Below are positions 1 to 64,000 of a stretch of DNA of 64,000 nt, one piece after another. The number at the start of each line of letters is the position of its first letter. Position 1 is the stretch's first letter. Both the position numbers and the translations under genes were made by a program. The DNA comes from Methanocaldococcus vulcanius M7 (GTDB lineage Archaea; AGJL01; Methanococci; Methanococcales; Methanocaldococcaceae). The stretch is taken from positions 1,583,928 to 1,647,927 of the forward strand of contig NC_013407.1 in NCBI RefSeq assembly GCF_000024625.1, read 5' to 3'. The notes below the pieces were generated by a model. It worked only from the letters and a program-made list of their open reading frames with translations. It was not told the DNA's origin and did no database searches.

Positions 1-521
1 GCAAATTTATAAAGATCTACATCCCTTGAAAATATATGCTCTTCTAAGATTCCGTAGTATAAATATTCAATTATATATTTGTCGTCTATCTTTTTGGCAA
101 TTCCTTCTTTTTCAAGTTTTTTTAGCCCACCTATAAAACCAAGTTCTTTCGCTTTTTTATATTCCTCTATTGACTCAAATCCAGAGTTTTTATACTTTTT
201 ATACTCTTCAATATCTCCAAAGTGAAGATATTCATAATATTCCTTTGCATTCAATCCCAATGATTTTGCCTCTACCATGTCCTCCAATGTTTTAAATCCT
301 TCTGAGGGTATGTAAAATATCACCCCATTGTCTACAAAAAAGAAGATACATTCATTATTATCTCTATATCTGCAAATTACATGTTTTCCCAATATTTTAT
401 GTGCTTCTAAAAATTCTTCTATATTTTTAACTCTAACTTTTGGAAGGTCTTCTATCTCATCTACATCAACATACTTTACCAAACCAAGCATAATTTTTAA
501 AATATTTGTATTTTTACACAT
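1..521 (-). CDS. Uncharacterised helical-repeat protein (partial, C-terminus off window)
   Basis: The minus-strand frame is open from an ATG at 521 to the window edge, about 173 codons without a stop, so the gene is cut at its C-terminus. I do not recognise the family. The first 80 residues form a mixed domain with hydrophobic strands; after it come short helical units with the pattern EEYKKxKxxGF (IEEYKKYKNSGFES, then IEEYKKAKELGF), spaced about 14 residues. Such units resemble the short helical repeats seen in other uncharacterised Methanocaldococcus proteins. No catalytic motif is visible. The codon usage and AT content match the neighbours. A role in protein-protein contact is only a guess from the repeats. 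Confidence 0.7.
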   Translation of the reverse strand, partial: MCKNTNILKIMLGLVKYVDVDEIEDLPKVRVKNIEEFLEAHKILGKHVICRYRDNNECIFFFVDNGVIFYIPSEGFKTLEDMVEAKSLGLNAKEYYEYLHFGDIEEYKKYKNSGFESIEEYKKAKELGFIGGLKKLEKEGIAKKIDDKYIIEYLYYGILEEHIFSRDVDLYKF

Positions 522-819
522 ATTAATCACTCGTATTTTATTTTTAATGTATTATTTTAAATTTTTCAATAATTTGAAAAGATTGCATTTAATAATCATT
601 ATTTGGATATTATTTGGAAATATTCAATTATAAACGCTTTTCTTTAATCTAATAATCAAAAAAAAGAAATATTGACGTTTAATAATTAAATTTTTTACAG
701 TATCTTCTGTTAGCCATTTTTGTATTTGTGATTTTTAAAATAGACAAGACAACCTAATGGTAAAAACTAATACAAAAATATAAAAAATAAATAGCATAAA
801 AATTGCAAAAATAAAGCTT
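522..819. other. AT-rich intergenic stretch, nothing recognised
   Basis: About 300 bases between the partial repeat-protein gene and rps27e, both on the minus strand. I see only AT-rich sequence with T tracts compatible with termination of the rps27e transcript and a promoter for the leftward gene. A plus-strand frame here is low in complexity and antisense to the partial gene. Confidence 0.5.
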
Positions 820-1005
820 TTAACCCAGTATCTCCAATATTTTAGCTTTTACTTTACCTTTTCCGCTTCTTGGTTCTACTAAGACCTTTCCGCAAGTAAG
901 ACACTTGACAATTGTAGCCGGACTTCCAAATACAACTTGCTCGTTGTTGCATTCTGGACATTGAACTTTTAAAAATTTTGTTCTTGGTTGTGGGATCAGT
1001 TCCAT
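820..1005 (-). CDS. rps27e: 30S ribosomal protein S27e
   Basis: Small-subunit ribosomal protein of 61 residues with a C4 zinc ribbon: CPEC near residue 16 and CLTC near residue 35, the usual arrangement for archaeal S27e. The length and the basic C-terminus (GKGKVKAK) are typical. The start ATG at 1005 follows a GAGGGGAGA-type Shine-Dalgarno. It is the last gene of the leftward group pcn, GINS, rpl44e, rps27e. An AT-rich spacer of about 130 bases separates it from rpl44e, so it may also have its own promoter. Confidence 0.95.
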
Positions 1006-1137
1006 TGTCTCCCCTCTCTATTGTTTTATTTTATTTTGGAGTTTATATTAAAATTATATAAATTAAATAAATCATATTAAAAAAGTTATTTTTTATTTAT
1101 TGTGTTTTTTACCTTTTATTTGTTTATTTATTCGGAA

Positions 1138-1422
1138 TTACTTCTCTACAAATTCAAATCTACCAGACCTAAAACATCCGTTTGCCTTTGTGTGCATTTT
1201 TCCACATTCAGTACATTTAAATCTCAAATCGATTCTTTTAACTGGTTTTGACCTATCTGGTAAAGGTCTTGGGAACCCTCCATAACCTGACGTAACTCTT
1301 CTGAACTGTCTTTGACCCCAAGTTAACTCACTTGGTTTCCCTTTTTTTGCCTTTTCTACTGTATGAATTGTATGCTTTTTACAGTATGGACAGTATCTTT
1401 TAACTTTTTTCGGCATTTTCAT
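1138..1422 (-). CDS. rpl44e: 50S ribosomal protein L44e
   Basis: Large-subunit protein of 94 residues with two zinc-binding pairs, CPYC near residue 12 and CTEC near residue 71, plus the HTxHTV and MHTK segments of the L44e (L36ae) family. I take the ATG at 1422 because a GGTGA motif lies 5 bases upstream. The frame runs further upstream to a GTG at 1431, but that codon lies inside the Shine-Dalgarno. The first 23 bases overlap the 3' end of the GINS gene, which suggests translational coupling. Confidence 0.94.
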
Positions 1423-1912
1423 AACTTTCACCTATTCTTGAGATGATTCTGTGTTTTTCTAAAATACTGGCTATCCTTCTATCTAATGAGAGAACATCAT
1501 TTTTGTTTAGGGAGTATATATAACTGCCGTCTGTAAATGATGGAAAGTTTTTATCGACCTTTACAACATCAATATCGTTTATTGTATATATAAGTTTTGG
1601 TGTCTCAATCTCATTGGGTTTTGGAGATTCTTCACTTTTTAACTCAGTGGAAATATTTTCAATAGCAGTTATAATATTTAATTCTTCCAAAAGCAAGTTT
1701 TCTCTTTCCTCATCCAAATAAAGAGCTTTATAGATCCTAAGTTTTCTAATCTCTTTAAAGTAGTATTCAATCCTCTTTTTTTCTTTATCTTCGGCTGTAA
1801 TTATATACTCCCTAACTTCATCATAAAAGTTTTCTGGTAGTTTTAAAAGCTTATCGTTTTTTATTTCTTCAAAAAAATATTTTTTTAGAGAAGAGTAGGG
1901 AGATGACTTCAT
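1400..1912 (-). CDS. GINS-family replication protein (Gins51/Gins15 type)
   Basis: Predicted archaeal GINS subunit, which joins MCM and GAN/RecJ in the replicative CMG-like helicase. The helical N-terminal part (about residues 1-90) contains the charged [15 protein letters not shown] region. A small C-terminal beta domain begins near residue 120 and has the GINS B-domain pattern [19 protein letters not shown]. Placement directly behind pcn is a common euryarchaeal arrangement and supports the call. The ATG at 1912 follows GTGATACT. The 170-residue length fits. It overlaps rpl44e. The family is recognised by pattern and context rather than strong motifs, so the subunit type is less sure than the family. 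Confidence 0.78.
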
Positions 1913-1976
1913 AGTATCACTTGTTTTTCATATAACTTCATTAAAAAATTATATAAAACTATATTTCCTCAATTTA

Positions 1977-2720
1977 TTATCCTTCAATTCTTGGAGCTAA
2001 AAGGAAGGTTAGATTAACTCCTGCTAAGGAATACTCCATTTTCAGAGGCATATCATTTCCAAGGTATATCTTGATAATATCTCCTGAACTAACTCCTTTA
2101 ACCATATCCATTAAATAATCCAAATTAAATGCACTTTTTGCTTCTTCTCCTACCTCTAAGTTTACAATTGCAGCGTCATCTTTCTCAAATTCTGCACTAA
2201 AATCGTTTAGGTCTCCCTTAGCTTGAATTAAAAATTTATCGTTTTCGACTTTTAATATTACATAATCACTAAAAAGATCTGCGTCCTTTAATGCCTCTTT
2301 AAACGCTTCTCCTTTAATAACCACTACGTTAGGATATTCTATATCAGGAACTTTAACTGAGGAGGCAGATAAATCTAACAAAGCCAAACTAAATTTTCTC
2401 TTACCAGTGTTTTCAAATATGATGTTTAATTTATTTTTTTCTTCATCCAACTCTAATATTAATTTATCTTTTGATTTTGCCCTGTTCATCACTTTTTTAA
2501 ATGCCTCTAAATCAATACCGATCTCATGTTCGTCAGCAGTGAACTCTTCAAAAGCCAAACTTGGAATTTCTAAACTAACTAATGCGACATGACTTGGATC
2601 CATTGCACTTGCTTTTATTCCCTCTTCGCTAACTTCAAAACAGATCTCATCTAAAAGTGTTGAAATTGTATCAACAACTTTTTTAAAGTCCTTTGCACTC
2701 TCCATAACTCCTCTGAACAT
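1977..2720 (-). CDS. pcn: DNA polymerase sliding clamp (PCNA)
   Basis: Homotrimeric sliding clamp of 247 residues that tethers DNA polymerase, FEN1 and ligase. The sequence carries the PCNA landmarks: the N-terminal [16 protein letters not shown] helix, [12 protein letters not shown] near residue 40, the interdomain region, and the C-terminal LAPRIEG tail that takes part in PIP-box binding. The ATG at 2720 follows a GGTGATAG motif. It leads the leftward replication and ribosome cluster. It corresponds to MJ0247 by recollection. Complete, nothing odd. Confidence 0.97.
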
Positions 2721-3191
2721 CTATCATCACCAGATTTATTATTTATGATTATTAAATTATGTCTTATATATTATTATATTATTTTTAATTATATTCCTCA
2801 TAATCTCACTAATTAATTTACCCTCAATACTTTTAACTTGTATTGATCTCCTACTTTGTGTCTTATTAGAGCTATATAATCATTTCTAAATAACATGGCA
2901 CGTTGATGTTATAACTGTCATAGAAGGTTATAATAACATAAATCGCAAAATGTATAAAAATGTTTTTATATCAAAATTCCTTTTTAATAGTTTATATTCT
3001 AACTTAAAATTTTATTTAATCAGTGAAAAAACATGGCTTATACAGATGTCAGTTATAAAATTATACTAAAATTAATTATAAAGGATATTACAAAATTATA
3101 GATTAATTAAAAATATAAATAGATAACAAAATATAAATAGCTTTTAAAAATCATCCAAATCATTGACAAAATTAGCATTTATGTGATTGCA
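2721..3191. promoter_or_regulatory. Divergent promoter region between pcn and chorismate mutase
   Basis: About 470 bases of very AT-rich DNA between two divergent gene groups. TATA-like elements face both ways; the clearest for the rightward group is AAAATATAAATAG at 3128-3140, about 50 bases before the start codon. An imperfect palindrome at about 2905-2932 (ATGTTATAAC ... GTTATAATAACAT) could be a regulator site. I found no gene and no RNA-like GC-rich segment. A replication origin role is not supported, because no ORB-like repeats are seen. Confidence 0.45.
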
Positions 3192-3482
3192 ATGACAGAG
3201 GAACTAAATGAAATACGGAAAAAAATAGATGAGATCGACAGCAAGATCTTAGAGTTAATCGCTAAGAGAAACAGTTTAGCTAAGGATGTGGCAGAAATAA
3301 AAAGCAAGATGGGCATTCCAATTAATGATGAGGAAAGAGAAAAATATATATACGATAGGATAAGAAAACTTTGTAGAGAACATAAGGTAGATGAAAATAT
3401 CGGAGTTCAAATATTCAAAATACTTATTGAGCATAACAAGCATCTACAAAAACAGTATTTAAGTGAAACACAACAAAAATAG
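3192..3482 (+). CDS. aroQ: Chorismate mutase (AroQ class, monofunctional)
   Basis: Converts chorismate to prephenate for phenylalanine and tyrosine synthesis. The protein is an all-helical AroQ domain of 96 residues. It has the family signature in order: IRKKIDEIDSKILELIAKR at the N-terminus, with the active-site Arg near residue 8, then AKDVAEIKSKMGIPI with the catalytic Lys, then a third helix. The ATG at 3192 is preferred because GTGAT lies just upstream; the in-frame GTG at 3183 lies within that motif. It is followed by rps17e and dapA on the same strand, and aroA lies 3.5 kb further on. Confidence 0.93.
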   Translation: MTEELNEIRKKIDEIDSKILELIAKRNSLAKDVAEIKSKMGIPINDEEREKYIYDRIRKLCREHKVDENIGVQIFKILIEHNKHLQKQYLSETQQK

Positions 3483-3581
3483 ATTCATTATTAAATATTA
3501 TCTCCAAAATAGTTCAAAAATAAAAATCGATATAAAAATAAAAAATAAAATTAAAATGAACAAAAATAAGAAGGTGATAAG

Positions 3582-3770
3582 ATGGGAAGGATCAGGCAGA
3601 CATTGATTAAGAGAACATCATTAGAATTGATTAAAAAATATAGAGATCTGTTTACTACTGATTTTGAAACTAATAAGAGAGTTTTAGAACAAGTTGCTCA
3701 AATATCAACAAAAAGATTAAGAAATAGAATTGCAGGATATATAACCCATAAGATGAGACAGCTTCAATAA
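3582..3770 (+). CDS. rps17e: 30S ribosomal protein S17e
   Basis: Small basic ribosomal protein of 62 residues. It begins MGRIRQTLIKRTSLELIKKY, the conserved S17e N-terminus, and continues with TTDFETNKRVLEQVAQ and KRLRNRIAGY. The start has an optimal GGTGATAAG motif. It lies 12 bases before dapA, so the two are very likely cotranscribed. Confidence 0.96.
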   Translation: MGRIRQTLIKRTSLELIKKYRDLFTTDFETNKRVLEQVAQISTKRLRNRIAGYITHKMRQLQ

Positions 3771-3782
3771 AGGTGACGTTAA

Positions 3783-4649
3783 ATGTTTAAAGGGGTCTAT
3801 CCCGCCATTATAACTCCTTTTAAAAATGGAGAAGTGGACTTTGAAGGATTGGAAGATCATTTAAACTTTTTAATTGAAAATGGAGTGAGTGGAGTTGTAG
3901 CTGTTGGAACTACCGGAGAGAGTCCAACATTATCACATGAAGAACATAAAAAAGTTATTGAAAAAGTAGTGGATATAGCAAATGGTAAGATTCAGGTTAT
4001 TGCAGGTGCAGGTTCAAATTGCACAAGAGAGGCGGTAGAACTTTCTATTTTTGCTGAGGATGTTGGAGCAGATGCAATATTATCAATAACCCCTTATTAC
4101 AATAAACCAACCCAGGAAGGGTTAAAAAAGCATTTCGAAAAGATCGCTCAATCAGTAAATATTCCAATTGTTTTGTATAATGTCCCATCAAGAACTGCCT
4201 TAAACTTAGAACCAAAAACAGTTAAAGTACTATCAGAAGAATACAGCAATATTTCAGCAGTTAAAGAGGCGAATCCTAACTTATCCCAAGTTTCAGAATT
4301 AATTCAAAATGGAATAACTGTTCTATCCGGAAACGATGAGTTAACTCTCCCAATAATGTCTTTGGGTGGAAAGGGAGTGGTTAGTGTAGTGGCAAATATT
4401 GTTCCAAGGGAGTTCGTTGAGATGGTTGATTCAGCATTAAAAGGAGATTTTGAAAAAGCAAGGGAGATCCATTATAAATTATTCCCACTGATGAAGGCAA
4501 TGTTTATAGAAACCAACCCAATTCCAGTTAAAACAGCCCTAAATATGATGGGAAGGCCAGCGGGAGAGTTGAGATTACCACTATGTGAGATGAGTAGTGA
4601 ACATAAACAAGTGTTAGAAAAAATATTAAAAGACCTTGGTTTAATCTAA
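3783..4649 (+). CDS. dapA: 4-hydroxy-tetrahydrodipicolinate synthase
   Basis: Condenses pyruvate with aspartate semialdehyde in the lysine (diaminopimelate) pathway, in the cytoplasm. The 288-residue protein is a TIM barrel with the GTTGESPTL phosphate or carboxylate loop near residue 43, the catalytic Tyr in YNVPSRT near residue 133, and the Schiff-base Lys in VKEAN near residue 161. The C-terminal part matches DapA rather than the KdgA or NanA aldolases. The ATG at 3783 follows AGGTGACG. It is cotranscribed with rps17e and the GatC-like gene. Confidence 0.96.
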   Translation: MFKGVYPAIITPFKNGEVDFEGLEDHLNFLIENGVSGVVAVGTTGESPTLSHEEHKKVIEKVVDIANGKIQVIAGAGSNCTREAVELSIFAEDVGADAILSITPYYNKPTQEGLKKHFEKIAQSVNIPIVLYNVPSRTALNLEPKTVKVLSEEYSNISAVKEANPNLSQVSELIQNGITVLSGNDELTLPIMSLGGKGVVSVVANIVPREFVEMVDSALKGDFEKAREIHYKLFPLMKAMFIETNPIPVKTALNMMGRPAGELRLPLCEMSSEHKQVLEKILKDLGLI

Positions 4650-4661
4650 ATGGTGATCCTG

Positions 4662-4910
4662 TTGAATGAAAAACAGATTGAAAAGATAAGAAGAGAAGCA
4701 GAAGAGATCGTTGAAAAATTTAGTAAAGTTTTGGAAGAGTTTAACTTAGAGATGGAAGAGAGTTATTATATCATAGAGAGTAGAAATGTGTTAAGAGAGG
4801 ATAATGCAGTAGAAGCAGATCCAAATTTCAGGGAGAAATTCTTAAAAATTGCTCCTAAGACCAACAAGGAAGGGTATATTATTGTAGAAAAAGGAAGTTG
4901 GCTAAAATAA
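4662..4910 (+). CDS. gatC: GatC-like protein (aminoacyl-tRNA amidotransferase subunit C family)
   Basis: An 82-residue protein with an N-terminal helix (EKIRREAEEIVEKFSKVLEEF) and a C-terminal segment NVLREDNAV ... APKTNKEGYIIVEKGSW. That segment matches the NVLReD ... aP ... gyivVek pattern of GatC, the small structural subunit of GatCAB that helps form Asn-tRNA or Gln-tRNA. I take the TTG at 4662 because GGTGAT lies 4 bases upstream; the frame-compatible ATG at 4650 directly follows the dapA stop and has no free ribosome site. gatA and gatB are not in the window, so the function rests on similarity alone. Confidence 0.66.
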   Translation: MNEKQIEKIRREAEEIVEKFSKVLEEFNLEMEESYYIIESRNVLREDNAVEADPNFREKFLKIAPKTNKEGYIIVEKGSWLK

Positions 4911-5026
4911 AAACACCAAAAAGTTTAAGTAAGTGTTATATATTATTTGAAGTAAACATTTGAAAATAAAAGAACGAGGGTGATACCATAAAGAGGAGTT
5001 CAAGAAGATGGAAGAAAAAAGGAAGA

Positions 5027-5095
5027 ATGAGATGGAAGTGGTATAAAAAAAGATTAAGAAGGTTAAAAAGAGAGAGAAAAAGAGCAAGAGCTTAA
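5027..5095 (+). CDS. rpl41e: 50S ribosomal protein L41e (tiny, start uncertain)
   Basis: A 22-codon frame encodes [20 protein letters not shown] plus two residues. This parallels eukaryotic L41 (about 25 residues, beginning MRAKW and almost wholly Arg/Lys). The ATG at 5027 matches the eukaryotic start but has only a weak purine-rich site (GGAAGA). The frame stays open upstream with a basic sequence ([10 protein letters not shown]) to 4988, where an ATA codon stands 3 bases after a strong GGGTGAT. The real start may therefore be upstream, through a non-ATG codon. The gene is too short for ordinary gene callers. A T-rich terminator follows. Confidence 0.75.
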
Positions 5096-5157
5096 ATATG
5101 ATCTACAATATTGCACCTACAATATATTCAATATTGTTGTCATGCAAAAAACATTTT

Positions 5158-5205
5158 AAAACATTTTTAGTTTTTTTTTTGCCTATTTTTATTTTATTAT
5201 TTTTT
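5158..5205 (+). terminator. T-rich terminator after rpl41e
   Basis: The tract contains runs of ten or more T within 50 bases after the rpl41e stop. Archaeal polymerase stops at such U-rich tracts without a hairpin. It separates the rps17e-dapA group from the next gene at 5352. Confidence 0.45.
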
Positions 5206-5351
5206 AAGAAGTTTAATTGTTTTTTGTTTAATATTTTTATTTGTTTGATTGAGAATTAATTTTTAATATTGGCTTAATATTATTGTTTATAGTTTCACAA
5301 TCGTTCTAAATCCATCAATTTAAATCTTTACTAAATATTGATTGTGATACT

Positions 5352-5789
5352 ATGAAAGTTAGTGGTTTAACTAAAAAGATCATGGAGCATTTAAAAGAGC
5401 CCACAACAACAAAAGACCTCGCAAAGCAATTAAACATCCATCCCAAAAATATTGATGCAAAAATTAGGGTTTTGAGAGATCTTGGACTTGTTGAAACAAA
5501 AAAAGGCAGAAATGGAGGAATTAAATTAACAAAAGAAGGTTTAATTTTACTGGAAAAAGGAGAAATATCTCTAAGTGCTTTAAAACTACAAATAGTTGCA
5601 AAGGATAGAATTGGTTTATTAGCCGATATTTCCTCAAGAATATCAAAAATTGGAGGAAATATTACATCAACAGTTCTTGAAAGGGAGGGAGATAGAGTTG
5701 TCATATATCTTGTTATAGATGGTGTAGAGGAAAAAGAAATAAATAACGCATTAAGAGGATTAGTAGATAAAATATCCATTATCTGGTGA
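5352..5789 (+). CDS. Winged-helix plus ACT domain protein, probable amino-acid-responsive regulator
   Basis: The 145-residue protein joins two domains. Residues 1-70 form a winged helix (TTKDLAKQLNIHPKNIDAKI as the HTH, then a wing with KKGRNGGIKLTKEG). Residues 78-145 form an ACT domain (LQIVAKDRIGLLADISSRIS ... GGNITSTVLE), which usually binds an amino acid. The combination suggests a ligand-sensing regulator; neither the ligand nor the target is visible. The start follows GTGATACT. The stop lies 4 bases before the CYTH cyclase gene, so the two form an operon. Confidence 0.8.
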   Translation: MKVSGLTKKIMEHLKEPTTTKDLAKQLNIHPKNIDAKIRVLRDLGLVETKKGRNGGIKLTKEGLILLEKGEISLSALKLQIVAKDRIGLLADISSRISKIGGNITSTVLEREGDRVVIYLVIDGVEEKEINNALRGLVDKISIIW

Positions 5790-5793
5790 TAAA

Positions 5794-6324
5794 ATGATCG
5801 AAGTTGAAGTAAAGGTAAAAATTGATAATAAAGAAGAAATTTCAAAAAAATTAAAAGAACTTGGATTTAAATACATTAAAAAGAAATTCCAAGAAGATAT
5901 TTACTTCAATGGAATAGATCGGGACTTTAAAAAAACTGATGAAGCTTTAAGGATCAGAGATGAAGATGGAAATTTCTTTATCACATATAAAGGACCAAAA
6001 CTTGATAACATATCAAAAACAAGAGAGGAAATTGAAGTCAAAATTGAAGATAAAGAAAAAATGAGAAAAATTTTAAAAAAACTTGGATTTAAAGAAGTCC
6101 CTCCGATTAGAAAAATTAGGGAGATTTATAAAAAGGGAGATATTGAAGCAAGTATTGATGAAGTAGATTCACTTGGGACATTTTTAGAATTGGAAAAACC
6201 AGTAAAAAGTATGGAAGAAAAAGATAATGCATTGAAAGAGATCCTAACTATACTGAAAGCTTTAAATATAAGTAATGACAATATTATTAGGAAATCATAC
6301 TTGGAGCTAAGGGGGTCGCAATGA
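5794..6324 (+). CDS. cyaB: CYTH domain protein, class IV adenylate cyclase (CyaB) family
   Basis: The 176-residue protein begins MIEVEVKVKI, the ExExK signature of CYTH phosphohydrolase and cyclase domains. It continues with conserved charged strands (RDFKKTDEALRIRDEDG, ITYKGPK, KTREEIEVKIED) that line the triphosphate tunnel. Family members are class IV adenylate cyclases or triphosphatases. The length matches archaeal CyaB, but the substrate cannot be decided from sequence. The start lies 4 bases after the ACT regulator with GGTGATAAA, and its stop overlaps the next tiny gene by ATGA. Confidence 0.85.
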   Translation: MIEVEVKVKIDNKEEISKKLKELGFKYIKKKFQEDIYFNGIDRDFKKTDEALRIRDEDGNFFITYKGPKLDNISKTREEIEVKIEDKEKMRKILKKLGFKEVPPIRKIREIYKKGDIEASIDEVDSLGTFLELEKPVKSMEEKDNALKEILTILKALNISNDNIIRKSYLELRGSQ

Positions 6325-6425
6325 AAACAGTAAAATTAAAATTAAGCAAAAGGCAGTTATTAGCAATATTTGTAGCAATTTTAATGATGCTTTCAATAAT
6401 TCCAGTATTCTTAATGGGCATTTAA
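6321..6425 (+). CDS. 34-residue single-pass membrane miniprotein
   Basis: A short frame overlaps the cyclase stop (ATGA) and so is probably translated by coupling; GGGGG lies just upstream. The peptide has a basic N-terminus (MKTVKLKLSKRQ) followed by one hydrophobic segment (about residues 13-33, LLAIFVAILMMLSIIPVFLM) and ends two residues later. This looks like an inner-facing positively charged anchor with one membrane helix. No family is recognised. The overlap and the clean membrane design argue for a real gene. Confidence 0.55.
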   Translation: MKTVKLKLSKRQLLAIFVAILMMLSIIPVFLMGI

Positions 6426-6728
6426 AATAATCAATAATTATTATAAAACGTAAAATTAGAAAAATTAGAGCTTTTATATTATTAAAGTTCTTGTATATGA
6501 AAAGTCCTACAATATAAGTTTTTTATTAGTCCCACTATTTTAATCAAAACTGATTTTATATCTGATTAGGATTTTATATCTTCTTAACTTTTTTAAACTT
6601 AACATCAATAAACACTAAACATTAAAACCCCCTCAATATAAAATTCAAATTATTATTTCAATATTAAGAATTAAGTTTAAAAATTCTAAAAATAAATAAA
6701 AACAAAAAATAAAATATGGTGAGCAATC
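6426..6728. other. AT-rich intergenic stretch before aroA
   Basis: About 300 bases with no gene seen, only AT-rich sequence and the aroA ribosome site (GGTGAGC at 6719-6725). By recollection the genes to the left follow the M. jannaschii MJ0250-MJ0240 order and those to the right begin at MJ0502, so a rearrangement breakpoint may lie here. Confidence 0.4.
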
Positions 6729-8015
6729 TTGTTAGTGATAAATAAAACCAGCAGATTAGAGGGGAGCGTTAAAGCCCCTCCATCAAAATCATATACGCAT
6801 AGGGCGGTTATTGGTGCCTCATTAGCTGATGGAGTTAGCAGGATCATAAATCCGCTTTGGGGAGCGGATTGTTTATCATCAGTTTATGGATGTAAAATGT
6901 TAGGAGCAGAGATTGAACTAAAAAAAGAGGAAGATGAATGGATTGTTAAAGGAGGAAAACTAAAAACCCCAGATAATGTTATCGATATTGGAAACAGTGG
7001 AACAACCTTAAGAATTTTAACATCCATTGCCTCACAGATTCCCCGAGGATATGCTGTTTTAACAGGAGATGACTCTATAAGAAAAAGACCAATGCAACCC
7101 TTATTAGATGCTTTAAAGCAATTAAATATCAACGCGTTTTCATCGAAATTAGATGGAACTGCCCCAATAATAGTCAAAAGTGGAAAAATTGAGGGAAATA
7201 AGGTAAAGATTAGAGGAGACATTAGCTCCCAATTTATAACCTCTTTAATGATGTTCCTTCCATTTAATAAAGAAGATACTGAGATTATTTTAACATCTCC
7301 TTTAAAGTCAAAACCTTATATAGATATAACAATAGATATTCTCAGCACATTTGGCATAAAAATCAAAGAAACAGAAAACGGATTTTTGGTTTATGGAAAT
7401 CAAGAGTATAAAGCAATTGACTATATTGTTGAAGGAGATTACTCTTCAGCATCTTATCTAATTGCTGCTGGAGTTTTAATAAATTCAAATATCACCATTG
7501 AAAACCTATTTGCTAACTCAAAGCAAGGAGATAAAGCAATAATTAATATTGTAAAAGAAATGGGGGCAGATGTTAAAGTTAAAAAGGATAAAGTAATTAT
7601 TGAAGGAGAATACAACTTAGAGGGTATAGATGTAGATGTTAGAGATATTCCTGACTTAGTCCCAACAATTGCAGTTCTTGGATGCTTTGCAGAAGGAAAA
7701 ACTGAAATTTATAATGGAGAGCATGTTAGATTAAAGGAATGCGATAGGTTGAATGCCTGTGCAACTGAACTAAAAAAGATGGGTGCGGATATTAAAGAAA
7801 AACCAGATGGTTTAATTATAAGAGGAGTTAAAAAACTAAGAGGGGCTAAGTTAAACACCTATCATGATCATAGGTTAGTTATGGCATTCACAGTAGCAGG
7901 ATTAAAGGCGGAGGGAAAAACAATAATTGAAGGAGAGGATGCAGTGAAAATATCCTTCCCAAACTTTGTTAATGTTATGAAAAGTTTAGGAGCTAAAATT
8001 GAGGTAATAAGATGA
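6729..8015 (+). CDS. aroA: 3-phosphoshikimate 1-carboxyvinyltransferase (EPSP synthase)
   Basis: Transfers enolpyruvyl from PEP to shikimate 3-phosphate, the sixth shikimate-pathway step. The 428-residue protein shows the family motifs in order: PPSKSYTHRA near residue 18 (substrate Lys), GNSGTTLR near residue 87 (PEP-binding loop), ISSQFITSL near residue 164, DIPDLVPT near residue 305, and LKECDRL. The TTG at 6729 is chosen because GGTGAGC is well spaced before it. The stop overlaps a short downstream frame. Its product feeds chorismate for the chorismate mutase at 3.2 kb. Confidence 0.96.
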   Translation: MLVINKTSRLEGSVKAPPSKSYTHRAVIGASLADGVSRIINPLWGADCLSSVYGCKMLGAEIELKKEEDEWIVKGGKLKTPDNVIDIGNSGTTLRILTSIASQIPRGYAVLTGDDSIRKRPMQPLLDALKQLNINAFSSKLDGTAPIIVKSGKIEGNKVKIRGDISSQFITSLMMFLPFNKEDTEIILTSPLKSKPYIDITIDILSTFGIKIKETENGFLVYGNQEYKAIDYIVEGDYSSASYLIAAGVLINSNITIENLFANSKQGDKAIINIVKEMGADVKVKKDKVIIEGEYNLEGIDVDVRDIPDLVPTIAVLGCFAEGKTEIYNGEHVRLKECDRLNACATELKKMGADIKEKPDGLIIRGVKKLRGAKLNTYHDHRLVMAFTVAGLKAEGKTIIEGEDAVKISFPNFVNVMKSLGAKIEVIR

Positions 8016-8128
8016 AGATTTATAAAGAGGGACTTGAAAGGTATCCTCTCACTTATATTCTTGGGCAGAATATATTCCTATTAATTTATTTGTGTAAGAT
8101 GAAACTTATTTGCAACAGTAAAGGGTAA
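8012..8128 (+). CDS. Possible 38-residue peptide or gene fragment after aroA
   Basis: A short frame starts at an ATG overlapping the aroA stop (ATGA). Its peptide MKIYKEGLERYPLTYILGQN ends in a hydrophobic stretch and a short polar tail. The YPLTYILG segment resembles the PxxYILG motif at the end of the N-terminal domain of PrmC-type glutamine methyltransferases, but no methyltransferase domain follows. It may be a gene remnant, a coupled leader peptide or chance. No independent support was seen. Confidence 0.3.
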   Translation: MKIYKEGLERYPLTYILGQNIFLLIYLCKMKLICNSKG

Positions 8129-8185
8129 ATAACCTTACCAATATTAAATATTAAATTCTGATGACAGATTATTATGGTGATGCTT

Positions 8186-9394
8186 ATGGATTTTCTATTT
8201 GAGAATAGTTGGAAAGCTATCTGCCCATACAATCCAAAATTAGATTTAAAAGATATTTACATTTACGACACAACTCTAAGAGATGGAGAACAAACCCCCG
8301 GAGTTTGCTTTACCAAAGAACAAAAATTAGAGATTGCGAGAAAATTGGATGAGCTTGGTTTAAAGCAGATTGAGGCAGGTTTTCCAATTGTCTCTGAAAG
8401 AGAGGCAGATATTGTTAAAACCATAGCCAATGAAGGTCTTAATGCCGATATATTGGCTTTATGCAGAGCTTTAAAGAAAGATATAGATAAAGCAATAGAG
8501 TGCGATGTAGATGGAATAATTACCTTTATAGCAACATCCCCACTGCATTTAAAATACAAATTCAACAACAAGAGTTTAGATGAAATATTAGAGATGGGAG
8601 TTAGTGCAGTTGAATATGCCAAAGAACATGGTTTATTTGTTGCCTTCTCTGCAGAAGATGCGACAAGGACACCAATAGAGGATTTGATTAAAGTGCATAA
8701 AGCCGCCGAAGAAGCAGGAGCAGATAGAGTTCATATAGCAGATACGACTGGCTGTGCTACACCTCAAAGTATGGAATTTATATGTAGAACATTAAAAGAA
8801 AATTTAAAAAAATCCCATATTGGAGTGCATTGCCATAACGACTTTGGGTTTGCAGTTATAAATTCAATATATGGATTAATTGGAGGGGCTAAGGCGGTCT
8901 CAACAACAGTTAACGGTATAGGAGAAAGGGCGGGAAACGCCTCATTAGAAGAGTTAATCATGGCCTTAACTGTTTTATATGATGTTGATTTGGAATTAAA
9001 TTTAGAGGTTTTGCCAGAGTTATGCAGAATGGTTGAAAAATATTCAGGAATAAAGATGCCAAAAAACAAACCAATAGTTGGAGAGCTTGTATTCGCTCAT
9101 GAAAGTGGAATTCACGTTGATGCCGTTATAGAAAATCCTCTAACATATGAACCATTCCTTCCGGAAAAAATAGGAGTTAAGAGGAATATTTTATTAGGAA
9201 AGCATTCTGGTTGTAGAGCTGTTGCATATAAGTTAAAACTTATGGGTATAGATTACGATAAAGAAATGTTATGTGAGATCGTTAAAAAGGTTAAAGAGAT
9301 CAGAGAAGAGGGAAAATTTATAACTGATGAAATATTTAGAAATATTGTCGAAGAGGTTTTAAAGAACAAGAAAAATTCAGCTCAAGGTGAATAA
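8186..9394 (+). CDS. aksA: Homocitrate synthase of coenzyme B biosynthesis (AksA)
   Basis: Condenses acetyl-CoA with 2-oxoglutarate and longer 2-oxo diacids to build the heptanoyl chain of coenzyme B. It is a DRE-TIM barrel enzyme: DTTLRDGEQTPG near residue 28 (metal and catalytic loop), HCHNDFGFA near residue 213 (metal ligands), and GNASLEEL near residue 250. A C-terminal accessory region follows. Isopropylmalate and citramalate synthases share the fold; length and close likeness to methanogen AksA decide the call. The ATG at 8186 has GGTGAT 4 bases upstream and is preferred over the ATG at 8174. Confidence 0.88.
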   Translation: MDFLFENSWKAICPYNPKLDLKDIYIYDTTLRDGEQTPGVCFTKEQKLEIARKLDELGLKQIEAGFPIVSEREADIVKTIANEGLNADILALCRALKKDIDKAIECDVDGIITFIATSPLHLKYKFNNKSLDEILEMGVSAVEYAKEHGLFVAFSAEDATRTPIEDLIKVHKAAEEAGADRVHIADTTGCATPQSMEFICRTLKENLKKSHIGVHCHNDFGFAVINSIYGLIGGAKAVSTTVNGIGERAGNASLEELIMALTVLYDVDLELNLEVLPELCRMVEKYSGIKMPKNKPIVGELVFAHESGIHVDAVIENPLTYEPFLPEKIGVKRNILLGKHSGCRAVAYKLKLMGIDYDKEMLCEIVKKVKEIREEGKFITDEIFRNIVEEVLKNKKNSAQGE

Positions 9395-9648
9395 TATAAA
9401 CAAGGTTAACAGTTTTTCATGTTTATAACTCCTTTATCCTTAGGCATGTCTAAAAATTCCCAATTCTAATTTAGATGATACATTTTAATGGATATTTATT
9501 TTAATTAGTATCGGCTATTTAATCAGTATATTATAACGAAAACCTATTAAAGCCCATACTAATTAAATATTTATTAGATTTTACAAATTTTAACATAAAT
9601 TTTAATTTAATTAAAAAAGAATTAAAAACTTGTATGCTGGGAGATACT

Positions 9649-10227
9649 ATGAAACTCTTTGAGTATCCAGGGGTTCAAAATACTGATGAAACGTTAAAAA
9701 TAGCCATTGAAAGAGCTAAGAAAGGAGATATAAAAAGTATAGTTGTTGCCTCATCAACAGGAGAAACAGCTAAAAAATTGCTTGATTTGTTAGAAAAGGA
9801 GAACTTAGACCTAAATGTTGTTGTTATCACATATCATCAAGGATTCCATGGAGAGGATGTAATATCAATGGATAAAGATGTTGAGGAAGAGTTAAAGAAA
9901 CGCGGAGCTAAGATATTTAGAGGCAGTCATGCTTTGAGTGGTGTTGAGAGGGGAATATCCAACAAATTGGGAGGATATGGGCCAGTTCAAGTTATTGCTG
10001 AAACGTTAAGGACATTTGGACAGGGAGTTAAGGTTTGTTATGAGATTACAATTATGGCCTGTGATGCTGGCTTAATAAAAGCAAAAGAAGAGGTTATTGC
10101 TATTGGAGGAACTTCAAAAGGAGCGGACACTGCAATGGTTATAAAACCTGCAAATATGAACACATTCTTTAATATAGAAGCAAGAGAGATCTTATGTATG
10201 CCAAGAAAAAAGAAAAAATGTGAATAA
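9649..10227 (+). CDS. Pyruvate kinase alpha/beta-domain family protein, function unknown
   Basis: A protein of about 192 residues corresponding to a free-standing pyruvate kinase C-terminal-like domain, conserved in archaea. Visible features are [15 protein letters not shown] at the N-terminus, [24 protein letters not shown] and [15 protein letters not shown]. There is no kinase barrel, so it is not a pyruvate kinase; the domain may bind a small phosphorylated ligand. The ATG at 9649 follows GGGAGAT. The DUF2334 gene starts 2 bases after its stop, so they are cotranscribed. Confidence 0.75.
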
Positions 10228-10229
10228 TA

Positions 10230-10991
10230 ATGAAAAATAAACGATTTAAAAAGTTTTATTTTTATTCAATTTTGGTCTTGTCTTTAATTTTAATGATGTT
10301 TCTTTTTTCTTCTCCTTTCGAACAAAAAAATATTAGCAACAAAAATGATGAAAAGCCAATAATCTTAATACATGATGTTTCACCAGTTTATTTTAAAGAT
10401 CTAAAAGAGATTGTAAGGATTATAGATAAACATCATTTTCAGAACAGAACTTATTTATTTATCATTGTTAACCATGCAAATGATCATAACTTAAAAAATT
10501 ATCCAAAATTTGTAAATTACTTACACGAATTAGAGAAAGAAGGGTATCATATCGAATTTCATGCATATAATCATATTGGAGATGAATTTAATTGCAATAA
10601 AACAGTGGCAGAGGAGAAGTTAAACCTATCTTTTAAAATCATGAAAGAGTGTAAATTTAACGTTAGTAAAATTAAATACTTCATACCTCCAAGATATAAG
10701 ATCTCAAAAGATGCAGAAGATGTGTTTTTGGACAGGAATATCTCAATAATATTAAAAACAACGTTAATCACCACAAAAAATGGATCTCCAATTGAATACC
10801 CTATTACAAATAGAGAATATACATGGTATTTGCCAGAAAATCTCTTAATCATCGTTGAACCAATTTCAATAATTGATTACAAACTTTGCACTTTAAAAAA
10901 AGAAAAATTTTTCCTTTCCATTCATCCAAGAGCCATTAACTATGGAGGGGGATTGGAGTTTTTAGATTATTTTCTAAATGAAACGAGTTAA
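10230..10991 (+). CDS. Membrane-anchored DUF2334 protein (polysaccharide deacetylase-like fold)
   Basis: The 253-residue protein has one N-terminal hydrophobic segment (about residues 9-28), probably an anchor or signal. The outward domain has DUF2334 features: IHDVSPVY near residue 46, with the metal Asp of NodB-like folds, and EFHAYNHIG near residue 109, with the two His expected to bind metal. IHPRAIN near the C-terminus could close the active site. Family knowledge suggests a carbohydrate deacetylase-like enzyme at the cell envelope; the substrate is unknown. It lies 2 bases behind the previous gene. Confidence 0.78.
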   Translation: MKNKRFKKFYFYSILVLSLILMMFLFSSPFEQKNISNKNDEKPIILIHDVSPVYFKDLKEIVRIIDKHHFQNRTYLFIIVNHANDHNLKNYPKFVNYLHELEKEGYHIEFHAYNHIGDEFNCNKTVAEEKLNLSFKIMKECKFNVSKIKYFIPPRYKISKDAEDVFLDRNISIILKTTLITTKNGSPIEYPITNREYTWYLPENLLIIVEPISIIDYKLCTLKKEKFFLSIHPRAINYGGGLEFLDYFLNETS

Positions 10992-11062
10992 CGGTTTTAT
11001 ATTTGATATTAAAATAAAATTAAACACGTATAAAAAATCGTAAAAATTTTATAGTAAAATAT

Positions 11063-11653
11063 TCAGATCAATTCAATAAAGTTTTCTATAAGTTTTAATC
11101 CTATTTTTCCACTTTTCTCAGGATGAAATTGAGTTGCAAAGATATTATTTTTATTTACAACGCTTGGAAACTCTAATCCATATGTAGTTTTACCCACAAC
11201 GCAGTTTTCGTCAGGATTTACATAATATGAGTGAACAAAGTAAAAATAGCTATTATCTGCGATGCCCTCAAACAATGGACAGTCATTAACAATTTTTACA
11301 TTATTCCATCCCATATGTGGCAATTTTTCGACATTTTTAAATCTAACAACCTTTCCTTTTATAAGACCAAGACCTTTGATTCCTTCTTTTTCCTCACTCT
11401 CGTTGAATAGGACTTGCATACCTAAACATATCCCTAAAAATGGAATTTTCTCAGATATAATTGTATTGATTGCATTTACAAGAGGGGAGAGGTTTTTCAT
11501 TGCAGTTCCGAAATTTCCAACTCCCGGTAAAACCACCTTATCACAAGAAAGTAGATCCTCTTTATTTTTTGTTATTATTGCTTTGTCGTATAATTCAATG
11601 GCTTTTTTTATACTTCTTAGGTTTCCAGCGTTGTAGTCGATAATACCTATCAT
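11063..11653 (-). CDS. hisH: Imidazole glycerol phosphate synthase subunit HisH
   Basis: Glutamine amidotransferase subunit that supplies ammonia to HisF in histidine synthesis. The class I triad is visible: the nucleophile Cys in GICLGMQ near residue 80 and His-Glu in FHPEKSG near residue 181. The N-terminus IGIIDYNAGNLRSIKKA is typical of HisH. The ATG at 11653 has GTGATA upstream, so I drop the upstream GTG of the same frame. hisF is not nearby. It lies 10 bases behind tbp on the same strand. Confidence 0.95.
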   Translation of the reverse strand: MIGIIDYNAGNLRSIKKAIELYDKAIITKNKEDLLSCDKVVLPGVGNFGTAMKNLSPLVNAINTIISEKIPFLGICLGMQVLFNESEEKEGIKGLGLIKGKVVRFKNVEKLPHMGWNNVKIVNDCPLFEGIADNSYFYFVHSYYVNPDENCVVGKTTYGLEFPSVVNKNNIFATQFHPEKSGKIGLKLIENFIELI

Positions 11654-11662
11654 AATTATCAC

Positions 11663-12205
11663 TTATAACTCTTGAACTTCTTTTATTGTCTCCAATATTT
11701 TGTTCAATGCTCTTTTAGCATCTTCTTCACTTTTTAAACCTGTTATAACAACTTTTCCACTACCAAAAATCAAAACCACGACTTTTGGATCGTCTAATCT
11801 ATAAACAAGACCTGGGAATTGCTCTGGCTCATATTCTGTTCCTTCTACCATCAAGGCAATATCATCCAAGTTTGGCTCAATCCCTAAATCAGCAGTTGCG
11901 ACCATATTTTGGATCTTTATTTCAGGATTTTCAATAACTTCTATACCTGCATCTTTTAACTCTTTTATTATCTTTTTAATTGCTATTTCTGCCTCTTCTT
12001 TACTTTTTGCACCGGTGCAATTTACTTTTCCACTTCTAAATATTAATAAAGCAACTTTTGGCACGCTTAATCTACAAACAAGACCTGGGAATTGCTCTGG
12101 CTCATATTCTGCGTTTTCTAATATTAGGGCTACCTCTTCTAAGTCAATATTATCTCCTATTTTAGTTGAAACAACAACATTAACAATTTTAATTTCTGGT
12201 TCCAT
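11663..12205 (-). CDS. tbp: TATA-box-binding protein
   Basis: General transcription factor of 180 residues that bends TATA DNA with TFB. It shows the two-fold repeat of TBP: each half has a LEE/LDD-type region followed by EYEPEQFPGLVCRL or EYEPEQFPGLVYRL and an LIFxSGKVxxTGxKS segment. The ATG at 12205 follows GGTGAAACT. An upstream extension of about 22 residues in the same frame is hydrophobic, lies over the promoter and is not expected to be coding. It corresponds to MJ0507 by recollection. Confidence 0.97.
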   Translation of the reverse strand: MEPEIKIVNVVVSTKIGDNIDLEEVALILENAEYEPEQFPGLVCRLSVPKVALLIFRSGKVNCTGAKSKEEAEIAIKKIIKELKDAGIEVIENPEIKIQNMVATADLGIEPNLDDIALMVEGTEYEPEQFPGLVYRLDDPKVVVLIFGSGKVVITGLKSEEDAKRALNKILETIKEVQEL

Positions 12206-12252
12206 AGTTTCACCACAACCTATGATGAATATTATATAAAAATATAAATAAA

Positions 12253-12266
12253 GGTATATAAATGCT
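12253..12266 (-). promoter_or_regulatory. TATA-like promoter element of tbp
   Basis: The minus strand reads GCATTTATATACC about 50 bases before the tbp start. This fits an archaeal TATA box, leaving a leader of roughly 25 bases. Confidence 0.5.
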
Positions 12267-12341
12267 TTCAAAGGAATCTTATAAACTATATATTTAGCTT
12301 AACCAATTAATAGGTCTATAAAAATAAAATAGGTAGAAGAT

Positions 12342-12650
12342 TTATCCGAATAAAGCAGCCAATCCTGCAACTGCTGCTCCTGTGTCTTCTTCTTTCTTCT
12401 CTTCCTCTTTTTTCTCTTCTTCTTTTGTCTCTTCTGCTGCTGGAGCTGCGGCAACTGGAGCAGCTGCGACAGGCATTGCAGCGTTTGCGATTGCCTCTTC
12501 AATATCTACTCCTTCTAAACCTGCAACTAATGCCTTAACTCTTGCCTCATCTACATCTACACCAGCAGCTGATAAAACTGCTTTAATTGCATCTTCTGTG
12601 ATTTCTTTTCCTGCACTGTGTAATAATAAAGCTGCGTATATATATTCCAT
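12342..12650 (-). CDS. rpl12: 50S ribosomal protein L12 (P1, stalk protein)
   Basis: Acidic stalk protein of 102 residues that recruits translational GTPases. The N-terminal dimerisation helix [20 protein letters not shown] is typical of archaeal P1. An Ala-rich hinge and the charged tail [18 protein letters not shown] follow, ending in LAALFG for factor binding. The start has GGGAGGTG upstream. It is the last gene of the L1-L10-L12 operon. Its charged tail is nearly the same as that of L10, also at the DNA level. Confidence 0.97.
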
Positions 12651-12800
12651 AATTTACACCTCCCAAAGTATTTGCTTTTTCTTTTATTTCTTTTTCTTAT
12701 GTGTTTTATTCCAATTCGTATTTCCTGATTGAAAGATATTATGTTTAATGTTTAAGGGCTTGCAATTCACTATTTATTATAAGTTATTTATATTTTTCGG

Positions 12801-13817
12801 TTAGAACAATAGGGCCAATCCAGCAGCCCCAGTATCTTCTTCTTTCTTCTCTTCCTCTTTTTTCTCTTCTTCTTTTGTCTCTTCTACTGTTGGAGCTGAA
12901 GAGACCTCAATTGAGGATATTTTTTCTTTAATTTCTTCATCTATTGCATCTTCAGGTAATTTGGAAGCCAATGCCAATGCTTGAGATTGTGCCTTCGCTA
13001 ATATATCTCCAGCTGTTTCTTTGGTTATAAATGCCGTCTCTATTGATAAAGCTCTTGCATCCATAAATGCCTTCTGTATCAAGAATGGCAAGACCTCTTT
13101 TGCTGGATAAGCTGTGTTAAATGCTAAATTAAACGCGTTTTGGTAAGCCGTTTGAATATCTGCCAATAGTTTGTCTTCATCAACCTTTAAGACATCTGGT
13201 GTGTAAATAATTCCATCTTCATAAACAGCTAAGACGTTCAAACCAACTTTCACAGGTTTAATTCCTAATCTATCTAAGACAGCTGCTAATTTTGGAGAAA
13301 CAACCTCTCCTTTTTTGACAACAACTTTATCTTCTTTAATTGCAATTTTACCTTTTTCTATTGCAGCAGGAATGCCAACACTTTTAAGTTCTCCTAAGAA
13401 AGGTCCTGGAGGCATTCCTGTAGAGCCCTTCTCAACTTTAATATCACAAGGAGCTATTTGCCCTCCTCTTACAGGAGCGGGGCTTTTATTCTCTTCTAAC
13501 ATCTTATACAATCTAAATGGATTCATATCTGTAACTAATATCGCTGCCCCTCTTTCAACATAGTTTGCCAATTCCGCCAATTTTGGATTGTTTAATTCTT
13601 CTGCAACTTCATTCAGGGCTCTTACAATTAATGTATTTCTTGACATTCTCAATTTAACTTTATCTCTGATTTTATCTCTAATTTCTTGAAGTTGAGGGGC
13701 AGGAACATCCATCATATCTACAATAGCAACTACTGGCTTACTTTTAATAAGCCCCTTGAGTGTTTTGACCTCTTCCAGTTTCCACGGGGCTACGTGTGCT
13801 TGCACTTTTGTTTCCAT
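12801..13817 (-). CDS. rpl10: 50S ribosomal protein L10 (P0)
   Basis: The stalk base protein (338 residues) binds 23S rRNA and carries L12 dimers. The N-terminal rRNA-binding domain shows [16 protein letters not shown] and [12 protein letters not shown]. The [20 protein letters not shown] region is the archaeal insertion. Helices near the C-terminus bind L12. The acidic tail is [19 protein letters not shown] and ends LALLF. The start follows a GGGGATAAAA motif. Length is normal for the P0 family. Confidence 0.97.
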
Positions 13818-13881
13818 TTTTATCCCCTTTGCATTTTATTTTATACATCTCTCTTTAAATCGTTAATTGTTTTTTTGTGTT

Positions 13882-14541
13882 TTATTTCTTTTTTGCTTTT
13901 TCTTTTCTAACTTTTACAGCAGGTCCCATGGTCAACTTAACGTATGCGTCTTTTAAATGATAGAGACCTTTTTCATACTTCTTAGCAACTACGTTTAAAA
14001 TTGCTTCAATGTTATCAACTACTTGTTCATCAGTCATCTTTTCATTTCCTACTAAGACCTGGAAATATGGTTTGTCTCTCGTGTTTATAACAACTGTTTT
14101 CTTTAATCTTTCAACTAATGGTTTTATGTTCGCATTTGCTGGAACTGGTTTTGGCATCTTTCCTCTTGGACCTAAGATAACCCCCATATATCTTCCAATA
14201 AGAGGCATTAAATCTGCCTGAGCAATAAAGAAGTCGTGAGCGTTAGCTATTTTTCTTAATTTTCTTTTATTTTTACCTAATTCTTCGATTTCTTCTTTTC
14301 TAATTACTGTTAATCCCAATTCTTCTGCCTGTTTTGCAAGATCTCCAGTTCCGATGACTGCTATTTTTGCTTCTTTTCCTCTACCGTGTGGTAAGACAAC
14401 TTCTTCTTTTATTCTATTTTCTGGTTTTCTCATGTCGATTTCTTTTAGCGTTGCTATAAATTCGAAGGACTGTGTGAAGTTCCTCGGCTTCGCGAGTTCG
14501 CGAGCCTCCTTCACCGCTTGTAGTAGTGCTTCTCTATCCAT
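13882..14541 (-). CDS. rpl1: 50S ribosomal protein L1
   Basis: L1-stalk protein (219 residues) that helps release tRNA from the E site, and in Methanococcales the translational repressor of its own L1-L10-L12 operon. It shows ELPHGRGK-like [15 protein letters not shown], the [20 protein letters not shown] motif near residue 120, and a C-terminal [16 protein letters not shown]. The ATG at 14541 has a full GGAGGAT site; the frame extends upstream over the leader without a ribosome site. The first codons hold an unusually GC-rich segment that folds as a hairpin, described separately. Confidence 0.97.
14474..14514 (-). promoter_or_regulatory. Probable L1-binding hairpin inside the rpl1 coding region
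   Basis: About 27-67 bases after the rpl1 start, the mRNA can fold. The outer stem is GUGAAG with CUUCAC. An asymmetric internal loop has GA on one side and GAGGAA on the other. The inner stem GGCU-CGCG closes an AACU loop with CGCG-A-AGCC. The codons used here are GC-rich and unlike the rest of the gene, which suggests selection on RNA. Known L1 autoregulation in Methanococcus uses a site about 30 bases inside the L1 gene that mimics the 23S L1 site, and this fits that position. Confidence 0.75.
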
Positions 14542-14600
14542 GCTTATCCTCCTTTCTTTTTTATATTTAACAAAAAGCACCCATATTATATGGAATCTGA

Positions 14601-14612
14601 TATAAATATTTT
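14601..14612 (-). promoter_or_regulatory. TATA-like promoter of the L1-L10-L12 operon
   Basis: The minus strand reads AAAATATTTATA about 60-70 bases before the rpl1 start. This leaves a leader of roughly 35-40 bases that includes the GGAGGAT ribosome site. Confidence 0.5.
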
Positions 14613-14752
14613 GCCCAGTTAAAAAAGTCGAGATAGTTTGTTCTGTTATTTGTTAGAATATTTAATAGAAAATATTTTATATGCTAAAAATACCCTAAAA
14701 CATATATAAAATTTTCGGTCTTTCATCAATACGATAATAATGTAAATGTTAT

Positions 14753-15277
14753 TCATTTAACGTGATTTTTGATAAAACCATCAATATCTCTGTCATAGGT
14801 TAGATAAATCCTTTTTTTAAATGAGATATATTTCCTTCCAAATATCTTCTTATTCTCGAAGGCCACTGCAAAAAACTCCCCTTCTTTTTTAACATCTACA
14901 ACCTCTGTCCAGCGGATAATCGTATTCATATAGTATATTCCCTCATCACATAGATAAACAGAAATTTTATCGTTGAATGATTTTAAGACAATAAATAATG
15001 ATAAAATTGTACAAATCGTCAATATTTCCGATTTTATTGATAAATGTGGATATAATAAAATATCAAGTAGGATCAACACTCCCACTAAGAAAATAAATAC
15101 AATAGGCATTAATTTTTTATCAATCTCTGCTTTTTTCCCTTCAATCAAATTAAGATAAGGGATTTTAACTTCCTTAAAAATTTTATTTTCGCTGAGAGCT
15201 GGTTTAATATTTTTTCTTAGTTTGAATATAACGAGGTTGGTTAGTAAAAACACAAGAGTAAGTAATAGGAGGTTCAT
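14753..15277 (-). CDS. Uncharacterised three-helix membrane protein (paralogous family, member A)
   Basis: The 174-residue protein has one N-terminal membrane segment (residues 2-18), a charged stretch of about 35 residues, then two membrane segments (about 58-75 and 84-100). A C-terminal cytoplasmic domain with small strands follows, pattern GIYYMNTIIRWTEVVDVKKE. The same architecture occurs at 25780-26277 (broken) and 41178-41720, with a conserved G-x-hydrophobic run followed by W. The domain resembles small PH-like membrane-associated domains, but no function is known. The start follows GGGGGAAACT. Confidence 0.7.
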   Translation of the reverse strand: MNLLLLTLVFLLTNLVIFKLRKNIKPALSENKIFKEVKIPYLNLIEGKKAEIDKKLMPIVFIFLVGVLILLDILLYPHLSIKSEILTICTILSLFIVLKSFNDKISVYLCDEGIYYMNTIIRWTEVVDVKKEGEFFAVAFENKKIFGRKYISFKKRIYLTYDRDIDGFIKNHVK

Positions 15278-15373
15278 AGTTTCCCCCTTGGTTTATATAA
15301 TATTATAAATCGAAACACAAAAACCTTATAAAAAATTAAATTAAAAATTTTAATTATCAATTAATTGATTATT

Positions 15374-16192
<819 letters not shown>

Positions 16193-16299
16193 TTAATTGT
16201 TTTAATTCAATATTATTTTTAAGATTTAGTTTTTATAGATTTTGGAAACCTACATATGCGAGGTTGAATATAAAATTTAAAGAATATTCAGGAGAAGAA

Positions 16300-17178
16300 T
16301 TATAGGTAGTAGTTCAATATCAAAAGTTCATAAATATTTGATCTTCCTGTTCCTTTGCAGTTGATCATTCTTTTAGCAACAACTTTTTTTATATTAAAAC
16401 CATTATAAAGATTTTCAAAGAATTCAACATTATAAGAGTTGCTTAACATTAATTTAGCTCCTCTCTTATCTAATTTCTTGTAAAATTCTGCTAATCTTAT
16501 TTGATCGCTATCATTAAACTTATATTTTGTATATGCTGTAAAGTAGGATGTCTTATTTAACGGCTTATATGGTGGATCAAAGTAAACAAAGCTTTTATCA
16601 TCAACATACTCATCAACAATTTCAAAGTCCCCACAGAGGATTTTAACATTCTTTAATAGTTTTGAAACGTTTTTTAAATTTTCTTCATTGAATATTTTTG
16701 GATTTTTGTATCTCCCATAAGGAACATTAAATTCTCCTTTTTTATTAACCCTATATAGCCCATTATAACACGTTTTATTTAAAAATATGAATTGTGCTAC
16801 TCTTTTTACTTCATCAGAATCATCCTTATTTTTATTTTTATTAAATTCATCCCTAACGTTATAGTAAAATTCTCTCCTTTTTTTATCACTTAATTTTATA
16901 AATTCATTTTTTAGAGATAGCAACTCATCAATTAATCCATCAACGTCATTTTTAATAATCTTATAGCATAAGCATAAATCCTCATTATTGTCATTAATAA
17001 CAACGTCTTTAAATTTATATTTTTGCAAAAGATAAAATAAAACTGCCCCTGCACCTACAAATGGCTCAATATATTTTTTAATTTTTCCTTCTTTTAAATC
17101 GTTCGGTAAATTTTCATCTATTTGACTTAAAATTTGTGTTTTTCCTCCAGCCCATTTTAAAAATGGTTTGATTTCCAT
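16300..17178 (-). CDS. Dam-family DNA adenine N6-methyltransferase (probable GATC specificity)
   Basis: The 292-residue protein starts MEIKPFLKWAGGKTQIL, the FxxWxGGK opening of alpha-class Dam methylases. It has the AdoMet motif YIEPFVGAGAVLFYLL near residue 37 and the catalytic DPPY near residue 200, and ends with the GRSNIYELLI region. In M. jannaschii the similar M.MjaIII (MJ0598 by recollection) modifies GATC and has a restriction partner close by. Here the flanking genes are thi4 and hcgA with no endonuclease between, so the enzyme looks solitary. GATC sites are frequent in the window. Confidence 0.88.
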   Translation of the reverse strand: MEIKPFLKWAGGKTQILSQIDENLPNDLKEGKIKKYIEPFVGAGAVLFYLLQKYKFKDVVINDNNEDLCLCYKIIKNDVDGLIDELLSLKNEFIKLSDKKRREFYYNVRDEFNKNKNKDDSDEVKRVAQFIFLNKTCYNGLYRVNKKGEFNVPYGRYKNPKIFNEENLKNVSKLLKNVKILCGDFEIVDEYVDDKSFVYFDPPYKPLNKTSYFTAYTKYKFNDSDQIRLAEFYKKLDKRGAKLMLSNSYNVEFFENLYNGFNIKKVVAKRMINCKGTGRSNIYELLILNYYL

Positions 17179-17196
17179 TTTATCCCAAAAATTAGA

Positions 17197-18249
17197 TTAA
17201 TTGGCTTTAATCTTCTTTAAAACTTTAAGAATATAACTTTCTATTTTTTCATTTATCTTTTCTTCGAGATTTTCAATCTTTTTTAAGTTTTCGCTACTTA
17301 TGCTTATTTCTTCCTCTATGTATGGGGTTTTTCCTAACACTTTTTTTCCAGCTAAAACATCCACATCTGTAAATGTTCCCAATAGTTCCTTTCCTGTTGA
17401 TCTAATTTCTTTTTCTATCCAATGTGCTTCTTTTGTTCCAAAAACAGAGAATAATGGAAATTTTGTTATTACATTAGACCCACTCATGATCAGTGGGCTT
17501 ATCATTGGAATTTTATCAACCCAAACTCCGGTTATTATTTTAATATCTGGAAAGTTTAATCTAACGGACGATACCCACTGCATATACTCTATTGTAGAGA
17601 CAGAGGGCTTATTTTCATATATTGTCCCTTTTTGTGGGTTTAATGAATAAAAGGTTATTTTATTTAAATCTAACTCCTCTATTAAATTTAACAATTTCTC
17701 AATATCCTCTTCCGTCTCTCCAAGCCCTAAAATTATGGTTATTCCTGTTTTCAAACCCAAGTCCTTAGCTTTTAGTAAGTTATCTATAATCTTATCCAGT
17801 GGTTTTCCAGGGCAGATACTATCTCTGTTCTTACTAACTGTTTCCACTGCCCCTACAACTCCTTCTATTACACCCAAATTGATGTTATCTAAATCTACAA
17901 CTCCAACGTTTAGATACTGTTTACACTTTTGAGTATAGGCGATCATCTCTGCAATGTTGTTTATTTCCTTTGATGTGTATCCATACCCTCCAGATATAAA
18001 CTCTAATTTCCATCCAATTCTCTTCATTAAAATTGCCTCAGCCAAAATACTTTCCAATCTCCTCCTTGCCTTTTTTGGATCCTTTATTTTATCCTTTTGA
18101 GTGGACATATAACAAAATTTACATGGTTCTTTTAAATTACAGTGCCATCCTAAAAACAATGCTCTCTCAAAACTAACTGTATTTCCAAAATGTTTTTTTG
18201 TTATCTTAAATGCTTTTTTTGCATTTTCTAAAACTTCTTCAATGTCCAT
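17197..18249 (-). CDS. hcgA: Radical SAM protein HcgA (HmdB), FeGP cofactor biosynthesis
   Basis: The 350-residue radical SAM enzyme has an unusual cluster motif CNLKEPCKFC near residue 31, that is CX5CX2C instead of CX3CX2C. This spacing is the hallmark of HcgA/HmdB, needed for the guanylylpyridinol cofactor of the [Fe]-hydrogenase Hmd. BioB-like barrel features follow: EFISGGYG near residue 84, VETVSKNRDSICPGKP and ITIILGLGETEEDI. The start overlaps the upstream 142-residue gene by 11 bases, so the two are coupled. hmd itself is not in the window. Confidence 0.87.
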   Translation of the reverse strand: MDIEEVLENAKKAFKITKKHFGNTVSFERALFLGWHCNLKEPCKFCYMSTQKDKIKDPKKARRRLESILAEAILMKRIGWKLEFISGGYGYTSKEINNIAEMIAYTQKCKQYLNVGVVDLDNINLGVIEGVVGAVETVSKNRDSICPGKPLDKIIDNLLKAKDLGLKTGITIILGLGETEEDIEKLLNLIEELDLNKITFYSLNPQKGTIYENKPSVSTIEYMQWVSSVRLNFPDIKIITGVWVDKIPMISPLIMSGSNVITKFPLFSVFGTKEAHWIEKEIRSTGKELLGTFTDVDVLAGKKVLGKTPYIEEEISISSENLKKIENLEEKINEKIESYILKVLKKIKAN

Positions 18250-18664
18250 TTTCCCTCTCCTTTTCTATGTATTTTTCAATTACTTTCGGAGAGATTCTCG
18301 TTTGAATTCCCAATCTTTCAAGAATTATACTATTCAATAAAATTTTAAGAATTTCTTTTCCTTCTTTTGACGTTGTTATTTCATTCAGTTTTCTTGTAGT
18401 TGCAGGGGACTTTAATTTTTTTAACGCTTCTATTATGTCTTCTTCTTTTATTCTTCCTTTTTTCTTTGGAAATATCTCGTCTGCAATGATATTCAGCTTT
18501 TCAATATCAAAGGGAAGATACTCTGGTATTTTATTTAAAACTGTCTCATCTATCGATGCCAATAACCTCGCAATTTCTATATCTTCTACATTTTCATCTA
18601 TTTTTAATTTTTTTACTGTGAACCATTTTCCATGTTTTGCAATGAATTCTATTTTGTTTTCCAT
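18239..18664 (-). CDS. Uncharacterised helical protein coupled to hcgA (possibly DUF2666-like)
   Basis: A 141-residue, cysteine-free, mostly helical protein. It begins MENKIEFIAKHGKWFTVKKL and continues with IARLLASIDETVLNKIPEYL, a lysine-rich linker and ATTRKLNEITTSKEGKEIL. I do not recognise it with certainty; the N-terminal pattern recalls DUF2666 proteins of methanogens. The ATG at 18664 has GGTGATAATT before it. Its 3' end overlaps the hcgA start, so it may have a role next to FeGP cofactor synthesis, but that is context only. The absence of Cys rules against HcgF, whose mechanism uses a Cys. Confidence 0.6.
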   Translation of the reverse strand: MENKIEFIAKHGKWFTVKKLKIDENVEDIEIARLLASIDETVLNKIPEYLPFDIEKLNIIADEIFPKKKGRIKEEDIIEALKKLKSPATTRKLNEITTSKEGKEILKILLNSIILERLGIQTRISPKVIEKYIEKERENGH

Positions 18665-18936
18665 AATTATCACCTAATTGAGTGAAAATTTTCTTAATTT
18701 TTTAATAATTTAAGTTGATTGTTATTTAATTTTATTTCTACTATTTTTAATCATTTCGTCTGACATATCTAAATTTTCGTTCCCTTAAATTAGTTAAAAT
18801 AGATATTATGGCAAGTTAAGATATAAAACAATATAAAATTAGATAATTAAAGCATTGTAAATGTTAAAATGAATTACAATCGACTAAATTAAATGATAAT
18901 TAAAATACAATCAATAAAAATAGGTTAAATATTAAA

Positions 18937-19167
18937 TTAAGCAGCTACAATCTTTTTTAAGACAGGATCTGTAACATCTTCAGGGGATATTTCTTCAATG
19001 TTTAGTATTTTTATCCTACTTCTTTTAACTTTATACCTTCCTCCAAATTCTGAATATAGTATTTCCAATGCATCTTCTGGTTTTAATGCCTTATATTCTT
19101 TTTTAAAATAAAGTGGGTCTTTACCTTTTTTGCTCATTATTCCAGTTATTCTAAATATCTTTGCCAA
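18937..19167 (-). CDS. rpl18a: 50S ribosomal protein L18Ae (LX)
   Basis: A 76-residue protein with the LX/L20A pattern: MAKIFRITGIMSKKG at the N-terminus, then FKKEYKALKPEDALEILYSEFGGRYKVKRSRIKI and a C-terminal helix. The start has a good GGAGGTGGTAT site. It is the last gene of the leftward run SBDS, L37Ae, rpoP, Brix, pcc1, LX. Confidence 0.94.
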   Translation of the reverse strand: MAKIFRITGIMSKKGKDPLYFKKEYKALKPEDALEILYSEFGGRYKVKRSRIKILNIEEISPEDVTDPVLKKIVAA

Positions 19168-19179
19168 AATACCACCTCC

Positions 19180-19422
19180 TCAACTCTTACAGATCTCGTA
19201 TGTGTTTTTTGCAACACCTATCCACCTAAGGTATGAGTAGATAGATGCCTTTAATATTGAAAGATCTTCTGCCTTAACATTTATAGTTATTATATTTTTA
19301 TGTATTTCCATTGTAGCAGAGGATCGTATCTGTGAAGATTTATGTTCCAAAAGTATCGCTTTATAAATAATCTCTGCCTCTTCCTCACTATCGAAGGATA
19401 TTTTTAACTCAAATGAGTTCAT
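19180..19422 (-). CDS. pcc1: KEOPS complex subunit Pcc1
   Basis: The dimerisation subunit (80 residues) of the KEOPS complex, which makes t6A37 on ANN-decoding tRNAs. The Pcc1 fold is visible as a strand with FELKISFDSEEEAEIIYKAI, then the conserved region RSSATMEIHKNIITINVKAEDLSILKASIYSYLRW. It lies 12 bases before LX and 8 bases after the Brix gene. Another KEOPS subunit, Cgi121, lies at 56918; Kae1-Bud32 is outside the window. Confidence 0.88.
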   Translation of the reverse strand: MNSFELKISFDSEEEAEIIYKAILLEHKSSQIRSSATMEIHKNIITINVKAEDLSILKASIYSYLRWIGVAKNTYEICKS

Positions 19423-19430
19423 TAAAATCC

Positions 19431-19934
19431 CTATACTAAACTATCAAATAATTTTATGGACTTTATTCGAATTAAAGGACCTATTTTTACCCTTCCTTTA
19501 TAAAATTGTATAGAAAATAAATATTTTGGATCCTTTTCCAATTTTAAGATAATGTTGCTTTCCTCATTCACGTTCAGATGTTGAAACAGGAATTTATCAA
19601 AAAGATCTATATAAGGCAGTGTTTCTTCATCAATCTCTTTGTCTATTTTTATTCGAATTCCATCCTTATTTTCTATTTTTTCTCCACATATCTCTTTTTG
19701 TAATTTTACAGAAATAAAACTCGATAGTGTTTTCTCATTTTCAACATCATAGATCACTAAACTTCCCGGATTTCCTTTAAATTCTCCTATTAATAATATA
19801 TGATCGTCGATTTTAAACAATTCTTTTAGAGGAGTTTTTCCTCTTTGAATGTAGGGGATGTTTAATGTTCTTTCTAAATCCCGAGCAAAACTTCTCGTTC
19901 TTTGGGAAGGTTTCCTTGATGTTGTTATTATCAT
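19431..19934 (-). CDS. Brix-domain ribosome biogenesis protein
   Basis: The 167-residue protein is a single Brix domain, related to eukaryotic Imp4/Brx1/Rpf1, which bind pre-rRNA. The opening [20 protein letters not shown] is the conserved RNA-facing segment, and [20 protein letters not shown] follows. Its ATG begins directly after the rpoP stop, with the ribosome site (AGGCGAGAT) inside rpoP, so it is strictly coupled. The context of rpoP, L37Ae and SBDS fits ribosome production. Confidence 0.9.
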
Positions 19935-20075
19935 TTATCTCGCCTTTACATGCTTAACTACATTTGGTCTTAATTTGACGAGTATTTTATAACTACAATG
20001 TGGGCACCTTGCCCTCTTACCGAGTTCTTCCATTCTTATTATCTTTTTGCAGTTCAAACATTTGTATTCAACCAT
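19935..20075 (-). CDS. rpoP: DNA-directed RNA polymerase subunit P (Rpb12-like)
   Basis: A 46-residue zinc-ribbon subunit of archaeal RNA polymerase. It begins MVEYKCLNCKKII and has the second pair in RCPHCSYKI, then the conserved KLRPNVVKHVKAR tail. Found by reading the minus strand between L37Ae and Brix; it is short enough to be missed by gene callers. The start follows GGGGATAAG and the stop TAA abuts the Brix ATG. Confidence 0.95.
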   Translation of the reverse strand: MVEYKCLNCKKIIRMEELGKRARCPHCSYKILVKLRPNVVKHVKAR

Positions 20076-20151
20076 CTTATCCCCAACATTTGATATTTTA
20101 GACCTTATGTTCTATTTGTAGATAAAATCTTAAAAAGATATATAAAAAGAT

Positions 20152-20430
20152 TTATTCTTCTTTTCTCTCAACTATTCTTCTTATTGCCTTAGTAACTGCT
20201 TTTCCTGCTCCTGTTTCTGGAGTGTATGCTCCTCCTGCTATCTTAGCTCCACATTTGCCACATACCCAGATTGATGTTGAAACTCTTTTTAATTTAGGAA
20301 ATCCACAAACAGGACATTTGTATTTTTTCTTAGCTTTTATTTCAACGTCTCTAACTCTAACTCTTATTTTTAAACCATATCTTGCTCCAAATCTTCCTGT
20401 TGGCCCTACTTTTTTTGTATGGCTGAACAT
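20152..20430 (-). CDS. rpl37ae: 50S ribosomal protein L37Ae
   Basis: The 92-residue protein starts [19 protein letters not shown], the L37Ae signature. It has a C4 zinc ribbon, CPVC near residue 39 and CGKC near residue 56, and the conserved [11 protein letters not shown] segment. GGTGAAACT precedes the start. It lies between SBDS and rpoP in the same orientation. Confidence 0.96.
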
Positions 20431-20458
20431 AGTTTCACCTCACCTTGTTATTTTGAAT

Positions 20459-21166
20459 TTAACCACTGTATTTTTTAACTACTTTTGTTTGAACGTTTCC
20501 TTTTGTTATCTTGTTAAGATGGGCATAGAATTCTGACTCTATACCGCTGGGAATTTCAATCAATACTATTAATGAACCATCTGGGAGCCATTCCTCTTGT
20601 TTAACTGCTCCAAATTGATAGAGTGTTGGATATGCCTTAGATGCAAATTCAGGAGGAACTTTAACCGCAATGTCTCTTTTTTCAAATCTAATGGGTAATA
20701 CTCTTTTAAGTTTTTTAACGATTTCCGGAACTTGCTCTTCTGCACTTTTATATATATCAATATTTATTTTTAACTCATCCATTGCTTTTTCTATCCTATT
20801 GGGAGGATGAGGGGTGTCTGTTTGAGGGTTTATAGTGTTTCTACTAATTATATTTATAATTTGTCTTTTTTTCTGCTCTTTTATTTCTTCCCTCTGTTTA
20901 GCAGTTAATTGAACTTGACCTTTTAAGATTATCTTCTTTGCAATCTCTTTAATATCTGTGGTTCCGAAGACCTTAGACAAAACTTCTTCCGGAACCTTTT
21001 CTCCCTTACTTGCATCTTTAAACACAACTTCAATCGCCAAAAGTTCATCAAAGTCAACATTTTGCCCTTCTTTAAGCTTAGCAGCCAAGTAGGGATCAAC
21101 TAAAATCTCAAATCTCTCTCCGTGAGATGTGTATCTTGCAATAACTGCCTCTTCTAAGGACACCAT
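20459..21166 (-). CDS. sdo1: Ribosome maturation protein SBDS (Sdo1)
   Basis: Archaeal SBDS (235 residues), which in eukaryotes releases eIF6 from 60S subunits. Domain I is the FYSH-type N-terminus ([38 protein letters not shown]). A helical domain II has [17 protein letters not shown] and [15 protein letters not shown] ferredoxin-like domain III ends near [11 protein letters not shown]. The ATG at 21166 has GGGAGGGATAT upstream, preferred over the earlier frame extension. The next leftward gene is L37Ae, 28 bases after its stop. Confidence 0.94.
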
Positions 21167-21444
21167 AATATCCCTCCCCAAATTATATAAATGTTTCGGA
21201 GGTTTCGCTTAACTTGAATTAATCGTATTTCAAATGAGTTTAAACTTTGGAAGTTTACTTTTTATACTCTTATCTATATCTAACACTTTTTTATGATATA
21301 ATTGAAATATATTCTAGATTAATACATTATTAATACATTTAATCAAATAATAATCAAATATAAATAAAAAAGTTGTAGTTCCAATATAGATGGTAAAAAA
21401 ACTCATAGAGAAATAATTGTTATATGTAGTTTTCTGTTTTTTGA

Positions 21445-22218
21445 TTATTCTTCTTTTTCTTTTTTCTGTTCTTCTTCATCATCTGTTTTCTGTTTTAATT
21501 TGCTTTTAACGTCTTCGATAAGCTTTTTAACTTCTTCTGGATCTACCCTCTTAAATTGAGCATCTTTTACTGTAATTACACAAACATCAACATTCTCAGG
21601 ATTTATATCTTCATTTGCTTTTGCTAATGACTTTATAGCTAACTCTAATCCCTTATCTAAAGATATATCGTCATGATACTCTTTTTCAAGTAGTTCCATC
21701 ACTACTGGTCTTCCGCTACCTATTGCAGTTGCTCTATACTCTATCAAAGCACCACTTGGATCTGTCTCAAATAATCTCGCTTCATTTCGATCTATTCCTG
21801 CAATTAGCAGTGAGACACCAAAAGGCCTTACACCTCCATGTTGTGTATATGCCTGTTTAATATCACAGATCTTTTTTGCTAACATCTCAATTGATATTTC
21901 CTCTCCATAAGTTAATCTGTAAATTTGTGCCTCTAATCTTGCCCTATCTATTAAAACTCTCGCATCAGCTACTAATCCAGATGTAGCAGCAGCAACATGC
22001 TCATCTATTTGAAATATCTTTTCAATTGACCTGATCTTTACTAATTTGCTTGTTATTCTTCTATCAACTGCTAAAACAACTCCATCTTTACATGTGATCC
22101 CTACGGCTGTTGTTCCTCTTCTCACTGCTTCCCTTGCATATTCTACTTGATATAATCTCCCTTCTGGGCTAAATACTGTAATTGCCCTATCATAAGCACT
22201 TGGAGGGACTACTTGCAT
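21445..22218 (-). CDS. psmA: Proteasome subunit alpha
   Basis: Outer-ring subunit of the 20S proteasome (257 residues). The N-terminal alpha signature [20 protein letters not shown], which gates the pore, is intact; GTTAVGI and DRRITSKL follow. The charged C-terminal tail ([16 protein letters not shown]) is typical for methanogens. GGTGATAC precedes the start. It corresponds to MJ0591 by recollection. A 280-base AT-rich spacer separates it from SBDS, so a separate promoter for that group is likely. Confidence 0.97.
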
Positions 22219-22642
22219 ACTGTATCACCACTTTAAAGTATAGATTATCATTTTTTAATTTTTTATTTACTTCTGTTGTGTTATTAACCATAATCTCTCA
22301 GTTTATATAACAATTTATAAATTTATAAAATTCAAATTTAAAACGTTTTTAATTTTTTATGTTGCTAACTATTTGTATTGTAAGGTAAAGATATTAGTGG
22401 ATATTAATGAAAGATATTAAGCGTGATTATTTTTATATTTTATTTTTTTATTTTTTATTACACTCCTATTTTATAGTTCATTTTATACAATTTATTGTAA
22501 TTTATTATAAACTGTATAAATTGTTATTTTTATTCCTTTTTATTCTTTTTTGTTTTTTGTTTAAAATATTGATTGTGTTTAGTATTGCCACAACCATAAA
22601 TTATTTATATGAGTTTTCTAAAAGTATGTAGTGGTGATGAAG
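22219..22642. promoter_or_regulatory. Divergent spacer between psmA and the HesB-like selenoprotein gene
   Basis: About 420 bases of very AT-rich sequence with long T tracts. A TATA-like TTATTTATATGAG at about 22601-22613 faces right and would give a very short leader to the start at 22643, so there is little room for a 5' SECIS element. An open plus-strand frame here is low in complexity and is not supported. Confidence 0.45.
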
Positions 22643-22930
22643 ATGAAGAAAGTTAACATATCTGAAGAGGCGAAAAAGTTTATACTCGAGAAATTAAAAA
22701 AAGCAGGTAGGGATGAAGTTGTTATATACTTTGAAGGATTTGCATGAGGAGGTCCAAAGTTTGGAATTGCAATCGCCCACCCCAGTGAAAAAGATAAATT
22801 AATCTATGATGGAGAATTTAAACTCTATATTGACCCTATTGCAGATCAGTGGCTTGATGAAGTTGATATATCTTTAAAAAGATCAATTTTTGGGAAGTAT
22901 GTAAAGATAAGAGGAAGTAGCAGTTGCTAA
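22643..22930 (+). CDS. HesB/IscA-like selenoprotein with in-frame UGA (Sec35)
   Basis: The plus strand holds one 96-codon frame interrupted by a single TGA at 22745-22747. Reading it as selenocysteine gives IYFEGFA-U-GGPKFGIAIA. In HesB/IscA relatives the corresponding motif is CGGP, so Sec replaces a conserved Cys. The frame then continues for 60 codons with normal usage to TAA, ending GSSSC. HesB-like selenoproteins are known from Methanococcales, so readthrough is more likely than a nonsense mutation. The start follows GGTGATGAAG. The role is probably Fe-S or metal handling, but not proven. No SECIS is obvious nearby. Confidence 0.82.
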
Positions 22931-22950
22931 AAACATCAAATAGAAAAGAT

Positions 22951-23658
22951 CTATAACAAATACTCCAATATCTCTTTTGGATGCTTTAACACAACAACAT
23001 CTTCTAATTCCATCAACCTTTTTGTATTTTCTGCATCTACTTTTCTAACTCTCATTTTAATCTCTTTTCCCTCAATTATTGCACCATTCGGACATACTCT
23101 TTTACATCTTCCACAACCTAAACATTTAGACAAAACTATTTCTGGAAATCTTTTCCTTACAATGATCGCACCATTCGGACATGCTTCAACGCATTTTAAA
23201 CAACAATTACACTTTTTCCTATCAATAGAATAGGGAAGTTTGGTAATAACAACTCCCGCCTCATAATCAACAGGAACAATTAAAGATCTAACAAATCCCT
23301 TCCCTGCCTGAGCTATTGCATTAGTTATTAGCGTATCTGCTATTCCCCTAACAACTTTTGCGACTGTATTTCCAGTAGTTGGAGAACTTATTAGATAATC
23401 ATACTTTCCTAAGCTTAAACGGCCAGTTATTGGTGAAGAAGAGGGATGTTCTCTTTCTAAAATTATTTCTTCATAATACCCTCCTCCTGAAATATAGTTT
23501 AACTCTCCAAATAGTCCATACATTTTAATAACTTCCTCTCCTGCTTTAGAGATTAAAGTAGTAATCTTTACATCCTTTGATTCTTTTAACTCCCTCATAA
23601 CTTGGAAACTCTCTCTCAACAAATGACCTGCCCCAGTAATACACCAAACTATCTTCAT
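22951..23658 (-). CDS. Archaeoflavoprotein with two [4Fe-4S] clusters (MJ0208 family)
   Basis: The 235-residue protein joins a flavoprotein domain (KIVWCITGAGHLLRESFQVM, SSPTTGNTVAKVVRGIADTL) with a ferredoxin-like insert. The insert has two 4-Cys motifs, CNCCLKCVEACP and CLGCGRCKRVCP, from about residue 148 to 190. This matches archaeoflavoproteins related to dihydromethanopterin reductase, which pass electrons from ferredoxin to flavin. The substrate is undetermined. It lies 12 bases behind the phosphopantothenate synthetase gene, and converges with the HesB-like gene with only 20 bases between the stops. Confidence 0.85.
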   Translation of the reverse strand: MKIVWCITGAGHLLRESFQVMRELKESKDVKITTLISKAGEEVIKMYGLFGELNYISGGGYYEEIILEREHPSSSPITGRLSLGKYDYLISSPTTGNTVAKVVRGIADTLITNAIAQAGKGFVRSLIVPVDYEAGVVITKLPYSIDRKKCNCCLKCVEACPNGAIIVRKRFPEIVLSKCLGCGRCKRVCPNGAIIEGKEIKMRVRKVDAENTKRLMELEDVVVLKHPKEILEYLL

Positions 23659-23670
23659 ATTTATCTCCTT

Positions 23671-24447
23671 TCATTCAAATTCCAGCTTTTTTAATCTTTC
23701 AGCAATATATTCAACTGTTTCTTTTAAATTTTTTTTGTTGTTAAAGTCCTCAACGATTTTTAAGAGATCTTCTCTATTTTTTCTCTTAAATTCCCTAACA
23801 TATTTGATCAACAGAGGCAAAGCCCTTGTTAACTCATCAACTATTGTTATAGTAGATTTTTTTGAAGTCCTCGATAATGGGTTTAGATCTATTGCAATAA
23901 CCTTTTTTCCCATGTTTACTAATGCTTCAGCTCTGTCTCCATCTTCTAATGGAACTAAAACCACATCTGCAGAAAAAATACCTTCTTTTGAGACCTTTCC
24001 TCTCAAACTATCTAAATTAGGAATCTGCTCGGTAGCATCATCTATTCCCAAAATTGTTATCTTTCCCTCCTTTATATCGTTCCCAAACTTCTCTTCAAAA
24101 ACGTTTTTTATTGCTAATTCTCTCTCCTTAGTCCTATAAAATAAATTAACCTCTATTTTTCCATTTAATTCCTTCGCAAGTTCAACAGTATCTTCAATTG
24201 CTAATGCAACAGTATTTCCATTAACACTTATCACTGGATTTTTAGATAATATAAGCGTTGCAGCAGCCGCCTCTATCGCTTTCAGTGCGGGAGGTATTGT
24301 TCTCTCACCAATTAAATAGTCAAACATTTCTCCTCTCCCGTGAGCAATTAATCCTGCTTTTGCTAAAATTCCCTTATCTAATGCCTCAATAATTTTCTCT
24401 CTCTTCATCAACGATTCATATCTTGGATGTGTTTTTGGAACTTGCAT
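23671..24447 (-). CDS. 4-phosphopantoate--beta-alanine ligase
   Basis: Archaeal phosphopantothenate synthetase, which replaces bacterial PanC in coenzyme A synthesis. The 258-residue protein starts [20 protein letters not shown], and has [17 protein letters not shown] near residue 32, [11 protein letters not shown], and a nucleotide site region [20 protein letters not shown] with [13 protein letters not shown]. The arrangement matches the COG1701 family. The start follows GGTGATAAT. It precedes the archaeoflavoprotein gene in the same transcript. Confidence 0.9.
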
Positions 24448-24589
24448 ATTATCACCAAACCCTTTTAGAAAATAAGTTGATAATAATTTTTATTGACATC
24501 TCCAATCAAGATAAAGCCCTACACCAAATTTTTTATATAATAATTTTATTAAAAATTTAAAAAGATTTTACATTATTAAAGGTGATAGA

Positions 24590-25684
24590 ATGAAACTACA
24601 CGAATATGAGGCAAAAAACATATTTAAAAAGTATGGTATCCCGGTGCCTGAAAGCTTTTTAATATCTAAGGAAGATGATTTAAACAGTATAAATATTGAT
24701 AAAGAAGTTGTTTTAAAAGCTCAGGTTTTAGTTGGAGGAAGAGGAAAAGCAGGAGGGATTTTATTTGCATCAAACAAGGGAGAGTTTATAAAGAAGGCGG
24801 AAGAACTATTCAATAAAGAAGTTAAAGGAGAAAAAGTTGAAAAAATCTTAGTTGAAGAAAAATTGCCAATAGAAAAAGAATATTATGTTTCAATCATTAT
24901 AGACAGAGATGCTAAAAAGCCAGTAATTATTTTCTCAACTGAAGGGGGAGTAGATATTGAAGAAGTCGCTGAAAAGAATCCAGAGAAGATTATAAAATAC
25001 TACATAGATATTAAAAAGCCATTTCTTCCATATATAACAAGATGGATAGTTAAAGATGCAAAACTGCCAAGTAATGAGATTGGAAAAGTCGCTGATGTTA
25101 TTTATAAATTATACAAAATCTTTAAAGAGTTGGATGCCACAATGGTTGAAATCAACCCATTAGTTATAACGAAAAATGGAGATGTCTATGCCGCTGATGC
25201 CGTTCTTCACTTAGATGATGATGCATCATTTAAACATAATTATGAGGGTTTTGAAGAATATAAAAATAAAGAAAAATTGCCATTTGCCTACGTTGAGTTG
25301 GAGGGAGATGTGGCAGTTATAGGTAATGGGGCTGGCTTAACATTGGCAAGTATGGATATTATAAATAACCTCGGCAGAAAACCAGCTTGCTTCTTAGATA
25401 TTGGAGGAGGAGCTGAGGCAGAAACAGTAAAATTAGCTTTGAAAAAAGTTTTAGAAAATAAAAATGTTAAGGGAATATTTATCAATATTTTAGGAGGAAT
25501 AACAAGGTGTGATGAAGTTGCCAAAGGAATTGTTGATGTCTTAAAGGAGCATCCAAATATAAAGTTTGCTGTTAGAATGATGGGAACTAACGAAGAGATC
25601 GGAAGGAAAATTTTGGAGGAGCATGGCATCCCTTACGAAACATCAATGGAAGAAGCAGGAAGAAAATTGATTGAAAACCTATAA
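24590..25684 (+). CDS. sucC: Succinyl-CoA synthetase beta subunit
   Basis: ATP-grasp subunit (364 residues) of succinate-CoA ligase in the incomplete reductive TCA pathway. MKLHEYEAKNIFKKYGIPVP is the typical opening. LKAQVLVGGRGKAGGI near residue 44 binds nucleotide, EINPLVI near residue 188 provides metal ligands, and FLDIGGGAEAETV near residue 266 contacts CoA or phosphate. GGTGATAGA precedes the ATG. The alpha subunit (sucD) is not in the window, so the two genes are unlinked. Confidence 0.95.
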   Translation: MKLHEYEAKNIFKKYGIPVPESFLISKEDDLNSINIDKEVVLKAQVLVGGRGKAGGILFASNKGEFIKKAEELFNKEVKGEKVEKILVEEKLPIEKEYYVSIIIDRDAKKPVIIFSTEGGVDIEEVAEKNPEKIIKYYIDIKKPFLPYITRWIVKDAKLPSNEIGKVADVIYKLYKIFKELDATMVEINPLVITKNGDVYAADAVLHLDDDASFKHNYEGFEEYKNKEKLPFAYVELEGDVAVIGNGAGLTLASMDIINNLGRKPACFLDIGGGAEAETVKLALKKVLENKNVKGIFINILGGITRCDEVAKGIVDVLKEHPNIKFAVRMMGTNEEIGRKILEEHGIPYETSMEEAGRKLIENL

Positions 25685-25779
25685 AATTTTTATTTTAAAA
25701 TTTGATTTATTCTATTTATGATGATTATATTCCATAATTTTTTTAATTTTATTTTTATTTGTTTAATAAGGTGGCTTTT

Positions 25780-26277
25780 ATGAACATCCCAATGATGGAT
25801 TTAATAATGATCGTTATAACCATAATTATAACAATTGGTAGTTTTTTATTCATGACCTATTTGATTTTTAAATATTTAAAAATAAAGAAACAAGTTGAGG
25901 TAATAAGAGAGGTTAGTATAAATCTACCTAAGACGTTAAAGAGCAATATGATTAAAAATTCTTTTTTGATTATTTTGTTGTTAGGTTTTTACTTTGGGAA
26001 TACTGTATATTGTAGGAGAACTTATAATATCTCAAATATTATATATTGCAATATGTTGGGTCGTAATATTTCTATACATTATTATAATGAGAGAAACTAA
26101 AGGATTTATTTGTGAAGAGGGGTTATTAATAAGTGGAGTTCCTTATTCATGGAAGAAGTTTAAAGATGTTAAAGTAGAAGACAACTATATATAATTTTAT
26201 CAACTCCAATTAATAAAGTAGTTATTAAAAAAAAAGACGTTGAAACCATCTTAAAGAATTACTTAAAAAGAAATTAA
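25780..26277 (+). pseudogene. Frameshifted three-helix membrane protein (paralogous family, member B)
   Basis: Three consecutive reading frames together encode one protein of the type at 14753 and 41178. The first part (from ATG 25780, after AGGTGGC) gives an N-terminal membrane helix and a charged stretch. Near 25990 the frame moves by one base into a second part with two membrane segments and GLLISGVPYSWKKFKDVKVE. At 26185-26195 a TATATATA run seems to carry two extra bases, after which LSTPINKVVIKKKDVETILK completes the protein to 26277. It is probably a decayed gene; sequencing errors or programmed frameshifting are alternatives. Confidence 0.65.
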
Positions 26278-26293
26278 AAATTTTGGTGGAAAA

Positions 26294-27208
26294 ATGATTT
26301 TAGTTACTGGAGGGGCTGGTTTTATTGGTAGTCATATAGTAGATAAACTAATTGAAAACAACTACGATGTAATTATCTTAGATAATTTAACAACAGGAAA
26401 TAAAAATAATATAAATCCAAAAGCAGAGTTTGTAAATGCAGATATTAGAAATAAGGATTTGGATGAAAAAATTAATTTTAAAGATGTTGAAGTTGTTATA
26501 CATCAAGCAGCTCAAATAAACGTTAGAAATTCCGTTGAAAATCCAGTATATGATGCTGACGTCAATATTTTAGGAACTATAAATATCTTAGAAATGATGA
26601 GAAAGTATGACATAAATAAGATAATATTTGCCTCGTCTGGTGGAGCAGTTTATGGAGAACCAAATTATTTACCAGTTGATGAAAATCATCCAATAAATCC
26701 ACTATCTCCTTATGGGCTAAGTAAATATGTGGGAGAAGAGTATATTCAACTCTACAATCGTTTATATGGAACTGAGTATGCAATTTTAAGATACTCAAAT
26801 GTTTACGGAGAGAGACAAGATCCAAGAGGAGAGGCAGGAGTTATAAGCATATTTATTGATAAAATGTTAAAAAACCAAAGGCCAATTATTTTTGGAGACG
26901 GGAATCAAACAAGGGACTTCGTCTATGTTGGAGATGTAGCAAAAGCTAATTTAATGGCTTTAAATTGGAAAAATGAAGTTGTTAATATTGGAACTGGCAA
27001 AGAAACATCAGTTAATGAACTATACAAAGTGATTGCAAATGAATTAAACTACAACAATAAACCAATATATGATAAACCCAGAGAAGGAGAGGTATATCGA
27101 ATATTCTTGGATGTGAAAAAAGCACAAAATCTCGGTTGGGTTCCAGATGTGGACTTAAAAGAAGGTATAAAAAAAGTGATCAATTGGATGAGAAATGCTC
27201 TAAAATGA
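26294..27208 (+). CDS. galE: NAD-dependent sugar-nucleotide epimerase (UDP-glucose 4-epimerase family)
   Basis: Extended short-chain dehydrogenase of 304 residues. The NAD-binding GGAGFIGSHIVDKL begins near residue 6, SSGGAVYG carries the catalytic Ser, and SPYGLSKYVGE near residue 140 contains the YxxxK pair. YGERQDPRGEAGVISIF and GDGNQTRDFVYV are typical of archaeal GalE-like enzymes. It could act on UDP-glucose or UDP-GlcNAc for surface glycans. GGTGG lies before the ATG. It begins 17 bases after the broken membrane gene. Confidence 0.88.
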   Translation: MILVTGGAGFIGSHIVDKLIENNYDVIILDNLTTGNKNNINPKAEFVNADIRNKDLDEKINFKDVEVVIHQAAQINVRNSVENPVYDADVNILGTINILEMMRKYDINKIIFASSGGAVYGEPNYLPVDENHPINPLSPYGLSKYVGEEYIQLYNRLYGTEYAILRYSNVYGERQDPRGEAGVISIFIDKMLKNQRPIIFGDGNQTRDFVYVGDVAKANLMALNWKNEVVNIGTGKETSVNELYKVIANELNYNNKPIYDKPREGEVYRIFLDVKKAQNLGWVPDVDLKEGIKKVINWMRNALK

Positions 27209-27320
27209 AAAATATAAATAGTGGCGTGTGATGTTAATTATTTATGCCTTACATCAAAAATACATACAACAAACTTCATTAAATAACAACAATAAATCAA
27301 CGAAGAGATAGGTTGGGAAC

Positions 27321-27584
27321 ATGGACAATGTTGTATTAGTTGGAAGAAAACCAGTAATGAACTATGTTGTAGCAGTTCTAACTCAGCTAACCAATAACGA
27401 CGAAGTGATAATAAAAGCAAGAGGTAGAGCGATAAATAAAGCAGTTGATGTTGCAGAGATGATAAGAAACAGATTTATAAAAGATATAAAGATTAAAAAA
27501 ATAGAAATAGGGACTGACAAAGTAAAAAATCCTGATGGAAGAGACGTAAATGTCTCAACAATAGAGATCGTTCTTGCCAAATAA
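27321..27584 (+). CDS. albA: DNA/RNA-binding protein Alba
   Basis: Archaeal chromatin protein of 87 residues. The N-terminal [19 protein letters not shown] contains the DNA-contact Lys that is acetylated in Sulfolobus Alba; [21 protein letters not shown] follows and carries a conserved Arg/Gly-rich strand. Length and ends match the family. The start has GGGAAC, a modest site. Single gene with AT-rich flanks, so probably its own promoter. Confidence 0.95.
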
Positions 27585-27714
27585 AAATTAAATTTTCACT
27601 TAAAAACAGTAATAAAATAAAAAACAGTTTTTAAGAGTTTGTATTTTCTACATTTTCTTTTATCTTTTTTGAATATCTTTATTAAATTAAAATCCAATTT
27701 TAAAAGGTGTTAAT

Positions 27715-28170
27715 ATGCTAAACTCAGTTAAAATTAGTGCGATAGCACACGCTACCGAAGATGAAGAAAAAGTATTAGAGGCAATAGAATATTTTATTCC
27801 AGAAGAGATAGATGAAGAAAAAATAGATTTAGAAGTCATAGAAACGCAAGGATATTTTGGAAACCCAATAAAAATAATAACTGCAAGTGTCGAAGGTAAA
27901 GAAGCTAAGAAAGTTTTTAAACATATTTTTGATTTAATAAAAGCCGATGAAAAAAATGTCAACAAGTTGAAAAAAGATTTAAAGTTAAGAATAGAAGATA
28001 ATAAATTCTACGTTAGATTTGATAAACAGAAAGCATACTTGGGCAGTTGCAAAGTGATGGACGGAGATGACGTGGTAAGGGTTGTATTTAACTTTAAAAT
28101 ATTCTCACCAAAAAATAAAGAGGAAAAAGTTAGAGAAATTATAGAAAAAGAGTTAGAAAGCGAAAAGTGA
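27715..28170 (+). CDS. RNA-binding protein, archaeal exosome-associated family (COG1325)
   Basis: The 151-residue protein has the pattern of the PF01877 RNA-binding family: ISAIAHATEDEEKVLEAI at the N-terminus, TQGYFGNPIKIITASVEGKEAKKVF near residue 53, and FVRFDKQKAYLG-type sequence (YVRFDKQKAYLGSC) near residue 104. Relatives often sit near ribosome or exosome genes, and a role in RNA processing is assumed but unproven. The start follows AGGTGTTAAT. Its last bases overlap the ribosome site of hypA. Confidence 0.83.
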   Translation: MLNSVKISAIAHATEDEEKVLEAIEYFIPEEIDEEKIDLEVIETQGYFGNPIKIITASVEGKEAKKVFKHIFDLIKADEKNVNKLKKDLKLRIEDNKFYVRFDKQKAYLGSCKVMDGDDVVRVVFNFKIFSPKNKEEKVREIIEKELESEK

Positions 28171-28175
28171 TTATT

Positions 28176-28553
28176 ATGCACGAATTATCATACGCCACTG
28201 CAATGCTTGAAGCAATATTAAACAGTGTTAAAAAAGAGGAAGAGAAAGGCAAAAAAATAAAAAAAGTTAGTGAAATTAACTTAGAAATTGGAGAATTAAC
28301 ATTTATCAACGTCGAACAGTTAAAATTCGCATTCGAAGTTATTGCTGAAGGAACTGTTTGCGAAGGAGCTAAAATCAACGTTAAATTAATTAAACCAATG
28401 TGCAAGTGCTTGGACTGTGGATATGAGGGAGAAGCAGAAACGTTAGATGAGTTTGATGTTCACTGTCCAAAGTGCAAAGGTCTGAGATTAAAACTCTCTG
28501 GAGGGAAAGAGTTTAACATAAAAAATGCTACTGTTGAATATGAAGGTGAATAA
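28176..28553 (+). CDS. hypA: Hydrogenase nickel incorporation protein HypA
   Basis: A nickel metallochaperone of 125 residues for [NiFe]-hydrogenases. The N-terminal MHELSYA holds the Ni-binding His2. The zinc site has [10 protein letters not shown] and CPKCKG. An insertion between the zinc pairs is longer than in E. coli HypA, as usual for archaea. I take the ATG at 28176, because the upstream GTG of the same frame forms the ribosome site (GTGAT) and would displace the essential His2. hypC lies at 49.7 kb. Confidence 0.95.
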
Positions 28554-28555
28554 AA

Positions 28556-29608
28556 ATGAAATTTTTTGATAGGGATAAAGAAATTAAAGAAATATTAAGC
28601 ATATTAGAATTAGAACCAAATAGAATCAATTTTATTTATGGACCTATAAACTGTGGAAAAACCACACTAATAAAACATATAGTTGAAAACGAACTAAACA
28701 AAGATGAATACGTGGTTTTTTATATTAATCTCAGAGAGCATTTTATATCAAGATATGATGATTTTATAAAGGTCTTATTCGATATTAAAGAAGAAAGCAA
28801 ACTAAAAACCTTCCTAAGTGCATTTTTAAAAGATATTCCAAATAATTTATATGGCATTCCAATCCCAAAGAACATTTTAAATGAATATCTTAAAGGAGAA
28901 GATACAAAAGATATATTTGCATATATCTCTAATTTTCTTGAAGAAATTAATAAAAAAAAGAAAAAGCCAGTTTTAATAATAGATGAACTCCAAAAAATTG
29001 GAGATTTAAAAATTAACGGCTATCTTATATATGAACTTTTTAATTTTTTCGTAGATTTAACCAAAGAGAAACATTTATGCCATGTATTATGTTTAAGTTC
29101 AGATAGCTTGTTTATAGAAAAGATTTATAATGAGGCAATGCTTGAAGGAAGATGCAGATATATATTAGTTGATGATTTTGATAAAGAGACAGCTTTAAAG
29201 TTTATGGATTTTTTAGCTGAAGATATTCTAGGAAGGAAACTTTCTAATGAAGATAAAGAACTTATCTATAGCTATGTGGGAGGGAAAATAGTTGATATTA
29301 TTTTAGTAATTGAAGAATTAAGAATAAAAGAATTAAAAACAATCTTAGAGGAGCTATTAACAGAAAAAACCAACAAAATTATGTATTTACTTTATGATAT
29401 TAAAGAGGAAGATGAAAACTTTTATAATAAAATCATGAATGCATTAAAATTATTTAAAAATAGTTATGAGGTAGCATATGGCCAAATTTCAAAAAGAATC
29501 GTAGAATTTTTAGTTAAAAAGAATATATTATTTTTAAATCCACAAAAAGGAACTTTAAAACCACAAAGTTATCTAATATGGAATGCAATAAAAAGATTAT
29601 TGAAATAA
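28556..29608 (+). CDS. Archaeal STAND-type ATPase (Arch_ATPase family)
   Basis: The 350-residue protein begins [15 protein letters not shown] and has the Walker [10 protein letters not shown] near residue 25 and Walker [11 protein letters not shown] near residue 141, followed by a sensor-like [10 protein letters not shown] winged-helix-like C-terminus is likely. This is the multi-copy P-loop ATPase family abundant in Methanocaldococcus (PF01637), whose functions are largely unknown. It begins 2 bases after hypA and converges with atpB. Confidence 0.86.
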
Positions 29609-29631
29609 ATTGGAGCATTTCATTGATCTCT

Positions 29632-31044
29632 TCATTCTTTTGTCTTTAATTTCTTTCTGTATTTTGGATGATACTTCTCAATTAATTCCCTATCAACTCT
29701 CTTCAACTCTTCTTCTGGTAATATAGCTAACAACTCCCACAACAAGTCGAGGGTTTCTTCAATACTTCTATCCTCATCTTTACCTTGTCTAACAAACTTA
29801 TCTTCAAACTCATCTGCAAACTTCAAATAAGCCCTATCCCTATCTGTCAATGCCTCTTCCCCAACGACAGCAACTAGGTCCCTTAAACTTCTACCCTCTG
29901 CATATGCAGCATAGGCCTGGTTAATTACTTTCTTGTGATCTTCTCTTGTTTTTCCTGGACCTTGTCCATTTCCAGCTAATCTTGATAATGATGGTAAAAC
30001 ATCGACAGGAGGATAAATCCCCTTTCTATGCAACTCTCTTGATAAAACGATCTGTCCCTCTGTAATATAACCAGTTAAATCAGGGATTGGGTGTGTAATA
30101 TCATCATCTGGCATTGTTAAGATTGGAATCTGAGTTATTGTTCCTATCCTTCCCTTAACTCTTCCTGCCCTCTCATAGATTGTAGCCAAGTCAGTATACA
30201 TATAACCAGGATAACCCCTTCTTCCCGGAACCTCGTTTCTTGCTGCTGAGATTTCTCTTAACGCCTCACAGTAGTTTGTCATATCTGTTAAGATAACAAG
30301 AACGTGCATATCCTTCTCATAAGCTAAGTATTCAGCAACAGTTAAAGCAAGTCGTGGAGTTAATATCCTTTCAATTGCTGGGTCATCTGCCAAGTTAATA
30401 AAGACAACTGCTCTCTCCAAAGCTCCTGTTTTTCTAAACTCTTCCATAAAGAAGTTTGCCTCTTCTGATGTAATACCCATTGCTGCAAAGACAACAGCGA
30501 ATTTCTCTCCTTCTCCTCTAACCTTTGCTTGTCTTGCAATTTGAGCTGCTAACTGATTGTGTGGCAAACCAGAACCTGAGAAGATCGGCAGTTTCTGCCC
30601 CCTAACCAATGTGTTCATCCCGTCAATTGTTGAAATACCTGTTTGGATAAAATCACTTGGAACCTTTCTTGAAACAGGGTTTAATGGATAACCGTTAATA
30701 TCTAACTCCTTCTCAGGAACTATCTCTGGCCCTCCATCAATTGGTTTTCCTGCTCCGTTAAATATTCTTCCCAACATTTCCATTGAGACGCCAATTTTAG
30801 CAGTTCTTCCTGTAAATCTAACTCTTGTTTGGTTTGTGCTTAATCCTGTTGTTCCCTCAAATACCTGAACGACTGCTAAACCCTCTCTTGCCTCTAAAAC
30901 TTGTCCCATTCTCTTTTCTCCATCTGGGCAGATAACTTCAACGATCTCTCCATAAGCTGCTCCTTCAACTCCCTCAACGATTAATAAAGGTCCTGCGATA
31001 CTCTTTACTGATGAATATTCAATTGCTGATGTAGCCATTGCCAT
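29632..31044 (-). CDS. atpB: A-type ATP synthase subunit B
   Basis: Regulatory nucleotide-binding subunit of the A1 head (470 residues). It shows the F/V-type fold with the altered P-loop region [19 protein letters not shown] near residue 157, the arginine-finger region, and [21 protein letters not shown] near residue 276. The ATG at 31044 follows GAGGTGATC and is preferred over an upstream in-frame GTG. It is the last gene of the leftward ATPase operon; atpD does not follow it. Confidence 0.96.
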
Positions 31045-31134
31045 TATGATCACCTCTTCAACTATATGTGATGTTAAAAATGAGATTTTTTAATTTTTTA
31101 TGTTTTTTAAAAGTAAAAAGTTAAACAGAGGAGT

Positions 31135-32898
31135 TTAGTTTAATGATCCAAGCTCATTTTTAATCTTCTCCATTATTTCTTTTGATTTAACATTTATAAA
31201 CTCATCGTGTGGAATGTATTTCATCCTTGCAATATCTTGCTTAACTGAGACCTTTAAAATCTTAGCTGGCTCAACTCCTCTTTCAACTGCTTTCAATGCC
31301 TCTTGATAGAAGGTCATAATTATCTTTAACATTAAATATTGCTTCATTGGTGGACAGTAAGTATCTACTTCATCAAACGCATCTTGCTGTAAGAAATCCT
31401 CCCTTAACATTCTTGCAACTTCTAAGATAACTCTTTCCCTATCTGGCAGTGCATCAGGTCCAACTAACTGAACGATCTCTTGTAATTCTGCCTCTTTCTG
31501 TAATAGACCCATTGCCTCATCTCTTAACTGTCTCCAATCTGGTCCAGTGTTTGTTAGCCACCAATCTGTAACATCATCAATATATAGCGAATAACTCTGC
31601 AACCAGTTGATAGCTGGGAAGTGTCTTCTTCTTGCTAAGTTTGCATCCAACGCCCAGAAGACCTTAACTATCCTTAGAGTGTTTGATGTAACTGGTTCTG
31701 AGAAGTCCCCACCAGGTGGTGAAACAGCTCCAACGATACAAACGAATCCTTGTCTGTTATCTTTTCCTAAGGTTATAACTCTTCCAGCTCTTTCATAGAA
31801 CTGAGCCAATCTTGAAGCTAAGTAGGCAGGATAACCTTCTTCCCCTGGCATCTCCTCTAATCTACCTGAAATTTCTCTCATTGCCTCTGCCCATCTTGAT
31901 GTTGAGTCAGCTGTTAACAAAACCCCATAACCCATATCTCTGAAGTATTCTGCAATTGTAATTCCTGTATAGACAGACGCTTCTCTCGCAGCGACAGGCA
32001 TGTTTGACGTGTTTGCAATTAAAACTGTTCTATCCATTAATTTGTTTCCAGTTCTAATATCTTCCAAGTGTGGGAACTCTTCAATAACCTCTGTCATCTC
32101 GTTTCCTCTTTCTCCGCATCCAATATAAACGACAACATCAGCGTCAGACCACTTTGCCAACTGATGCTGAGTAACTGTTTTTCCTGAACCGAAAGGTCCT
32201 GGAATTGCTGCTGTTCCTCCTTTTGCTAATGTGAAGAATGTATCTTCAACTCTTTGCCCAGTGATTAATGGAATTTTTGGAGGTAGTTTTTCTTTGTATG
32301 GTCTTGGTTTTCTTACTGGCCATTTTTGCATCATAATAATATCTTTCCTTTCTCCATTTTCCATTTCAACAACTGCAACTGTCTCTTCAACTGTAAATTT
32401 CCCTTCTTTTATCTCAACGATTTTTCCTTTAACACCAATTGGAACTAAGATCTTGTGAACGATTGACGGGGTTTCTTCAACAGTTCCTATTATATCTCCT
32501 TCTTCAACAACGTCCCCTTCGCTTACTGTTGGTTTAAATTCCCATTTTACGTCTCTTGGTAGGGAAGGAACATCGACTCCTCTTGGTATAAAGATAGAGC
32601 CAGTTTTTTCTTCAATTGCTGTTAAAGGCCTCTGAATACCATCATACATTGCCCTTAACATTCCAGGCCCCAACTCAACTGATAACGGAGCTCCGGTTCC
32701 AACGACTGGCTCTCCTGGCTTAATTCCTGATGTCTCTTCATAAACCTGAATAACTGCTTTATCATCGTGCAACTGAATGATCTCTCCTGTTAATTTTTCT
32801 TCTCCTACTTTAACAACTTCATACATTTGAGCTCCTTTCATACCTTCTGCAACTACAACAGGTCCTGCAATCTTGATAATCTTACCAACAACTGGCAT
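31135..32898 (-). CDS. atpA: A-type ATP synthase subunit A (catalytic)
   Basis: Catalytic A1 subunit of 587 residues without an intein. The N-terminal barrel starts [19 protein letters not shown]. The Walker A is [11 protein letters not shown] near residue 235, and [20 protein letters not shown] lies near residue 355. The non-homologous bulge region and [13 protein letters not shown]-like [14 protein letters not shown] are present. It binds ATP at the A-B interface. The operon order is H-I-K-E-C-F-A-B. Confidence 0.97.
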
Positions 32899-32988
32899 GT
32901 TCTCAACCTCTCTCCTTTAATTTTTGATATATCTTTGATATACTTTTGTTTGGTTTTTGTGAGTTAATTTAATAATTTTTTAACAGGT

Positions 32989-33285
32989 TTATTTCATCGT
33001 GACACCGATTGCTTTTCTTATTAACTCTTTTACTGGATCGATTCTTTCGAGTTTACCTTTCTTGTCTGGGATTTCAACTAAAACTTTATTTATGTTTTTT
33101 AGATTATCTTTTATACTTTCAGCTATTCTTTCAGTTATAATAATAAAGGCAATATTTTCGTTATTTGCAAGCTCATTAACCGCTTTTACTGCCTCCTCCT
33201 CATTTTTAACTTCATAAACGTCAGTTAATCCAGCTAATCTAAAACCAATTGCTGTTTCTCTATCTCCTATCACGCCAATTTTCAT
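32989..33285 (-). CDS. atpF: A-type ATP synthase subunit F
   Basis: A small 98-residue central-stalk subunit. MKIGVIGDRETAIGFRLAGL is the family signature, and a Rossmann-like fold follows with IIITERIAESI. The ATG has GGTGAGATAAA before it. It lies 10 bases behind atpC and 90 bases before atpA. Confidence 0.94.
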   Translation of the reverse strand: MKIGVIGDRETAIGFRLAGLTDVYEVKNEEEAVKAVNELANNENIAFIIITERIAESIKDNLKNINKVLVEIPDKKGKLERIDPVKELIRKAIGVTMK

Positions 33286-33295
33286 TTTATCTCAC

Positions 33296-34495
33296 CTATG
33301 ATGATATAAGCAGAGATCTTATGTCTTCTGGTTTTAAATTTTCTATTTTTCCTTTAATAATTGCTTTAAGGTTTTTAACTTCAAGTTCTTTGCTAACAAT
33401 TAATCCGATTATTGGTCCAACGCCAAAGGGCTTTCTTGTTGATAATTTTTTACCCTTCTCTAATACATACTTATCCAACGCTTTCTCAAATGCATATATT
33501 GATTTTGTTCTCTCGAACTCCTCCATTGCCTCGGTTAAGATCTCTGCATAACTTGTCCCTTCTAATCCACTTAAAACTCCTTCAATTCCTCCTGCACTAA
33601 TCAAATCCTTTAATTTCCATTCGGCTAACTCATAACCTTCCAAAGTAATATATTTACCAAGTTCCTCTGCTGATAAACCGTCTGCTTTACCTTTTAATAT
33701 AACTTTTAAATTTTCAATATCAATTATTGTCCCTACGAATTCTCTAAACAGGTCTTCTTCTTTACCCTCAGTCATAATTGTTTTTCTTAAACTTTCTAAG
33801 TAGTATTTATCCAAAGCCAATTCAAAAACTAAAAGATCGGAAGTTTGATCATAGTTCGAGAGTTCATCTTGCAGTATTTTAAAGTATTCTGTCCCATCTA
33901 AACCTCTAATAACTTCTTCCACGGTTTTAACTTCTGAAAGTTCTTTTAGTTTGTCTGGAGGAATGTTTCCCAAAGGAATGAGAAGTTTGTAGGTTTCTTC
34001 AGCATCTAACCCTACAAACTTTGCCCTTATTAATGTTTTAATATTTTTTATATCAAATTTTTTTGTAAAGACCTTTAATACCTTTTTTGCCCCGTCAGGA
34101 GATATTCTATATATTAACGCATATAGATCTGCTAAATACATATCTAACGCTTTTTCGACGGCAATTGGATCTCTTAATTCATTCATTACCTCTGCAACAT
34201 ACTGTCCATAGTCGGTATCTTCCAACAATCCAACTAATTCTTCTAAGCTCCCTGACTCTATTAATTCATTTAATTTTGCATCATCTAAGAGTTTCGCCTC
34301 TTTACTTCTTATTCTTGCGTTAACATAAGCATATGGAGCTAAATCCATGACCATCTTTGTAATCCAGACGATCACAATGAGAACAATGATTATAGTTGCT
34401 ATAACAATAAGCAGTGTAAATGGATTATCAAAATATGTCATCATGGCAGAGTATAGTTTGTCTATGTTTAACAGTGTTTCTACGTCTATCGCCAT
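33296..34495 (-). CDS. atpC: A-type ATP synthase subunit C with N-terminal membrane segment
   Basis: Subunit C (399 residues) couples the central stalk to the rotor ring. The body has the V-type C/d repeat pattern (AYVNARIRSKEAKLLDD, then three similar helical parts with ILKGKADGLSAEELGKY). Residues 24-50 form a strong hydrophobic stretch (FTLLIVIATIIIVLIVIVW), unusual for a subunit that is peripheral in well-studied enzymes. GGTGATGCC precedes the ATG at 34495. Otherwise length and position are normal. Confidence 0.9.
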   Translation of the reverse strand: MAIDVETLLNIDKLYSAMMTYFDNPFTLLIVIATIIIVLIVIVWITKMVMDLAPYAYVNARIRSKEAKLLDDAKLNELIESGSLEELVGLLEDTDYGQYVAEVMNELRDPIAVEKALDMYLADLYALIYRISPDGAKKVLKVFTKKFDIKNIKTLIRAKFVGLDAEETYKLLIPLGNIPPDKLKELSEVKTVEEVIRGLDGTEYFKILQDELSNYDQTSDLLVFELALDKYYLESLRKTIMTEGKEEDLFREFVGTIIDIENLKVILKGKADGLSAEELGKYITLEGYELAEWKLKDLISAGGIEGVLSGLEGTSYAEILTEAMEEFERTKSIYAFEKALDKYVLEKGKKLSTRKPFGVGPIIGLIVSKELEVKNLKAIIKGKIENLKPEDIRSLLISS

Positions 34496-34584
34496 TAGGC
34501 ATCACCTAAATGATCTTCCTTATTCTTCTCTTTTATTCTTTGGGCTCTTTTCCTGTAAAAAATGGGTTTTCTGTCATCAAATAA

Positions 34585-35196
34585 TTAGAAGAGTTTCTCA
34601 GTGATTTTTGCTCTTATCACATTTAAGTTTCTGTTGAATATTGCTTCCAAACTGTTATCTAATGATTTCAACCCATCTGCGGTTTCTATAATACATCCTC
34701 CTATAATATCCACTGGTTCTCCCTTTTTAAGCACTGTTACCTTTTTAGTTTGTGCTTCAACTTCTTTTTCTAAGTTCCAGAGTATTGAATCGTCAATAAG
34801 CTCTAAGTCCCTTTTATTTAACCTAACTACTAACTCTCCTCCTCCTAAGGAAATTGCCCCTTCTTTTATTAGTTTGATAAGTTTATCTTTATAGTCGGGC
34901 TGTTCAGGTAGTTTTATAAGTTCTTCTTTTAATTTATTTATTGCCATTTCGATGATTTCTTCCTTAGCTTTTAAGAGTTTCTTTTTTGCTTCCAATTTTG
35001 CTTCTGATATGATTCTACTCTTTGTAAGTTCTGCTTCTTTTTCTCCTTTTTTCAGTATCTCTGCTTTTCTTTTTTCTGCCTCTTCTTTCGCTTTCTCTAA
35101 TATCTTAGCTTTCTCTTCCTCTGCTTCCGATATTATTTTGCTTGCCTCTGTTTTAGCATCTTCTAATATTTTTGATTTTATCTTATCAACACCCAT
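34585..35196 (-). CDS. atpE: A-type ATP synthase subunit E
   Basis: Peripheral stalk subunit of 203 residues. The N-terminal two thirds is a long coiled coil of Ala, Glu and Lys (EDAKTEASKIISEAEEEKAK onward) that pairs with subunit H. A small globular C-terminal part has VRLNKRDLELI and IIGGCIIETADGLKSLDNSL. The ATG at 35196 follows GGTGAAACT; the in-frame GTG at 35205 lies in that site. Confidence 0.94.
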   Translation of the reverse strand: MGVDKIKSKILEDAKTEASKIISEAEEEKAKILEKAKEEAEKRKAEILKKGEKEAELTKSRIISEAKLEAKKKLLKAKEEIIEMAINKLKEELIKLPEQPDYKDKLIKLIKEGAISLGGGELVVRLNKRDLELIDDSILWNLEKEVEAQTKKVTVLKKGEPVDIIGGCIIETADGLKSLDNSLEAIFNRNLNVIRAKITEKLF

Positions 35197-35290
35197 CAGT
35201 TTCACCTATTAAATCTCCAATTAAATTAAAAAGTTAAAGGGGAAATACACATCCCTCAAATTGCTTGCCAATATCTTACTTTTTCTATTT

Positions 35291-35953
35291 TTATTTTATC
35301 ATAAGCATGATCAATATTGCAATTAGCAAACCAAAGATAGCGAATGTCTCTGGCATAACTGCCAAGACAAGACCTTTACCCATAGCGTCTGGATCTCTTG
35401 CTGTGGCTCCAATAGCTCCTGCTGCTGTAATACCTTGCCCAATACCAGAGAGACCAGCGAAACCAACTGCAAACCCTGCCCCTAAAGCGGCAACGGTCTC
35501 AGCTCCTGCGTTTCCTTTAAAGACACCAACTAATAGCAAGATAGCAATTAACAAACCATAGATTGCCTGTGTCTCTGGAAGAACAGAGAAGACCATCGCC
35601 TTACCGAATATACTGTTATCCTCAGCAACAGCTCCTAAACCAGCTGAAGCAGCTATTCCCTGACCAATAGCTGATAAACCTGCCAAACCTGCCGCTAAAC
35701 CTGCTGCGAACATTGCCCAAGGTGAAACTGTTTTAAAGACGAAGAGGATTAGGATAGCAACTAAAAAACCATACAAACCTTGGGTTTGAGGCAGTGCTTG
35801 GAAGACAATTGCAGTCCCGAATTTGTTTGGATCTTCTGCAACTACTCCAGCACCACTTGCTCCTGTAATTCCTGCTCCAATTCCAGAACCTAAACCTGCA
35901 ATACCTACTGCTAAACCTGCTCCAATTGCTCCGATTATCAAAGGATCTACCAT
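35291..35953 (-). CDS. atpK: A-type ATP synthase subunit K, triplicated proteolipid
   Basis: Rotor-ring protein of 220 residues with six membrane helices, that is three covalently joined two-helix hairpins. The ion site is in the second helix of each unit. Units 2 and 3 have the acidic residue (LPETQAIYG, MPETFAIFG), whereas unit 1 has LPQTQGLYG with Gln. This triplication with one lost carboxylate is known for M. jannaschii. The ATG at 35953 (MVDPLIIG) follows GAGGTGG. Confidence 0.95.
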   Translation of the reverse strand: MVDPLIIGAIGAGLAVGIAGLGSGIGAGITGASGAGVVAEDPNKFGTAIVFQALPQTQGLYGFLVAILILFVFKTVSPWAMFAAGLAAGLAGLSAIGQGIAASAGLGAVAEDNSIFGKAMVFSVLPETQAIYGLLIAILLLVGVFKGNAGAETVAALGAGFAVGFAGLSGIGQGITAAGAIGATARDPDAMGKGLVLAVMPETFAIFGLLIAILIMLMIK

Positions 35954-36068
35954 ATCTAACCACCTCAATTTTTCTAAGTTTATTAGTTTTACTTTGCATA
36001 TTTCTTTTTATACTTTATTGTTTTTAGTTGAGTGAGTTAAAGGGTATTTAAAAGGTTATTATGTTGAG

Positions 36069-38150
36069 TTAAGCGGTTGTGGTGTATTCTCTATTTGCTT
36101 TAAATGGATTAAATCTTCTACCTCCTCCTTCATAAAATTGGCTGAAGAATTCAACGTAGTGCAATCTTAAGGAGTGAATAAATGCTCCCAATCCATTCAT
36201 CACAAAGTTGAACATGTGTCCTACAATCAATATCAGGATAGCGATTATGATTCCAACTATTGGAACAGATTCATTGACAAGTTTTGCCATTATGTTTACA
36301 GCCATTGCCAAACCACCAGTTGCTAAACATAGAGCCAGCAATCTTGCATAGGATAAAACGTTTCCTAAGAATCCGGTTATGTCCATTGCTCCAAGTATTG
36401 ACTCCATTATTCCTCCGCTTTTATAACCTTTATACATTGAAGCTAAGATCGCTAATAATACAAAGATTCCAATTATCCCTCCTGCTACCAATGAACTTGC
36501 TCCTGCAAACATCAACCCAATTCCTATAAATATTGAAAGAATTAGAAGAATCCATATCCCTTGATTGATAAATGCATCTCCAACATTTCCTCTACTGATA
36601 TTCTCCTTAAATCCAACACATAATCCAACCAATAAGTGAACCAATCCTATGAATATGGAAAATACAAGTATTGCCATTGGCCCGTTAGTTACGCTTATTC
36701 CTCCGAGAGAGAATAGGGCATGTTTACTGTTTATGTAGAAGCTTTCTCCAAGTGGGTTAACAAGTGCGAAAGGTGTTTGTGTTATATCAAATCCAAAGAA
36801 TTCATAAGTAAAGTCCCCTAAATATCCGCCTGTTATTATACCCATTATTATTGTTGCAATTCCTGCTAATGTCAAGATATAACCGAGTTTGCTTGCCCCT
36901 TCGTTAACTTTTCCAATTTTTTTCCAGATGAATAACCCGATTAAGGTTAAGAATAATCCATAAACTGCATCAGTTAGCATAATTCCATAGAATAGCAGGA
37001 AGCCAGGGACTAATAACAATGTTGGATCAACTTCGTTGTATTTTGGTAATGCATACATCTCTGTGAGCATCTCAAATGGTTTAACTGGTTTTGGATTGTC
37101 TAACAATACAGGTATCTTCTCTTCTGGCTCGTCTGGTTCACTTATCTCAACGAATGCAAAGCCCTCAGCTGAATTTTCAATGATATTTTTTGCTTTTTCT
37201 GCATCTCTTGCTGGAACGTATGCTTCTAAGTAGTATGTCCTTTTTGTTTTACCAAATTGTGAATAAGCATCTCCTCTCGCTTTTTCTATTGATAACAATT
37301 CATAGACAGCTAATAACTCTTTCTCCCATTTTTCAGCTAATGATTTTAATTTTTCTATTAAACTATTTCTCTCTGCGTCGATAGATTTTAATTCACTTTC
37401 GATTTTTGATAATGCCTCTGTTGGAGTTCCTTCTACTCCACTTATATCGTATTTTTCAAATTCAAATTTTCTAAGTTCAGATAAAACATCTTCGAGTTTT
37501 TCTTTTAAGGTGATAAATACCAATGGGACTCTAATTTTTTTATCTTTTTCAAATTCTGAGCCGAAAAATACATCTACATATCCATCTGCAACTTTTTCAA
37601 GTTCATCTTTTAAATGTGCAGTTTTTTCTTTTGGAACGCTTCCTGTTCCTATAAATACATAAGGTCCTGCACCCAAGTATTTGAGATCAAATTCTAAGCC
37701 GTTTAGGTAGGATATTTGTTCTTTTAATTGCAATAATTTTGATTTCTTATTGTCGAGTTCTGCAAGTTTTTCAGCTGGCTCATCAACCTCTGAACTTACT
37801 TTGCTGAGAATATCTTCAACATAATTTATAACTTCTTCATAACTTTTAAACGAAACCTTCTTTTTTTCTACTGGTTTAGGATTTAAAAGATCTTTTATGC
37901 TCGTTTCTTTTTTATTAACGCTTGAAAACATATCCAAAATTCTACCTGCTTTAATCATTAGTGAGGTAACATTTCTAACATAATCAGCTGATGGTGAAGG
38001 GGATAACAGTGTTTTCCATTCTACATTTTCTAATTTTTCAGAGAGATCGCAGATCTCTACGATCCCTTCTTCGTGCAAACTTCTTACAACACTGTCAATT
38101 TTTTCATCCAATATCACCGCTTTTAACTTCTTCATCCTTACGGGTCTCAC
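36069..38150 (-). CDS. atpI: A-type ATP synthase subunit I (a-type stator)
   Basis: The large 693-residue stator subunit. The soluble N-terminal half (residues 1-370) has coiled-coil stretches. The membrane half has about eight helices, including SYARLLALCLATGG with the conserved Arg that faces the rotor carboxylate. The C-terminus is HYVEFFSQFYEGGGRRFNPF. I choose the GTG at 38150 (MRPVRMKKLKAV), since GGTGATTTTA precedes it and I-subunits begin this way. It lies 17 bases after atpH. Confidence 0.95.
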   Translation of the reverse strand: MRPVRMKKLKAVILDEKIDSVVRSLHEEGIVEICDLSEKLENVEWKTLLSPSPSADYVRNVTSLMIKAGRILDMFSSVNKKETSIKDLLNPKPVEKKKVSFKSYEEVINYVEDILSKVSSEVDEPAEKLAELDNKKSKLLQLKEQISYLNGLEFDLKYLGAGPYVFIGTGSVPKEKTAHLKDELEKVADGYVDVFFGSEFEKDKKIRVPLVFITLKEKLEDVLSELRKFEFEKYDISGVEGTPTEALSKIESELKSIDAERNSLIEKLKSLAEKWEKELLAVYELLSIEKARGDAYSQFGKTKRTYYLEAYVPARDAEKAKNIIENSAEGFAFVEISEPDEPEEKIPVLLDNPKPVKPFEMLTEMYALPKYNEVDPTLLLVPGFLLFYGIMLTDAVYGLFLTLIGLFIWKKIGKVNEGASKLGYILTLAGIATIIMGIITGGYLGDFTYEFFGFDITQTPFALVNPLGESFYINSKHALFSLGGISVTNGPMAILVFSIFIGLVHLLVGLCVGFKENISRGNVGDAFINQGIWILLILSIFIGIGLMFAGASSLVAGGIIGIFVLLAILASMYKGYKSGGIMESILGAMDITGFLGNVLSYARLLALCLATGGLAMAVNIMAKLVNESVPIVGIIIAILILIVGHMFNFVMNGLGAFIHSLRLHYVEFFSQFYEGGGRRFNPFKANREYTTTA

Positions 38151-38167
38151 TAAAATCACCTTTTTAA

Positions 38168-38482
38168 TTAAATTTCAAGGATCTCTGATAGTTTCAATGA
38201 GAGTATTTTAACCTTTGCAATGGACATTATTTCCTTTATCTCCTTCTCAGTTTCAGCAATTATCTTCTCTGCTTCTTTTTTTGCTTCTTCTTCTGCTTTT
38301 TTAATCATCTCCTCTACAAGTTTTTTTGCTTCTTCTTCAACCTCTAAGATCAATTTCTTTGCTTCTTCAATTGCCTCTGCTTTTATTTGTTCTGCTTTGC
38401 TCTTTGCTTCTTCAATTTCTTTAACTGCTTCCTCTTCAGCTAACTTCACTTCCTTTATTGCTTCCATAACACTAACGCTCAT
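38168..38482 (-). CDS. atpH: A-type ATP synthase subunit H (stalk coiled coil)
   Basis: A 104-residue, almost wholly helical protein rich in Glu, Lys and Ala ([20 protein letters not shown]), the partner coiled coil of subunit E in the peripheral stalk. It is the first gene of the ATPase operon and starts at ATG 38482 after GGTGGAATC. Low complexity limits recognition by sequence alone, but position decides the call. Confidence 0.92.
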
Positions 38483-38525
38483 GATTCCACCTAACGGTTA
38501 TATTGTATTATTTTAAAATAGGTTG

Positions 38526-38541
38526 AGTATATAAAATTTTT
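38526..38541 (-). promoter_or_regulatory. TATA-like promoter of the A-type ATPase operon
   Basis: The minus strand has AAAATTTTATATACTC about 50-60 bases before the atpH start, with an A-rich BRE-like sequence upstream. This is a strong archaeal promoter pattern for the eight-gene operon. Confidence 0.55.
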
Positions 38542-38607
38542 TATTTTAATTTTTATTTTATTAATTCTTAATTACTAATTCTTATTGGGATTTTATTTAA
38601 TTTCTCA

Positions 38608-39144
38608 TCATAACTTTTTAATCTCTAAACTTTTTAATTGTAATTGTGTAATAGTGTGTATCTTGGCAGGGATGGCTCCTATCGCCGTGCATGTCTCTAA
38701 TGAAATATTTTTCTCCGTTATATCAAGATGATATACGGAGGTTTTCATAATATCTTTAGGAAGTCCATGTCGTCCAAGACCAATATAAATCCCAACAGGT
38801 TTTTTATTTAGTAGGTTGGCAACATCTTGAGGAGAGATCTTCTTTGTTTCTTCGGGTTTAGATGTTGAAGCGATTGGAACTCCAAATTGAGGTAGGAATT
38901 TATCCACTATAAAAAATCTATTTTCATCTATAAGTTGTTCTAAGTATTTTCCTGAGCTTCCAATAGTTGTTTTTATATTTAAAATATCTTCCATACTGCA
39001 TGGAAAGTCCATTATAGCCATGTTGCAGTCGTATGCATAACATATCGGAGCTGCTCTTGCTATTGCCCTTTTGTGTGCTTCATGCCACCTAAGTTTATCG
39101 TATGAGTTGTATAATATAACCGTCATTCGTTTAAGTTTTTTCAT
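38608..39144 (-). CDS. DUF531 family protein, putative SPOUT-like RNA methyltransferase
   Basis: The 178-residue protein matches the archaeal DUF531 (COG1772) pattern: TVILYNSYDKLRWHEAHKRAIARAAPICYA near the N-terminus and VGIYIGLGRHGLPKDIMKTS near residue 118, ending with ETCTAIGAIPAKIHTI. The C-terminal knot-like glycine and leucine signature suggests a SPOUT methyltransferase. The substrate is not known. GAGGTAGATC precedes the ATG. It is divergent from tRNA-Leu, with a TATA-like CCTATATATATGGG about 30-40 bases upstream. Confidence 0.78.
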   Translation of the reverse strand: MKKLKRMTVILYNSYDKLRWHEAHKRAIARAAPICYAYDCNMAIMDFPCSMEDILNIKTTIGSSGKYLEQLIDENRFFIVDKFLPQFGVPIASTSKPEETKKISPQDVANLLNKKPVGIYIGLGRHGLPKDIMKTSVYHLDITEKNISLETCTAIGAIPAKIHTITQLQLKSLEIKKL

Positions 39145-39237
39145 GATCTACCTCGAGACGGAAACAACTTTCCCATATATATAGGATTTATAATTTATGG
39201 AGGAAGTTATTAATATATATTTAACCTTTGCACTAAA

Positions 39238-39254
39238 CCGAAAAGTATATATAG
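39238..39254 (+). promoter_or_regulatory. TATA/BRE promoter of tRNA-Leu
   Basis: The sequence CCGAAAAGTATATATAG lies about 32-48 bases before the mature tRNA-Leu 5' end. The purine-rich CCGAAA part fits a BRE and TATATATA a TATA box. Confidence 0.65.
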
Positions 39255-39285
39255 TAGTTTTCCCATTCTATAATTCGCTTGCGGT

Positions 39286-39370
39286 GCAGGGGTCGCCAAG
39301 CCTGGCCAAAGGCGCCGGACTTAAGATCCGGTCCCGAAGGGGTTCGGGGGTTCAAATCCCCTCCCCTGCA
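39286..39370 (+). tRNA. tRNA-Leu (anticodon TAA)
   Basis: The 85-base sequence folds as a class II tRNA. The acceptor GCAGGGG pairs with CCCCTGC. The anticodon arm CGGA-CTTAAGA-TCCG gives anticodon TAA. A long variable arm (CCCGAAGGGGTTCGGG region) and the TPsiC arm GGTTCAAATC follow. The discriminator is A, and CCA is not encoded. It is a GC-rich island in AT-rich flanks. Confidence 0.96.
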
Positions 39371-39619
39371 CTATTTTGATTTTATTAGTAATATATTTTG
39401 TTTTGTTATTAATTTATTATTGTTAATTTACGTTTATTCACGTTTAATTTTTTATTTTAATTTAACACAGTTGTTGGATTTTAACGTTATTTTAAATTTC
39501 TTTTTGAAGTTATTTCATTTTTACATGTGTTTTATATTTTTAAATGTCAAAATAATTGATTATTTTAAATTTACAGATTTAAATTAAATTAAAACGATCC
39601 AAAAATACAGGTGAGGGTA

Positions 39620-40411
39620 GTGAAAGTCCACTTTTTACATAAGCCGGATATTAAAAATTTAGTAAATTTTATTAAAGAGCATATCTATGATTCAGTAATT
39701 ATTTTACTATCAAGATGTAGCGTAATATATGACGGAAGAGCAAAGAGCACCCTAAATGAAGGAGATCGAATCATCATGATAAAACCTGATGGATCGCTCC
39801 TAATTCACAAAAATAAAAAAAGAGAACCAGTTAATTGGCAACCTTCAGGGAGCTCAATATCCTACAAAATTGAAAATAAACAATTTATTATAAGAAGTAT
39901 TAGGAAAAAACCAAGAGAAGTTTTAGAGATAATTGTTTATGAAGTGTATCATGCCTGCGCTTTTAAGTGTGAGGACTATGAAGAATTAAATCTAACAGGC
40001 AGCGAAGGAGATATGGTAGATATGATATTTAAAAATCCCAAGTTAATTGAGGAGGGATTTAAACCGTTATCTAAGGAGTATCAAATCCCTACTGGAATAA
40101 TTGACATACTCGGAAAAGACGAAAATAATAATTGGGTCATTTTAGAGTTAAAAAGACGAAGAGCCGATCTACAATCTGTCTCTCAGTTAAAAAGATACGT
40201 CGAATATTTTAAAAGCAAATACGGAGAAAAAAGAGTTAGGGGAATTTTGGTAGCCCCTTCATTAACTACTGGTGCTTTAAATCTTCTAAAATCAGAAAAT
40301 TTAGAATTTAAAAAGTTAACTCCTCCTAAAAAAGATCAAACGCTTAGTAAAAAATTAAATAAGAAACATAATACAATTAACAAAATAGCAATTTTAGATG
40401 AATGGTTATAA
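39620..40411 (+). CDS. nucS: Endonuclease NucS (EndoMS)
   Basis: Mismatch and branched-DNA endonuclease that works with PCNA. It has about 263 residues from the GTG at 39620, which follows GGTGAG; an in-frame GTG at 39611 lies in that site. The N-terminal DNA-binding domain is followed by a RecB-like nuclease core: GEGDMVDM-type EGDMVDMIF, then GIIDILGKDENNNWVILELKRRR with the D ... ExK catalytic residues near residue 175. The terminal ILDEWL is compatible with a PCNA contact. It corresponds to MJ0225 by recollection. Confidence 0.92.
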   Translation: MKVHFLHKPDIKNLVNFIKEHIYDSVIILLSRCSVIYDGRAKSTLNEGDRIIMIKPDGSLLIHKNKKREPVNWQPSGSSISYKIENKQFIIRSIRKKPREVLEIIVYEVYHACAFKCEDYEELNLTGSEGDMVDMIFKNPKLIEEGFKPLSKEYQIPTGIIDILGKDENNNWVILELKRRRADLQSVSQLKRYVEYFKSKYGEKRVRGILVAPSLTTGALNLLKSENLEFKKLTPPKKDQTLSKKLNKKHNTINKIAILDEWL

Positions 40412-40480
40412 CTAACTTAACACAGAAAAAGAAAAAAATAGAAAAAATTAAAATAAATAAAATCATATAATAACTATCAA

Positions 40481-40550
40481 CCCCCCAGTGGGTTAGCCCT
40501 CTTGACATAGCAGGGCTTAGGATGATAGAGGGTGTTAATCTGGGGGGACA
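40481..40550 (+). ncRNA. Candidate single-hairpin H/ACA pseudouridylation guide RNA
   Basis: A 70-base GC-rich segment lies between nucS and the NTPase gene. The lower stem CCCCCCAG (40481-40488) pairs with CTGGGGGG (40540-40547). It is followed at once by ACA (40548-40550). Inside, GCCCTC (40496-40501) pairs with GAGGGT (40528-40533), leaving an open pocket of TGGGTTA and GTTAAT. The apical part has TTGAC and GATGATA, compatible with a kink-turn for L7Ae. The distance from pocket top to ACA is 14 bases, as required. The pocket can pair with helix 69 of 23S rRNA. Confidence 0.75.
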
Positions 40551-40587
40551 CCTATTATTAAATCAATTTGCCGTATTGGTGAAAAGA

Positions 40588-41163
40588 ATGAAGATCTATT
40601 TTGCTACCGGAAATTTAAATAAAATTAAAGAAGCAAAGATTATTTTAAAAGATTTAAATGTGGAATTAGAAAGAGTAAATATTGAGTATCCAGAGATACA
40701 AGGGAGTTTAGAAGAAGTTGCTGAATTCGGGGCAAAATGGGTTTATAATATATTAAAAAAGCCAGTTATTGTGGAAGATAGTGGGTTTTTTGTTGAGGTA
40801 TTGGATGGATTTCCAGGAACATATTCAAAATTTGTTCAAGAAACAATTGGAAATGAAGGAATTTTAAAACTTTTAGAAGATAAAGATAATAGAAATGCCT
40901 ATTTTAAAACAGTTATTGGTTATTGCGATGAAAATGGAGTTAAATTATTCAAGGGCGTTGTTAAAGGACAAGTCAGCAGGGAAATTAGAAGTAAGGGCTA
41001 TGGATTTGCTTATGATAGTATTTTTATCCCAGAAGGAGAAAACAGAACTTTTGCAGAAATGACTACGGAAGAAAAAAGCAAAATATCGCATAGAAAAAAA
41101 GCTTTTGAAGAATTTAAAAAGTTTCTATTAAGCGACCTATTAAAAAGAAAAGACAAAAATTAA
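40588..41163 (+). CDS. XTP/dITP pyrophosphatase (Ham1/RdgB family)
   Basis: House-cleaning enzyme that hydrolyses non-canonical purine NTPs to NMPs. The 191-residue protein starts [16 protein letters not shown], with SxNxxK-type substrate contacts. It has [19 protein letters not shown] near residue 65 (metal Asp) and [14 protein letters not shown] near residue 142, and ends with [12 protein letters not shown]. The ATG at 40588 has GGTGA before it. The frame extends upstream over the candidate guide RNA, but that part is not protein-like. It corresponds to MJ0226. Confidence 0.95.
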
Positions 41164-41177
41164 AAATTGGCAAAAAT

Positions 41178-41720
41178 TTAGCAAATATTCCCAATCTTTT
41201 TATTGTTTTTTATTTTTAACGATTCTTTTAAGATTCTCTCTACTTTTCCATCAACATCTCTTAAATACATATCAACTGTTATCCCCCTCTTTCCAATTAA
41301 TCTTATTTTATCTCCTATTTTTGCATAACCACTAAACCCTTTCCACGTATATATTCCATTAAAGTAAAAGCCATTCTTGTATATGTAGACAGGATACTTC
41401 TTAATTCCAGCCACATACAGGACAAAGAACATACACGCAATTGGAGAAATAAGCATTAAAAAGGACTTTGTAAGAAAGTATAGGAAGAGACCTATTATAA
41501 TCCCAATGGCTAAAAATAATATCAAGAGCTGATTAAATACTGATGGCATTATATTTTTAAGATTATCATAGTATTGAGAGATAACCTCTTCCCTTATTTT
41601 TTTAACCTCCAATTTTGGTAATTTGAAAAATATTAAATATATTGGAGCCAGTCCTAAAATTACCAATAAAAACCCCACATATAGATATATTGCATCCCCT
41701 AATACATTTACCATATCCAT
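41178..41720 (-). CDS. Uncharacterised three-helix membrane protein (paralogous family, member C)
   Basis: The 180-residue protein has the same layout as 14753-15277: an N-terminal membrane segment (about residues 12-32), a charged stretch with LEVKKIREEVISQYYDNL, two membrane segments (about 62-80 and 87-106), and a C-terminal domain with KNGFYFNGIYTWKGFSGYAK. The G-x-x-x-W positions align with the other two family members. No function is known. The start follows GAGGGGTATA. It converges with the NTPase gene. Confidence 0.68.
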   Translation of the reverse strand: MDMVNVLGDAIYLYVGFLLVILGLAPIYLIFFKLPKLEVKKIREEVISQYYDNLKNIMPSVFNQLLILFLAIGIIIGLFLYFLTKSFLMLISPIACMFFVLYVAGIKKYPVYIYKNGFYFNGIYTWKGFSGYAKIGDKIRLIGKRGITVDMYLRDVDGKVERILKESLKIKNNKKIGNIC

Positions 41721-41805
41721 TATACCCCTCCCCCAAAAACTTTTAAACAGAAGATCTCCTTATTCATCCATATTTCCCTAAATATATAAAAATTTTGGTG
41801 ATAGT

Positions 41806-42687
41806 GTGAATCCCTTTGATGTTATGAAGGCATCTCAAATTGCCTGTTGCTTAGAGGTTAGTTCCTTTAAGCCGGGAAATGTTCATAGGAATAGGGACTA
41901 TAAGGATATAAAATACCATCACTTCATAAACTCTGGAATTGCATTTGGAAATGTTATTTATGAAGCATCTCAAAAAGATAAGGATGTTGGCTTATACATA
42001 AAAAAGGCAGTTATTGAGAGTAAAAAATGGTCTCCAACTAATGCAAACTTAGGCATTATAATGCTACACATTCCCATAGCAATGGCTGCCGGAAAATTAA
42101 AAAATTTTAATGAAAATAAATTAAAAGAGAATTTAAAGAAAATTGCTGAAAATACAACTGTTGAAGATGCCTTAAATGTCTATGATGCTATAAATATAGC
42201 AATGGCTTATGTTAATAAACCAAAGAAAGGTCCTGACGTTAATTCCGAAGAAGCGAAAAAGGAACTTATTGAAAAAAATTTAACTCTCTTAGATGTTTAT
42301 AAAATATCCGCAGAATGGGATAATATAAGCAAAGAATGGGTTGATAACTTTAAAATCTCATTTGAGGGCTACAATTTATTAAAAAAGTATTATAAAGAGT
42401 TCAACAACATCAACTTAGCCATAACAAAAACATTTTTAAACCTATTGGCTAAATATCCTGATACATTAATCGCAAGAAAGAGAGGTTTTGAAACTGCCTT
42501 AAAAGTTTCTAAAATGGCTGAAGATGTATTAAATAACTTTACTGAAGAGAAGGTTAAAGAGTTTGATAGATATTTATCAAAGGATGGTAATAAATTAAAC
42601 CCCGGAACAACTGCTGATTTAATTGCTTCATCATTGATGATATTTATATTGGACAGGATAGATAAAGGGGAAACGGTTTTATGGTAA
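41806..42687 (+). CDS. CitG-like triphosphoribosyl-dephospho-CoA synthase family protein
   Basis: The 293-residue protein has the CitG/MdcB family pattern: [15 protein letters not shown] near residue 14, [23 protein letters not shown] near residue 77, and [18 protein letters not shown] near the C-terminus. In bacteria the family makes the prosthetic-group precursor of citrate lyase. Methanogens lack that lyase, so the true archaeal reaction is unknown. A GTG start at 41806 follows GGTGATA. A second copy of its terminal 18 codons lies 88 bases downstream (see repeat). Confidence 0.8.
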
Positions 42688-42775
42688 AAATGTTTTGATG
42701 AAACTTTTTCAAAAGTTTCGTTTAATGATATTTATATTGGATAGGATAGATAAGGGAGAGACGATACTTTGGTAA
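42634..42775 (+). repeat. Direct repeat of the CitG-like gene terminus (ghost 3' end)
   Basis: The last 54 bases of the gene (42634-42687, encoding [17 protein letters not shown]-stop) recur at 42722-42775, reading as the same peptide with V to I. Most of the 8-10 differences are synonymous. So the second copy is an independently evolved coding end rather than a fresh duplicate. The 34 bases between the copies hold an inverted repeat. Confidence 0.8.
42700..42719 (+). terminator. Inverted repeat GAAACTTTT-TC-AAAAGTTTC
   Basis: A perfect 9-base inverted repeat with a 2-base spacer lies between the two copies of the CitG-like terminus. It could act as a terminator hairpin or be a small repeated palindrome that mediated recombination. 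AT-rich arms make the RNA hairpin weak at high temperature. Confidence 0.45.
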
Positions 42776-42801
42776 ATAATCTTTCCATTATTATTACTAC
42801 C

Positions 42802-42826
42802 ACATCTCCGCTTCGCTCGGAGGTGT
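42802..42826 (+). terminator. GC-rich hairpin upstream of glyS
   Basis: ACATCTCCG pairs with CGGAGGTGT over 9 positions including one G-U, with a 7-base loop. The hairpin stands out in AT-rich DNA about 50 bases before the glyS start. It may be a terminator, a leader structure or a repeated palindromic element. Confidence 0.45.
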
Positions 42827-42877
42827 AAATTTACTAAAATAACCATAAACCATTAAAATGATCATTCAGGTGAGATC

Positions 42878-44605
42878 GTGGAAAAAGATATTTATGAAAA
42901 GATTATGGATTTAGCAAAAAGAAGAGGTTATTTATGGAGTTCATTTGAGATTTATGGAGGAATTGCAGGATTTGTTGATTACGGTCCTTTAGGATGTTTA
43001 TTAAAAAATAACATCATATCAAAGTTTAGAGAGCAATATATTATTAAAGAAGGATTTTATGAGATTGAGAGCCCTACTGTAACTCCTTACGAAGTTTTAA
43101 AAGCATCTGGGCACGTTGATAATTTTACAGACCCAATTGTTGAATGTAAAAACTGCTTAGAGTCGTTTAGAGCAGATCATCTAATTGAAGAGTTTGTAGA
43201 TGTAGATACAGAAGGAAAAACATTAAAGGACTTGGAAGAGTTGATTAGAAAACATAATATAAGGTGTCCAAAGTGTGGAGGAGAGCTTGGAGAGGTTAAG
43301 AAATTCAACTTGATGTTTGTTACTTCTATAGGGCCAGGAGGAAAGAGAACTGGTTATATGAGACCTGAAACAGCGCAGGGAATATTTATACAGTTTAGGA
43401 GGTTAGCTCAATTTTTCAGAAATAAGTTGCCATTTGGTGTAATTCAGATTGGTAAAAGTTATAGAAATGAGATTTCTCCAAGACAGGGAGTTATTCGACT
43501 GAGAGAATTCACTCAGGCAGAGGTTGAATACTTTGTCCATCCAGAGAGAAAGGAACATGAGAGATTTGATTTGATTAAGGATGAAGTTGTTCCTCTCTTA
43601 CCTTCTGAAAGGCAGATGGATGAAAACCTAAAAGATGATGAAAAGATACTCAAAATGAGCATTGAAGAAGCAGTAGAAAAGGGAATTATAAGACATCAAA
43701 CAATTGCCTACTTTATTGCCTTAACAAAGAGGTTTTTGGAAGAGATTGGAATTGATAAAGATAAGATTAGATTTAGACAGCACTTACCAAATGAGATGGC
43801 TCACTATGCTATCGACTGCTGGGATGCTGAGATATATACAGAGAGGTTTGGATGGATTGAGTGTGTTGGAATTGCTGATAGAACTGACTATGATTTAAGA
43901 AGCCACTCTTCACATAGCGGAGTTGAGCTTTCGATATTTGTTGAACTTGATGAAGAAAGAGAGATCGAGACATTTGAAATAAATCTAAATTATAAGGTTG
44001 TTGGAAAGATATTTAAGAAAGATACAAAGGCAATTGAGGAATATATAAACAATTTAAGTGAAAAAGAGAAAGAAGAGTTTGTTAAAAGCATTGAAAAGGA
44101 TGGAAAGGTAATAATAAACATTGATGGAAAGGACTTTGAGATTTTAAAGGATTATGTTGAAATTAAAAAGGTTAAAAAAGTTATTAAGGGGGAGAAGGTT
44201 ATTCCTCACGTTATAGAGCCATCCTATGGAATTGATAGAATTACCTACTGCTTATTAGAACACGCTTATAGGGAAGAAGAGGATAGAGTTTATTTGGACT
44301 TGAAGCCATCAGTCGCCCCTATAAAGGCCTATGTTCTGCCGTTAGTTAATAAGGATGATATGCCAAAAATAGCTAAGGAAATAGAACAGATGTTAAGAGA
44401 AAATGGCATTATAGCTGAGTATGATGACAGTGGAGCTATTGGGAGGAGATACATGAGGGCTGACGAGATTGGAGTTCCATTCTGTATAACAGTAGATGGA
44501 CAAACATTGAAAGATGGGACTATAACAATTAGAGAGAGAAATACAAGAGAGCAGGTTAGAATACACATTGAGGAGTTAGTTGAGTATCTAAAAAGCAAGG
44601 TATAA
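42878..44605 (+). CDS. glyS: Glycine--tRNA ligase
   Basis: Class II aminoacyl-tRNA synthetase (575 residues) of the archaeal/eukaryal alpha2 type. It begins with KRRGYLWSSFEIYGG and GFVDYGPLGCLLKNNI. A zinc ribbon has CKNC and CPKC. It then has GYMRPETAQGIFIQF (motif 2 area), YRNEISPRQGVIRLREFTQAE, and PSYGIDRITYCLLEHAY (motif 3). The anticodon-binding domain is at the C-terminus (APIKAYVLPLVNKDD onward). The GTG start at 42878 follows AGGTGAG. Confidence 0.97.
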   Translation: MEKDIYEKIMDLAKRRGYLWSSFEIYGGIAGFVDYGPLGCLLKNNIISKFREQYIIKEGFYEIESPTVTPYEVLKASGHVDNFTDPIVECKNCLESFRADHLIEEFVDVDTEGKTLKDLEELIRKHNIRCPKCGGELGEVKKFNLMFVTSIGPGGKRTGYMRPETAQGIFIQFRRLAQFFRNKLPFGVIQIGKSYRNEISPRQGVIRLREFTQAEVEYFVHPERKEHERFDLIKDEVVPLLPSERQMDENLKDDEKILKMSIEEAVEKGIIRHQTIAYFIALTKRFLEEIGIDKDKIRFRQHLPNEMAHYAIDCWDAEIYTERFGWIECVGIADRTDYDLRSHSSHSGVELSIFVELDEEREIETFEINLNYKVVGKIFKKDTKAIEEYINNLSEKEKEEFVKSIEKDGKVIINIDGKDFEILKDYVEIKKVKKVIKGEKVIPHVIEPSYGIDRITYCLLEHAYREEEDRVYLDLKPSVAPIKAYVLPLVNKDDMPKIAKEIEQMLRENGIIAEYDDSGAIGRRYMRADEIGVPFCITVDGQTLKDGTITIRERNTREQVRIHIEELVEYLKSKV

Positions 44606-44706
44606 TGATTTCAATTTTATCTATTTTATATGAGGTAATTAATTATATAGTCCTTATTTATTTTAATTTTTATTTTAATATTTTAATATATTTTACTTTT
44701 TTCTGT

Positions 44707-44994
44707 TTATTTTTCCTCAAAAAGTTTTTTTATTGTTTCATTATCTATGCAGAATTTAAAATCTCTTGCTTTATATATCCTCTTTGCTCTACTTCCTTCT
44801 AACACCAAATCACTCTCTACTAAGTTTGCCTCCTCAAGTTTTCTAAGATGGGCATAGACAACTGGTCTCGACAGTTCTAACTCTTTTGCTAATTCGTAAA
44901 TGTTTCTTGGTTGTTCATTTAAAATGTAGAGAATTTTTATACGTATTGGGTTGGACAATGCATCACCCATTTTAACAATATCTATCAACTTCAT
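44707..44994 (-). CDS. ArsR-type winged-helix regulator
   Basis: The 95-residue protein has an HTH of the ArsR family: LSNPIRIKILYILNEQPRNI, then ELAKELELSRPVVYAHLRKL, and a wing VLEGSRAKRIYKARD. No metal-binding Cys cluster is visible (one Cys near the end). The ATG lies 5 bases after the upstream small membrane gene, so the pair forms an operon. A regulator coded with its membrane partner is plausible. Confidence 0.82.
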   Translation of the reverse strand: MKLIDIVKMGDALSNPIRIKILYILNEQPRNIYELAKELELSRPVVYAHLRKLEEANLVESDLVLEGSRAKRIYKARDFKFCIDNETIKKLFEEK

Positions 44995-44998
44995 AAAA

Positions 44999-45241
44999 TC
45001 ACTCGATTTCTTCCCATTTCTTTTTCAACTCCTTAACTATCTCTTTTATCTCCTCAACATCCTTCTCTATTTTTACAAGTTTTTCGTTATCTAATGAGGG
45101 AGATTGTCTCTTCAATGGAGCAATTAATATATAGACAACAACAGCAATAACTAAAATTAAGATAACCATCCACAATATGCTATAAAATGGACTAACAGTC
45201 CCTTCAGTTCCTACATAGTGAAGAGCAAAACCCATGGGCAT
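44999..45241 (-). CDS. Small single-pass membrane protein with coiled-coil tail
   Basis: The protein has 80 residues from the ATG at 45241, which follows GGTGAAAAA. One membrane segment (about residues 21-42, LWMVILILVIAVVVYILIA) is followed by a Lys/Glu-rich helix with heptad spacing (IEKDVEEIKEIVKELKKKW). No family is recognised. It is coupled to the ArsR-type regulator and may control or sense together with it, which is context only. Confidence 0.65.
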   Translation of the reverse strand: MPMGFALHYVGTEGTVSPFYSILWMVILILVIAVVVYILIAPLKRQSPSLDNEKLVKIEKDVEEIKEIVKELKKKWEEIE

Positions 45242-45395
45242 TTTTTCACCTAAAAACTTTAAAGTTGTCAATTGTTTTATAATTTTATTTTCGAATTTTA
45301 TTTTTTGTTTTTTTTTATTTATTATTCTATTATTTTTAATTTTCTCTTAACTATTTATAACCTTAATTAAAAACAGACAACCGCAGAGTAAAAAT

Positions 45396-45412
45396 AAAAA
45401 TATATAAAGATA
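45396..45412 (+). promoter_or_regulatory. TATA-like promoter of the nuclease-like gene
   Basis: AAAAATATATAAAGATA lies about 50-60 bases before the ATG at 45460. This fits an archaeal TATA box with an A-rich BRE. Confidence 0.45.
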
Positions 45413-45459
45413 ATTATAAAGTAATTAGGTGCAAAGACCTCGTGTTAAGGGGAGATAAA

Positions 45460-46572
45460 ATGGAGGAATTAATATATAAGATATTATCTCTACTCCACAA
45501 AGAAGGGATCATTCGAATTATCAAAGTTAATGGAGGAATAATTGTTAAAGATGATAAAGAAGACAAAGTACTACTGTATATTGGAGAAGATCTTTTAAAC
45601 GACAGCATAAATGATATTGTAGATGAAATTAGAGATGGAATAATTTTTCCACAATCCAAAGAAACGATATTAAAAACATTAAGGGAAATTCTTTTTAAAA
45701 ATATAAAACAATCAAAAGTCATACAGAAAGAGTATTTTCTATTAGCCCAAAGTATCGAAGATCTGTTAAACAATCTCTCACTACAAAAAGATAATCTACC
45801 AAAAACTTCACAAAAAATACCAAATCTAAACGGGAAGATTGTATATCAAATTCAAGAGAAAGACAGAAGAATAATTCTCTTAAAAGATTTTAAACCCACA
45901 GATAGAATTTATTACGAAGCCCCGATGATAGAAAATTTAAAAAAATTATGGAGAGGTAAAACTATCCATAGAAATTTTGCAATTGTAGAGGTTATAAAAC
46001 AAAAAGTAAATATTCTATGCGAATTTGACGCAATTGGGGTTTTAGATGATATACTTTGCATATTTGAAATTAAAAATAAACAAACAAAGAATGTTCCAAG
46101 ATTTTTATTTAATTTTTTTAAATATGCTCCTTATATTTTAGAATGGTTAAAAAAGAATCAATATAAAATTAATTATGTTGCTCCAATCCTCTACCTTAGA
46201 GAAAAAACGGATTATAAAAACATAAAATTAAATATAATTTATTATCACGATATTTTAGAGAACAAAGAAATAAAAATAAATATTCTTTATCAAAATTTTG
46301 ATGGTAGGATATTTGAATCTGGAAAAATCTTAAAAGATATTGTTCTAACTAAAAAATCAGTTGAAAGTGTATCAAAAAAAGAAAAAGACAATAATAAAAA
46401 AGAAAATGATAATATTGTTCTCAATATATCCTTCCCCAAAAACTGCTACGAGGATATAAAAACTATGGTGGTTGAAGGTTTTTTTCAGTCAGAAGAGGAT
46501 TTTATAATATTTGCAGTTAAAAACATGCTAAATATAATTAAACCATTGAAAAATATTAAAAAGCAGGGTTAA
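45460..46572 (+). CDS. Putative PD-(D/E)XK nuclease-like protein with C-terminal ribbon-helix-helix
   Basis: The 370-residue protein is not matched to a named family. Near residues 187-205 CEFDAIGVLDDILCIFEIKN has the spacing of a PD-(D/E)XK nuclease core (E, then D, then ExK). A Lys-rich linker follows near residue 310. The last 55 residues (NIVLNISFPKNCYEDIKTMV, then a helix pair) look like a CopG/RHH DNA-binding domain. The N-terminal part has a regular alpha/beta region. GGGGAGATAAA precedes the ATG at 45460. The 3' end overlaps pmbA from the other strand by 4 bases. Confidence 0.6.
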   Translation: MEELIYKILSLLHKEGIIRIIKVNGGIIVKDDKEDKVLLYIGEDLLNDSINDIVDEIRDGIIFPQSKETILKTLREILFKNIKQSKVIQKEYFLLAQSIEDLLNNLSLQKDNLPKTSQKIPNLNGKIVYQIQEKDRRIILLKDFKPTDRIYYEAPMIENLKKLWRGKTIHRNFAIVEVIKQKVNILCEFDAIGVLDDILCIFEIKNKQTKNVPRFLFNFFKYAPYILEWLKKNQYKINYVAPILYLREKTDYKNIKLNIIYYHDILENKEIKINILYQNFDGRIFESGKILKDIVLTKKSVESVSKKEKDNNKKENDNIVLNISFPKNCYEDIKTMVVEGFFQSEEDFIIFAVKNMLNIIKPLKNIKKQG

Positions 46573-47822
46573 ACAATTTCTCCTTTAAAAGCCACTGGTG
46601 GAGAAATTAATTTTCCTCTCTGTTCAGAATCTTTTAATGGCAGAGCATCTTTAAGCATTTCAAATATATTTCCTCCAAACATTCCTCTTTTAATTGGAAC
46701 AATTTCTCCGTCTTTATAATAGAAGGAATTTTGTATCTCCACTGCAAAGTCCCCAGTTATTGGATTAGACGTGTGGGATCCTATAATTCCATTTACAAAA
46801 ATATATTCTTCGAGATCTTCAAGAGAAGTATTTGTTTCTTCTATTATAAAGTTTGTTGGGGAGATATAAGGGAGGGTTTGATAACTTCTCGAAGCATTTC
46901 CAGTAGATGATTTTCCTTCTTTTTTAGATCTTTTTATATCATACAAATAGTTTTTTAAAACTCCGTTCTCAACTAAAATGGTTCTCTGCGTTGCCGTTCC
47001 TTCTCCGTCAAATTTTGAAGAGTTTAAAGCGTTATCTAATGTTCCATCATCTATTATCGTTATATTTTCACTGAAAATCTGCTCTCCAATTTTTCCTCTT
47101 AAAATACTTCTACCTCTTTGAACATTCTCAGCACTAAAAGCCGGCATTAATGTATATGAAAGCAAATTATTCAATGCTCTTGGAGATAAAACAATAGTTC
47201 CTTTATAATGAAATTCTTTACCATTTGAAGATTTTTTAGCCAATTCTAATGCTTTATGACTAATTTCCTCTACATTAAATACATCATGTAAGGTTTTTCC
47301 TTCATAGGATGTCTCTCCTTCATACATTATAAAAATTGAAGCTGAAAAATACGTGCTTTCTTCCTCTACATCCACTCCGTTAGAGTTAACTATTCTTTCA
47401 TAAACTCTTGCTCTATCAACCCCTCCACTTAAAACAGTAGCACCATTTTCAAGAGCAATATCTCTCATAACTATAAGATTATCTAACAATTCATCTTCAC
47501 TTAGATCTAAAACATTTTTGCAGAATATTCCTTTTACTTCCCTATATTTTTGAGGTTCGGCAAATTCAACATATTTATCCTCTACAACATTTTTTATTGC
47601 CTTATAGACAATATCTTCATCGAATTTATTTGCATATGCAAATCCAACTTTTCCATCTTTTAAAACCCTAACTCCTAAACCATAGGAAACGCCAGATTGG
47701 AAGCAATCCACACTCTTTCCATCCAGATCAACACTATCACTGTAAGATTTAACAAAAAAAACTTCCGTTTCGAATCCCTCTTTCTCTCCAATCTTTATCA
47801 ATTTTTCAATATCCGCTTCCAT
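46569..47822 (-). CDS. pmbA: TldD/PmbA-family metalloprotease (PmbA side)
   Basis: The 417-residue protein resembles PmbA, the partner of TldD in a heterodimeric peptide-cleaving protease; the metal-binding HExxxH motif belongs to TldD, and none is seen here. Recognisable parts are DGKSVDCFQSGVSYGLGVRV near residue 29, SENITIIDDGTLDNALNSSKFDGEGT near residue 250, and GMFGGNIFEMLKDAL at the end. The ATG at 47822 has GGTGAAAAT upstream. No tldD gene is near. Confidence 0.88.
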   Translation of the reverse strand: MEADIEKLIKIGEKEGFETEVFFVKSYSDSVDLDGKSVDCFQSGVSYGLGVRVLKDGKVGFAYANKFDEDIVYKAIKNVVEDKYVEFAEPQKYREVKGIFCKNVLDLSEDELLDNLIVMRDIALENGATVLSGGVDRARVYERIVNSNGVDVEEESTYFSASIFIMYEGETSYEGKTLHDVFNVEEISHKALELAKKSSNGKEFHYKGTIVLSPRALNNLLSYTLMPAFSAENVQRGRSILRGKIGEQIFSENITIIDDGTLDNALNSSKFDGEGTATQRTILVENGVLKNYLYDIKRSKKEGKSSTGNASRSYQTLPYISPTNFIIEETNTSLEDLEEYIFVNGIIGSHTSNPITGDFAVEIQNSFYYKDGEIVPIKRGMFGGNIFEMLKDALPLKDSEQRGKLISPPVAFKGEIV

Positions 47823-47928
47823 TATTTTCACCAAAGTTGGCAGATCAGAAATTAAAAAATAAAAAAATTAATTTTTAATTATTTAAAAGTATATTAAAGT
47901 AAATAATTAACGTAAATAATGTAAAAAG

Positions 47929-49212
47929 TTAGAATGGACACCTAAACTTTCTACCTGCATATTTACTTAATCCTAATTCCTGCTCTATCCTTATTAATTG
48001 ATTATATTTAGCCGTTCTCTCCCCTCTTGCTGGAGCTCCTGTTTTTATCTGTCCCGAGTTCAAAGCAACTGCTAAATCAGCTATTGTTGTATCCTCTGTC
48101 TCTCCACTCCTGTGTGAAACAACAACCCCATAACCATTTCTAAAAGCCAAGTTTGCAGAATCAACTGCCTCACTTAGGGTTCCAATTTGATTGACTTTCA
48201 AGAGTAGAGCGTTTGCTGCCCCCATTTCTATTCCTTTTCTCAATCTTTCAGCATTTGTAACAAATATGTCATCTCCAACTATTTGTATATCCAACTCTTT
48301 GGTAATAAGTGCAAAACCCTCGAAATCCTCTTCGTGGAATGGATCTTCAATAGATACAATTGGATACTCCTCAACTAATGCTTTATAATACTCCAACAGT
48401 TCTTCTCTTGTCAATTTCTTACCTTCTACATGATAATAACCATCTTTATAGAATTCTGAAGCAGCAGGATCTAATGCAAAGACGATTTCATCTTCATATC
48501 CTGCTTTTTTAACACTTTCAGTTAATAGATCTAATGCCTCCCTTGCAGTTTTTAAAGGAGGAGCAAAACCTCCTTCATCTCCAACATTTGCAGCATTTTT
48601 TCCATATTTCTCAATTATAACACTTTTTAAAGTGTGATAAACCTCAGATCCCATTCTTATAGCTTCAGAAATGGATGTAGCTCCTACAGGCATTATCATG
48701 AACTCTTGAAGATCAAGATCATTTCCCGCATGTTTTCCTCCATTTATTACATTCATCATCGGAACTGGCATGACATAGGAGTTAAATCCTCCAAGATATT
48801 TATAAAGTGGAATTTTTGCCGTTGCTGCCGCTGCTTTTGCCACTGCTAATGAAACTGCTAATATAGCGTTAGCTCCTAATCTTGATTTATTTGGAGTTCC
48901 ATCCAACTCTATCATTATTGTATCTATTTCTCTTTGCATTCTTGCATCGTATCCCAAAATCTCTGGCTTAATTATCGAATTCACGTTCTCAACAGCCATT
49001 AAAACCCCTTTCCCTCCAAATCTCTTCTGTTTATCTCTCAATTCTAACGCCTCGTGTGATCCCGTTGAAGCACCACTTGGCACTATTGCAGATCCATAGC
49101 CGTTTCCTTTTGTTATAACCTCAACCTCTACTGTTGGATTTCCTCTCGAATCGATAACCTCTCTCGCGATTAGATCTTTAATCTCAAATCTCTCATCTAC
49201 ATTGTATAACAA
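47929..49212 (-). CDS. eno: Enolase
   Basis: Interconverts 2-phosphoglycerate and phosphoenolpyruvate. The catalytic enolase barrel is complete: [28 protein letters not shown] with a catalytic Glu, [25 protein letters not shown] with Mg ligands, [14 protein letters not shown] with the catalytic Lys, and [15 protein letters not shown] choose the TTG at 49212, since AGGTGGT lies 3 bases before it. An ATG at 49251 in the same frame has no ribosome site. The protein is 427 residues and corresponds to MJ0232. Confidence 0.95.
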
Positions 49213-49432
49213 TCTACCACCTGTATAAGATTTTGTTAAAATAACATTCATTTTAAACTAAATATTAAACTTTCAACTTTAAAAAGTTTTATTAAACATT
49301 TGTAAATTTACATAGATAGCCAGTGTATTGTTAGCAATAGAATATTAACATACCAATATACGAGATATTAATATATTTGCATGTGATTATTATTTTGGAA
49401 AAACGGAAATTATAGTAGATATAAAAATCATA

Positions 49433-49690
49433 AAAAATAAATTATAAGAATAAAATAAAATTTTATAAAATTTTATAATGTAATTTATATAATATTAAAA
49501 ATAAAAAAGAATAAAAAAGTTATGGGTCTAAAAAAGGTGAAATATTTATGTGTTTAGCAATAAAAATAAATTATAAGAATAAAATAAAATTTTATAAAAT
49601 TTTATAATGTAATTTATATAATATTAAAAATAAAAAAGAATAAAAAAGTTATGGGTCTAAAAAAGGTGAAATATTTATGTGTTTAGCAAT
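49433..49690. repeat. Exact 129-bp tandem duplication spanning the hypC promoter and first codons
   Basis: Bases 49433-49561 and 49562-49690 are identical by eye over 129 positions. Each copy has the AT-rich upstream region, GGTGAAATATTT and ATGTGTTTAGCAAT. Only the second copy continues into hypC. The first makes a 19-codon frame (start 49548, MCLAIKINYKNKIKFYKIL). The other 180 bases between the enolase start and the repeat hold nothing recognised. Exact identity points to a very recent event or an assembly artefact. Confidence 0.9.
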
Positions 49691-49922
49691 TCCTTGTAAG
49701 GTTATTGAGATCATTGAAGAGGATGGAGAAAAATATGCGATTGCAGAATATAAAGGTGTGAAACAAAAGGCAAAGTTAACATTGCTTGATAAGGAAGTAA
49801 AAATTGGAGATTACATATTAATACACACGGGCTATGCGTTGGAAGTTTTAAATGAGGAGGATGCAAAACTAAGCTTAGAAGCTTGGGATGAATTATTTAA
49901 AGCCCTTGAAGAAATGGAATAA
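49677..49922 (+). CDS. hypC: Hydrogenase maturation chaperone HypC
   Basis: An 81-residue chaperone that with HypD assembles the Fe(CN)2CO unit of [NiFe]-hydrogenases. [12 protein letters not shown] carries the essential N-terminal Cys2; [19 protein letters not shown] is the conserved barrel part. GGTGAAA precedes the ATG. The promoter and first five codons are duplicated directly upstream. Confidence 0.95.
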
Positions 49923-50158
49923 AACCATTTTATATCCATTATTTATAATGATAAGACAGTTAGTATCACAAAAAAATAAAAATAAAAAAAAGATTAGGAA
50001 TGAGGATAATTTTATATATTCTTAACTCTTACTTTCTTTTTTATCTTTATAATTTTTATTATATTCTTCAAATTGGATAAAGACAAAAGTTTAAAATCTT
50101 TAAAATCTTTTAAAAAAATAAAAAAATTAATTAAATCTTAAAAAGATTTACATTTTTC

Positions 50159-50347
50159 TTATTCTGGTTCTACTTTTACAGCTCCTGTTGGGCATACATC
50201 TTCACAAACACCGCAGTAGGTGCAGTCATCAGGTCTTGCTACAACAACTTTATCCCCATCAATTTCAAAGACCTCCATTGGGCAGTTGTTTGCACACTCA
50301 GCACACTCAGCTCCCTTACATAGATTGTAATCGATTGTTACTGCCAT
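50159..50347 (-). CDS. 2[4Fe-4S] ferredoxin
   Basis: A 62-residue ferredoxin with two cluster motifs. The first is CKGAECAECANNCP with CX4CX2CX3C spacing, longer than the usual CX2CX2CX3C. The second is the standard CTYCGVCEDVCP. The Cys count supports two clusters. It lies in a separate leftward transcript with AGGTGAAAAA before the ATG. It may serve as a low-potential electron carrier; the partner is unknown. Confidence 0.92.
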   Translation of the reverse strand: MAVTIDYNLCKGAECAECANNCPMEVFEIDGDKVVVARPDDCTYCGVCEDVCPTGAVKVEPE

Positions 50348-50509
50348 TTTTTCACCTCTTTTAGGTTTATGGTATTGGTATTTAGAATTTAGTATGGTTT
50401 ATATGAGTTTTTGTATTCTTTTTAATTTTTATATATGCTACATCAACAGTTGACATATAAAAAACTATCGGAAAGAAAAACAGGACTATTTTATGAAAAA
50501 ATAACGAAT

Positions 50510-51454
50510 TTAGAATCTTCTTATATTTGGATTAACTATTGTTCTTTCAATATTCCAAACCTCATTTAAAACGTTGGAGGAGAGATCTGCTCTCAAAAAT
50601 GGAACCTTGAATCCAACTGCTATATGTGAAAATGAGGAGTTGTTTCCATATATTACAGGAGATAATGCCTTCTCAAATATGTAATTTATATAGTAGTTCA
50701 TCTCCGTTATTGTTCCAATCTCATAGGGATTTATCTTAACGAAATCGCTCTCTTCATAGATACTATCAGTACACAATAACCCATCAAACTCACAAGGTTC
50801 TTCTACTTCTAAATAATCGATCTCAGATAGATCTCTGTTTTTTACTATATCTTTTTTAGATTTTAAACCTAAGAGAATATCTAAATCCTCATCTTCCTTT
50901 ATTTCATCAATTATTGTCCTAATATCCTCAACTTCCTCGAATATATCTTTACAAACAAAAGCTCCACTAATATTTTCAATATCGTATTTTTTTGAAAGCT
51001 TATCTTTAACTTTTAGGTAAAAGTGAACTAACTCTTCAACTGATTCAGCCATTACTATTGGAATTAACTCATTTTTATTTTTATCCACAAGTATTGCCGA
51101 TGAAACAATTGGCAGATCGGTTGTTAAAGCCCCTCCAAGAAATTTAAATAAAGGAATGTCTAAACTGTTAGAGGCGGATCTTGCTACACTAATAGAGATT
51201 CCGCATGCAACTTTTGGATCAATGGAGGATGTCTCACAAATTAAGGAATCAATAAAATCAATATCTGTTGCAGGATATCCAACGATCTCAGGAGCAATAA
51301 CATTTTCAACATCTGCAATTGCTCCTTTTGGATCCTCAATTTCAATTATATCATACCCAACAGAAACGTTTGTCATAGTTGTGATCATAACTTTGATCCT
51401 TCCTCCTTTAAAAACTTCCTTTGCAGTGATCTTTTCAATAATAACATTTGTCAA
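50510..51454 (-). CDS. Divergent enolase-superfamily paralog, probably not an enolase
   Basis: The 314-residue protein follows the enolase scaffold at reduced length: IEKITAKEVFKGGRIKVMIT, PLFKFLGGALTTDLPIVSSA, YLEVEEPCEFDGL (where enolase has IEDPFHEED) and FVKINPYEIGTITEM (where enolase has [14 protein letters not shown], so the Lys stays). The catalytic GDEGGFAPP and SHRSGETED segments are absent, so classical activity is unlikely. The TTG start at 51454 follows AGGTGGAG. It lies about 30 bases behind rpoK at the end of the ribosomal and polymerase cluster. The true enolase is at 47.9 kb. Confidence 0.7.
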   Translation of the reverse strand: MTNVIIEKITAKEVFKGGRIKVMITTMTNVSVGYDIIEIEDPKGAIADVENVIAPEIVGYPATDIDFIDSLICETSSIDPKVACGISISVARSASNSLDIPLFKFLGGALTTDLPIVSSAILVDKNKNELIPIVMAESVEELVHFYLKVKDKLSKKYDIENISGAFVCKDIFEEVEDIRTIIDEIKEDEDLDILLGLKSKKDIVKNRDLSEIDYLEVEEPCEFDGLLCTDSIYEESDFVKINPYEIGTITEMNYYINYIFEKALSPVIYGNNSSFSHIAVGFKVPFLRADLSSNVLNEVWNIERTIVNPNIRRF

Positions 51455-51486
51455 TTACTCCACCTCAGGAGATATTAAAAAAGATT

Positions 51487-51657
51487 TTACATTTTTGGTC
51501 TAACTGGTTTTAAAGGAACTTTTTCTTGCTTTATCTCTTCGTATGCTATTTTGAGTGAACTATCGCACGTTGTTTTTATTGTTGCATATGCTCCATCTGA
51601 AATTTGTAAACTTCTCGCTCCAAGTATTCTCGCAATTTCAAACTTGGTTAGTCGCAA
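51487..51657 (-). CDS. rpoK: DNA-directed RNA polymerase subunit K (Rpb6-like)
   Basis: A 56-residue polymerase subunit with the omega/Rpb6 signature LTKFEIARILGARSLQISDG and ending IKQEKVPLKPVRPKM. I chose the TTG at 51657 because GAGGTGGTT precedes it; no ATG is available. It lies between tRNA-Pro and the enolase-like gene, in the known archaeal polymerase and ribosome operon context. It is short and easily missed. Confidence 0.93.
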   Translation of the reverse strand: MRLTKFEIARILGARSLQISDGAYATIKTTCDSSLKIAYEEIKQEKVPLKPVRPKM

Positions 51658-51719
51658 AACAACCACCTCAGAAGAAACTTCAACTTTTAAAGCATAAAAA
51701 TCTATTTATGTAAAATAAT

Positions 51720-51796
51720 TGGTGGGGCCGCCGGGACTTGAACCCGGGTCGCACGCCCCCCAAGCGCACAGGATAACCAGGCTACCCCACGGCCCC
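51720..51796 (-). tRNA. tRNA-Pro (anticodon GGG), CCA encoded
   Basis: On the minus strand, GGGGCCG pairs with CGGCCCC as acceptor. The D-arm has GGGGTAGCCTGGTTATCC. The anticodon stem TGCGC pairs with GCGTG, with loop TTGGGGG giving GGG. The TPsiC arm has GGTTCAAGTCC. Discriminator A at 51723 is followed by CCA (51722-51720), so this tRNA carries a coded 3' end. It lies between rpoN and rpoK, probably within one transcript. Confidence 0.95.
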
Positions 51797-51841
51797 TCAT
51801 TAAAAGTTAATAGATTATGCATTGCTTACTTTGATTTGAAG

Positions 51842-52063
51842 TTATAAATATCTTTCGTCATGGGCTATAATCTCATCTATAATTTCTCTTCCACCTTCTC
51901 CTATCCTATAGGAAACAAACATTCTTCTACAACAGTATTTTTTTATTCCCAAGTCATCAAGAACTTTTTTTGGATCTTCTCCTTTTAAAACTCTTTCTTT
52001 ATATTCTTCGAAAACTTCGGCAATAACATTTCCACAAGAAAAGCATCTAATGGGAAACATCAT
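51842..52063 (-). CDS. rpoN: DNA-directed RNA polymerase subunit N (Rpb10-like)
   Basis: A 73-residue zinc-bundle subunit. FPIRCFSCGNVI (Cys-x2-Cys) and KKYCCRRMFVSY (adjacent Cys pair) give the atypical zinc site, and HDERYL is near the end. GGTGAAATAAT precedes the ATG; a second ATG in frame follows directly, so the first residue is uncertain. It lies downstream of rps9 and upstream of tRNA-Pro. Confidence 0.96.
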   Translation of the reverse strand: MMFPIRCFSCGNVIAEVFEEYKERVLKGEDPKKVLDDLGIKKYCCRRMFVSYRIGEGGREIIDEIIAHDERYL

Positions 52064-52147
52064 ATTATTTCACCTCAAAAAAACCAAATCCAAAACATTC
52101 AATAAAATTCAATACAAAAAGATAAAAGAACGCGAAATGTAAGCAAA

Positions 52148-52555
52148 TTATCTGTATGATTTTTGTCTTTTTGCTCTTGGACCTTTTGTAGATCTACTTG
52201 GTTTGTGTGGTTCTGTTCTCCTTGCATCGCTAACTAACAATGTTCTATCATAAGCCAAGAACTTATCTCTCAACTCTTTACTTCCTGTAAATTCAACAAT
52301 TGCCTTTCCTATCGCGGTTCTTACCGCATCCATCTGACCCATTATTCCTCCGCCTTTAACTGTAACGTCAATGTCTATCTGATCAATGTATCCTTCAGCA
52401 AGGAAAATCGGCTCCATTAATTTCATTCTTTTATATTTTGGCTCTATCAACTCAATTGGTATTTTATTTACTCTAATTCTTCCTTTACCTTCTCTTGCTA
52501 CCGCTCTCGCAATTGCTCTCTTTCTTTTACCAACTGTTATAACAATTTTTCCCAT
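52148..52555 (-). CDS. rps9: 30S ribosomal protein S9
   Basis: A 135-residue protein with [20 protein letters not shown] near the start, [20 protein letters not shown], and the decoding-site tail [11 protein letters not shown], which reaches the P-site tRNA. It begins 9 bases after rpl13. GGTGATTAA precedes the ATG. Confidence 0.97.
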
Positions 52556-52564
52556 TTAATCACC

Positions 52565-52978
52565 TCAGAATTTCGCTCCCAAGTGTTTACTTAACTCAGC
52601 TAAGGTCATATACTTGGTTGTGTTTAAGTTGTGGTTTATTTTTTCATCCACAGTTAAATTCTTTGGATTACCAACATAGACCTTAACTCTTTTAAATGCT
52701 TCTCTTCCTTTTGCCTTTTTGTATGGAAGCATTTTTCTGATTGTTCTTCTCAGTATGTCATCAGGTCTTCTTGGAAATTTTGGCCCGAATCTTCTTGGAT
52801 TTGCTACGTTTTTCTTTTCTCTTTCTTCTCGATAGGTTTTTATAATCCAGTCCTTATTACCTGAGATAATAACTTTTTCTGCATTTACTATTATCAACTC
52901 TTCTCCTCTTAAAGCTCTTTTAGCAACCTCAGAAGCCAATCTTCCCAAAACCGCTCCTTCTGCATCTATTACTACCAT
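52565..52978 (-). CDS. rpl13: 50S ribosomal protein L13
   Basis: The 137-residue protein starts VVIDAEGAVLGRLASEVAKR, the L13 signature. ANPRRFGPKFPRRPDDILRR and MLPYKKAKGREAFKRV follow, as in archaeal and eukaryal L13. GGTGATAGGTT precedes the ATG. The gene lies between rpl18e and rps9 in the conserved order. Confidence 0.97.
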   Translation of the reverse strand: MVVIDAEGAVLGRLASEVAKRALRGEELIIVNAEKVIISGNKDWIIKTYREEREKKNVANPRRFGPKFPRRPDDILRRTIRKMLPYKKAKGREAFKRVKVYVGNPKNLTVDEKINHNLNTTKYMTLAELSKHLGAKF

Positions 52979-52993
52979 AACCTATCACCGTGT

Positions 52994-53356
52994 TTATGCC
53001 ATAATTTTTACGTTAGATCCTTTTGGATTTTTCTTTATTAATTCTTCAATGGTTATTGCCTCTCCTCCTTTCTCTTCAATTAATTTTTTAGCTGTTTCAC
53101 TGAATGAGAAAGCAGCAACAACAACTTTATGGTCTAATTTTCCAGCACCTAAAACCTTTCCTGGAACCAAAACAACATCCCCTTCTTTTGTATATCTGTT
53201 TATTTTACTTAAATTAACTTCTGCTCTCCTTCTTCTTGGTTTTGCTAATCTTCTTGCAATATCTTTCCAAATCTTTACTTGATTCTTGTAGCTTTCTTGC
53301 TTTAACGTTTCAATTAACTTAACCAATCTTGGATTTGTGGCCATTATCTTTTTCAT
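52994..53356 (-). CDS. rpl18e: 50S ribosomal protein L18e
   Basis: L15-related protein of 120 residues. [20 protein letters not shown], then [19 protein letters not shown] and [20 protein letters not shown], are typical of L18e. The start at ATG 53356 has GGTGAG 4 bases upstream; further in-frame starts at 53365 (GTG, inside that site) and 53344 are less likely. It follows rpoD. Confidence 0.95.
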
Positions 53357-53389
53357 CACTCTCACCGTGTTTTTTAAGTTTTAAAATTT

Positions 53390-53965
<576 letters not shown>

Positions 53966-53978
53966 AGATTATCACCGC

Positions 53979-54368
53979 TTACTTTTTAAATCTCTTCTTT
54001 GGCGTAGTTCCATCATGTGGAACTGGAGTTACGTCTTCTATTCTTCCTATTCTCAATCCAGCTCTTGCCAATGCCCTAATAGCTGCCTGAGCCCCAGGTC
54101 CTGGGTTTTTCTGTCCACTCCCTCCGGGAGCTCTAACTTTGATGTGTATGTTTTCAATCCCCCTCTCTTTTAAAACTTCTGCCAATTTGAAAGCTGCCTG
54201 CATTGCTGCGTAAGGAGATCCTTCATCCCTCTGGTTTCTTGTAACCATACCTCCTGAGATTCTTGCAATTGTTTCTGCTCCTGTTATATCTGTTGCGTGA
54301 ATTATCGTGTTGTTATATGATGAATAAATGTGAATTATTCCCCATTTTTCTTTTTTCTGCTCTGCCAT
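53979..54368 (-). CDS. rps11: 30S ribosomal protein S11
   Basis: A 129-residue protein with [20 protein letters not shown] near the start, [20 protein letters not shown], and the conserved glycine-rich segment [20 protein letters not shown]. The tail is basic. GGTGAAAT precedes the ATG. It is part of the S13-S4-S11-rpoD group. Confidence 0.97.
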
Positions 54369-54416
54369 GTAATTTCACCTTTCTATTGTTTGTATGCCCT
54401 CTCTTTTTCAGAGAAA

Positions 54417-54977
54417 TTAGTTTTCGGCCTCTTGTGTTTCTGTCTCTATTAATCCTATAATTTTAGAGCTTTCGGGATGATTGTTATCATTAAATGGAGA
54501 GTTTTTAGCATAACCTATTTTATCTTCTTCTTCAACACTTACCATATAACTTGGAGAGGTAACTACTCTTCCATCAACTGCAATATGTCTATGAATTATT
54601 AACTGTCTTGCTTGTCTTGGTGTTCTTGCTAATCCTTTTCTAAATACAAGTGTTTGTAATCTTCTCTCTAAAATGTCCTCAACTGTTAAAGATAAAACAT
54701 CATCAAGAGTAGGATCTTCTATTTTTAATATACCATATTTTCTCAGAACGTTGAAGAGCTGAACTGCCTCTTTAGCTCCCTGTTCTGTTCTATCACTAAT
54801 TAATCTTCTTGCCTGTCTTCTATATTTTCTTAAAATTGTTTCTGCCTTCCAGACCTCTCTTTTCCTTCTTAAACCATATTTTTTACATAACTCTTTTTCT
54901 CTTTCTATTCTATCTTTGATCCATGGGTGGTTAGGTGTTTCATAACTCTTCTTAAATCTTCTTCTTGGATCTCCCAT
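54417..54977 (-). CDS. rps4: 30S ribosomal protein S4
   Basis: Primary 16S-binding protein of 186 residues. [19 protein letters not shown] is the archaeal N-terminus, and the S4 RNA-binding domain has [20 protein letters not shown] and [18 protein letters not shown]. An acidic C-terminal end follows. GGTGATTAG precedes the ATG. Downstream genes rps11 and rpoD are on the same strand. Confidence 0.97.
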
Positions 54978-55113
54978 CTAATCACCTTATTATGTTTTTA
55001 ATTCGCTTTTAATTACGTTTAATTATAAATCAGAATTTTAAATTATTACATAAGAATCTACGTAGTTAAAATTAACTAATTGTAAAAAATTATATGGGTT
55101 TAAGTTTATTTGT

Positions 55114-55578
55114 TTATTTTTTCCTTCTTGAGACCCCAACTGTTGGACCTCTTCTAAATGTACTCTTTGTTCTCTGTCCTCTACATGGTAATCCAAGTTC
55201 GTGCCTAATTCCTCTATAACATCTAATTCTCTTCAATCTGTTTATATCTTCTTGTTTTATAATCATCAGATCGCTTTCTATTACGTGTTTATCTTCTCCA
55301 GTGATGTAATCCTTCCTTCTGTTGAACATCCATGAAGGAATTCCAAATTTTGCAGGATCTATCAAAACCTCTTCGATTTTTTTGATTTCTTCCTCTGTTA
55401 AATACCCTGCCAATTTATCAGGATCTAATTTTGCAACTCTTACTATTGCCCTTGCCATTGCCTCTCCAACACCATAAATATCTTGGAGAGCCATTATCAA
55501 CTTCTTGTTTCCATCAATATCTGTTCTTGAAACTCTAACTAAATATTTAAATTCAGTATTTTGGATATTCTCTGTCAA
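55114..55578 (-). CDS. rps13: 30S ribosomal protein S13
   Basis: A 154-residue protein with [20 protein letters not shown], then [13 protein letters not shown] and [20 protein letters not shown], the S13 signature. I use the TTG at 55578 because GGAGGTG lies 5 bases before it. The open frame runs on into tRNA-Ser but that part is not protein. The gene is the first protein-coding unit behind tRNA-Ser. Confidence 0.95.
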
Positions 55579-55649
55579 GGTTGCACCTCCATAATCTTCG
55601 TGTTTTGCAGAATTTAAATTGAAATAAATAAAATAATAAAAAGAACTGA

Positions 55650-55735
55650 CGCGGAGGGGGGGATTTGAACCCCCGCGGGGCAAAGCCCCATGGGATTTCC
55701 AGTCCCACGCCGTAGCCGGGCTTGGCTACCTCCGC
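55650..55735 (-). tRNA. tRNA-Ser (anticodon GGA)
   Basis: The minus-strand sequence of 86 bases folds as a class II tRNA. GCGGAGG pairs with CCTCCGC. The anticodon arm GGGA-CTGGAAA-TCCC gives GGA. The long variable arm is TGGGGCTTTGCCCCG, and the TPsiC arm has GGTTCAAATCC. The discriminator is G, and CCA is not encoded. It heads the rps13 operon, 70 bases upstream of its start codon. Confidence 0.96.
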
Positions 55736-56119
55736 TCCAAATATTACAACCTACCAAATCATGACGTTATAGTTTTTGTTTTATTATTTATTATTTTTTA
55801 TTTTTATTCTTTCTATGTATTTTTAATTATCATAGACAGATTGTGTTTTCTGCGATTTATAACTTTTTATTAAATTTTTTTGGGTGTTTTCTATTTTTTA
55901 ATATATATTCATGTTTTAAGTGGACAAACCTCTCAAACATTTTCAATGATATGGTTAATGTAGGAATAGTTATATATTGTTTTCGGTTTTTATTAGTTTG
56001 GAAGATCTACGTAATGTTCTTTATGAGGAGGTATTTATAGTTTTGCAGTTAATTATAATTATTTACAATATATTTTATTATAATTTATTATTATATCTTA
56101 AAGACCATAAGGGATACAT
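55736..56119. promoter_or_regulatory. Divergent spacer between tRNA-Ser and the CBS-ParB gene
   Basis: About 380 bases, very AT-rich. The leftward side has an ACTATAACG-like element at about 55768-55776 that could serve tRNA-Ser. The rightward side has several TATA-like runs near 56050-56095. A plus-strand frame of 65 codons inside is rich in Phe and Ile and lacks a ribosome site, so I do not call it. Confidence 0.4.
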
Positions 56120-56914
56120 ATGTCAGTAAAAGTAGCAGAATACATGACAAAAAATGTAATAACAGTATCAAAAGATAATACAGTCAGAGATGTAATAAAA
56201 CTATTGAAAGAGACGGGGCATAATTCATTCCCAGTCGTGGAAAATGGAAAGCTGATTGGAATTGTCTCTGTTCATGATATTGTGGGAAGAGATGATAATG
56301 AAAAGGTAGAAAATGTAATGACAAAAAGGGAGGATATGGTTGTTACAACTCCTGATGCCAATATAATGGATGTTGGTAGAGTAATGTTCAGAACAGGATT
56401 TTCAAAACTGCCGGTTGTTGATGAAGAGAACAATTTAGTGGGAATCATATCAAACATGGATGTTATAAGATCCCAGATAGAAAAAACAACACCTAAAAAG
56501 TTAGAAAACATCATAAAAACATATAAAAGTTTAGGATATAACTTAAAAGTTGAAAAAGAAGAAGTAGATGTAAAAAAACTTAGGCCAACGCAAAATAAGA
56601 TTCACGCTGATGAATTGATCGGTAGAATGTATGAACTAAAAAAGGGCTTAGCAGAGCCAATAATTGCTATAAAAACAAAAAGAGGGGACTATTATATATT
56701 GGTGGATGGGCATCACAGGGCAGTTGCTGCCTACAAGATGGGAGTGCCGAAGTTAGATGCCTATGTGATTTATTTAGACACTGATAAAAAGCTTGGTATA
56801 GAAAAGACAGCTGAGATTATGAATTTAAAGTCATTAGCAGATGTTAAAGTTGTAGAGAGTGATGATGAAAACAGTGCAAAGGTAATCACCTACAAGAAAA
56901 ATGAAATGGGATAA
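56120..56914 (+). CDS. CBS-pair protein with C-terminal ParB/sulfiredoxin-like domain
   Basis: The 264-residue protein has two CBS motifs (VAEYMTKNVITVSKDNTVRD at the start, MTKREDMVVTTPDANIMDVG near residue 70), which usually bind adenine nucleotides. A ParB/Srx-like domain from residue 150 has PTQNKIHADELIGRMYEL and ILVDGHHRAVAAYKMGVPKL, where the DGHHR motif is the nucleotide and phosphate site. A ligand-gated regulator or kinase-like role is possible but not shown. It is followed by cgi121 after 3 bases, so the two are cotranscribed. Confidence 0.85.
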   Translation: MSVKVAEYMTKNVITVSKDNTVRDVIKLLKETGHNSFPVVENGKLIGIVSVHDIVGRDDNEKVENVMTKREDMVVTTPDANIMDVGRVMFRTGFSKLPVVDEENNLVGIISNMDVIRSQIEKTTPKKLENIIKTYKSLGYNLKVEKEEVDVKKLRPTQNKIHADELIGRMYELKKGLAEPIIAIKTKRGDYYILVDGHHRAVAAYKMGVPKLDAYVIYLDTDKKLGIEKTAEIMNLKSLADVKVVESDDENSAKVITYKKNEMG

Positions 56915-56917
56915 ATT

Positions 56918-57355
56918 ATGATAATTAGAGGAATAAGAGGAGCTAAAATAAAAAATGAGATATTTAGTTTGGATTTAAATTTTCAAATTTTAAATGCTGA
57001 TGTTATAGCCACAGAAAAACATATTTTACATGCAATAAACCAAGCAAGAACAAAAAAACCGATAGCAAAGAGTTTCTGGATGGAAATTTTAGTTAGGGCT
57101 TCCGGACAGAGACAGATACAGGAGGCAATAAAGATCATTGGGGCTAAGGATGGGAATGTGTGCTTAATCTGTGAAGATGAAGAGACATTTAAAAAAGTTC
57201 ATGAGCTAATTGGTGGAGAGATAGATAATTCGGTTTTAGATATTAACGAAGAGAAAGAAAAATTGATAAGAGAGGTTTTTAAGATTAAAGGTTTCGGGAA
57301 CGTTATTGAGAGAGTTTTGGAGAAGATAGCCCTAATTGAATTAAAAAAGGAATAA
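56918..57355 (+). CDS. cgi121: KEOPS complex subunit Cgi121
   Basis: The tRNA-binding subunit (145 residues) of the KEOPS t6A complex, which contacts Bud32 and the tRNA 3' end. The pattern IIRGIRGAKIKN, ATEKHILHAINQARTKKPIA and LVRASGQRQIQEAIKIIG agrees with archaeal Cgi121 (MJ0187 by recollection). It lies 3 bases after the CBS-ParB gene with weak ribosome site GGGATAAATT. Pcc1 is at 19.2 kb. Confidence 0.88.
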   Translation: MIIRGIRGAKIKNEIFSLDLNFQILNADVIATEKHILHAINQARTKKPIAKSFWMEILVRASGQRQIQEAIKIIGAKDGNVCLICEDEETFKKVHELIGGEIDNSVLDINEEKEKLIREVFKIKGFGNVIERVLEKIALIELKKE

Positions 57356-57602
57356 TTTTGAACATTATAATGATATTTTTTGCGAGGATGCAGTTCTTTT
57401 TCAAATAGGGAATCTTTCAAATAAACATCTAAAACCAAATGAAAATCTTGTCTAACCACTCTCAAAGACGTCCGTGTTCATTTAACTGAATTAATAAATA
57501 GAAATAGCCAAAACTCTAAAAAATTAAAATAATAATTTAAAAAATAAATTTAAGGTTGGAATCTTTCAAAACATAGGGAAAACTCTTAATCTGGTGATAA
57601 AA

Positions 57603-58811
57603 ATGAGAGTTATAGAAGGAGGAGTTGTGTCTCCAAAAGGATTTAAAGCCAATGGATACAAAGAGGGAAAATATGGAGTTGCCATAATTATCTCTGAAAA
57701 AGAGGCGGTTGGAGCTGGAACATTTACAACAAATAAAGTTGTAGCACACCCAGTAATCTTATCAAGGGAACTAATAAAAAATAAGGATAAATTTAGGGCA
57801 ATAGTTGCAAACAGTGGGAACGCTAACTGCTTCACAAAAGATGGGATGAGAGATGCCAAAGAAATGCAAAAATTAATAGCAGATCTTTTTAATATTAGAG
57901 AGGATGATGTCTTAGTTGCCTCAACAGGAGTTATTGGAAGAAAGATGAATATGGACATTATAAAAGATAGAATAAATAAGGTCTATAATTTGATAAAAGA
58001 GGGGAATAGTTCAATAAACGCTGCCAAGGCAATAATGACAACAGATACAAAACCAAAAGAGATAGCTGTGGAGTTTGAGGTTAATGGAAAAGTTGTTAGA
58101 GTTGGAGGAATAGCAAAAGGGGCAGGAATGATAGCTCCAAATATGATACATGCCACTATGCTCTGCTTTATAACAACTGATATAGAGATTGATAAAGAAA
58201 GTTTAACAAACGTTTTGCAGAGGGTTGTGGATAAAACATTCAACAACATATCCGTCGATGGAGACACTTCAACAAATGATACTGTCTTCATTTTAGCCAA
58301 TGGGCTGAGTGGAGTTAATTATAATGAGTGTAGGGAAGAGTTTGAAAATGCCTTGTTGTATGTTTGCAGAGAGCTTGCGAAGATGATTGTTAAGGATGGT
58401 GAAGGAGCAACTAAGTTTATGGAGGTTGTTGTTAAAGGGTCTAAAACTAAGGAGGATGCGATTAAAGCTTCAAAGGCCGTTGTTAATTCTTTGTTAGTCA
58501 AGACAGCAGTATTTGGTGGAGATCCAAATTGGGGAAGAATTGTTGCTGCTGTTGGTTATAGCGGAGCTGATTTCAATCCAGAGATTGTTGATGTTATATT
58601 GAGCAACTATAAAGATGAGGTTTATTTGGTTAAAGATGGAACTCCATTGGCTGATGAAGGAACTGAAGAGTTAAAGAAAGCAGAAGAATTAATGAAATCT
58701 GATGAAATAAAGATAGTTGTTGATTTGAAGATGGGAGAGTTTGAAAATGTTTGTTATGGGTGTGATTTGAGCTATGAGTATGTTAGAATAAATGCTGAAT
58801 ACACAACTTAA
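57603..58811 (+). CDS. argJ: Glutamate N-acetyltransferase (ArgJ)
   Basis: Bifunctional ornithine/glutamate acetyltransferase of arginine synthesis (402 residues). The precursor self-cleaves at the Ala-Thr bond in GAGMIAPNMIHATMLCF near residue 180; the Thr becomes the nucleophile of the beta chain. ANSGNANCFTKDG near residue 65 forms the oxyanion hole area, and GDPNWGRIVAAVGYSG is conserved. The ATG at 57603 has GGTGATAA upstream; the GTG nine bases earlier lies in that site. The upstream 240 bases are AT-rich, with no gene seen. Confidence 0.96.
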   Translation: MRVIEGGVVSPKGFKANGYKEGKYGVAIIISEKEAVGAGTFTTNKVVAHPVILSRELIKNKDKFRAIVANSGNANCFTKDGMRDAKEMQKLIADLFNIREDDVLVASTGVIGRKMNMDIIKDRINKVYNLIKEGNSSINAAKAIMTTDTKPKEIAVEFEVNGKVVRVGGIAKGAGMIAPNMIHATMLCFITTDIEIDKESLTNVLQRVVDKTFNNISVDGDTSTNDTVFILANGLSGVNYNECREEFENALLYVCRELAKMIVKDGEGATKFMEVVVKGSKTKEDAIKASKAVVNSLLVKTAVFGGDPNWGRIVAAVGYSGADFNPEIVDVILSNYKDEVYLVKDGTPLADEGTEELKKAEELMKSDEIKIVVDLKMGEFENVCYGCDLSYEYVRINAEYTT

Positions 58812-59064
58812 ATTATTTTAATTTTTGTTTTATTATTTTTATTTTTATTAACTTATTTATTCAAATTAAAGAATAATTAAAATTTTTATAAATCAATTTT
58901 TATAAATAAAATTTACTTAAAAAGTATTATAGATTTTTTGTAATATTAAGTATCCGTATCATTTTCCGTTTATATTGACTTCTGATTTTATTCATCAATA
59001 CCTTGCATTAGATAAGTAAATAAAATTATCGATTATTTTTTCACTATTTTAAAGAGGGATATTG

Positions 59065-59934
59065 ATGAACCAAATAATTAAAAAACTCATTATAGAACCG
59101 TTAATCTATCCATTTTATAAAGGAAACTATAAGAATTTTATTATTTTGGGATTAATCTTAACTATACTCGTAGCATTTGTTATGTCCTATCTACTTCAAA
59201 TTTTAGCTGGAATATATATGCCGTCAGATATATTTGTTTTTTATATGATTTTATTACCATATTTTATTCCGTTTATTATTATGTTGGGATATATACTTAT
59301 GGTTTTTGAGAGTTCTATCTATGGAAAGGATGATTTACCTAATTTAGATGCTAAAAAGCTAATTCTATATGGATTTAAGGCATTTGGCTATATATTGTTG
59401 TTATTGTTAATAATTACATTAGTTTTTTTAATATGGATAATATTATATGAAACGATAAAATATGGTAATTCTCCTCTATATTCTCGTGCTTTTGGATTAT
59501 TTCCACCATTTTCATATATTGCAGGAATAATATTTTTAATACTGGTCATATTTATGGCAAATCTCATAATTCTATGTTCAGTCTTGTCTATGCCCTCGTA
59601 TGAATGCTTTACGTTAATACCCTGGAGTTTTATTGGTAGAAATATGAGCGACTATTTAATAATAGCAATAGTTTGGTTCTTCTTTCCCATTATACTTTTT
59701 AAACTCTATAATAGAAATATTAATCTAAAAAAATTGGTAAGATTTACATTTTTCCTAAGATATTTTCTAATTTTCGTAATTTCTGGAATTTATCTGTTAT
59801 TGATTTTTAAGATAGTGCTTTTTGTAGATTATTTTAAAACTCTTATAATCTTTTACCTTCTCATAGTTATTGCAAGGATGTTCGGAGTGTATTTTAGAGA
59901 GGTAGAGAACAATTATAAAAAGGTGAGATTATGA
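59065..59934 (+). CDS. Polytopic membrane protein, DUF4013-like
   Basis: The 289-residue protein has about seven hydrophobic segments and few charged residues between. The N-terminus has a short positive stretch (NQIIKKLIIEPLIYPFYKGN). IARMFGVYFREVENN is near the C-terminus. Such helices with small GxYhh features resemble DUF4013 proteins, which occur in multiple copies in archaea. The ATG at 59065 follows AGAGGGAT. The last 4 bases overlap the next gene, so the secreted protein is coupled to it. A remnant of another copy is at 62739. Confidence 0.68.
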   Translation: MNQIIKKLIIEPLIYPFYKGNYKNFIILGLILTILVAFVMSYLLQILAGIYMPSDIFVFYMILLPYFIPFIIMLGYILMVFESSIYGKDDLPNLDAKKLILYGFKAFGYILLLLLIITLVFLIWIILYETIKYGNSPLYSRAFGLFPPFSYIAGIIFLILVIFMANLIILCSVLSMPSYECFTLIPWSFIGRNMSDYLIIAIVWFFFPIILFKLYNRNINLKKLVRFTFFLRYFLIFVISGIYLLLIFKIVLFVDYFKTLIIFYLLIVIARMFGVYFREVENNYKKVRL

Positions 59935-61196
59935 AAAAACTTCTATCTTTTATATTTTTAATTTTTCTTATTTACTCTTTTGGAGTTTCTTCAGCTGAAG
60001 TTTGTCCATTTAAGGATGGATTTATAATAATTTATCATGATATTGGTTATGATAAGCTTTTTGGATATACTTACAACGATTCTAAGATTTTGTATTTTAA
60101 CAACTCAAAAACTTTAATGGACATAACTCCTATTTCTGACTATTACTTTCCTGAGTTGTATCATAATATACCATATTATTATTGTGGCTCAACTAATAAT
60201 TTAACTATATTATCTTTTGGATATTTTTATTTCCCAAAAAATGGTGACGGAATAGTTTTTTTAGGTGTTTTAGTATACACAACAAAGGACAATAAAATAA
60301 ACTACACTGAGAAAATATTGTGGGCTGATGTTTTTTATTCAGTTGATGATTTTGATATATCTCCTCCTGCATGTTCTTCTAATGAGGCATTACTTGTTTA
60401 TTGTTATAAAATGAAAGCAGATTATCCAGAAAATATTCTTGTGTTAATAAATAACACCAACATAACCGAATTAAAGAAGTTTGAGGATGACAACTATTAT
60501 ACTACGTTCCAACATTACATATATCAACCTATATTCATCTTTACAATCTACGATTCGAAGGCAAAGAAGTTTTATATCTTAGATGGGCGTTTATCAAATA
60601 CTTCATTTCCTTTGTATTCTTATTACGGTGGAAAAATCCATTTCGAAGATAACATAACTCTTCCAAAATATGAAAATATTTCTTGGGAGTGTATAGATTT
60701 TTACAGCATAAATGGGACTTTATATATTGTTATGAAGGAATATAACTATTCTTTTGGGAGTTATATAGATAAAAAACCCTACCTTTTACTTTGGAGAAAT
60801 AAAACCATAAAAATCATAAGTAATTATTCAAATCCATATTATTTTGCTAAAATCAAAGGAGGAGAAATTCCAATAGAAAAGAGTTATCTAAAAAGAATCT
60901 TTAGAGACAAGTATGAAAATATAAGAATTACTGACTTAGCATACAATAACGGGATGCTATTAATAGAAACAGAAGAAAATCACAAATTGCACTATTATAT
61001 CATAAAAAACAACTCAATAGAAGAGATAAAACTAAAAAATATTATAAAATTGTATAAAACAAAACATACCTTATGGGATGATATTAAAAAGACATTAGAG
61101 CCAAAAATTTATTGGATAATTCATAATTGGTATGTAATTGTCTTAGTTATTGCTGGATTGTTATGGAGTTTGGTGTTGTTTTATGGAAAAAGATGA
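59931..61196 (+). CDS. Secreted membrane-anchored surface protein with beta-propeller-like repeats
   Basis: The 421-residue protein has a signal-type N-terminus (KKLLSFIFLIFLIYSFGVSS), a large extracellular domain with about ten or more N-x-S/T sites, and one C-terminal membrane helix (about residues 397-415, WYVIVLVIAGLLWSLVLFY). Recurring blocks such as KPYLLLWRNKTIKII resemble propeller blades. The same pattern is found in the gene at 62861. No enzyme motif is visible. Its start overlaps the DUF4013-like gene (ATGA), so they are translated together. Confidence 0.7.
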   Translation: MKKLLSFIFLIFLIYSFGVSSAEVCPFKDGFIIIYHDIGYDKLFGYTYNDSKILYFNNSKTLMDITPISDYYFPELYHNIPYYYCGSTNNLTILSFGYFYFPKNGDGIVFLGVLVYTTKDNKINYTEKILWADVFYSVDDFDISPPACSSNEALLVYCYKMKADYPENILVLINNTNITELKKFEDDNYYTTFQHYIYQPIFIFTIYDSKAKKFYILDGRLSNTSFPLYSYYGGKIHFEDNITLPKYENISWECIDFYSINGTLYIVMKEYNYSFGSYIDKKPYLLLWRNKTIKIISNYSNPYYFAKIKGGEIPIEKSYLKRIFRDKYENIRITDLAYNNGMLLIETEENHKLHYYIIKNNSIEEIKLKNIIKLYKTKHTLWDDIKKTLEPKIYWIIHNWYVIVLVIAGLLWSLVLFYGKR

Positions 61197-61240
61197 ATAA
61201 TCACCATATATAAAATATATTAAGCTTACCAGGGGAAATT

Positions 61241-62545
61241 ATGAAAAAGATACACTTAACTTTAATTATACTCTTTGTTGCTTTATCATTGTTATTTATT
61301 TTTAATAATACCCAGCATGTCAAACCAACTTACATAAACAAATTTCCTTACATAATTAATAGCCCAGGATATTATGTTATAAACACTACTGCAACTTTAA
61401 ATGAAACTGCTATTATCATAAATTCAGATAATGTTGTTTTAGATGGAAATGGATGTGTTTTAAAAGGAATGGGAAATTATTGTGGAATAAAGATAGATAA
61501 CGGCATAGATATAAAAATTAAAAATTTAGTTGTAAATGACTGGAAATATGGAGTATTTGCTAATGGTTATCAAATAACATTAGAAAATATCTCTGCCTAT
61601 GGAAATAAATATGGGATATATGCTTTAAATCATAATGGAATCATCATTTTAAATGGTAAGATTTATAATGCAGGCATAAAAATGAGAAATTGTAAGATGT
61701 TTAACAATACTTACAACTTTGCTCTAAAAAATTACGATTTGGATTGGGATAAAAATTCTAACAATATTGACATGTCCAATACTGTTAATGGGAAGCCAAT
61801 ATACTATTTAATAAACAAAAGAAATATTGTTATAAGTAAGTCATCAAATATAGGAGCTTTATATTTAATTAACTGCGAGAATATTAGCATAGAAGGGCTA
61901 AATTTAACAAATAACGTTTATGGTGTCTTTATTTATGGTGGAAAAAACATATCCATTAAAAACTCAGTAGTATGTTTTAACCAGTGGGGAATCTATGCAT
62001 ATAAAGTTGATAACTTAAACTTGGAAAATATATCTTCATACTCAAACATCGTTGGAATGCATTTTGAGTTTTCAAATAAACATATAGAAAACTGCAAAAT
62101 GTTTGATAATACATTTAATCTTGTAATCATTGATTCGATAGGCCAAGATTTTGGTTATATAAAAAATACAACAGTAAATAATAGGTTAGTGTATTATTTG
62201 ATTAATAAAAGCAGTTTAATCATTGATAAACACTCAAATGCTGGAACTATATATTTAATAAACTGCAACAACATCACTGTCAAAAATTTAAACCTAACCA
62301 ATAATGGGTTTGGTGTCTATTTAATTAATACTTCAAACTCAAAATTTGAAAATTTAAGAATATCTAATAATTGGTGGGGGGTATATCTAACATTATCATA
62401 CAATAATACCTTTAAAAATATATCTCTAATTTCAAATATTCATAATATTTCCGGCTCTAAAGGAAATAACTTTATAAATGTAGTTAATGTCCCAATATCA
62501 AATGAATCCCGTATTTTAAAAAAGTATTATGAGTTATGGGAATAA
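61241..62545 (+). CDS. Secreted right-handed beta-helix protein (NosD-like)
   Basis: The 434-residue protein has an N-terminal hydrophobic anchor (about residues 5-22), then SPGYYVINTTATLNETAIII, typical of NosD/CASH domains. Many rungs of about 22 residues follow, with patterns like NxxGVxxxxxxNxxxxNxxI (for example NLTNNVYGVFIYGGKNISIK). Asn is very frequent and many N-glycosylation sequons occur. This suggests a surface carbohydrate-binding or lyase-like helix; no catalytic residues are evident. The same group of surface genes lies on both sides. Confidence 0.75.
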   Translation: MKKIHLTLIILFVALSLLFIFNNTQHVKPTYINKFPYIINSPGYYVINTTATLNETAIIINSDNVVLDGNGCVLKGMGNYCGIKIDNGIDIKIKNLVVNDWKYGVFANGYQITLENISAYGNKYGIYALNHNGIIILNGKIYNAGIKMRNCKMFNNTYNFALKNYDLDWDKNSNNIDMSNTVNGKPIYYLINKRNIVISKSSNIGALYLINCENISIEGLNLTNNVYGVFIYGGKNISIKNSVVCFNQWGIYAYKVDNLNLENISSYSNIVGMHFEFSNKHIENCKMFDNTFNLVIIDSIGQDFGYIKNTTVNNRLVYYLINKSSLIIDKHSNAGTIYLINCNNITVKNLNLTNNGFGVYLINTSNSKFENLRISNNWWGVYLTLSYNNTFKNISLISNIHNISGSKGNNFINVVNVPISNESRILKKYYELWE

Positions 62546-62738
62546 GACATGAAAAGATTTGATTATTATTTAAAGAAATCTAAGAAAATTGATAAGATTT
62601 AGATGTTTATTTTTTCATATTTTATATCCATATTTTTAATACTTTCGATTTATAAAGTGTCATAATAATTATGATGAACGATAAAAATTATCAAAAAACA
62701 TAATTTTTATGTTTAGATAAGAATCAAATTTAAATATA
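62546..62738. other. Intergenic stretch after the beta-helix gene, no gene seen
   Basis: AT-rich sequence downstream of the beta-helix gene. Together with the remnant that follows, it makes a 315-base region without an intact gene. A short ATG frame right after the stop (MKRFDYYLKKSKKIDKI) is probably not coding. Confidence 0.4.
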
Positions 62739-62816
62739 ATGAGATGGAATATAGCGAGAATGTTTGGATTGTATTTCGGAGAGATAAAGGAAAATTTTTT
62801 TTATAAAAAGTATTAA
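62739..62816 (+). pseudogene. Remnant of a DUF4013-like gene terminus
   Basis: The frame reads MRWNIARMFGLYFGEIKENF and ends with YKKY-stop. It aligns with the C-terminus of the intact membrane protein (VIARMFGVYFREVENNYKKV). No membrane segments remain upstream. The remnant lies in the same position relative to the next surface gene (62861) as the intact gene lies to 59931, about 45 bases upstream instead of overlapping. It looks like the end of a deleted second membrane gene. Confidence 0.75.
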
Positions 62817-62860
62817 ACTGACGGTTTAATGTTAGTTCCGACATAATGTGGGGTGGAATA

Positions 62861-64000
62861 ATGAAAAAAGTTATCCTCTTTTTAATTTTAATATTTATAT
62901 ATTTATTTCATCCATTATTTGCAGATGAAAATATCTCAATTGAAGGCATGGCTACAAATGGAACGGATGTAATGATCAGTGTTTATGATAAAATCAACTC
63001 AAAGATGTATGAAATATTATATAATGGAAAAAATTTTGAAGTTATTTTAAAATTTCCAATAAATGAATCTGAATTATTCAACAACTCAAAGATAAACTTT
63101 GAGCCAAAGGATTGGAATTTTTATAATTATTTTAAACATCCTATTGTGGTTGGTTATTTTAAAGGAAAATGGATATTTTATAGCCCAGAAATGTTGGGAT
63201 TTTTTGATGGGAGGGCTTTTACAACCACAATAAGCGGACTTTATTCTGGATGTTCAACTGCAAGCATCTCAAAGTTTAAAAGTAGCGATGATGTAGCGTT
63301 TATTGTTTGGAGTGGCTCAACAACATCGTGTAGTGGAGAGTGGTTATGTGCTTACTACAATCTCCCAGGAAAAAATATCTTCCCATATCGTCAAGGATAC
63401 TACGGCATAGCTTATAATTCAAAAAATGATTTTTGGTATATATATTATTTTAACAATTTCACAAATAACTCCATTTATATTTGGAAGAATGAAAAAATAA
63501 TAAGATCATTTAATCTACCTAATGACAAAATTGAAGTATTTCATTTATACCACCTTAATTACCAACCTATGGAATGCGATAACAATGGAAATTTATTAAT
63601 CCCATTAACTTCCCCTCCAAAATACTCTAAAGGACTTTATCTATACAATGGAAAAAACCTAACAAAAATATCGAACATAACTCCATATGTTATGTGCAGA
63701 GGAGATAAAGGAGTTTTAATGGCTACAAATGATGGGCTTTATATGTATAAGGATGGAACAATAACAGATCTCTCTGATTTTGGATTTAAAAGAGTTGATT
63801 ATATCATTTATGTTAATAAAAAGGGCTATTGGTTAATAGCTGGAATGGACAAAAATAATACTACAAAATTGATTAAATTCAATGAAAACAGCAGTATAGA
63901 AGATTTAACTCAACAATTGGCAAATACAACAAACTACAACAAGAAAATTGAAGAAATAGATAAAGAGATTGACGAAATTACCAGTAAATTAAAGGAATTA
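62861..64000 (+). CDS. Secreted beta-propeller-like surface protein (partial, cut at window end)
   Basis: The frame is open from ATG 62861, after GGGGTGG, to the window edge (380 codons). There is a signal-type N-terminus (KKVILFLILIFIYLFHPLFA), several N-x-S/T sites, and repeated blade-like units (GLYLYNGKNLTKISN, then DGLYMYKDGTITDLSDFGFK). A coiled-coil-like end begins near residue 366 (KKIEEIDKEIDEITSKLKEL). It is similar in design to the protein at 59931, and a C-terminal anchor is expected beyond the window. The function is unknown. Confidence 0.72.
   Translation, partial: MKKVILFLILIFIYLFHPLFADENISIEGMATNGTDVMISVYDKINSKMYEILYNGKNFEVILKFPINESELFNNSKINFEPKDWNFYNYFKHPIVVGYFKGKWIFYSPEMLGFFDGRAFTTTISGLYSGCSTASISKFKSSDDVAFIVWSGSTTSCSGEWLCAYYNLPGKNIFPYRQGYYGIAYNSKNDFWYIYYFNNFTNNSIYIWKNEKIIRSFNLPNDKIEVFHLYHLNYQPMECDNNGNLLIPLTSPPKYSKGLYLYNGKNLTKISNITPYVMCRGDKGVLMATNDGLYMYKDGTITDLSDFGFKRVDYIIYVNKKGYWLIAGMDKNNTTKLIKFNENSSIEDLTQQLANTTNYNKKIEEIDKEIDEITSKLKEL

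Follow-up and report, generated by a model that had tools for sequence, protein, structure and literature searches.

The gene studied here carries a TGA codon within an otherwise intact HesB/IscA-like frame of Methanocaldococcus vulcanius M7, and it raises the question of whether this codon is still read as selenocysteine (Sec), and with the help of which signal. The gene lies in a stretch of 64,000 nucleotides, further called the window, to which the positions refer unless another locus is named. The frame starts with ATG at 22643, is interrupted by TGA at 22745-22747 after 34 codons, and after 60 more codons ends with TAA at 22928-22930. With the UGA read through, the product would have 95 residues (MKKVNISEEAKKFILEKLKKAGRDEVVIYFEGFAUGGPKFGIAIAHPSEKDKLIYDGEFKLYIDPIADQWLDEVDISLKRSIFGKYVKIRGSSSC).

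22643..22930, + strand: HesB/IscA-like selenoprotein gene (TIGR01911), from the ATG to TAA frame, the family profile, orthologues and an AlphaFold2 model with IscA fold
22745..22747, + strand: in-frame TGA at position 35, the Sec position and equivalent of the first IscA Cys, from the TGA in 33/33 orthologues and profile alignment to HI1723 and AQ_1857
22925..22927, + strand: codon of the C-terminal Cys95, the sole Cys of the protein, from a 13-row alignment

The earlier note had described a HesB/IscA-like frame with a single in-frame TGA, and the family comparison bore this out. The NCBIfam profile TIGR01911 (HesB_rel_seleno) matched the window protein with 117 bits, against a curated cut-off of 66.35 bits, and the match spanned both sides of the TGA, while the Pfam profile PF01521 (Fe-S_biosyn) matched weakly, with a score of 19.2 below its cut-off of 26.3. 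The orthologue occurred in 33 of the 36 Methanococcales genomes, always with one TGA in frame, and only one, at the same position; no orthologue ended there, and all 33 covered the part beyond it. That the TGA could simply end one short gene, followed by an unrelated or dead frame, is refuted by this homology through the TGA in 33 genomes, and the second half also has no start codon of its own, so that this reading deserves practically no credence. The window gene resembles the Methanococcales members of TIGR01911 in sequence, length, the single UGA at position 35, the C-terminal Cys and the upstream synteny, and it has the UxGP motif with the in-frame UGA at the first IscA Cys. By these sequence features, it is a true member of the known HesB-like selenoprotein family. 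The earlier statement that such selenoproteins are established in Methanococcales also holds, because the family is known and occurs in 33 of the 36 genomes. The HesB-like protein has been listed as a selenoprotein before (PMC2933860, PMC13188914, PMC11097638), and in M. maripaludis HesB was identified by mutagenesis and 75Se labeling (PMC11097638).

The AlphaFold2 model of the window protein, computed with 13 orthologues as input, had a pLDDT of 90 and resembled IscA and SufA (TM-score 0.67-0.75, E down to 8e-6), so the protein is predicted to have an IscA fold. Profile alignment of the family to the IscA-like PDB chains HI1723 and AQ_1857 placed residue 35 at the first conserved Cys, in agreement with the proposal that the UGA occupies a conserved Cys position. 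On the other hand, a Cys-bearing homologue of hesB was not found among the 36 Methanococcales genomes searched, the conserved Cys being a feature of the IscA/HesB superfamily at large. The IscA, SufA and HesB Fe-S carriers of PF01521 share the predicted fold and have at their first Cys position what is UGA here, but they contain three cysteines (Cys ... Cys-x-Cys), whereas the window protein has Sec35 and the single Cys95. Both of these residues are invariant in the 13-row alignment. A tyrosine replaces the C-terminal Cys in the orthologue of G010 (locus L012), which is outside that alignment. Judging from the fold and the invariance of the two residues, full-length HesB would be a carrier of the IscA type that uses Sec35 and Cys95 as its pair of reactive residues.

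The genome has the equipment of a Sec-decoding organism, with tRNA-Sec bearing the UCA anticodon, SelB, SelD, and other selenoprotein genes with a SECIS; its selD gene itself contains UGA. It is well supported that the UGA encoded selenocysteine in the ancestor of this hesB, because the gene belongs to TIGR01911, the TGA is kept in 33/33 orthologues, the frame past the UGA appears to be under purifying selection (see below), and the genome encodes tRNA-Sec and SelB.

Nearly all orthologues have an inverted repeat immediately after the stop codon, CTAACCGG-GAA-CCC...GGG-A-CCGGTTAG, which is an archaeal SECIS with a GAA/A kink. When 19 distinct copies were aligned, 9 of the 11 pairs had changes on both sides, which are compensatory, and the share of paired cells was 95.6%, compared to 72.5% in shuffles. 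The decisive searches used the covariance model R2, complemented by an independent kink-turn scan, which accepted every kink of the form [N]AA/A or G that had 3 or more basal pairs. An earlier model, R1, used in a genome-wide scan, gave some false matches on strands antisense to tRNA genes (GAACCCCTACGGGACC; loci L042 and L045). With R2, a SECIS was found at 30 of 33 hesB loci with 19-45 bits, and it was absent at three, those of the window genome (G000), its sister G008, and G007. In the G017 orthologue (L025, 1788-1818) the kink is AAA instead of GAA, a variant that for fwuB of M. maripaludis is reported to be active, though more weakly so (PMC11881835).

The kink-turn scan recovered the SECISes of the other UGA genes of the window genome, with scores from -19.9 to -22.2 for vhuD, vhuU, fwuB and sps, and of -7.6 for fruA and fdhA. 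They are located behind the gene (3') in sps, vhuD, vhuU, fwuB and fruA, and on the 5' side in fdhA, where the kink is CAA/A, as previously described for M. vulcanius (PMC11881835). Hence, six other UGA genes of this genome keep a SECIS of the methanogenic archaeal, GAA/A kink-turn-like type, while hesB is without one. A further molybdopterin-type gene, in G007 (L121, G007:C1:1712384-1713391), contains a TGA in frame (STIUHGPTLM) and is followed by a good SECIS; it is probably a second FwdB-like selenoprotein gene of that genome.

In the window, the place of the missing element and the features around it are as follows.

22931..22950, + strand: 20-nt gap that separates the stops of hesB and the convergent gene, the SECIS site in 30 other orthologues, from SECIS searches and synteny
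22730..22759, + strand: GAA/A-kink SECIS-like candidate of -2.2 kcal/mol within the hesB coding sequence, its loop containing the UGA, from the kink-turn scan and synonymous recodings
22604..22611, + strand: candidate TATA box, from the sequence and archaeal promoter spacing

When R2 was run with filters off over the whole 64-kb window, the best match had 14 bits, consisted of A-T pairs only, and was 6 kb away from hesB. The Rfam search around hesB gave no relevant match, and the kink-turn scan near the gene gave nothing except the weak in-frame hairpin 22730-22759. The search for long-range GAA/A pairings gave just this candidate and one other, of poor G-C content. Displacement of the element was considered because the sps SECIS of the window genome has itself moved by about 70 nt through an insertion. 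This insertion lies between the sps stop and the SECIS (L086, G000 selD/sps, about 2570-2680 of the reverse complement), as seen in comparison with G008, and the SECIS is intact. No displaced hesB SECIS was found in the whole window, nor within the 14-15 kb that surround the gene in G007 and G008. On the 5' side, 22604..22611 is probably the TATA box of hesB, and archaeal promoter spacing would then give a leader of about 10 nt, which leaves no room for a 5' SECIS. The earlier note had judged that decoding as selenocysteine fits; this stands with regard to the family and the descent of the UGA, but the SECIS had been overlooked. A SECIS on the mRNA is a defining requirement of Sec insertion in archaea and another mark of TIGR01911 members, and it is present in 30/33 orthologues and absent here. 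Because of this, Sec decoding of hesB in the window genome cannot be assumed.

The comparison of gene order indicated how the element was lost.

21445..22218, - strand: proteasome alpha subunit gene, divergent upstream neighbour, which adjoins hesB upstream in 21/30 loci compared
22951..23658, - strand: dihydromethanopterin reductase-like flavoprotein gene (TIGR02700), downstream neighbour, new here in G000 and G008

Ancestrally, the downstream neighbour was an ADP-forming acyl-CoA ligase gene on the opposite strand, which has this place in 16 loci from several genera among those compared. G000 and G008 retain the same gene upstream, and TIGR02700 is the downstream neighbour in these two only; the flavoprotein gene is located elsewhere in G001, G004 and G007. 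The acyl-CoA ligase gene is found elsewhere in both G000 and G008, and its end is without a SECIS in both; no orphan SECIS was found beside the copy of the window genome (G000:C1:1319991-1321376). As shown by synteny, a rearrangement breakpoint at most about 20 bases from the hesB stop removed the 3' SECIS, and the loss predates the split of G000 and G008, because both have the same new neighbour and the ligase elsewhere. An assembly artefact, with the SECIS really present and lost in assembly, was considered since short inverted repeats are prone to mis-assembly, but it is very improbable, as the new neighbour is shared by two assemblies made separately, that of the window genome and that of G008 (MAG contig JAADDS010000005.1), and the sequence is continuous on both sides.

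The anatomy of the third locus is different. In G007 (L005, 1788-1806 of the reverse complement) a plain perfect 7-bp hairpin, GCTAACT-GGAA-AGTTAGC, is what is left of the SECIS, and the former downstream neighbour, the UGA and the frame are all kept. The G007 loss is probably a second, separate event. One loss shared with G000 and G008 is disfavoured by this different anatomy and by the intact SECIS of G004, the nearest relative of G007, although the hesB tree is too weak by itself to exclude it.

The part of the gene past the UGA has nevertheless been maintained without the element. Between the window genome and G008, whose HesB protein is 96% identical to the window protein, there are 7 synonymous and 0 amino-acid changes past the UGA, compared to 5 synonymous and 3 amino-acid changes before it, and the two genomes differ in 11% of positions over 15 kb. 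In a neutral simulation, the probability that 7 substitutions leave the protein unchanged was about 0.5e-4 to 1.5e-4. Thus, hesB past the UGA appears to be still under purifying selection, in a test that rests on 7 differences. Codons 15-43 around the UGA have no synonymous change, which by a rough estimate is not significant. The promoter stretch around 22604..22611 is identical in the two genomes. Taken together with tRNA-Sec, SelB and the UGA-containing selD, the 7:0 changes and the identical promoter favour continued production of full-length HesB after the SECIS loss, with the small count of changes in mind.

A second loss of a SECIS core was observed in the Sec-type hdrA gene. In G000 (L129, 3466-3605) and G008 (L127) an identical hairpin, GGCACC-GAAAA-GGTGC, is found, in which the apical stem and with it the SECIS core are gone, while G004 and G007 have a SECIS there. 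The two genomes differ past the hdrA UGA by 49 synonymous and 2 amino-acid changes, a sign of strong purifying selection, and because of this ratio the gene appears to be in use in both. The vhuD gene lies downstream of it, and the vhuD SECIS, about 1970 nt past the hdrA UGA, may be shared by the two genes. The situation of hesB is different, because the divergent proteasome alpha gene upstream makes it monocistronic, and between a divergent and a convergent gene it has no such helper SECIS.

These observations can be explained in several ways. The explanation that we favour, and to which we give somewhat better than even chances, is that the UGA is read through without a recognizable SECIS and that some full-length HesB is still made. 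In the ancestor of G000 and G008, a rearrangement right behind the hesB stop swapped the downstream DNA and removed the 3' SECIS, as synteny shows, and the UGA and the frame behind it have been retained since. The ribosome would then read the UGA at reduced efficiency, probably with the Sec-tRNA of the intact machinery, of which tRNA-Sec, SelB and SelD are seen in the genome. Reporter work speaks against this, since suppression in the absence of a SECIS stayed below 1% of wild type, a stem-loop lacking the GAA/A motif was inactive (PMC9622424), and both As of GAA were essential (PMC11881835). The same dependence on a SECIS is what could suggest a decaying gene, in which translation ends at the UGA as at any stop codon and yields only a 34-residue peptide of no use, and in which the remainder survives because the loss is recent. 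The loss of hesB would also be tolerated, because M. maripaludis remains viable when its hesB is disrupted (PMC11097638), and SECIS loss recurs in G007. Still, decay is rather unlikely, given the absence of amino-acid changes among 7 substitutions past the UGA in two SECIS-less genomes that are 11% divergent over 15 kb, and the still conserved promoter; it could be reconciled with the 7:0 changes only by a separate late loss in both lineages. Read-through is therefore preferred to very recent decay.

A cryptic or relocated SECIS of unrecognized form, such as the hairpin 22730-22759 or a structure with distant parts of the mRNA, is improbable. Among the loci scanned, the in-frame candidate is exclusive to G000 and G008, and it owes its opposing A to a change to CCA where most of the genus has CCT. 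However, it is weak at -2.2 kcal/mol, with A-U and G-U pairs in the basal stem in a presumed hyperthermophile, and the decoding ribosome would unwind an in-frame hairpin. As 26/400 synonymous recodings (6.5%) matched it in quality, it is probably due to chance. We regard as doubtful the stronger claim that the UGA is Sec in this lineage without a SECIS of known type, which would mean either that some genes can do without the archaeal SECIS or that there are signals of a second class.

An uncoupling of SECIS and UGA in evolution has a precedent in the "pseudo-SECIS" of Methanococcus voltae, which Boeck and Rother are said to have described in 2005. There, a SECIS relic remained after the Sec codon had changed to Cys, whereas the window hesB keeps the UGA and lacks the SECIS. 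The hesB selenoprotein itself is already known, and what is new is the loss of the SECIS while the frame is apparently under selection. A report of a SECIS-less hesB with a kept frame was not found in the literature searched, which comprised the main texts of freely accessible papers.

The absence of the SECIS together with the kept frame makes this locus a natural experiment on whether Sec decoding of UGA depends on a SECIS in archaea, organisms whose SECIS-binding factor is not yet identified (PMC11881835, PMC8211752). It also matters for annotation pipelines, which depend on the pair of UGA and SECIS. If full-length HesB is made, the gene would be an exception to the SECIS rule, and if it is not, it would illustrate the death of a selenoprotein gene, in which the SECIS disappears before the UGA.
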